This document shows positions 1-32,711 of a stretch of 32,711 nt of DNA, one piece after another. The DNA comes from Prevotellaceae bacterium (GTDB lineage: Bacteria > Bacteroidota > Bacteroidia > Bacteroidales > UBA932). Each line of letters starts with the position of its first letter. Position 1 is the first letter of the stretch. Where the stretch lies: assembly GCA_031290835.1 (NCBI GenBank), contig JAISLN010000271.1, positions 1 to 32,711 of the forward strand. Direction: 5' to 3'. The translations under genes and the position numbers were made by a program. The notes below the pieces were generated by a model, which saw only the letters and a program-made list of their open reading frames with translations, did not search any database and was not told the DNA's origin.

Positions 1-830
1 CGCTGCATCCGCTTCAGCGCAGGCTCAAAGCCCTTGGTGTTGATTGTTTTCTTGCCTGCCAGCACCTCCAGGATTTCCACGTACATGGGGTGTATAACAA
101 AGCTGTTGTAGTAGTCAAAAGCGAAGCGCGGACCATCGGAGTACCAGCCGTCGCCCACGTACCACTCCTCTATCTTGCGAAGCGCATAGCTGATGCGGTC
201 TTCGTCGTAGTCCGCGCCCACCGAGGCAAGAAACGTTTCGAGCATGGCGCAGAAGAGGAGCCAGTTGGTGCTGAATTGAGGTACCCGCCGCAAACCCTTG
301 AATTCTTCAATAAATCGTTGCTTGGTAGCGTCGTCCAGCGGCTCCCACAGCTGCTTGGGCGCGCGCAAAAAGCTGTTGGCGATGTAGGCGGCGTCAACCA
401 GCGGCTGACCCTCGCGCTTCCACTCTAGGTAGTCGGGGCTATCGGGGTTTACGGCGTTGGCGTAGCTCTTCAGCGCCCACTCCAGGAGCTGCTTGCGCTG
501 CTTTCCCTCTTGGGTATCATCTTCGGGCAGGGCGAGCCACGGCGCCAGGCCGGCCATCAGGCGACCAAAAGCCTCCATGTAGGATACGGTTTTGCTGCGG
601 CCGTCCCACGTGGGCGACAGCTCAAGCTCCATATTTTTCACCAGCTCCCCGCGGCTCATGTTGCTGAGCACAGGCTCCGAAATCTTGTACAGCAGGTCAG
701 CCCAGTACTTGCGGTCTTGCTCGCCCGTACTTGCCGCCTCTTTTTTCTTATCCTTGGCCGACAGCGCAACGGCACAGCCAAAAATTGCCGCACCCAGCAA
801 AAACCCTCGAAAAAACGTTCCTTTTTTCAT
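1..830 (-). CDS. DUF2264 domain-containing protein, C-terminus truncated by window edge
   Basis: Reverse-strand open frame from ATG at 830 running off the left edge: MKKGTFFRGFLLGAAIFGCAVALSAKDKK...NMSRGELVKNMELELSP...WYVGDGWYSDGPRFAFDYYNSFVIHPMYVEILEVLAGKK; secretion signal followed by DUF2264-like motifs. Absent from the ORF track because no stop lies in the window. Confidence 0.8.
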   Translation of the reverse strand, partial: MKKGTFFRGFLLGAAIFGCAVALSAKDKKKEAASTGEQDRKYWADLLYKISEPVLSNMSRGELVKNMELELSPTWDGRSKTVSYMEAFGRLMAGLAPWLALPEDDTQEGKQRKQLLEWALKSYANAVNPDSPDYLEWKREGQPLVDAAYIANSFLRAPKQLWEPLDDATKQRFIEEFKGLRRVPQFSTNWLLFCAMLETFLASVGADYDEDRISYALRKIEEWYVGDGWYSDGPRFAFDYYNSFVIHPMYVEILEVLAGKKTINTKGFEPALKRMQ

Positions 831-1028
831 GTAAGTTATTATATCTAATTGGTATTCAGAAGGATTGATGACAAACAAAACGTACGTCAGGTTATATATG
901 GCTTTCCTTACGAGTTAGTAAAAAGGCATTTAAGCAAAAGGAAATGATGCTACGCGCGGCTGTCGCCATTCCGAGCGCGAATATCAAGGCAGGAAGCAAC
1001 CCGAAGAAAACGCCCTTAGCGTGAGCTG

Positions 1029-1352
1029 CTATTGCAGCACGGCGGCAGCTTTACGGATGGGCGCATGGCGGTCGTTCACTTTGCTGTCCTCTTGCGCCGT
1101 CAGGTCGTAATCGGTTTGCATTCCGACAAGCATATACGCCGGAACCCCCAAAACGTCTTCTACGTATAGCGCAACATCAGCCGTTACCGGACGTTGACCA
1201 TTCAATATTTCATTAAATGTGGCGTACGGTAATCCTATCTGCTTTGCAAACTCCCTTTGCGATAGCTGACGACATTCCAATTCATCTTTCAAAAGTTCGC
1301 CCGGATGGTAGGGGCGAAATGATTTTAATTCGGTTGCTGTCGTTTTTGCCAT
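1029..1352 (-). CDS. HigA-family (XRE-type HTH) antitoxin/transcriptional regulator
   Basis: PYHPGELLKDELECRQLSQREFAKQIGLPYATFNEILNGQRPVTADVALYVEDVLGVPAYMLVGMQTDYDL is typical of HigA. Confidence 0.85.
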   Translation of the reverse strand: MAKTTATELKSFRPYHPGELLKDELECRQLSQREFAKQIGLPYATFNEILNGQRPVTADVALYVEDVLGVPAYMLVGMQTDYDLTAQEDSKVNDRHAPIRKAAAVLQ

Positions 1353-1408
1353 AATAGATTTACTTATAATGGTTTGTAATATCTTTTAACGAACAAACTT
1401 CAGCTTGG

Positions 1409-1750
1409 GTGTATTTGACTATGTCGATTTTCAATTCAAATTGTTGTGAGCATTAATCCGGTAGGGATTAACTTAAAAAAACATTCCGTACTTCTCTACT
1501 TTACTTTGCATCCCATAGGGATGCGTCTCTCGGTAGAAACGACAAAACCTTTCCTCTCTTTGCATCCCGTAGGGATGCGTCTCTCGGTAGTGGTTGTTTG
1601 TATCCCGGATGCAGAGGTTGAACGAAACGGCAACATTTCTACCCAGAGATGCATACCTACGGAATGCCGCTTTAGATGATGCACATACATTTCTACCCAG
1701 AGATAATCCATATCTAAGATAATCCATGAGAGCGACAATTTGAAATGCAC
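1409..1750. repeat. Dispersed repeat block A: GTGYATTTGRCTAYGTCGATTTTCAATTCAAATTG head plus several TTTGCATCCCGTAGGGATGCGTCTCTCGGTAGAAA palindromic units, closed by an inverted head remnant
   Basis: Head at 1409-1443; direct units at 1505-1539 and 1559-1590; inverted units near 1638-1671 and 1690-1709; inverted AGCGACAATTTGAAATGCAC at 1731-1750. Confidence 0.8.
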
Positions 1751-1834
1751 TCGAACGGCAAGGGGGAATAGAATATGCTAATCCTCAATTTAGCCCCCAT
1801 TGTAGCAACAACCTCCAGATAAACAAGATATTTG

Positions 1835-1922
1835 CGGAGAGAATGGGATTCGAACCCATGATACCCTTTTGGAGTATACACACTTTCCAGGCGTGCGCCA
1901 TCGACCACTCGGCCATCTCTCC
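1835..1922 (-). tRNA. tRNA-Ser (anticodon GGA)
   Basis: Reverse complement GGAGAGATGGCCGAGTGGTCGATGGCGCACGCCTGGAAAGTGTGTATACTCCAAAAGGGTATCATGGGTTCGAATCCCATTCTCTCCG: 7-bp acceptor stem, CTGGAAA anticodon loop, long variable arm, TTCGAAT T-loop. Confidence 0.95.
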
Positions 1923-1953
1923 ATATTTAATGGCTATTTAATCACTATATTAA

Positions 1954-3276
1954 TCACTTGTTGAGCAGCGTACGGTAGCGCAGCAGCGCCTCCAAGAAAT
2001 AGTAATCGGCGTACACAAGGGGTACGTCTATTTCGGTTCCGTGCGGGATGCTGCCCACGCAATGCTTCAGCAAAAAGTTGGCGTTTTCGCCCAATCCGGC
2101 TTTGTAGGCGTCCGAAGCCAAGCTGTGGAGCATGGTTACGGCGCTTGTGAGGTAGGCTTCGCTTTGGGTGTGCGCGTAAAGCTCTAGGAGCGCCGACGCT
2201 ACAATGGCGCCTGCCGAGGCGTCGCGGTAGTGCGCAATGGGGAACTTGTCCGGCGGCACGGGGAAAAAGCTCGTCCGGTCGGGCCACGGGGCTGCGTAGC
2301 CTTCTTGCTGAGCGTTGAAGTCCCAGTAGGGAATTTTATCGGCGGGGAGGTTGGGGTGGTTCAGGAAAAAGTCAGCCAACTTTTTTGCCGTTTCCAGATA
2401 CTTTTCATCGCCCGTTTCGCGGTACATCATGGTAAAACCGTAAATTCCCCACGCCTGCCCGCGCGACCAGGTGGAGTTGTCGCTCCAGCCTTGGGCGGTG
2501 GTTTTGCTTTCCACCTCGCCCGTTTGCGGGTCGTAGCTAATCACGTGGTAGGTGCTGTAGTCGGGGCGGAGGTGGTTTTTGAGCGTTGTGTTGGCGTGGG
2601 TAACGGCAATTTCCCGAAACTTTTTGGCTTTTGCCTCGTCGCTTGTTGCCTTTGCCGCCCACATCAGCAGCTCAAGGTTCATCATGTTGTCTATGATAAC
2701 CGGAAATTGCCGCACCTTGCCGTCCCACGATTTGTTCGCTTCCCACGACTTGATGCAGCGCGTTTTTTCGCTGTAGCGGGTGCACAGCGCGGTGGCGCCC
2801 TGAGCTAAAATATCCTTGTATTCGGCGGTTTCGTTGGGCGTCAGGCGGTAGCCGTTCCCAAAGCTGCAGTACAGCATGAAGCCCAAGTCGTGGGTGCCGG
2901 TATGGGTTTTGAGCGGCTCAAGCGAAGCCGTCCACGCCTTTGCCTTTTGCTTGAACAGCTCGTCGCGGCTCAGCTCGTACAGGTACCACAGGTTGCCCGC
3001 AAAAAAGCCGCTTGTCCAGTCGTACATGTTGGCGGAGGCCAGCGAGCCGCTTTTGGTGGTGGTGCGGGGATACCTTTTCTTTACCAGATTGGTATCCACA
3101 GCCTGTAGCATTTGCTTTGCCTGCGCTACGGCAAGCTTGATGTTGCTTTCGACAAAAGCTCGCTCTTTTTTCCTGTCCGGCAGCGCAGCGCTCGGCTGCG
3201 CCTGCAACCGGTGAAGCGGCATGGCAAAAACGACCGCTAAAAGAATTGCCCAAGCATATTTTACGTTGAATACCAT
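1954..3276 (-). CDS. Glycoside hydrolase family 88 (unsaturated glucuronyl/galacturonyl hydrolase), secreted
   Basis: 440 aa with signal peptide; MYDWTSGFFAGNLWYLYEL, DNMMNLELLMWAA, WSRGQAWGIYGFTMMYRETGDEKYL, RDASAGAIVASALLEL motifs of GH88. Confidence 0.88.
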   Translation of the reverse strand: MVFNVKYAWAILLAVVFAMPLHRLQAQPSAALPDRKKERAFVESNIKLAVAQAKQMLQAVDTNLVKKRYPRTTTKSGSLASANMYDWTSGFFAGNLWYLYELSRDELFKQKAKAWTASLEPLKTHTGTHDLGFMLYCSFGNGYRLTPNETAEYKDILAQGATALCTRYSEKTRCIKSWEANKSWDGKVRQFPVIIDNMMNLELLMWAAKATSDEAKAKKFREIAVTHANTTLKNHLRPDYSTYHVISYDPQTGEVESKTTAQGWSDNSTWSRGQAWGIYGFTMMYRETGDEKYLETAKKLADFFLNHPNLPADKIPYWDFNAQQEGYAAPWPDRTSFFPVPPDKFPIAHYRDASAGAIVASALLELYAHTQSEAYLTSAVTMLHSLASDAYKAGLGENANFLLKHCVGSIPHGTEIDVPLVYADYYFLEALLRYRTLLNK

Positions 3277-3299
3277 AAGTACTATTTTTGTAGTGGCTG

Positions 3300-3307
3300 C
3301 AAATATA
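3300..3307 (-). promoter_or_regulatory. Candidate Bacteroidota -7 box (TATATTTG) for the GH88 gene
   Basis: CAAATATA on + (TATATTTG on -), 24 bp upstream of the start codon; no convincing -33 element. Confidence 0.4.
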
Positions 3308-3469
3308 ATACTTTTTATTCATAATGCAGGCGTTTCCTCAATATTTTGCAGCGCTTTGCCTGCGTATTTGCTGAGGCTGTGCGCCTTTGTGCCCGAAAAA
3401 TGTGCTTTTCTCACAGCAGCGCAAAAGTAAAATTTTTCTCAAATTCAAGCTAACTTCTAATCAGCATAG

Positions 3470-3596
3470 GTGCATTTGGCTACGCCGATTTTCAATTCAA
3501 ATTGTCGCTCTCTGAATAATCCCGTAGGGATTATCTCTCGGTAGAAGTACATCCTGCCGCCGCTCTTTGCATCCCGTAGGGTAGGGTGTTCAGACC
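3470..3596. repeat. Dispersed repeat block B, interrupted at its second palindrome by a TAGGGTGTTCAGACC element end
   Basis: Head GTGCATTTGGCTACGCCGATTTTCAATTCAAATTG at 3470-3504; AATCCCGTAGGGATTATCTCTCGGTAGAA follows; TTTGCATCCCGTAGGG then TAGGGTGTTCAGACC at 3582-3596. Confidence 0.75.
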
Positions 3597-3631
3597 TGCG
3601 TAATTTTTTCTGCTGATTTATGCCGAAAAAA
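3582..3631 (+). mobile_element. Solo left end of the MITE family also found at 31976
   Basis: TAGGGTGTTCAGACCTGCGTAATTTTTTCTGCTGATTTATGCCGAAA closely matches TAGGGTGTGCAAACCTGCGTAATTTTTTCCGCTGATTTGTGCCGAAA at 31976; no clear right end found here. Confidence 0.6.
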
Positions 3632-3829
3632 TATGCTTAACTTGCAGCAAAACAAGAAAATTCGTAGGCGTTGGTCGTCGCTGCTCTCAAAAATTTGGGG
3701 AAAATTTCTTACCTTATAATTTCTACAATAAATTTATTTATAGCATATTAAGGGCGGTAAGCTTCATTTCTTAAAGCTTTCTTCATAAACATGTCATCCG
3801 TTTGCAATAATGCTGTAATCTTCCAACCC

Positions 3830-3837
3830 TACTTTTG
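3830..3837 (+). promoter_or_regulatory. Candidate -7 box (TACTTTTG) for the SusC/D operon
   Basis: Matches TAnnTTTG upstream of the first ORF; a TTTG at 3801 is 25 nt away, longer than usual spacing. Confidence 0.4.
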
Positions 3838-3881
3838 CACCCGTAAAAAATATTTTGTTTAACGCTGAAAAAACGAAGAAA

Positions 3882-4445
3882 ATGAAAAAACAGAGATTTT
3901 ATTTGCTGCTTTTGATCTCATGCGCCGGCATGAGTAACGCCTTTTCGCAAACGCTCTTTGCGTCCTACAGCAAGGAATCGTGGGGTGCGAATAAAACAGC
4001 TTCTGCAAAGGCAGAGGCAAAATCCACCTACAAGTGGGAATTTTATTCCGTTATGCCCGACTCTTTCGACGCATCTACGTTCCGGAGCGTTGAGGAAGAC
4101 GATTTGGGGCAGCGGGTGGCTTGCCTGAAAACCTTGGTGGACAAATACTACATCCACAAGGAAGAAATTGTTCCGGGCGACCCAACGCTACGCACCATCA
4201 TTCACAAACCCAACATCTACAACGCTGCGCGTAAGGTGGAAAAGCACCTCAAAAAGGAGATAAAAAGGGGAAACCTTACGGTGCAGCAGGCGGCAGAGGA
4301 GCTGGCCTTTGTGCTGGAGGTGGCCATCGCCGCCATTGATGAGGCTGATACTCAAAGCTTCGAATCTTCGCTTCGCGCCTCAAAAGGTAGCGCAGACCAA
4401 CAAATTAGCGTGTTCAAACAGGTAAAAATCAATCGTCCTTATTAA
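3882..4445 (+). CDS. Secreted protein of unknown function, first gene of the SusC/D operon
   Basis: ORF 3855-4445; the start at MKKQRFYLLLLISCAGMSNAFSQ (3882) gives a clean signal peptide. No family recognised. Confidence 0.65.
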   Translation: MKKQRFYLLLLISCAGMSNAFSQTLFASYSKESWGANKTASAKAEAKSTYKWEFYSVMPDSFDASTFRSVEEDDLGQRVACLKTLVDKYYIHKEEIVPGDPTLRTIIHKPNIYNAARKVEKHLKKEIKRGNLTVQQAAEELAFVLEVAIAAIDEADTQSFESSLRASKGSADQQISVFKQVKINRPY

Positions 4446-4469
4446 GTTTACTTAAAACAATTAGCTATT

Positions 4470-7400
4470 ATGAAACCATTATTTGTACTTTTATTAGGTG
4501 CAGCGCTCTCAGTGGGAGGGGGGGGAAACCTCTACGCCCAAGCTATTGCGCTGAGAGGAAAAGTTTCCGACGCAAAAGGTGAAGCCTTGCCGGGAGTAAC
4601 CGTGCAGGTCAAAAACACGTCAAGGGCTACCATGACGGATTTAAACGGAACCTACTCCATCGAAGTTCCCGCAGGGCAAACCGTTGTTTTTTCCTACATT
4701 GGCTTCGTTACACACGAACAAGTTGTTGATGAACAAATCATTATCAACGTTACGCTAAAGGAGGAGCAGCAAAAGCTCGACGAGGTTGTCGTTACGGCAA
4801 TCGGTATCAAGCAGCAAAAAAAGAAGCTGGGATATACTACGCAGCAGGTTGACAACGAAGCTTTGCTGGAATCGCAAACGATGAATATCGGCAACGCTTT
4901 GTCCGGCCAAATTGCCGGGCTGACAATCAATAACCCGACCGGAATTTTTCAGTCGCCCCAAATTTCGCTGCGCGGTAAGGCGCCGTTGATAGTTTTGGAC
5001 GGCATCCCTGTGGAAACAGACTTTTTTGACGTCAACGGCGACGACATTGAGAGCATTAACGTGCTGAAAGGGCCAACGGCTTCCGCGCTTTACGGCTCAA
5101 GAGGAAAAAACGGCGCCATTCTCCTCGTTTCCAAAACCGCCAAAAAAGAGGGGCTGGAGGTGTCGATTTCTACCCAAAACATGGTTACAGCCGGTTTTAC
5201 GGTTTTCCCCGAATCGCAGAAAGAGTACGGAAGCGGCTCCAACGGGAAGTACGAATTTTGGGATGGCGCCGACGGTGGCATCTCGGACGGCGACATGACG
5301 TGGGGGCCAAAGCTGAACACCGGCGCTAAAATTCCCCAATGGAACAGCCCCATTCGCAATAAGCAAACGGGCGAAGTGATTGACTGGTGGGGAGATGTGA
5401 AGGGAACGGTTTACGACGACAAGTCGTTGTACGAAAGGGTGCCGATAGGCTGGGTGGCGCACGATAATCTGGAGGATTTTCTTCGCATGGGCGTTGTTAC
5501 CAACAACAACTTTTCCATCGCCCACCACAGCGCAAAGGCTCGCTACTACGTGTCCGGCAAGTATGCTTTTCAGCAGGGGCAGGTGCCCAACACTTCGCTC
5601 ACCACCGGCGGGCTGAACTTTAGCTCTTCGTTTGATATTACCAATAGCGTACAGCTCGATGCGTCGCTGTCGTACAACAACGTCTATTCGCCCAACTATC
5701 CGCGCTACGGATATGGCCCTAAAAATCACATCTACACCATTCTAATTTGGATGAGCGCCGACGTAAACGGGCAGGAGCTGGCCAAGCATTTCTACGTTCC
5801 GGGGCAAGAGGGCTATCGTCAGGCAAACTACAACTATGCGTGGTACAACAACCCCTATTTTGCCGCTTACGAGCTGGAGCAAACAAAAGATGTGAACGTG
5901 CTCAGCGGCAAAGCGCGCCTCAGCTGGCAAATCCTCCCGAATCTTTCCGTGCAGGGGCGCTTGGCTTTGCATCAAACAAAATCGTACGAGGACATGAAAA
6001 GCCCCAAGTCGTACATGAACTACGGGGATTCGCGCAACGGCGATTTCAAAATTTGGAACAGCGGCAGGCAAAACCTCGACGCCGACGTGCTGGCCTCGTA
6101 CTTTCGGAATTTGGGGTCGAACATCAACATTTCGGCAAATGCCGGGGCGGCCGTTTTTAACCGTCACGCTCAGTCCGAATACCAATCTACCGACGGGCTG
6201 ATTGTGCCGGCCCTCTACAGCTTGAGCAATACGCAAGGCCCTGTCATGGCGTCCAACAGCGCCGACGAGAAAGAAATCCGCAGCGTTTACGGAATGGCCA
6301 ATTTGGACTTTTACGATGCGGTGTTCCTGAACGTAACCGCCCGCAACGACTGGTCTTCTACGCTTCCGGCGTCCAACCGCTCGTACTTTTATCCGTCGGT
6401 GGCGCTGAGCACCATGGTTTCGGAATATCTCAAGCTGCCCAAAGCCGTTGACTACCTCAAGGCTTACGGCTCTTGGGCGCAGGTGTCGAGCGATTTGAGC
6501 CCGTACAGCATTTACTCTACCTACGGCAAAGGCGTAACGTATGGCTCAACTCCCTCGGTAGGCTACCCCGAAGTCATCACCAACCCCAACATTATGCCGG
6601 AAAAATCAACCTCGTACGAAGCCGGCCTATCAACGGCTTTCCTCAAGAACAAGCTGTCGCTGGAGCTGGTTTACTACCATATTCTGGATGAAAATCAGAT
6701 TATTGACCTGAACATATCCGAGGCGTCGGGTTTTAGCCGCAGAAAAGTAAACGGAAACGAGTACGCCACCAACGGCTACGAAGTGGTATTGGGAGCGCAA
6801 CCTGTTGCCAACAAGTTGCTTAAGTGGGATATTTCGGCAAACTGGAGCCGGTCGATAAAAAGGCTGACAAAAATATACGGCGATCAGCCAACGTACAATA
6901 ACCTGAAGGTGGGCGACCGTGCCGATACTTACATGGCTTCGGTTTGGCAAAAAAGCGCCGATGGGCAGCTAATACTTGACGCCAACAATTTGCTGCCCGT
7001 TAAAGACCCGTATGCTGCCAAGTTGGGGTATCTTGACCCGTCGTGGCGCTTGGGGCTTCGCAACACCTTCAATATAAAAAATTTTAAAATCGACGTAAGC
7101 ATAGATGGCGCATGGGGCGGCCTGATACGATCGCTGACGGTAGAAAAAATGTGGTGGGGCGGAAAACACCCCGCCTCCGTGGAGTACCGCGATGCCGAAT
7201 ATGCCGCCGGAAAACCCGTATATGTGCCCGATGGAGTGATTGTTACAGGTGGAGAGCTGAGCCGGGACGTGGAGGGGAACGTCATTTCCGACACCCGTGC
7301 CTACCGGAAAAACACCAACGCCGTAAGCTGGCAAACGTGGTGCCAAACGTATCCCTACCAAGCTCAGGTGCTGGATTCGGACGACGAAAAGTTTGCCAAC

Positions 7401-7625
7401 GTTTTTGACCGCTCTTTCCTCAAGCTAAGGCACTTATCTGTGGGGTACGATTTGGCCAAGCTGGCCGATTTCGGAAAAATCAAATCGTGCGAGCTGTCCC
7501 TGTTCGGCTACAACCTGCTGATGTGGAAAAAAGCGCCTTACGTCGATCCTGACTACGGCAACGATGACAACCTGCAGGATCCTAGCGCACGCTATGTAGG
7601 ATTTTCACTCAATGTTAAACTATAA
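4470..7625 (+). CDS. SusC/RagA-type TonB-dependent outer membrane transporter
   Basis: 1051 aa; CarboxypepD_reg-like N-terminus (LRGKVSDAKGEALPGVTVQVKNTSRATMTDLNGTYSIEVPAGQTVVFSYIGFVTHE), plug (LDEVVVTAIGIKQQKKKLGYTTQQV; LRGKAPLIVLDGIPV; IESINVLKGPTASALYGSRGKNGAILL), C-terminal beta barrel. Confidence 0.97.
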   Translation: MKPLFVLLLGAALSVGGGGNLYAQAIALRGKVSDAKGEALPGVTVQVKNTSRATMTDLNGTYSIEVPAGQTVVFSYIGFVTHEQVVDEQIIINVTLKEEQQKLDEVVVTAIGIKQQKKKLGYTTQQVDNEALLESQTMNIGNALSGQIAGLTINNPTGIFQSPQISLRGKAPLIVLDGIPVETDFFDVNGDDIESINVLKGPTASALYGSRGKNGAILLVSKTAKKEGLEVSISTQNMVTAGFTVFPESQKEYGSGSNGKYEFWDGADGGISDGDMTWGPKLNTGAKIPQWNSPIRNKQTGEVIDWWGDVKGTVYDDKSLYERVPIGWVAHDNLEDFLRMGVVTNNNFSIAHHSAKARYYVSGKYAFQQGQVPNTSLTTGGLNFSSSFDITNSVQLDASLSYNNVYSPNYPRYGYGPKNHIYTILIWMSADVNGQELAKHFYVPGQEGYRQANYNYAWYNNPYFAAYELEQTKDVNVLSGKARLSWQILPNLSVQGRLALHQTKSYEDMKSPKSYMNYGDSRNGDFKIWNSGRQNLDADVLASYFRNLGSNINISANAGAAVFNRHAQSEYQSTDGLIVPALYSLSNTQGPVMASNSADEKEIRSVYGMANLDFYDAVFLNVTARNDWSSTLPASNRSYFYPSVALSTMVSEYLKLPKAVDYLKAYGSWAQVSSDLSPYSIYSTYGKGVTYGSTPSVGYPEVITNPNIMPEKSTSYEAGLSTAFLKNKLSLELVYYHILDENQIIDLNISEASGFSRRKVNGNEYATNGYEVVLGAQPVANKLLKWDISANWSRSIKRLTKIYGDQPTYNNLKVGDRADTYMASVWQKSADGQLILDANNLLPVKDPYAAKLGYLDPSWRLGLRNTFNIKNFKIDVSIDGAWGGLIRSLTVEKMWWGGKHPASVEYRDAEYAAGKPVYVPDGVIVTGGELSRDVEGNVISDTRAYRKNTNAVSWQTWCQTYPYQAQVLDSDDEKFANVFDRSFLKLRHLSVGYDLAKLADFGKIKSCELSLFGYNLLMWKKAPYVDPDYGNDDNLQDPSARYVGFSLNVKL

Positions 7626-7637
7626 AAATTATTCAGG

Positions 7638-9116
7638 ATGAAACGGATATATTCTATTTTAATCACGCTATGCTGCGGGTTGACCGCCTGCGAAGATTTT
7701 GAAACAATCAACGAAAGCCCCAACAACCCGAGGGAAGCTCACCCGCAGCTGCTGCTTACCCAAATTGAGTGGGACGCCTTCCGCTCCTATCAGGGAACGG
7801 GGCCGCTCTACACCAACAAAATGCTGGTGCAAACCGATGGCGAGAACAGCAACCAATACTACAAGTGGACGCGCAGCGGCTTTTCTTTCCTCTCCATACG
7901 AAATATACAAAAGATGATGGAGGAGGCCGAGCGCATTGACGAAAAAAGCTACGTTGCCTTGGGCAAGTTTTTCCGGGCTTACCATTTTTACAGCATGGCC
8001 TTGCAGTTTGGCGACATTCCCTACTCCGAAGCCCTCAAGGGAGAGGCGGCCGAAGTTTATACGCCTGCGTACGACAGCCAAAAAGCGGTTTTTATGGGGA
8101 TTCTTTCGGAGCTGGAGGAGGCCGATGATTTGCTGGAAAAGGAGAATACGATTATCCGCGGCGATATTATCTATGGCGGCTCAACTGACAAGTGGCGTCG
8201 GCTGGTAAATGCTTTTCGCTTGAAAGTTTTGCTATCTTTGTCGCAAAAAGAATCCGACGCGGAGCTGAACGTCAAGAGCCGTTTTGCCGCAATTGTTCAG
8301 AGTGAGCCGCTTATGCGGGATTTTGAGGATAACGGACAGCTAACCTATTTGAATCAGGAGGGGAATCGCTACCCCGAATTTAACTCAAGCAGCTACGGCT
8401 CGGGGATGTACATTGATTCTACGTTCATCCGTCGCTTGCAGGAGCACAGCGACCCCCGCCTGTTCGTTTTCTGCACGCAGACCAAGGAGGCCAAGGAGGC
8501 GGGAAAGGCGCTGGATGATTTCACGGCCTACGAAGGAGGCGACCCGGCTGCGCCCTACGGAACGGTGAACGAAAAGGCAACGCAGGGAAAAGTGTCGAAG
8601 GTGCTGGAGCGCTACCACCAAGATCCCACCAACGAGCCGTCGGTGCTGTTGGGGTATTCGGAGCAGCAGCTGATTCTTGCCGAGGCGGCGGTGCGCGGCT
8701 GGATAGCCGGCGACGCCAACGCCTACTACCAAAATGGCGTGAAAGCTTCGTTTAAATTTTATGAAACTTACGCTAAAGGCTTGGGACAATTTGTGAGTGA
8801 AGCAAAAGCAGAAGAATATCTGGGAAATCCCGTAAACGATTTGTCGCTAAAAGCGGCTGATGCAGAAAAAATTGAGGCCATCATTCTTCAGAAATATTTT
8901 CAGTCGTTCCTGCAAGGAAAGTGGACGCCGTTTTTTGATGCGCTGCGGACGGGCTACCCCGAATACCGTCGCCCCGCGGGCGTAAAGCTTCCTTTCCGGT
9001 GGATGTATCCGCAATCGGAGTACAGCTACAACGCCAAGAATGTAGCGGAAGCTATTAAAAATCAGTTTGGAGAAGGAAACGACAAAATTGACCAAAAAAC
9101 ATGGTGGTTGAAGTAG
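7638..9116 (+). CDS. SusD/RagB-like outer membrane lipoprotein
   Basis: 492 aa; lipobox LITLCCGLTAC; INESPNNPREAHPQLLLTQIEW; YHQDPTNEPSVLLGYSEQQLILAEAAVRGW; immediately downstream of SusC. Confidence 0.95.
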   Translation: MKRIYSILITLCCGLTACEDFETINESPNNPREAHPQLLLTQIEWDAFRSYQGTGPLYTNKMLVQTDGENSNQYYKWTRSGFSFLSIRNIQKMMEEAERIDEKSYVALGKFFRAYHFYSMALQFGDIPYSEALKGEAAEVYTPAYDSQKAVFMGILSELEEADDLLEKENTIIRGDIIYGGSTDKWRRLVNAFRLKVLLSLSQKESDAELNVKSRFAAIVQSEPLMRDFEDNGQLTYLNQEGNRYPEFNSSSYGSGMYIDSTFIRRLQEHSDPRLFVFCTQTKEAKEAGKALDDFTAYEGGDPAAPYGTVNEKATQGKVSKVLERYHQDPTNEPSVLLGYSEQQLILAEAAVRGWIAGDANAYYQNGVKASFKFYETYAKGLGQFVSEAKAEEYLGNPVNDLSLKAADAEKIEAIILQKYFQSFLQGKWTPFFDALRTGYPEYRRPAGVKLPFRWMYPQSEYSYNAKNVAEAIKNQFGEGNDKIDQKTWWLK

Positions 9117-9134
9117 TAAATTAAAAAAATAAAA

Positions 9135-10163
9135 ATGAAGATGAAAAAGTTTGTTTTTGGCATTTTAGCGCTATGGATGCTCGGCTGTACGAGCAAGCCG
9201 AGTGCGGAGCTGGCGTTTGGCAGGAATGGAAAATTCAAGATAGCGCAATTTACCGATATTCACTACCAAACGGGCACGGTAGGCTCCGCAAAAGCCGTTG
9301 CCATGATGCACAGGATATTGGATGCGGAAAAACCCGATTTGGTGGTTTTTACCGGAGATGTTATCACCTGTAAGCCGCAACAACGTGGTTGGGACGAGGT
9401 GCTGGCGGTGGCTATTGAGCGCAAGCTGCCTCACGCTGTCGTTTTGGGCAACCACGACGACGAGCACGATTGGACTCGCGGGCAAATCTTTGACTATATC
9501 GCGGCAAAGCCGTATTCCCTTTCACAAAGAGGGCATGATGATATAAAAGGGACGGGAAATTATATCCTGAAAATAGCCGACAGCGCAAAAAAGACAAGCA
9601 CCCTGCTGTATTTTTTCGATTCAAACGCCTACAACAGGGTCGGTAAACAGAAGGGCTACGATTGGTTTGGCTTTGATCAGGTAGCGTGGTACCGGCAAAG
9701 TAGCCGCGCTTTGACCCAAGCCAACGGCGGACAAGCGTATCCGGCATTGGCATTTTTTCATATTCCGCTGCACGAGTACACGTTGCTTCGGGATACGACA
9801 AAAAATTATGTGCACGTTTCGCCGGTATTTGGCGTTCGCGAAGAAAAAGAATGCGCGGGGATTTTGAATACCGGCATGTTTGCCGCCATGGTCGAATGCG
9901 GCGATGTGATGGGAACCTTTGTAGGGCACGATCACGATAACGACTATATTGGGTACCTTGACAGCATTTGCTTGGCCTACGGACGCTGCACGGGCGTGGA
10001 AAGCACGTACAACAAAATCGGCTTTGGCGCGCGTATTATCGAGCTAAAAGAACACAGCAGAACTTTTGAGACGTGGATACGGGACGAGCATGGCGAGGTT
10101 TTGCACAAGGTGGCCTATCCGGATTCGTTTGCGGCGCAACAAACCGCTCCTTCCCCGCAGTAG
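9135..10163 (+). CDS. Calcineurin-like metallophosphoesterase, lipoprotein
   Basis: 342 aa; KIAQFTDIHYQTG, DLVVFTGDVITC, HAVVLGNHDDEHDW, FFHIPLHEY, GTFVGHDHDNDY metallophosphoesterase motifs; lipobox LWMLGC. Confidence 0.93.
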   Translation: MKMKKFVFGILALWMLGCTSKPSAELAFGRNGKFKIAQFTDIHYQTGTVGSAKAVAMMHRILDAEKPDLVVFTGDVITCKPQQRGWDEVLAVAIERKLPHAVVLGNHDDEHDWTRGQIFDYIAAKPYSLSQRGHDDIKGTGNYILKIADSAKKTSTLLYFFDSNAYNRVGKQKGYDWFGFDQVAWYRQSSRALTQANGGQAYPALAFFHIPLHEYTLLRDTTKNYVHVSPVFGVREEKECAGILNTGMFAAMVECGDVMGTFVGHDHDNDYIGYLDSICLAYGRCTGVESTYNKIGFGARIIELKEHSRTFETWIRDEHGEVLHKVAYPDSFAAQQTAPSPQ

Positions 10164-10247
10164 CCGGATTTCATCCGCCTCGAAAAAGACGGAAAATCCA
10201 AAACGCTGCAAGCCGTCAAGCTGTAGCCTACTTTGATGCTTACCATA

Positions 10248-10286
10248 AAGAAAAAGCCGCCCTCCGAAAGAGAGCGGCTTTTTCTT
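10248..10286. terminator. Bidirectional intrinsic terminator between convergent operons
   Basis: AAGAAAAAGCCGC...GCGGCTTTTTCTT, perfect 13-bp stem with A/T tails on both sides, between + metallophosphoesterase and - porin. Confidence 0.88.
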
Positions 10287-10323
10287 GGGGCAAAAGCGGC
10301 ATGTTGGCTCACCGCCGTTTGCC

Positions 10324-11712
10324 CTAAAATGAAAGCATCATCTTGAGCTGCGCGGCGTGCATGTTTTTGTCCAAATCGTAGTAGTAGTGATCCACAAACG
10401 AATACTTGTACTCCGCCATCAGCTTGACGTGCTTGTTGAGCGTGTAGTTCAAGCCCAGCGTAGCGAGGTGCGCCAATCCGCCCGGCACGCTCGTGGAGGG
10501 AAGCGGGTAGTCGAAGTAGTACTCGTTGCTGTTGCTTGCCTGCGCGGCGTCGAAGGTGATTTCGCTTGGGTAAAACTTTTTGCTGCCCCTCAGGAAGTAT
10601 TCGCCCTTGTTGACGTCGTTGAGGTTGACGTAGCTGTATCGGGCTACGATTTCCAGCGCGTGGCTGTCGTTCATGCCGTTGAGGGTTGCCATTTCGTCGC
10701 TGTAGGTGTAGCGGTTGCCGAGCAGGAGGTAGCCTACTTCGGCGTATGCTCCATCGAACGAGTTGCTGCGAATGGGGTTGAGCTTTTGGTACGCTGCAAC
10801 GCTCCCTGCGCTCCACACGCCGCCCAGCTGCGCTTGGAGCAGCTCTTCGTCGGGGCGGGTTTTGCCAACGCGCTTCCAAATATATTCGCCGCGGGCAAAA
10901 AATTTGCCGGTGCGCAGCAGCAGCTCGCCGGAGGCGTTTAGGTTGCTCGAAGCCCACGGCAAGTCAACGTGCAGAAATTGCTCGTTGGCGTCAACGCCTG
11001 TTTCGAGGCTTGAGCCAAAGGATTGCGCCTGCCGAAAGATGTTGTTTTCCACCCATCCGGTGCTCATTTTGGCGTACCTTACGGCAGCGCCGGCGTGCAG
11101 CGTGAGGTTGTCGGAGTTGAGAATTTTGCACACCCACCGCCCGGCAAGGGTGAAGCCCTGATGCCCGGCAGCCTGATTGTTGTACCTGTTTTCGGCAAAA
11201 ATACCCTGGTCGAGCAGCAGGTACTTGCCGTACACCTTGTAGCTTGCGCCCAGCTGCCTGCCTGCCACCAGCGCCTGCACGGGCGCGGCGCGGGTGATAA
11301 AGTGGTACTGATAGCGGCTCGTGTTGTAGCTCATTGAGGACGGGTCGGCGTAGAATCCGGCCTTGAGGCTGTGCGCTATGCCGTCGCTCTCCGCAAGGTT
11401 GTAGCGCAGGTAGATATCTTTCTGCGAAAATTTGCCGCCGGTAAAGTCAAAGTCGGCGTAGAGGTACAGCTTGTCGTACGTGAGCGAGGCGCGTATCCGC
11501 GCGTCGCTGATTGCCGCGCCGGACTTGAGGACGGTGAAGTCGCTACGGTAGCCGGCAACGTCGCTCATCAGGCGACCGCCCGCCGTAAACTCCATCTTGT
11601 TGGCCGCCAGCGCAACGTTCAGCGCCTGCGGGTCGGAGCTGTCGCCTTGCGCAGGCGCGGCGCCGGTAAAGCTCATCATGGCGATGGCTAAAGTAAAAGT
11701 ATATTTGTTCAT
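10324..11712 (-). CDS. OprO/OprP-like (phosphate-selective type) porin
   Basis: 462 aa; signal peptide; DARIRASLTYDKLYLYADFDFTGGKFSQKDIYLRYNL...; C-terminal ATLGLNYTLNKHVKLMAEYKYSF...AAQLKMMLSF barrel pattern typical of the porin O/P family. Confidence 0.75.
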   Translation of the reverse strand: MNKYTFTLAIAMMSFTGAAPAQGDSSDPQALNVALAANKMEFTAGGRLMSDVAGYRSDFTVLKSGAAISDARIRASLTYDKLYLYADFDFTGGKFSQKDIYLRYNLAESDGIAHSLKAGFYADPSSMSYNTSRYQYHFITRAAPVQALVAGRQLGASYKVYGKYLLLDQGIFAENRYNNQAAGHQGFTLAGRWVCKILNSDNLTLHAGAAVRYAKMSTGWVENNIFRQAQSFGSSLETGVDANEQFLHVDLPWASSNLNASGELLLRTGKFFARGEYIWKRVGKTRPDEELLQAQLGGVWSAGSVAAYQKLNPIRSNSFDGAYAEVGYLLLGNRYTYSDEMATLNGMNDSHALEIVARYSYVNLNDVNKGEYFLRGSKKFYPSEITFDAAQASNSNEYYFDYPLPSTSVPGGLAHLATLGLNYTLNKHVKLMAEYKYSFVDHYYYDLDKNMHAAQLKMMLSF

Positions 11713-11747
11713 CTTATTTTGCTATTAAATATGTTGTCATTTTTTTG

Positions 11748-13211
11748 TTAATATCCAAGCCTTACCAAAACCTCCTGCGCGCTCTCCGTGCCCCTGTACT
11801 TTTGCTTTCCCTGTTCAAGGTAGAACTTCAGCGTGGCGTCGGCGTGGTTGGTGAACATGCCGTCGATGTAGCGGCGCACGTTTCCGTTTTCGTCAGCGTA
11901 GTTGTACTGCGTTTTCACGCCTTTGTCCCACACGCCGTAGTACTTGTTCATTTGCTCGTAGGTGTCGAACGAGTAGGGATGGTTGAGCAGCCCGGCCTTG
12001 TGGATGAGGTACGCCTGCCACGCTTCGTTGCACTCGGGGTAGCTGTTGGGCGCTCCCGCAATGCAGGGGCCAATGATGTGCGCCTTGTTGGCAACGGCGA
12101 GGTTGATGGACGAGGCGTACTCCGACGGCGTGCCGTCCAGCAGCGACCCGGATTGGGGCCACAGCAAAAAGGTCATCGGCACCTTTCCGCCAAAAACCTG
12201 CGACGTACGCACCAAGCTCGACAGCGCAAAGGTTTGCAAAACAACCTTGCCGTTGGTGCGCCCCACGTTCACGGTGTTGGCGGCGCCGGTGTAGAAGGGC
12301 GCGGTGGGGTCGGCAGGCTTGGTGATAATGTTCCAGCCGAGGCGGTCTAACTCGTCGTAAACCCTTTTCTCCATGTCGGAGGGGTTGAGCCACGATTCCT
12401 TAAACTCAAGGTAAATGCCGGGGCGGTTGCCGTTCCACTGCGTGGGGGCTTCATTTTCGTACTCAAAGCGGTAGGCGGCCTCGTACGATTTTGAGCCGTC
12501 AAACCATTCCCTGTCAATCATGGGCTTGGCCTTGCAGATGCTGTCTATCGTGCAGATGCGCGTTCCGGCGGCGTCCCGCTTCAGCTTTTGCCCTTCGGCA
12601 ATTCTCACCACGTCCTCCAGCGTCGAAATGTGCTGCCGGATGGCGCTGAACGCCTCGCGAGCCTGCTCGGGCTCTCCCGTTTCGGGCTTGATGTTAAACC
12701 ACGTTCCGGCGTCGAGCTTTGCCAGCTCGTCGTACATGTACGAGGCGGCGTAGTAGGGTTGGAATGTTTTCCGGTCTTCCTCCAGCTGCTTTTTTGCCTG
12801 CGCGGAGTCAAGCCCGTGCGCGGTGTAGTAGGCAAAGCGCGTGTTGGGGATAAATTCGCCGTACACGTTTTCGATGTTGGTGGTGCGCCTCAGGTTGTCG
12901 TCGTGCAGCGCAAGGATAACGCCGTCTTTGGAGCATTGCAGGTCGAGCTCGAGGTAGTCGGCGCCTATTTCTCGCGCCCAGCGGTAGGCCGCCTCGGTTT
13001 CTTCGGGCGTCCAGAAGGTAGAGCCCCGGTGCGCCATCACGGCGTCGGGCGCCACGTAGTCCCTCACGGCTTTCAGGTCGGCGGGCAGCTCATCTACCCG
13101 GACTTTGTCCACCTCTTTTCGGATATCTGTGTAGCGCTCTTCGTTGCACGACGCCAGCATCCAGCCGGCGGCGCATATCGCCGTTATTCTAATCAAAGTA
13201 TTTTTATTCAT
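11748..13211 (-). CDS. Glycerophosphodiester phosphodiesterase family lipoprotein
   Basis: 487 aa; lipobox MLASC; VMAHRGSTFWTPEETEAAYRWAREIGADYLELDLQCSKDGVILALHDDNLRRTTN is the GDPD signature. Confidence 0.92.
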   Translation of the reverse strand: MNKNTLIRITAICAAGWMLASCNEERYTDIRKEVDKVRVDELPADLKAVRDYVAPDAVMAHRGSTFWTPEETEAAYRWAREIGADYLELDLQCSKDGVILALHDDNLRRTTNIENVYGEFIPNTRFAYYTAHGLDSAQAKKQLEEDRKTFQPYYAASYMYDELAKLDAGTWFNIKPETGEPEQAREAFSAIRQHISTLEDVVRIAEGQKLKRDAAGTRICTIDSICKAKPMIDREWFDGSKSYEAAYRFEYENEAPTQWNGNRPGIYLEFKESWLNPSDMEKRVYDELDRLGWNIITKPADPTAPFYTGAANTVNVGRTNGKVVLQTFALSSLVRTSQVFGGKVPMTFLLWPQSGSLLDGTPSEYASSINLAVANKAHIIGPCIAGAPNSYPECNEAWQAYLIHKAGLLNHPYSFDTYEQMNKYYGVWDKGVKTQYNYADENGNVRRYIDGMFTNHADATLKFYLEQGKQKYRGTESAQEVLVRLGY

Positions 13212-13261
13212 ATTAATATTCTTTTTATGTTTATTGCTAATTTAGTTCATTAAAATTTTCA

Positions 13262-14614
13262 CTATTTGTTGCTGCCTTCTTTTTTGTAGGTAAACGCCAT
13301 GAGAACGATTGCCAGCAGGCAGCTTGCTATGAGCAGCCGGAAACCGTTTGACCATCCGTAATGCTCCACTACCTGTCCCATTACGATATTTGCCAGCAGC
13401 GAAGTGCCGACGAAGTAGCCAAAAAAGCCGGTGAGCCCGGCGGAGGTGCCGGCGGCGTTTTTGGGCGATAAATCCAGCGCGTGGACGCCTATCAGCATCA
13501 CCGGGCCGTAAACAAAAAATCCTATTGCGGTAAATGCAACCGTGTCCACCAGCTTTCCGTAGGGGCTGAGCCAGTACACCACGATGGCGGTCATCACCAG
13601 CAGCATGAAGATGATGGTGGTCATGGCGCGCTTGCCGCCAAAGAGCTTGTCGCTCACCCAGCCGCACAGCAGCGTGCCGGGAATGGCCGCCCACTCGTAG
13701 AGGGAGTAGGCGTTGCTGATTTCGGCCTGCGAATACCCCTTGACTTCGGAAAAGTAGGTGGGCGCCCAATCCTGCACCCCGTACCGGATGAAGTACACAA
13801 AGGCGTTGGCAACCGCCACAACCCACAGCATCTTGTTGTTCAGCACGTACTTGAAAAATATTTCCCTTGTGGTGAGCACCGTTTCCGATTGGGCGGAGTA
13901 GCCGGGCGGGTAGTCGTTTTTGTGCTTTTCTATGCTCGGCAGCCCTTGCGATTGGGGGTTGTCGCGTATTGTTAGCAGGGCGATGAGGGCGAGGATGAGG
14001 GCAATGGCTGCCGGAAAGTAAAAAATACCAACGCGCCACGCCATCGAGGAAAACCCTACCGACGCGCCGAACAGCACGCCCCACTTGACGACCTGCCCCA
14101 GCATGCCGCCGCCTACGTTGTGCGCCAAGTTCCAGACGGCCATTTTCGTTCCCCGCTCCTTCACCGAAAACCAGTGCGTCATCACCCGTCCGCAGGGCGG
14201 CCAGCCCATGCCGCCAAACCAGCCCACCAAGAACTGAAAAACGGCCATCACCGCAACGCTGTACATGCCGATGCTCGTGCCTGCGGCTATCGTTGCCGCC
14301 GCCGCCAGCGTAAGCCCCAGCGGCAAAAACAGCCGGGCGTTGCTCCTGTCCGAAACGCCGCCCATCAAAAACTTCGACAGCCCGTAGGCTATGCCGTTAA
14401 AGGCAAACGCTACGCCAAGGTCGGCTTTCGTAAAGCCCTCGGCCAGCAGGTAGGGCATGGCCAGCGAAAAATTTTTCCTTACGAGGTAGTACGCGGCGTA
14501 TCCCACAAAAATACCGATAAAGACCTGCCAGCGCATGCGCCTGTAGTCGTGCTCAACTTTTGCCTTATCGGTCATCGGCGGCTTGTGCGCCGGAGGTTGT
14601 AAAAAATGCTTCAT
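13262..14614 (-). CDS. glpT: GlpT/UhpT-type organophosphate:phosphate antiporter (MFS), probable glycerol-3-phosphate transporter
   Basis: 450 aa; YAAYYLVRKNFSLAMPYLLAEGFTKADLGVAFAFNGIAYGLSKFLMGGVSDRSNARLFLPLGL, GMGWPPCGRVMTHWFSVKERGTKMAVWNLAHNVGGG; next to glpD and GDPD. Confidence 0.9.
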   Translation of the reverse strand: MKHFLQPPAHKPPMTDKAKVEHDYRRMRWQVFIGIFVGYAAYYLVRKNFSLAMPYLLAEGFTKADLGVAFAFNGIAYGLSKFLMGGVSDRSNARLFLPLGLTLAAAATIAAGTSIGMYSVAVMAVFQFLVGWFGGMGWPPCGRVMTHWFSVKERGTKMAVWNLAHNVGGGMLGQVVKWGVLFGASVGFSSMAWRVGIFYFPAAIALILALIALLTIRDNPQSQGLPSIEKHKNDYPPGYSAQSETVLTTREIFFKYVLNNKMLWVVAVANAFVYFIRYGVQDWAPTYFSEVKGYSQAEISNAYSLYEWAAIPGTLLCGWVSDKLFGGKRAMTTIIFMLLVMTAIVVYWLSPYGKLVDTVAFTAIGFFVYGPVMLIGVHALDLSPKNAAGTSAGLTGFFGYFVGTSLLANIVMGQVVEHYGWSNGFRLLIASCLLAIVLMAFTYKKEGSNK

Positions 14615-14630
14615 GTATTACTTTGTAAAA

Positions 14631-16193
14631 TTATGAAATAATGTAACCTGTTGCTAATGTTGTAAATTCGTTGATTTGTTGCTTCACCCACTCCTGATTT
14701 TTTCCCAGCTCTTTTGCCACGACCTCTGCCACCGTGGGCGCGGCGGCTATGGCTGCGCGGGCGTCGAGGTGCAGGAGCCTTACGCGGCGCGCCAGCACGT
14801 CCTCCACGTCGCGCGCCATTTCGCGGCGCACAGCCCACACCACCTCCGCCACCGTGTAGGGGTAGTCGGCGTGCAGCTTTTGGGCAAAATCGGGCGAGCT
14901 TTCCCGCAGCTCCCTTACGGCAGGCTCGTCGCTGCCGTACACGTGCAGGTGATTCGCCAAGTTAGCGTGGAGGCGGTAGCCGTAAACGTGAAGGCTTCTC
15001 GTCCGGCGCTTTCTTGCCTCCAGCAAGCCCAGCCGAATAGCTTTATCCACCGTATCCTCCGCCATCCGGCGGTAGGAAGTCCACTTGCCGCCGGTAATGG
15101 TGATGAGCTTGCTCGCCGACACGATAATCTTGTGCCCGCGCGACAGCTCCTTCGTGCTTTTGCCCTCGCGCTTCGGCGCCGCCAGCGGACGCTGCCCGGC
15201 AAATACCGAAAGAATATCGGAGCGCTGCGGCGGCGCTTCAAAGTAGAGCGCGGCGGTATTCAGGATAAAGTCAACCTCCTCCTTCAGCGGCGCAGGCTCC
15301 AGCTCGGCGGCAGGACGCACGGTATCGGTGGTGCCCGCCACCACCTTGCCGTGCCACGGTATGGCAAACAGCACCCGGCCGTCGCTCGTTTTCGGAATCA
15401 TCATGGCGTAGCCGTGCGGCAGGAATTTTTTATCAAACACCAGATGAATGCCTTGGCTCGGCGTAACCATTTTGCGGTGCTCGGGCGAATCCATCGCCAT
15501 GACCTCATCCACAAAAACGCCGCAGGCGTTCACCACCGCGCGCGCCCGGAGCAGCCTTTCGCCGCCCGTTTCGAGGTCGGTAAACCTCACGCCCGACGCA
15601 TTGCCGCGCTTGTCGTGCAGTATGCCCGTTACCTTTGCCCTATTCAGCGCCACGCCGCCCAGCGCCACGCAAGTCTGCGCCAAGGTTACCGCCATACGCG
15701 CATCGTCAAACTGCCCATCGTGGTACACAATTCCGCCCTTCAGCCCGTGCCGAATAGCGGTAGGCAGGCAGCCAAGCACCTTTTTGGCCGAAATAAAGCG
15801 GCTGCGCCCGTACCCAAAGCCCAGCGAGAGCATATCGTACAGCGTAAGCCCGCAGAAGTACAGGAGGCAGTCCCACCACGTGTAGCAGGGGATAACAAAG
15901 GATTGATCTTTCACTATATGCGGAGCGTTTTGCTTCATGCGTCCGCGCTCCCGAAGCGCCTCCAGCACCAGCCACACGTCGCCGTGCTGCAGGTAGCGCA
16001 CGCCGCCGTGCACCAGCTTGGTGCTCTTGCTTGAGGTGCTCTTGGCAAAATCCGCCATTTCGAGCAGCGCAACCTTGTAGCCGCGCGCGGCTGCATCCAC
16101 CGCCACGCCCAAACCCGTAGCGCCGCCGCCTACTACAACGCAATCCCACGTATCTGTTTCCTGCAGCTGCGCCATCATTTTATCTCTGTTCAT
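14631..16193 (-). CDS. glpD: Glycerol-3-phosphate dehydrogenase (FAD-dependent)
   Basis: WDCVVVGGGATGLGVAVDAAARGYKVALLEMADFAKSTSSKSTKLVHGGVRYLQHGD, VNACGVFVDEV, ITITGGKWTSYRRMAEDTVDKAI. The ORF track starts at 16220; the start at 16193 (MNRDKMMAQLQ) is more plausible. Confidence 0.95.
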   Translation of the reverse strand: MNRDKMMAQLQETDTWDCVVVGGGATGLGVAVDAAARGYKVALLEMADFAKSTSSKSTKLVHGGVRYLQHGDVWLVLEALRERGRMKQNAPHIVKDQSFVIPCYTWWDCLLYFCGLTLYDMLSLGFGYGRSRFISAKKVLGCLPTAIRHGLKGGIVYHDGQFDDARMAVTLAQTCVALGGVALNRAKVTGILHDKRGNASGVRFTDLETGGERLLRARAVVNACGVFVDEVMAMDSPEHRKMVTPSQGIHLVFDKKFLPHGYAMMIPKTSDGRVLFAIPWHGKVVAGTTDTVRPAAELEPAPLKEEVDFILNTAALYFEAPPQRSDILSVFAGQRPLAAPKREGKSTKELSRGHKIIVSASKLITITGGKWTSYRRMAEDTVDKAIRLGLLEARKRRTRSLHVYGYRLHANLANHLHVYGSDEPAVRELRESSPDFAQKLHADYPYTVAEVVWAVRREMARDVEDVLARRVRLLHLDARAAIAAAPTVAEVVAKELGKNQEWVKQQINEFTTLATGYIIS

Positions 16194-16582
16194 AAGCCTT
16201 TTACTTATAAAAATAGCCAAGTGTGTAGCAAAATCAACATAAAGGTAAGAAATTTTTTTTATAAAGTAAAGTTTGCTTACATGCTGTCTATTCCGATTTT
16301 ACCTTTGACAATAGGATTTTTGCTTAAAAATATACACGTCCGCAACAAAAACAGCCATGAACAAAGATAAATTTTTTACAAATCGAAATTTCAGCAGCTC
16401 CCTTTTGCACAAAAAATAAGCGATGGCTTCAAAATATTAACCTGAAGTTGGGATTTAAGGAGAGATTAAGGGAGGGATAGGGTGATAATAAAGGATAATA
16501 AAGGAAAAATGCCGCAGACGTTTTAACCCGCCGTGAGGTTAACTTTGTGCATTACTTGTCCTCAAGGCAATAGTTCTCAACC

Positions 16583-16830
16583 ATGCCGCTAAATTTGGTG
16601 GACATATCCGCCAAATTATGCCGAATTTGGCGGTTGTATCCGCCAAATTATGCCGAATTTGGTGGTTGTATCCGCCAAATTATGCCGAATTTGGTGGTTG
16701 TATCCGCCAAACTATGCCAAATTTGGTGGTTGTATCCGCCAAATTATGCCGAATTTGGTGGTTGTATCCGCCAAATTATGCCAAATTTGGTGGTTATATC
16801 CGCCAAATTATGCCGAATTTAGCGGATATA
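16583..16830. repeat. Tandem 32-bp repeat array (about 8 units) built of alternating inverted 10-mers
   Basis: Unit ATGCCG-AATTTGGTGG-TTGTAT-CCGCCAAATT repeated with starts at 16618, 16650, 16682, 16714, 16746, 16778, 16810; a divergent 35-bp first unit at 16583. Confidence 0.95.
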
Positions 16831-16861
16831 TCCGAAAAAATCACCCTGATTTTTCGGATAT
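16828..16861. other. Hairpin closing the tandem array
   Basis: ATATCCGAAAAAATCA-CCC-TGATTTTTCGGATAT with one bulged A. Confidence 0.65.
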
Positions 16862-16875
16862 CAATGCTTTTTACC

Positions 16876-16883
16876 TATCTTTG
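16876..16883 (+). promoter_or_regulatory. Candidate -7 box (TATCTTTG) upstream of the AAA ATPase gene
   Basis: Exact TAnnTTTG match downstream of the array hairpin, 86 nt before the start codon. Confidence 0.5.
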
Positions 16884-16968
16884 TGCGGCATTGCCTATAA
16901 TTAATTTTGACGTAAGTTCTGACGAATGAGCTACAAATAGTAGATTTAAATTATTAAAAATCAATGAG

Positions 16969-18102
16969 ATGATACAAAGGAAACTTTCCCAAATCATAGG
17001 AAAAGATTTTTTCAAGCAGAAAATCATAGTGATATTTGGCCCTCGGCAGGTAGGGAAAACGACTTTGCTGAAGCAAATCGTAGGGGATAGCGACAGCGTG
17101 CTGATGTTCAACTGCGATAATCTCGACGAACGCGCGGCGCTTGAAAATAAAACCTCCACAGAGCTACGGCATTTATTTGGGAATCATAAGATTGTAATGA
17201 TTGATGAGGCGCAGCGCGTGAAAAATATAGGTCTGACCCTAAAAATAGCCGCCGATACTATACACGATGTCCAAGTTATTGCTACGGGTTCTTCGTCGCT
17301 TGATATAGGGCACGAAATCAACGAGTCGGCTGCCGGAAGGCTGCTGGAATACAAGCTTTTTCCGTTCAGCTGGCAAGAATTAGCTACCTTATCGTCGGTG
17401 CAAGCCGAGCATCGCTTGCTGGAGTCGCGCATGATTTACGGCATGTATCCCGAAGTCGTTACTAATCCCGACGACGCAAAAAGAATCCTTAAAACTCTAA
17501 CCAATAGCTATTTGTATAAAAATTTACTTTCCTATAAAGAAATTAGAAAACCGGACATTCTGCAAAAGTTGGTACAAGCCATAGCGCTACAGCTGGGAAG
17601 CGAGGTGTCGTACAATGAGCTGAGCCGTTTGGTGGGCATAGACAAAGAAACGGTGGAAAATTACGTTGACTTGCTCGAAAAATGTTTTATAATATTTCGC
17701 TTAGGCTCCTTTTCCCGCAACCTGTGTAAGGAAATACGTAAAGGGAAAAAAATATACTTTTACGATAATGGAATACGCAACGCCATACTATTCAACTTTG
17801 CTCCTCTGTCGCTACGGCAGGATGTGGGGGCTTTGTGGGAAAACTTTATGGTGAGCGAACGCTTAAAGTACAACGCTTACCTTGGCTACTGTCCTCAAAG
17901 CTATTTTTGGCGTACGCAAGATCAGCAAGAAATAGATTTGATAGAAGAAGAAGATGGGCAGATAAAAGCCTACGAGTTTAAGTGGAATGCGAATTTAAAG
18001 AAGATTAAGCAGCCGACAACATTTACCGAAAGCTACCCGCAATCGCAATGGGAGGTGATTACCCCCGACAACTACCGCAGCTTCGTAGGGCATGAGCGCT
18101 AA
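16969..18102 (+). CDS. ATP-binding protein, AAA_14 + DUF4143
   Basis: 377 aa; VIFGPRQVGKTTLLKQIVGD Walker A, HKIVMIDEAQRVKN Walker B, ATGSSSLDIG, C-terminal DUF4143 (WENFMVSERLKYN...FWRTQDQQEIDLIEEEDGQIKAYEFKWN). Confidence 0.93.
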   Translation: MIQRKLSQIIGKDFFKQKIIVIFGPRQVGKTTLLKQIVGDSDSVLMFNCDNLDERAALENKTSTELRHLFGNHKIVMIDEAQRVKNIGLTLKIAADTIHDVQVIATGSSSLDIGHEINESAAGRLLEYKLFPFSWQELATLSSVQAEHRLLESRMIYGMYPEVVTNPDDAKRILKTLTNSYLYKNLLSYKEIRKPDILQKLVQAIALQLGSEVSYNELSRLVGIDKETVENYVDLLEKCFIIFRLGSFSRNLCKEIRKGKKIYFYDNGIRNAILFNFAPLSLRQDVGALWENFMVSERLKYNAYLGYCPQSYFWRTQDQQEIDLIEEEDGQIKAYEFKWNANLKKIKQPTTFTESYPQSQWEVITPDNYRSFVGHER

Positions 18103-18123
18103 ACCGTAGCATCGTATTTTTTT

Positions 18124-18148
18124 AGGCAGTGGCTATGCGCTACTGCCT
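18124..18148. terminator. Bidirectional terminator between convergent genes
   Basis: TTTTTTT-AGGCAGT...ACTGCCT-TTTTT hairpin between the ATPase stop (18102) and the aldolase/SDR stop (18164). Confidence 0.7.
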
Positions 18149-18163
18149 TTTTTGGTGTAGCTT

Positions 18164-20134
18164 TCAGCTCAGCATCACCTGCCCGCCGGTAACCGGAATT
18201 GCCTGACCTGTTTCGCAGGTTTGCTCTACCGCGTAGAGTACCGCCTTTGCCACGTCTTCGGGCGTTGTGCCTTTTTTCATGGGTACCTGCGACATGTAGA
18301 AGTTGCGCACGTCCTCTACCGTTTTTGCGCCGGGCACTTTTCCGGCCTTCAGGTACTGCACAAACAAGCCGTTTTGGGGGTCGCTCCACAGCGGACCCTC
18401 GTAGAAATTTCCCGGACAAATGGCGTTGACCTTGATGCGGAAGGGCGCCAGCTCCAGCGCAAACGACTGCGTAAGCCCCACGCCGCCGAACTTTCCGCCG
18501 GCGTAGGCAAAGTTGGCCTTGCTGCCGCGCAGCCCCGACTTGGAGTTGATTTGGATAATATCGCCGTAGCTCGTATCGCTGTACCTGTTTTGCAGCTTCA
18601 TCACGCGCGCGGCAGCCCGCGTGCAGTAGAAGTAGGCGTTGTAGTTGATTTTTGTAACCAGCTCAAAGCTTTCGGGCGTCATGTCGTCCAAGCCTCCGGC
18701 GCGGAGAATACCGGCGTTGCTGATGAACACGTCCAGCCCGCCAAAGTTCCTGACGGTAGCCTCCATGAGGCTGTCTATGCTGCTGACGTCGACCACGTTG
18801 GCGCGGGCAAAAACCGCGCGGTTGCTTTTTGCCAGCTCGTTGAGCCGCTGCACGGCTTGCGCACCGGCGGCTTCGTTGAGGTCGGCAACCACAATGTTGG
18901 CGCCCTCCCTGATGAGGCATTGCGCAATGCCCTCGCCAAAGCCCTGCGCTGCGCCGGTAACAACAATGATTTTGTTTTCCGCGCGACCTGCGCCGACGCC
19001 TGCGCTGACTTTTCGCCGGTAGTTCTCCACCTCCCAGTGGTCAATAAAGTCCACCTGCGCCTGCGTCATGGGGTGCTCTCCGCCAAAGGACTGCGCGAGG
19101 AAAGCAATTTTCATCATGTCCAGAAAAACGTCCAGAATAACGTCGCATCCGGCGGCGTTGTCGCCCACCGCAACCAAGCCCACGCCTTTGATGAGCATTA
19201 CCTTTGGCGTGTATCCGTGCTGTCCTGTGTAGGCGTCGATTTTTTTCTCCGCAGCAAGCAAAACCGCCTCTTCGCTGCTGCCGTCAACGTAAATGTAGCT
19301 CGACTTGCAGTAAACAATGACGTCCGGCGAAAAGGGGCGGGATATTTTTTTGAAGCTCTCTTCGGAGCTTCCAAAGTAGCGCGTGAGCGCGTTGCTCGCC
19401 ACCTTCAGCGTTTTCAGGCTTTGCCGGCTTAGCATTGTGCGTATGGCGGGAATTACTTTTTGCACGCTTACGCCGGTCGGGCAGGCTTCGCAGCCGCTCT
19501 TCTCCGGCAGCGGCGTTGCAATGGCGGCTTCAATTTTCCCCAGCACTTCGTTGTACGCGGCTTTTACCTTTTCGGTGGAGTGGGCGCCTACAAAAATGCC
19601 GTGGTTTTGCAGCAGAATAGCTTCCGGCTCGGCGCCATGCTTTGCCTTGTAGCTTTTGATGCGGGTTTCCACCTCTTTGAAGAGCACGTATCCGGGGTCA
19701 ATGTAGGGAATGTAGAGCGCTTTGCTGCCAAGTATTTCGGCGGTTAGCTTTTCGGCGTTTTGTGCGCACATCAGGGCGTTGACCAGCGTGGGGTGGAGGT
19801 GCACCACAAAGCTTGCGCTCAGGGCGTTGTGCAGGGAAGTCTCCACGCTCGGTCGGCGATCTTTGGTGATGCAGGCTGCCGCCAGATCATTTTTCACCTC
19901 CTCCTCGCGCAGGGCGGGGTCGGTGGGGTATGTTTTTTCCGAAATCACGCTCAGCTTGCTGCGGTCGAGCACGGCAAAGCCGTCTTCGGTAATGGCGGCA
20001 AGGCTGTAGCCGCTTGCTTTTACCCAAAGCTTTTCGCTGTTTTTGTACGAGGTGTTGCCGCCGCCGGCAATCACGTAGCGGCTGTCTTTGCCGTAGAATT
20101 GTGAGATTTGTACGAGGTCTTCAATTTCTTTCAT
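18164..20134 (-). CDS. Bifunctional aldolase / short-chain dehydrogenase (rhamnulose-1-phosphate aldolase/dehydrogenase-like)
   Basis: 656 aa; N-terminal class II aldolase (SRYVIAGGGNTSYKN, ETSLHNALSASFVVHLHPTLVNALMC, LLQNHGIFVGAHS), C-terminal SDR (IVVTGAAQGFGEGIAQCLIREGANIVVADLN, YAGGKFGGVGLTQSFALELAPFRIKVNAICPGNF). Confidence 0.92.
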   Translation of the reverse strand: MKEIEDLVQISQFYGKDSRYVIAGGGNTSYKNSEKLWVKASGYSLAAITEDGFAVLDRSKLSVISEKTYPTDPALREEEVKNDLAAACITKDRRPSVETSLHNALSASFVVHLHPTLVNALMCAQNAEKLTAEILGSKALYIPYIDPGYVLFKEVETRIKSYKAKHGAEPEAILLQNHGIFVGAHSTEKVKAAYNEVLGKIEAAIATPLPEKSGCEACPTGVSVQKVIPAIRTMLSRQSLKTLKVASNALTRYFGSSEESFKKISRPFSPDVIVYCKSSYIYVDGSSEEAVLLAAEKKIDAYTGQHGYTPKVMLIKGVGLVAVGDNAAGCDVILDVFLDMMKIAFLAQSFGGEHPMTQAQVDFIDHWEVENYRRKVSAGVGAGRAENKIIVVTGAAQGFGEGIAQCLIREGANIVVADLNEAAGAQAVQRLNELAKSNRAVFARANVVDVSSIDSLMEATVRNFGGLDVFISNAGILRAGGLDDMTPESFELVTKINYNAYFYCTRAAARVMKLQNRYSDTSYGDIIQINSKSGLRGSKANFAYAGGKFGGVGLTQSFALELAPFRIKVNAICPGNFYEGPLWSDPQNGLFVQYLKAGKVPGAKTVEDVRNFYMSQVPMKKGTTPEDVAKAVLYAVEQTCETGQAIPVTGGQVMLS

Positions 20135-20257
20135 AAGTAACAGATATTTAATATTTTACTATAAATTAAATGCAGGATTCACTAAGCTAAAAGTGGCAAT
20201 TTGAAACGCAGCCTACCAAAAAAATAAATTTGTCCATTCAAAAAATTGGCATAGCGG

Positions 20258-20287
20258 GTGCATTTGGCTCCGTCGATTTTCAATTCA
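20258..20287 (+). repeat. Dispersed repeat head, copy C (truncated)
   Basis: GTGCATTTGGCTCCGTCGATTTTCAATTCA. Confidence 0.8.
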
Positions 20288-20317
20288 GGGTGTATTTTTG
20301 CCGAAAGTTCGGCTTAG

Positions 20318-20611
20318 TCAGCGGGAGAGATGCTTCTTCAGCTCCCTATCAAAGGTGTATATCGTATGATTACCATACTTTTCTTTCACGTTAATAGCCC
20401 ACGCATTTTTCTCCTGCTCTGCTAAGGCGGGATTGGCATACTGCCTCAAGCATCCCTTCATGCTGCCGGTAGCGCGAAATGCCTCCAACGCTTCTTTTGC
20501 CTCAACCACGGGCAGCACAATAACTTCAACCTTGCCGTTTTGCATTTGTAGAGGTAGCTGCATAACGGATGAAAGCTGCTGCGCGTGCATTATTGTTCTA
20601 ACCATTTTCAT
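20318..20611 (-). CDS. Small protein of unknown function, possibly antitoxin-like
   Basis: 97 aa; preceded on - by TATATTTG (20632-20639). Dispersed-repeat heads flank it on both sides. No confident family. Confidence 0.55.
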   Translation of the reverse strand: MKMVRTIMHAQQLSSVMQLPLQMQNGKVEVIVLPVVEAKEALEAFRATGSMKGCLRQYANPALAEQEKNAWAINVKEKYGNHTIYTFDRELKKHLSR

Positions 20612-20651
20612 GATAAAATTTTATTTTTCTGCAAATATAGGCAAATTTTGG

Positions 20652-20753
20652 GTGCATTTGGCTACGTCGATTTTCAATTCAAACTGCTGCGAGCGTTAAT
20701 CCTAAATGCTGCTTCCTCTTTGCATCCCGGTAGGGATGTATCTCTCGGTAGAG
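20652..20753 (+). repeat. Dispersed repeat block D
   Basis: GTGCATTTGGCTACGTCGATTTTCAATTCAAACTG head, then TTTGCATCCCGGTAGGGATGTATCTCTCGGTAGAGA. Confidence 0.8.
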
Positions 20754-20758
20754 AGGCA

Positions 20759-21820
20759 TTACGCTTGCAGCAATTGTGCTGCTTCCTTTTCCAAATTCAA
20801 AAAATCAAACCTTGTTTTTCCGGAAAATAAGTTGTCCTGAATTTTATCAATCTTCTCCTTGGTAATTTTAATAGCCAAATCAGACTGATCAATGCCTATC
20901 CATCGGCGATTGTTGAGCTGTGCGGCTTTCAAAGTTGTACCGCTACCACAAAAACAATCTAAAACTATGCTGCTTTCGTTAGACGAAGTTTTAACTATAA
21001 GATCTAACATTTCAGCGTTTTTTTCGGTTGGATAGTCGGGGTATTGCGGGTCTTTGAACTCCCAAATATCCTGTACGCGCATACCTTCGCGCTCGTCCGC
21101 ATAAATGATTTTTCGCGGATTTCCTTTTGAAGACCATTCGATTAAGCCGTCCCTATCCCACTGCTCCAAGGTGGCAACATCCGTACGCCAATGCCTGCCG
21201 ACAGGTGGTAAGAGGCCCTTGAAAGGTTGGTTGGATTTGCCGTTTTCAGTTTCTCCGGGTGCATGAATAGGGACGGTGGTGTATCTTCGTCCCTGTTTGT
21301 TTTTTTTTGAGAATAAAGCTTCCAAATCTTTTTCGGAATATTTTCTTCGCGGTTCGCTCCAAATTGGCGATAAGGCTTTGGAGTAGAACAATATCAAATC
21401 TTTAATATTTCCGTAGCCAACTCTGTCAAAATTTTTCGGATTGCATTTTATGCGGGTAATATCATTTCTAAAATTCTCAATACCAAATACTTCGTCCATC
21501 ATCACCTTAACGTAATGGCCAATTTTGTAGTCAATGTGCAAGTAAATCGACCCTTTTTCAGATAAAAGCTCTTTCAACAGCATTAATCTTGCTCGCAAAA
21601 ATTCAATAAAATCAGCGCCCTTCAGCGTATCGGCGTATGCAATGCTACCGTTTTTGGAGCTGCTGATGGTGGTTGCTCTTCCGTTGGTAATGGTAAAATT
21701 GCCGCCCGTAGCGTAAGGAGGGTCAATATAAACGAGGTCAATTTTTCCGCCAAATCCACTATTTAAAAGATATTGTAATCCTTGTAGATTGTCGGATTGT
21801 ATGAGCAGGTTATTGTTCAT
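20759..21820 (-). CDS. Site-specific DNA methyltransferase (DPPY class, type III Mod-like)
   Basis: 353 aa; LVYIDPPYATGGNF catalytic motif near the N-terminus, VLDCFCGSGTTLKAAQLNNRRWIGID SAM-binding motif near the C-terminus; no restriction gene adjacent. Confidence 0.9.
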   Translation of the reverse strand: MNNNLLIQSDNLQGLQYLLNSGFGGKIDLVYIDPPYATGGNFTITNGRATTISSSKNGSIAYADTLKGADFIEFLRARLMLLKELLSEKGSIYLHIDYKIGHYVKVMMDEVFGIENFRNDITRIKCNPKNFDRVGYGNIKDLILFYSKALSPIWSEPRRKYSEKDLEALFSKKNKQGRRYTTVPIHAPGETENGKSNQPFKGLLPPVGRHWRTDVATLEQWDRDGLIEWSSKGNPRKIIYADEREGMRVQDIWEFKDPQYPDYPTEKNAEMLDLIVKTSSNESSIVLDCFCGSGTTLKAAQLNNRRWIGIDQSDLAIKITKEKIDKIQDNLFSGKTRFDFLNLEKEAAQLLQA

Positions 21821-21870
21821 AGCTATAAGCCTATGTATTCATTCCCAGTAAATTCTTACTTTAAGAGCTG

Positions 21871-21878
21871 CAAAGGTA
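21871..21878 (-). promoter_or_regulatory. Candidate -7 box (TACCTTTG) for the methyltransferase gene
   Basis: CAAAGGTA on +, 51 bp upstream of the start codon; no convincing -33 element. Confidence 0.45.
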
Positions 21879-21929
21879 TAAATTTTTTCCTATCTGCCCG
21901 ATAGAGGCCGGAAATGGCTCTTTCCCCCA

Positions 21930-24695
21930 CTATTCCTGTTTTTTAACAAACCGGCGGCACGCCGTTCTCCCCTCATCCATAACCAGCTTGATAAAATAAA
22001 CGCCCGTTTCGTAGCTATTCGTATTCAGCGTTGTAGTTCCGGCAAGCAAGTTGCCCGAAAACCGCTGCTTACCTGCCGAATCATACACCGATACGTACCC
22101 GCTTTGCGGAATGGCTATCGACAAATCGGTGGCTACCGGATTGGGGTAGAGGCGGATTTTATCCTCAGCTGCTTCGGTAGAAACAGCTGTTTTCACGAGC
22201 GAGGTAACCGCTATGTCGTCCCACCGGGCAAGCGCGCTATAGGCGCGTACCCCTACGCTTCCCGATGCAAAAGAGGCGTCGTTGTGGTCAATCTTAGGAT
22301 TCTTCATGTCATCCACATAAATTTTGATGTTGCTTTTTTGGGCTACAATACGGATGTGATACCACCGGTTGGAGTTGATATTTAGCTCCGCAGCTGCCAG
22401 CGCCTGCCAGCTTCCGTTTGCCTTGCCCAGCTCCACTTTTTTGCCGGAGCTGCTGATTCCAACATAGTAACCGCTGTATTCGTCGGGGCCAAACGACAGG
22501 CGGCTTGTCCGGAACATCAAACCGCCGTCGCCGTCGCCGTTTACCTGCACTTTGGCGTCGTAAGTAAAATCGGAAAAAGACGCGGCGGGATAAACCGATT
22601 TTGAGCAGGGATGGCTTGCCTCCACGTGGCCGGCAACGTATTCGCCGTTTTCCACACGAAAACTCCCGCCGTATTGCACCCAACCGGCCTGACCGTCGGA
22701 AAAGTCTTCCGCAAAGGCAGTCGCGCCCGAAGCCGGCGTACCGATATAGGGGAGGCAGGTGGCGCGAAGCGTTCCCGATCCGTACGGCGTCAGCGTAATT
22801 TGCTCCTCGCGCCCCCACGCCTCCACCGGGCTGAAGGGCGGGTCGGTGGCTATGCAAGCGTTGTGGGAATAAGTCCACGAGCTAAGCTTCCGGGCGGAAA
22901 CGCTCAGCGTAACCGGCGTGGTTGCCTGAATGTATGGATTTTCGGGCATTTCGCTTTTATTTACCCGGATAGAAGCTTCCGGATTGTCTTTGTCGATGAG
23001 CAGCGCATAGCTCCATGCCGAAACCGGAAAGACTTCGCATTCCCTGAAGCCATTGCCGTAATCGCTGCGAACAGACCATTCTTCTTCGATTTTGAGCGCG
23101 TAAACCAACGGCCCGCGCCGGATGCTGACCGCGTTGTTCACCTCCTCATGAGCGGTAATGGACATGGGAAAGCTTACCTCAACCCGGTCGTTGTTGCTCC
23201 ACGTTCGGTTTATCGCGTAAAAGGCGCCCGGCTCCACCCCGGTTTGCGCTACGCCGTTGACTTTGATTTGGGGCGATTTGCACCACGCCGGAATCCGGAG
23301 CTTCAAAGGAAAATGGACGGCTTCGGGTAGGGTCAGCCGAAAGGTTATTTCTTCATCAAAGGGGTAGTAGGTAGCTTCGGAAATCGTTATCGGTACGCTA
23401 TTCGCCACCAAAGCCGTAACCGTAGAGGGGCCGTAAGCCATGACCGCTAAACCATTGTCGGCAGTAGCCGCCCACATTGTTTTTACAAAATAGGGAAACC
23501 CCATGTGGAAATCGAAACGGCAGCAACCGTAGCCCGAATACGGGCCGGGCATGTTGCCGTTGTCGTAGCTTTGCGCAAAGGCGCTATATCCGTGCTTGCT
23601 GATTACCTGATTGGCCTGCTGGTAGTACTGCAACCCCTTGATGTCGCTTGTCAATCCTCCGGGCAGCGCGTTGAACGCCACTTTTTCCAGCTGGTCGCCA
23701 ATTGTCGCATCGCCGAGTATCATCTGGGCGGTTTCGCACGACTGCATTTGCTCCACAGCCGAGCACAGCTCCAAGCCGGTTAAGGACGATCGGCCGGCAA
23801 GCATTTCGTTTCCCGACTGCATGCCATGCGGCTGACCGTGTTCGCACAGCAAATGCTCCCTGCCGCGCATATAGGCTTCTTTGTCCGCCTGTGATTGCGA
23901 TTTCTGGTAGTAAATTGCCGGCATTTTCATGGCCTGCGGGATGTTTACGTTGTGCTTCGGTTGAAAATCCGCCTCAAACCGGTTGAACGTATTATTCGTA
24001 AAAATATCCGTCCAGCTGTAGGCCTGATTTTTCAGCTTGTCGGCCAGCTCGAGCAAGAAAGCGTCGCCCGTCCGGTTGTAGAGCCAAAAAACGATTTCGA
24101 TGTTATCGCCGGCTCTGGATTTTCCCCAGCTGCTTAGCGGTTGAGCGTCGATGGTGTTGTTTTGGTACTGAAAATACTGGGTAAAAAAGGGAATAGCGCG
24201 GGCGTCGTTCGTTGCCTCGTAGTAATCGCGAATGGCGTAAAGCATCGGCATTCGCGCCCACCAGTCGCTGTTGCCGGAGGGTCCGAAGTAACCGCTTGGC
24301 TGCTGGCTGTTCAGCGACCAGCTTATCCATTTTTGAGCTTTTTCCTTGAGGCTTTGGTCGTCCAAAACGTAGGCTAGGGCAACAAGCCCCTTTACGTAGT
24401 AGGGCGGACGCTCCCAGCTGTCGCCCGTTCCGCCCAGCCAATCGCAGCCGGGGCCTAAGTCGCCGTTGCCGCTGTATAGCGATTCGGCATGGCCGGTTAG
24501 CCCCTCTTTTTGCAGCTGAAGCTGCTTGAGCAACCAGCCCTCAGCTCTGACGGAGCCTACAGGCAAGGGAGTAAACGGGACTTCCGCCAAAGGAGGCCTG
24601 TTTTTGGTGTAGTTGTCGGCTTTTGTTGCAGAGGGAAACGAAAAAAGACAGCAAAGTACTGTCAGCAATAATGCGGGGGTGTGTGTTCTTTTCAT
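21930..24695 (-). CDS. GH127-type (DUF1680) putative beta-L-arabinofuranosidase with CBM/LamG-like module and T9SS type A C-terminal sorting domain
   Basis: 921 aa; VRAEGWLLKQLQLQKEGLTGH, LLCEHGQPHGMQSGNEMLAGRSSLTGLELCSAVEQMQS, YGCCRFDFHMGFPYFVKTMWA; FSDGQAGWVQYGGSFRVENGEYV... beta-sandwich module; IRLYPNPVATDLSIAIPQSGYVSVYDSAGKQRFSGNLLAGTTTLNTNSYETGVYFIKLVM sorting domain. Confidence 0.9.
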   Translation of the reverse strand: MKRTHTPALLLTVLCCLFSFPSATKADNYTKNRPPLAEVPFTPLPVGSVRAEGWLLKQLQLQKEGLTGHAESLYSGNGDLGPGCDWLGGTGDSWERPPYYVKGLVALAYVLDDQSLKEKAQKWISWSLNSQQPSGYFGPSGNSDWWARMPMLYAIRDYYEATNDARAIPFFTQYFQYQNNTIDAQPLSSWGKSRAGDNIEIVFWLYNRTGDAFLLELADKLKNQAYSWTDIFTNNTFNRFEADFQPKHNVNIPQAMKMPAIYYQKSQSQADKEAYMRGREHLLCEHGQPHGMQSGNEMLAGRSSLTGLELCSAVEQMQSCETAQMILGDATIGDQLEKVAFNALPGGLTSDIKGLQYYQQANQVISKHGYSAFAQSYDNGNMPGPYSGYGCCRFDFHMGFPYFVKTMWAATADNGLAVMAYGPSTVTALVANSVPITISEATYYPFDEEITFRLTLPEAVHFPLKLRIPAWCKSPQIKVNGVAQTGVEPGAFYAINRTWSNNDRVEVSFPMSITAHEEVNNAVSIRRGPLVYALKIEEEWSVRSDYGNGFRECEVFPVSAWSYALLIDKDNPEASIRVNKSEMPENPYIQATTPVTLSVSARKLSSWTYSHNACIATDPPFSPVEAWGREEQITLTPYGSGTLRATCLPYIGTPASGATAFAEDFSDGQAGWVQYGGSFRVENGEYVAGHVEASHPCSKSVYPAASFSDFTYDAKVQVNGDGDGGLMFRTSRLSFGPDEYSGYYVGISSSGKKVELGKANGSWQALAAAELNINSNRWYHIRIVAQKSNIKIYVDDMKNPKIDHNDASFASGSVGVRAYSALARWDDIAVTSLVKTAVSTEAAEDKIRLYPNPVATDLSIAIPQSGYVSVYDSAGKQRFSGNLLAGTTTLNTNSYETGVYFIKLVMDEGRTACRRFVKKQE

Positions 24696-24698
24696 ATT

Positions 24699-25922
24699 TC
24701 ATGATTTTGGTGGTGGCATATATTTGTTTGGCGCTACTGCTTTTTTAATAATCTCGTTCCCATCCTTAATATATTCGTCGCGGTGGGCAATGTCGGCGTT
24801 GCCGCGGGCGTCGAGGTAGCCCTGCCGCCTGTTCAGCACGGCTTGCTGGTGCGACGCCACTACGCAGGCGCCGGCGTAGCCTATTTCCACAAGCGCCGGC
24901 GAAAGGGGCTTGCCGCCGCGCACCGAAAGCTTTACAGGCTCCATGGCGGGCGTGTTGTGCTCGCTGCCAAACGTTACCACAAAACCCTGCTCGTGCAGGT
25001 AGGTGGCGTAGCGCTCAAGCGCCTCCGTGGAGTTGCGCGTGGTGATAAACTCTACCGAGTAAATGCCGCGCTGCTTCAGCACTTCGGCGGCTTTTGCTAC
25101 GTCCTGCTCAAAGTCGGTGAAGCCGCCTTTGGCGTCGTCCGCAAGGAAGGGGTAGGTGGGAATGCCGCCCGCCGCCAAGATAATTTTGCAAACGTTGTCC
25201 AGCGGCAGGAATGCCTTCGGGTTTTCCGGCACAAAAGCTGCGCCGCCCGCCTTGAGAAGGTTGCCGCGTATTTCGTTTTCTACCGCCGCGTGGTTATCCG
25301 CGTCGGCTTGCAGCTTTTTTCCGCCGAATAGGGCTTCAAAAAAATCGGCGACCTCCTCCTTGCCTTTGTACCTTTTGTACGCCTCCATGCGCAGGGCTTT
25401 TGCGAGGTGGCGCTCGCGGATGCTGCCTTTGGTCAGCTCCTTTTTGATGGCGGCAAAGTTGAGCCGGAAATCTGCGCCGGCGCTTGCCAAAAGCTCATTC
25501 AGCTTGCCGCACATTTTTTCTACGTGGGCGTTCGACTCCTCGCGCACTTCCGCCAGCTCGCCCGCAAAAGGCTCGGTCAAGATGATGGGGTACGCCAAGC
25601 CTTTTCCGCTCAGGTAGGTTCGCCCGGGGTTGTTGGGGTCGTTTACGCGAACGCCCGCCGCCATATCCTCCTTTTGGAGCGAAATAAATTCAATGTTGAA
25701 CAGGGGGTACAGCCTGCGCAGGAAGCACTCCAAGTTCCAATCTAAGTACCCGTCCATGGAGTAGAAATCGTTGATGCCAACCACCGAGACATCCTCCTTT
25801 TTTGCCCTGTCCAGCGCGTCTGTCAGCGTGTCGAAGGCGCTGAACGAGTAGGGCGTGTGCAGGTGCGCGTTGACGTTGAGCGATGTGCCCACCAATTTTG
25901 ATATGTTTTGAACTTCGGACAT
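24699..25922 (-). CDS. PHP-domain protein (putative metal-dependent phosphoesterase)
   Basis: 407 aa; LNVNAHLHTPYSFSAFDTLTDALDRAKKEDVSVVGINDFYSMDGY, FVVTFGSEHNTPAM; stop lies 3 bp from the GH127 start (probable operon). Confidence 0.8.
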   Translation of the reverse strand: MSEVQNISKLVGTSLNVNAHLHTPYSFSAFDTLTDALDRAKKEDVSVVGINDFYSMDGYLDWNLECFLRRLYPLFNIEFISLQKEDMAAGVRVNDPNNPGRTYLSGKGLAYPIILTEPFAGELAEVREESNAHVEKMCGKLNELLASAGADFRLNFAAIKKELTKGSIRERHLAKALRMEAYKRYKGKEEVADFFEALFGGKKLQADADNHAAVENEIRGNLLKAGGAAFVPENPKAFLPLDNVCKIILAAGGIPTYPFLADDAKGGFTDFEQDVAKAAEVLKQRGIYSVEFITTRNSTEALERYATYLHEQGFVVTFGSEHNTPAMEPVKLSVRGGKPLSPALVEIGYAGACVVASHQQAVLNRRQGYLDARGNADIAHRDEYIKDGNEIIKKAVAPNKYMPPPKS

Positions 25923-26244
25923 AATTTTTTTATATTAATTCCTAAATAACTCTGTTACAGCAAATAATATGTTACCTAAAATTGGATAGCCGCAAGCATA
26001 AGATTTTGCCGAATTGGCATCTCCGGTTTTTGCTATCAGCTATGGGTAAGCTAATTGCCAAAAACGCGGTGCTTTTTATCAAATTTACAAATGGCTGATA
26101 ATCAATATAGAATTTTTGCAAGCAATGGCCGTAAAGGTAGCAAATATTTACCTGCATATCAAAATATCATTGTATAATTTTAGCGAAAAAAGGAAATTTT
26201 AGAGGTGCAAACTTAGCGCCGATACAATATGTTGAATTTTCAAG

Positions 26245-26274
26245 TTGTAATTAGTAAAAAAAACCGTATTTTTG
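26245..26274 (+). promoter_or_regulatory. Bacteroidota-type promoter (-33 TTG, 19-nt spacer, -7 TATTTTTG)
   Basis: TTG at 26245-26247 and TATTTTTG at 26267-26274; lies inside the extended ORF 26229-26801, favouring the ATG at 26325. Confidence 0.65.
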
Positions 26275-26324
26275 GGGTTCAATTATGCCACCCAATCGCT
26301 AACCACAACCGCAAATTAAAAAAC

Positions 26325-26801
26325 ATGAGCGCAGAGTTTGAGCCGAAAATCCTTGCCTTTGTATGCAACTGGTGTACCTACGCGGGCGCCGACCTTACGG
26401 GTACAAGCCGCATCAAGTACGCCTCCAACGTAAAAATTATCCGCTTCCCGTGCACGGGTCGCATCGACTTTATGCTTCTCCTGAAAGCATTTGCCGGCGG
26501 GTCGGACGGCGTTATCGTGTCGGGTTGCCACCCGAACGATTGCCACTATACGTCGGGCAACTTTCACGCGCGTCGCCGCTGGATGCTCTTCCGCGGGCTG
26601 CTCGATTTTTTGGGGATAGACGTTCGCCGGATACGGTTTTCGTGGGTTTCCGCCGCCGAGGGCGCCAAGTGGGCGGAGGTGGTGAACCAAACGGTGGCCG
26701 ACGTGCGCGCACTCGGCCCCTACTCCGAGTACCAAAAAGCCGCCGAGTTTGTGGCGGGCAACGAGGATGTTTTACTTAAGGAACAGGAGGTAGCCCAATG
26801 A
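26325..26801 (+). CDS. MvhD/FlxD-like hydrogenase/heterodisulfide reductase iron-sulfur subunit
   Basis: KILAFVCNWCTYAGADLTGTSRIKYASNVKIIRFPCTGRIDFMLLLKAFAGGSDGVIVSGCHPNDCHYTSGNFHARRR is diagnostic of the MvhD family. Confidence 0.93.
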   Translation: MSAEFEPKILAFVCNWCTYAGADLTGTSRIKYASNVKIIRFPCTGRIDFMLLLKAFAGGSDGVIVSGCHPNDCHYTSGNFHARRRWMLFRGLLDFLGIDVRRIRFSWVSAAEGAKWAEVVNQTVADVRALGPYSEYQKAAEFVAGNEDVLLKEQEVAQ

Positions 26802-27586
26802 ATGCGCTGAGAAGTACGGTAAAGGAGCTGCTGGGCAGCGGTGCGATAGACGTGTTTGTCGGCTACGAGAAGGGCACGCGGCTTCCGCGCCCGCTGCTTG
26901 CCGCCTCCGCCGATGAGGCCGACAAGCTGATATTTGACGAAACCTGCACGGGAAACCTCGCCGTTTACCTCACCCGCAAAGACCTTGTGGGCGGCAAAAA
27001 GGCGGGCGTTGCGGCGTCGTGGTACGCCATGCGCAGCATTTGCCGCTTGCTGGACGAAAATCAGCTGCAGGAGGGCGCGGTAAAAGTCTTCGGGCTAACG
27101 CCGGAGGGCGACCTGAAGCCGTTTGATACGCTTGCCGACCTGAAGCAGCACGTGCAGGAAACCCCGCCGCCGCCAAAGCCGGTGGAGGACGAGTGGGTGC
27201 GGGAGATAGACGCCATGCCGGCGGCAGAGCGCTGGAAGTTCTGGACGGGCGAGCTCTCCAAGTGCTTTAAGTGCTACGCCTGCCGCGCCGCCTGCCCCAT
27301 GTGCTACTGCACCAAGTGCATTGTGGAGGTCAACCGTCCGCAGTGGCTGCAACCGTGGGCGGCCACCATGAGCAACGTGGAGTGGCAGCTCAACCGCGTA
27401 ATGCACATGGCAGGCCGCTGCGCCGACTGCGGAGCCTGCGGCGCCGCCTGCCCCCTGGGGCTGCCGGTGCACATCATTGCGCACAAAATGGCAAAGCTGG
27501 TTGCGCAAAGCTTTGGCGAGCCAACCGACAAAGGCTCCGTGCTGTCCACGTTCAACCCAAATGATGAAGAAAACTTTATTCTGTAA
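26798..27586 (+). CDS. 4Fe-4S dicluster protein (FlxC-like)
   Basis: 262 aa; CFKCYACRAACPMCYCTKC and CADCGACGAACPLGLP; overlaps the upstream gene by 4 nt (ATGA). Confidence 0.8.
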   Translation: MNALRSTVKELLGSGAIDVFVGYEKGTRLPRPLLAASADEADKLIFDETCTGNLAVYLTRKDLVGGKKAGVAASWYAMRSICRLLDENQLQEGAVKVFGLTPEGDLKPFDTLADLKQHVQETPPPPKPVEDEWVREIDAMPAAERWKFWTGELSKCFKCYACRAACPMCYCTKCIVEVNRPQWLQPWAATMSNVEWQLNRVMHMAGRCADCGACGAACPLGLPVHIIAHKMAKLVAQSFGEPTDKGSVLSTFNPNDEENFIL

Positions 27587-27592
27587 AAAGAG

Positions 27593-28612
27593 ATGGAGCA
27601 GAAGTATATCCCAAAATCGTCGCTAAAAGCGTGGCTGGCAAAGGTAAAGGACGGCGGCAAACAAATTTACGCCCCCGTAACCGAAGGCGGAAAAACGAGC
27701 TTCCGGCGGGTGAAATCGGTTGACGACATTTCGATGGAGCACGTTCAAACGGCGCAATCGGCCAAGGGCGTGGCGTTCCCGCGCACCGAAAAGCTGTTTT
27801 CCTACGCCATGCAGCCGGGCGGCGTGGCGCTACAGGATTACGATTCCGCCAACATCCCCCACACGGTGGTGTTTGGGCTGCACCCGTGCGATGCGGCAGC
27901 GTTTAAGCCGCTGTCGGGCATTTTTGGCTGGGATACCGGCGACAAGCCGTTTGGCGAGCGTATGCAGCGGGTAACCCTTGTGAGCCTTAGCTGTAGCAAG
28001 TGCGACGAGCTTTGCTTTTGCACCTCCGTTGACGGCAGCCCGGGCAGCGCCGTCGGCAGCGACATTTTGCTGACCGCCGTGGGCAGCGAGGGCTACCTTG
28101 TGGAAATCGTTACCGACAGGGGTCGAGCCTTAACCGAGCCGCACGCCGCGCTCTTTGAGGCCGCGCCAGACGTGAACAAGGAGGAGCTGCTGGCGCACGT
28201 GCCGGTCAGGTTTAGCGTTGGCGCCGTTGAGCGCAGCCTTGCCGGCGCGTTTGAGAGCGATGTTTGGAAACAACAGTCTGCGCGGTGCCTTGGCTGCGGG
28301 GCGTGCGCGTTTGTATGCCCCGCCTGCGCCTGCTTCGACATTCAGGAAAACCCCAAGGGCAGCGCCTCCGGCGACCGTATTCGCTGCTGGGACTCGTGCG
28401 GCTTTTCGCTCTTCACGCTCCACACTTCGGGTCACAACCCGCGCAGCGTGCAGAGTCAGCGCTGGCGTCAGCGCCTGCTGCACAAGTTCAGCTACATGCC
28501 GCGCCGCCTTTCGGTGCGCGGCTGCACCGGCTGCGGACGCTGCTCCCGCGCCTGCCCGGTGGACATGAACCTGTGGGAGCACCTGAGCGAGCTTGAAAAT
28601 CTGAAGAACTAA
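27593..28612 (+). CDS. 4Fe-4S dicluster protein, anaerobic sulfite reductase A / sulfhydrogenase beta-like (FlxB-like)
   Basis: 339 aa; VVFGLHPCDAAAFKPL, CSKCDELCFCTS, CLGCGACAFVCPACACFDIQ, CTGCGRCSRACPVDMN. Confidence 0.82.
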   Translation: MEQKYIPKSSLKAWLAKVKDGGKQIYAPVTEGGKTSFRRVKSVDDISMEHVQTAQSAKGVAFPRTEKLFSYAMQPGGVALQDYDSANIPHTVVFGLHPCDAAAFKPLSGIFGWDTGDKPFGERMQRVTLVSLSCSKCDELCFCTSVDGSPGSAVGSDILLTAVGSEGYLVEIVTDRGRALTEPHAALFEAAPDVNKEELLAHVPVRFSVGAVERSLAGAFESDVWKQQSARCLGCGACAFVCPACACFDIQENPKGSASGDRIRCWDSCGFSLFTLHTSGHNPRSVQSQRWRQRLLHKFSYMPRRLSVRGCTGCGRCSRACPVDMNLWEHLSELENLKN

Positions 28613-28626
28613 AAATAGCACCACCC

Positions 28627-29463
28627 ATGAGCGATAACATTTACCTCCCCTACCTCGTTACCATCGAAAAAATTACGCAGGAGGCTCCGGGCGTGAGGAC
28701 GCTCCGCCTGAAGTTTAACGACGAAGCGCTTGCCCGGTCTTTTGAGTTCAAGGCGGGGCAGTTTGGCGAATACTCCGCCTTTGGCGAAGGCGAGAGCACG
28801 TTTTGCATAGCCTCGTCGCCCACGCGCAAGGGCTACATTGAGTGCACCTTTCGCGAGGCGGGCAGGGTAACCTCTGCGCTGGCAAAGCTGGAGGAGGGGC
28901 AAACCATGGGCTTTAGAGGTCCCTACGGCAACACGTTTCCGCTGGACGAGTGGAGGGGGAAAAATCTGCTGTTCGTGGCCGGCGGTATCGCGCTGCCGCC
29001 CATGCGCTGCGTGATATGGAACGCGCTGGACACGCGGGGCAGCTTTGGCGACGTGAGCATCCTGTACGGCGCCAAAACCGTTGCCGACCTCGTGTACAAG
29101 CACGAGCTGAAGGAGTGGGACGAGCGCCCCGACGTGCGGCTGGTGACCACCGTTGACCCGGGCGGCGAAACGCCCGAATGGAAAGGCGAGGTGGGATTTG
29201 TTCCGGCGGTGCTGGAAAAAATGAATCCTTCGGCCGAAAACACCATCGCCATCGTCTGCGGCCCCCCCGTGATGATTAAGTTTACGTTTCCCGTGCTGGA
29301 CAAGCTGGGCTTTGCGCCCGAAAACATTTACACCACGCTCGAAAACCGCATGAAGTGCGGCGTTGGCAAGTGCGGACGCTGCAACGTGGGCGACAAGTAC
29401 GTCTGCAAAGACGGCCCCGTATTTTCGCGCGCGCAGCTGGAGGCGCTGCCGGCGGAGTTTTGA
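28627..29463 (+). CDS. FAD/NAD(P)-binding oxidoreductase (FlxA / sulfhydrogenase gamma / AsrB-like)
   Basis: 278 aa; FKAGQFGEYSAFGEGESTFCIASSPT, LLFVAGGIALPPMRCVI, AIVCGPPVMIKFT, ENRMKCGVGKCGRCNVGDKYVCKDGPVFS [2Fe-2S] motif. Confidence 0.88.
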   Translation: MSDNIYLPYLVTIEKITQEAPGVRTLRLKFNDEALARSFEFKAGQFGEYSAFGEGESTFCIASSPTRKGYIECTFREAGRVTSALAKLEEGQTMGFRGPYGNTFPLDEWRGKNLLFVAGGIALPPMRCVIWNALDTRGSFGDVSILYGAKTVADLVYKHELKEWDERPDVRLVTTVDPGGETPEWKGEVGFVPAVLEKMNPSAENTIAIVCGPPVMIKFTFPVLDKLGFAPENIYTTLENRMKCGVGKCGRCNVGDKYVCKDGPVFSRAQLEALPAEF

Positions 29464-29526
29464 GAAAATTAAAAATTTAAGAATGTGCTTGTGGTATAGG
29501 TTATGTATGATGCCATCAAATTTTGT

Positions 29527-29534
29527 TATCTTTG
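29527..29534 (+). promoter_or_regulatory. Candidate -7 box (TATCTTTG) for the MNT-HEPN operon
   Basis: Exact TAnnTTTG match 17 nt before the MNT start codon; no clear -33 element. Confidence 0.5.
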
Positions 29535-29550
29535 AGAGAAAATAAGGGTT

Positions 29551-29844
29551 ATGAAAACAGCGAGTGAATATTGTCTTCTGTTGCGCGACTATAAGCACAA
29601 ACATGCGGCGGAATATGGCATTGAGCGCATGGGGATTTTTGGCTCGGTAGCCCGCGGCAACCAAACCGAGGATAGCGATGTGGACATATACATAGAAGCG
29701 CCCCAAATGAGCCTGCTTGGATTGGCGAATCTTCATATTGCACTGGAGAACTACCTGAAAACGCCCGTAGATATTACCTGCAAGCACGACAACATGAACT
29801 CCTATTTTAAGCAACGGATAGAGGAGGAGCTGATATATGTATGA
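29551..29844 (+). CDS. MNT-domain nucleotidyltransferase (MntA-like antitoxin)
   Basis: 97 aa; GSVARGNQTEDSDVDIYIE matches GSx10DxD. Confidence 0.92.
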   Translation: MKTASEYCLLLRDYKHKHAAEYGIERMGIFGSVARGNQTEDSDVDIYIEAPQMSLLGLANLHIALENYLKTPVDITCKHDNMNSYFKQRIEEELIYV

Positions 29845-30226
29845 CAAGCTACTGCTGTTAAATTCATTGCAATATATGGCGACGTCACTGCAAAAAATCA
29901 TTGAGCGGACAGCGGACGTTACTTCCGTTGATGATTTTGTGGGTTCACCTTCCGGAATGGATTTGTTGGATATTGTTTGCATGAGACTTTTTGCCGTTGG
30001 TGAAACCGTGAAAGCGATTGACAAACACACCAATAAATTGTTTTTGTCGCGTTACCCTTCTATTAATTGGCAGGAAATAATGAGAATGCGGGATGTTATT
30101 GCCCATCATTATTTTGAAATTGACGCCAATAGAGTATTCAACACTGTTCGGAATGATATTTTGCTACTATTTCAAGTCATTGAACAAATGCAGGAAGATT
30201 TAAAGAATCATGATTTAAATGTTTGA
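29837..30226 (+). CDS. HEPN-domain (DUF86, HepT-like) toxin
   Basis: 129 aa; RDVIAHHYFEID matches Rx4HxY; overlaps the MNT gene by 8 nt. Confidence 0.9.
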   Translation: MYDKLLLLNSLQYMATSLQKIIERTADVTSVDDFVGSPSGMDLLDIVCMRLFAVGETVKAIDKHTNKLFLSRYPSINWQEIMRMRDVIAHHYFEIDANRVFNTVRNDILLLFQVIEQMQEDLKNHDLNV

Positions 30227-30257
30227 ATTATGGAATATTGTCTGACATTACCGAAAG

Positions 30258-30395
30258 GTGCATTTGGCTACGTCAATTTTCAATTCAAAATTGTCGCGAA
30301 CATGGATAATCCCGCAGGGACGACACGCTATTAACCGTAGGGATGCATCTTTTGGTAGAAACGTCGTTACACGGCGTTTTTTGCATCCCTACGGG
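30258..30395 (+). repeat. Dispersed repeat block E, target site of the IS/MITE insertions
   Basis: Head GTGCATTTGGCTACGTCAATTTTCAATTCAAAATTG; TTAACCGTAGGGATGCATCTTTTGGTAGAAACG; then TTTTGCATCCCTACGGG, whose other half ATGCAAAG lies at 32300. Confidence 0.8.
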
Positions 30396-30426
30396 TAGGG
30401 TGTTCAGACCCATCAAAAACCGCCCG

Positions 30427-31683
30427 CTAAGCAGAGAGCAATTCTCTTCGCTTAACTGTCCTATTTTCAGATAAATGGTCGTCTCTCCAAGTAGCTAAAT
30501 CTTGCAGAGAAACGCGCTCCAAGTACAGCTTAAAGCACCCCTTATCTATCCCCGCTTTTTGCTTCATCCGCGTCCGAAGCGGAAGTAACAAAATTTGCTT
30601 CGTAACGCCGTTCATGGCGTTGGGCGATTGGCGCGCCTTGTAGCTCCCAAACAGCGATTCAATAATGTCCGACGAGATGTGACACCTTGCCTGCTCATCG
30701 GGTAGCTTGCTGCACTCCTTCGCAAGGTACTCCTCGATGAGCTTGCCGACAGCCGCTACTCGCCGCTTGGAGGAGGTTAGCAAGGGGCGTATTTTTGACA
30801 GGCACTCCTTAGCGCTTGACGAGGAAAGCCCTTCATTTTTCAGCTGCTGTAGCACGGGGTTGACCACCTGAAATACCCCGCTTAATTCTTTTATAATCGC
30901 TTGCTTGTCCTTTATAAAGCGGAAAACCTTCCGCTCATCCTTGCTCAAGCGGGAAAATGATTGCAGCAGCGCCATCGCCCATTTTACCGTGCCGGACAGG
31001 TTCATGAACCGGGCAATCGTCCGCTGCTTCGGGGGAAGTAGGTACGCCGGCGGACGCATTACCTCCTTGAACTTTACGCCGCTAATCTCATCCATAAGGG
31101 ATTGAAAAACTTCCGCTTTTTCATAAATCTTCTGCATAAAAAGGCCAAAGGTATGGCCCACATCCCGAAGATGGGTATAGCCCTTGTCGCGAACGGCTTT
31201 ACTTATCGTGCTCGCGTTGTCGCTGATGACGTAGGCGGGAGGGGCCTCCATTTTTTCTTCCACCTGCGCAAATACTTCGCCTATGCTCGCGCTGTTCCAG
31301 CTGGTATTTACGCTCATATTCAATATTTTGACTTCTCCCTCCGTCAAGCTTGTATCGGTGGTTTTCGCCGCCGGAATGCCCACGGTAAGCAGCAACTTTT
31401 CACTCCCAACCATCATGCTCTCGTCAACTATGGCGGCGTAGTCCTCCGTAAAATCGTCGGCGCCCGTATCGTCGTACACGCAGTAGCCGCTCTTTTGCAC
31501 CCAGCTCGCTATGCTGTTGTACGAGGGGAGCTCCTCCGCCTGCCATTGGAAGGCAGTATTTAGCACCTCCAGTATTTTTACGACCATGCGCAAGCTGCAA
31601 CCGCATGTGGCGTAGAGCGATACGCTTAACGAAACAATGAAATCAGTGTACTTATGTCGTTCAATGTACTGCTCGGCAGGCAT
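30427..31683 (-). CDS. Putative DDE-type transposase (catalytic part)
   Basis: 418 aa; AAIVDESMMVGS, YVISDNASTISKAV...LRDVGHTFGLF, SSDIIESLFGSYKARQS are candidate D/D/E motifs; enclosed by inverted repeats. Confidence 0.78.
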   Translation of the reverse strand: MPAEQYIERHKYTDFIVSLSVSLYATCGCSLRMVVKILEVLNTAFQWQAEELPSYNSIASWVQKSGYCVYDDTGADDFTEDYAAIVDESMMVGSEKLLLTVGIPAAKTTDTSLTEGEVKILNMSVNTSWNSASIGEVFAQVEEKMEAPPAYVISDNASTISKAVRDKGYTHLRDVGHTFGLFMQKIYEKAEVFQSLMDEISGVKFKEVMRPPAYLLPPKQRTIARFMNLSGTVKWAMALLQSFSRLSKDERKVFRFIKDKQAIIKELSGVFQVVNPVLQQLKNEGLSSSSAKECLSKIRPLLTSSKRRVAAVGKLIEEYLAKECSKLPDEQARCHISSDIIESLFGSYKARQSPNAMNGVTKQILLLPLRTRMKQKAGIDKGCFKLYLERVSLQDLATWRDDHLSENRTVKRRELLSA

Positions 31684-31919
31684 TCCGATTTTCCGTTTTT
31701 TTTTACGCTCTCCGCCGCTTTTAGCGCTTGCGTCAGGCGCTTCACCTTTACTTTATACCGATCGCGGCTTTGGGACATGTCCCGATTTTTTTGGCGCTCT
31801 ACATGATTTTTTTGGCGCTCTACATGAAAGGCTTGCTTATAGGCTGCCAGCTGCGCACGCAATTTTTCTTCCTGTTTAGTTCTCATAATATCTTTATAGC
31901 TAAATATGTTAAGCCGCAA
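31626..31919 (-). CDS. N-terminal coiled-coil ORF of the same IS, probably joined to the transposase by -1 frameshifting
   Basis: RTKQEEKLRAQLAAYKQAFHVERQKNHVERQKNRDMSQSRDRYKVKVKRLTQALKAAES then an A9 run; the downstream ORF overlaps in the -1 frame. Confidence 0.65.
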   Translation of the reverse strand: MRLNIFSYKDIMRTKQEEKLRAQLAAYKQAFHVERQKNHVERQKNRDMSQSRDRYKVKVKRLTQALKAAESVKKNGKSECLPSSTLNDISTLISLFR

Positions 31920-31975
31920 AGATAGCCTTTTTTAGAAGAACTTTATCAAGAGGTCTGAACACCCTACCCTACGGG

Positions 31976-32290
31976 TAGGGTGTGCAAACCTGCGTAATTT
32001 TTTCCGCTGATTTGTGCCGAAATTAATTGCCTCAACAACCTCATTTTTACCTAATTTCTCAAACAAAACGGCCTCAGTAGCCATGGAATACGCCACCTGC
32101 AACCCAACCTCATTAACCTCATTGGGCTATGCTGCGGGCAAACAATGAGGTAATGAGGTGTTGTTCGCATCATATACTTTTGCTACTGAGGTGGTTTTGT
32201 TTGAGAAATTAGGTAAAAATGAGGTTGTTCGCTGCCTCCTTTTCCAGCTCAATTTTCGGCAGAAAAATTTCGTACCTTCTGAACACCCTA
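31976..32290. mobile_element. MITE-like non-coding element (about 315 bp)
   Basis: Starts TAGGGTGTGCAAACC and ends TCTGAACACCCTA, IS-like ends; flanked by CCCTACGGG at 31967-31975 and 32291-32299; no credible ORF; large internal inverted repeat. Confidence 0.78.
32034..32229. repeat. 48-bp inverted repeat (46/48 matching arms) inside the MITE
   Basis: Arms 32034-32081 (AACAACCTCATTTTTACCTAATTTCTCAAACAAAACGGCCTCAGTAGC) and 32182-32229; a nested smaller inverted repeat (CCTCATTAACCTCATTG / CAATGAGGTAATGAGG) between them. Confidence 0.9.
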
Positions 32291-32407
32291 CCCTACGGGA
32301 TGCAAAGAAAATGCGGAAGTTAGCCGACATTTTTCTTAACTTGACGACGCAGGGTCAACGACCTGCGGCCATGAAGATACGGCCCCTTTCAGGGCAGCCG
32401 CGCGTAG

Positions 32408-32437
32408 CGTCATTGCGAGCAAAGCGAAGCAATCCAG
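32408..32437 (+). repeat. Dispersed CGTCATTGCGAGCAAAGCGAAGCAATCCAG repeat
   Basis: Sequence and its spurious translation (SLRAKRSNPA) are familiar as a widespread bacterial intergenic repeat; ATTGC/GCAAT stem. Confidence 0.65.
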
Positions 32438-32585
32438 CAAGCTATGGCATCATACAACAATGTGGCGCCCGCAAAGTTTTTTTGCGAAAAAAATTAATTT
32501 GTTACAAAAATATTAAATAATATTTATTGCGTAGATGTTTATGATACGTTAGCTGTTTGTTTTCACCATATCAAATTTTTTGTTT

Positions 32586-32593
32586 TACATTTG
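32586..32593 (+). promoter_or_regulatory. Candidate -7 box (TACATTTG) for the gene entering at the right edge
   Basis: TAnnTTTG match 25 nt upstream of the ATG at 32618. Confidence 0.4.
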
Positions 32594-32617
32594 CGGCAAT
32601 TAAAAGAAACAATTAAA

Positions 32618-32711
32618 ATGTACATTGGCTTTTGTAACCGGATTATTGCTGTTCTTGCCGTCGCACAAAAAGTAGCGGCGAGCGCTCCGGTACACCTAAC
32701 CGAATGGTTGG
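32618..32711 (+). CDS. Start of an unidentified protein, truncated by window edge
   Basis: Open frame MYIGFCNRIIAVLAVAQKVAASAPVHLTEWL continuing past the end; hydrophobic N-terminus. Confidence 0.4.
   Translation, partial: MYIGFCNRIIAVLAVAQKVAASAPVHLTEWL

Follow-up and report, generated by a model that had tools for sequence, protein, structure and literature searches.

A DDE-transposase insertion sequence (IS) and the family of miniature elements (MITEs) that it most likely serves very probably insert at a symmetric 9-bp word, with a target duplication of up to 9 bp. Both kinds of element stand side by side in the window, the whole stretch of 32,711 nucleotides analysed here, which is contig 271 of a draft Prevotellaceae genome (2.69 Mb in 315 contigs) from what we take to be a gut-type bacterium. 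Termini, flanks and arms were analysed on stretches fetched around genome matches, from which distinct junctions were then catalogued, and genome counts of termini and words were each set against a control, for the termini the reversed pattern.

The tandem insertion and its transposase

Between positions 30387 and 32299, three copies of CCCTACGGG (30387–30395, 31967–31975 and 32291–32299) enclose, in this order, a 1571-bp IS (30396–31966) and a 315-bp non-coding hairpin MITE (31976–32290), with the middle copy common to both; this arrangement, set out in a preliminary description of the window, is confirmed in the sequence. The IS is delimited by its inverted ends, its transposase genes, which lie on the reverse strand, and relatives with the same boundaries. 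The terminal inverted repeats that bound the transposase gene are 15 bp long and perfect (TAGGGTGTTCAGACC), at 30396–30410 on the forward strand (the 3′ side of the transposase) and at 31952–31966 on the reverse strand (its 5′ side); in L095 the terminal arms measure 25 nt and match at 96%. The IS occurs as a single copy in the genome assembly. Tandem occupation is not confined to the window, as two MITEs share one CCCGTAGGG at positions 1055–1515 of a second locus, L006. Adjoining the IS, at 29551–30226, are two overlapping small genes, one MNT-type nucleotidyltransferase-like and one HEPN-like, which look by eye only like a toxin-antitoxin pair.

Joining the flanks across the IS and MITE, through the arms TTTGCAT (30380–30386) and ATGCAAA (32300–32306) read from the sequence, gives TTTGCATCCCTACGGGATGCAAAG, a reconstructed target in which the palindrome is restored as had been proposed. 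The further proposal that this 24-mer is a repeat present elsewhere in the window is ruled out: TTTGCAT-CCCTACGGG-ATGCAAA is absent elsewhere in the genome, where TTTGCATCCCNNNGGGATGCAAA has 0 matches even with 1 mismatch, and just a 17-bp core recurs. Two empty copies of this core, GCATCCCATAGGGATGC (1508–1524) and GCATCCCGTAGGGATGC (1562–1578), lie at the sites 1505 and 1559, which share with the restored site this core and TTT on one side, the right side continuing as GTCTCTCGGTAG; at 20719 one arm is broken and the loop measures 4 nt.

The transposase is predicted from two reverse-strand frames. The first, orfA (31626–31886, ATG at 31886), encodes a lysine- and glutamate-rich, predicted coiled-coil protein and has the same layout in relatives. 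The second, orfB (30427–31683), carries residues D90 and D158 and the motif D177xxH180 (numbering of the frame at window positions 30430–31692) in common with eleven relatives of 25–60% identity, and E345 is kept in every one of the eleven whose sequence covers that part. D177xxH180 follows D158 by 19 residues, and the 187 residues from D158 to E345 are helical in the structural model, which comprises an RNase H core and an insertion that is helical throughout (mean pLDDT 74). The top matches among solved folds were Hermes, the P element transposase and ISCth4 (E 4e-7 to 6e-6). By motif and modelled fold, orfB is predicted to be a DDE enzyme that carries a D(2)H motif, Mutator/hAT-like in kind.

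The two frames meet at a run of 8–10 A in seven of nine IS, with a −1 shift needed in six, and are in one frame in L126 and L127. In the window the run is A9 (AAGAAGAAG, 31696–31704, reverse strand), a probable site of −1 frameshifting or slippage. This layout recurs from Prevotellaceae through to Spirosoma, which favours programmed slippage over decay. A perfect 21-bp tandem duplication within orfA (31784–31825), repeating HVERQKN, is lacking in the congener copy L072.

Against the Pfam transposase families, the window protein gave no match at E up to 10 and its relatives gave none at E up to 1, and membership of IS256 or ISLre2 was rejected on this result. The NCBIfam models for ISH6 (NF041731; 19.6 bits and E 3e-4 for the window protein, E 2.4e-5 for the best relative, cut-off 240 bits) and IS6 (NF033587; 19.1 bits over the N-terminal part only, cut-off 125 bits) scored far below their cut-offs, and membership of either was rejected as well. 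A sequence search of the PDB returned no credible relative and matched no solved transposase. Among the curated families compared (Pfam and NCBIfam), the lineage appears to be uncatalogued.

The target word and the MITE family

The nine bases immediately outside the element end, over 90 distinct termini, were C (86%), C (92%), C (80%), three variable positions, G (87%), G (96%) and G (96%), with no strong consensus beyond them. The flanking arms are highly diverse (GCAT, AAT, GAAG, CCTA, GCTGC and other repeat types), so what stays constant is the symmetric word of 9 bp rather than one repeat; this word is the target, and it lies in repeat settings of many kinds, some of them lacking a larger palindrome. 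The preliminary description had placed a 9-bp duplication at the centre of a palindrome and suggested a test of whether all copies sit in GCATCCC-TAC/GTA-GGGATGC. A duplication of up to 9 bp, with the symmetric CCCNNNGGG word at its centre, agrees with our data; the larger palindrome is not constant, and that all copies sit in it is not supported, with arms as diverse as these and not complementary beyond chance. Copies outside the palindrome, named there as grounds for refutation, were found in part: the Spirosoma copy lies in CCTATAGGG, off any palindrome axis. Sites of the same kind as in the window also serve relatives with 41–61% identical transposases, as distant as Parabacteroides and Spirosoma.

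Unoccupied sites are plentiful. Genome-wide, CCCNNNGGG occurs 761 times versus 472 in the control, and the 17-bp core GCATCCC-N3-GGGATGC has 56 unoccupied copies versus 0; in the fetched sequence, 40 of 113 empty CCCNNNGGG words have stems of at least 6 bp. The sequence TCCCGTAGGGA is abundant in congeners (48 matches in G008 and 77 in G010; controls 1 and 0), and a search for it in Parabacteroides gave 0 matches. Another word, CCTGAAAGG, recurs at junctions (L126, 693–720 and 817; L128, 2149; L040, 1716; L114, 1501), and in L126 it adjoins a further CCCCTGAAAGGGG hairpin, a second type of common hairpin that serves as target.

The ends of the window MITE, TAGGGTGTGCAAACC and TAGGGTGTTCAGAAG, match those of the IS at 13 of 15 positions on each side, and many other copies match at 15 of 15, which bears out the earlier claim of shared termini. 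A genome-wide search for termini like TAGGGTGTTCAGACC (at most 2 mismatches) found 81 of IS/MITE type versus 1 in the reversed control, so the family extends far beyond chance. The genome holds about fifty gene-less miniature copies with ends as in the IS; the left MITE end appears in about 49 junctions and the right in 29. Some 20 copies align with the window MITE for about 300 bp, at 84–93% identity; in a second class, shorter at about 125 bp, the middle has been lost. Within the window MITE, an internal 57-bp left arm (32034–32090, forward strand) is 89% complementary to the right arm (32173–32229, reverse strand), and the single strand folds at −86 kcal/mol versus −33 for shuffles (z −12.4). 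A solo left end of another MITE copy lies in CTCTTTGCAT-CCCGTAGGG at 3582–3628 on the forward strand. Neither the palindromes nor the MITE matched Rfam, for which the sole match in the window is a tRNA. In four congeners (G004, G005, G009 and G010), MITE-type ends also lie at CC-N5-GG, with different arms; for the IS of Parabacteroides and Spirosoma, the search for MITE copies returned nothing but the ends of the IS themselves. The MITE is non-coding and shares both its ends and its target with the autonomous element, and because of this the family is probably moved in trans by the IS transposase; the earlier proposal to this effect thus has its premises observed, and the movement itself we infer from them.

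In the mechanism that we propose, orfA and orfB would be fused by predicted −1 frameshifting at the A9 run, and the fusion transposase would bind TAGGGTGTtCAgAcC, the ends common to IS and MITE. Insertion would take place at the symmetric 9-bp word, of which CCCNNNGGG would be the best form and CC-N5-GG the minimum, and a staggered cut would duplicate up to 9 bp. Each insertion would leave the word, newly copied, on either side of the element; the site would thus persist, and another element could insert next to the first, as is seen in the window. Most copies would lie in hairpin centres because the genome is full of short repeated hairpins with CCC(GTA/TAC)GGG on the loop side.

Direct repeats and mismatched flanks

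Exact 9-bp repeats flank four of the nine IS copies inspected, namely those of the window (CCCTACGGG), of the congener locus L073/L127 (CCCGTAGGG, the same word on the other strand), of Parabacteroides acidifaciens (CCCTACAGG) and of Spirosoma validum (CCTATAGGG), the last three with transposases 42–47% identical to the window copy. Judged by their sequence, the Parabacteroides and Spirosoma repeats are too unusual for a chance match. Both isolate genomes (2/2) have exact repeats; mismatched 9-mers flank four IS, those of the metagenome-assembled relatives L124, L125, L126 and L128, and mismatched IS occur in such assemblies (MAGs) only. As to length, a 9-bp repeat and one of 5 or 7 bp in which GG or G is owned by the element would fit equally, because the outermost CC is mirrored by the outermost GG and the three read alike. 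The inner G, which deviates in 4 of 90 junctions, varies slightly less than the outer C, which deviates in 13 of 90 (p 0.04).

The MITE copies give a different picture. Among the 31 two-ended elements of the genome, 6 have identical 9-mers (3.3 expected by random pairing, p 0.08) and 12 have 9-mers at most one base apart (6.7 expected, p 0.01); the two words differ in 25, often cleanly as GTA versus TAC. Complementarity of the arms across the element averages 1.31 of 4 positions versus 1.26 for random pairs (p 0.42). With differing words and non-complementary arms, most copies connect two half-repeats of different origin, both of which end in the target word, and the four IS of L124, L125, L126 and L128 do likewise. 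Few MITE copies are thus clean insertions into a single palindrome, and the arm and repeat statistics rule out that every copy was so inserted. The likeliest origin of the mismatched flanks would be later recombination between copies, because some fifty MITE copies sit among near-identical hairpin arrays.

The mismatches could also be assembly joins at near-identical MITE copies, with all real copies clean. The fragmentation of the draft genome and the restriction of mismatched IS to MAGs fit such an origin, which we consider possible but doubtful, since most MITE copies differ from the window copy by 6–16%, assemblers usually break at such repeats, and hybrid repeats of ISRm22 are known in a finished genome (PMC1525189). 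Another account supposes that the flanking words are no duplication at all, one core word being carried by the element and the other supplied by the target, in the manner of Tn916-like coupling sequences. A carried word would explain why both sides fit CC-N5-GG yet often differ, as in the 25 differing pairs and in four single IS copies. By motif and fold, however, the predicted enzyme is a DDE transposase, exact repeats flank the IS of both isolates and of two others, with unusual words in two cases, and the differing outer arms are left unexplained; we regard this account as very improbable. Equally far-fetched to us is its extension, in which the family would join hairpin centres without simple duplication, carry a core word from donor to target and, as copies shuttle, reshuffle the repeat arrays.

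The target itself could be read differently, if the transposase recognised a folded palindrome (cruciform or hairpin) and long complementary arms were part of the site. The reconstructed sites of the window and L073, with complementary stems of at least 7 bp, and the stems at empty CCCNNNGGG words are in keeping with this. The arms of occupied sites, however, pair no better than chance, exact repeats without matching long arms flank L020 (CCTTTTGGG), L046, L122 and L123, and Parabacteroides lacks any TCCCGTAGGGA; recognition of a fold is improbable, and we retain the symmetric 9-bp word as the target.

Distribution and relation to known systems

Of 198 relatives searched, 13 carry the transposase, as do 3 of 395 genomes sampled from the class and 2 of 398 sampled from the phylum; each count includes the genome of the window itself. 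The family is rare and lies mostly in the window's own bacterial family. Named IS relatives include MAGs of Prevotellaceae, Tannerellaceae and Bacteroidales; one of them, L127 (Prevotellaceae bacterium Gx485_bin89), has the same IS and flanks as the congener genome G010.

IS of several families are established as targeting REP sequences, and the behaviour is not new. ISRm22 of Sinorhizobium meliloti, an IS4-family element, has all of its copies in dispersed REP palindromes, at the palindromic axis, and hybrid repeats in three of nine copies, for which its authors blame recombination between copies or adjacent deletions (PMC1525189). It resembles the present family in its dispersed palindromes, short direct repeats and hybrid repeats put down to recombination, and differs in its 6-bp repeats, its IS4-family transposase with a Pfam match to Transposase_11 and the MITE partner, present here and unmentioned in the searched text of that paper (PMC1525189).

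Prokaryotic Mutator-like (p-MULT) transposases are reported to be marked by a D(2)H motif that follows the second D (PMC3942029), and they share with orfB the DDE residues, an alpha-helical insert and a C/D(2)H motif 11–19 residues after the second D (19 here). Their direct repeats measure 8–9 bp; here 9 bp fits, and so would 5 or 7 bp, as the word is symmetric. In ISMich2, two ORFs are likewise joined by a −1 frameshift. In contrast, orfB has no Pfam match, and the ISH6 model matched at E 2e-5 at best, in a relative, far below cut-off; their insert spans 99–138 residues, against 187 from the second D to E here. Their inverted repeats are 18–39 bp long with a conserved terminal C; those here are 15–25 bp long and end in TA or, with a duplication of 7 or 5 bp, in C or G. 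With a 9-bp repeat, the terminal base here is T rather than G. The ISH6 target is also AT-rich. The hAT (Hermes) and P-element transposases give the best fold matches, with an RNase H core and large helical insertion, yet are eukaryotic enzymes without a sequence match and with TM-scores below 0.5.

The present family adds an apparently uncatalogued Bacteroidota lineage to the few transposases that aim at dispersed palindromes. Its target rule (CC-N5-GG, with CCCNNNGGG as the best form) is clean and testable, and by it the element would regenerate its own target; the family also offers a natural system in which non-coding palindromic repeats may act as safe landing sites and as points of recombination.

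RAYT/REP systems likewise have dispersed extragenic palindromes, whereas the element here has a predicted DDE enzyme, inverted ends and direct repeats. Two Y1 (RAYT-type) transposase genes occur in the genome, one a near full-length family match and one partial (G000:C299:1898-2239 and C78:234-416; L118 and L119), and are possible makers of the dispersed palindromes. A literature search on CCCGTAGGG repeats returned nothing relevant. Short arrays of a repeat of about 53 bp (TTTGCATCCCGTAGGGATGCRTCTCTCGGTAGAAAYG plus variable filler) lie at G000:C15:1868-2079, C19:3962-4243, C203:15712-15893 and window positions 1508–1578. The congener G010 has a similar unit with the stem altered on both sides (CGTCCCGTAGGGACG...GGTAGAAA), as if selection or the copying process maintained the pairing of the stem.
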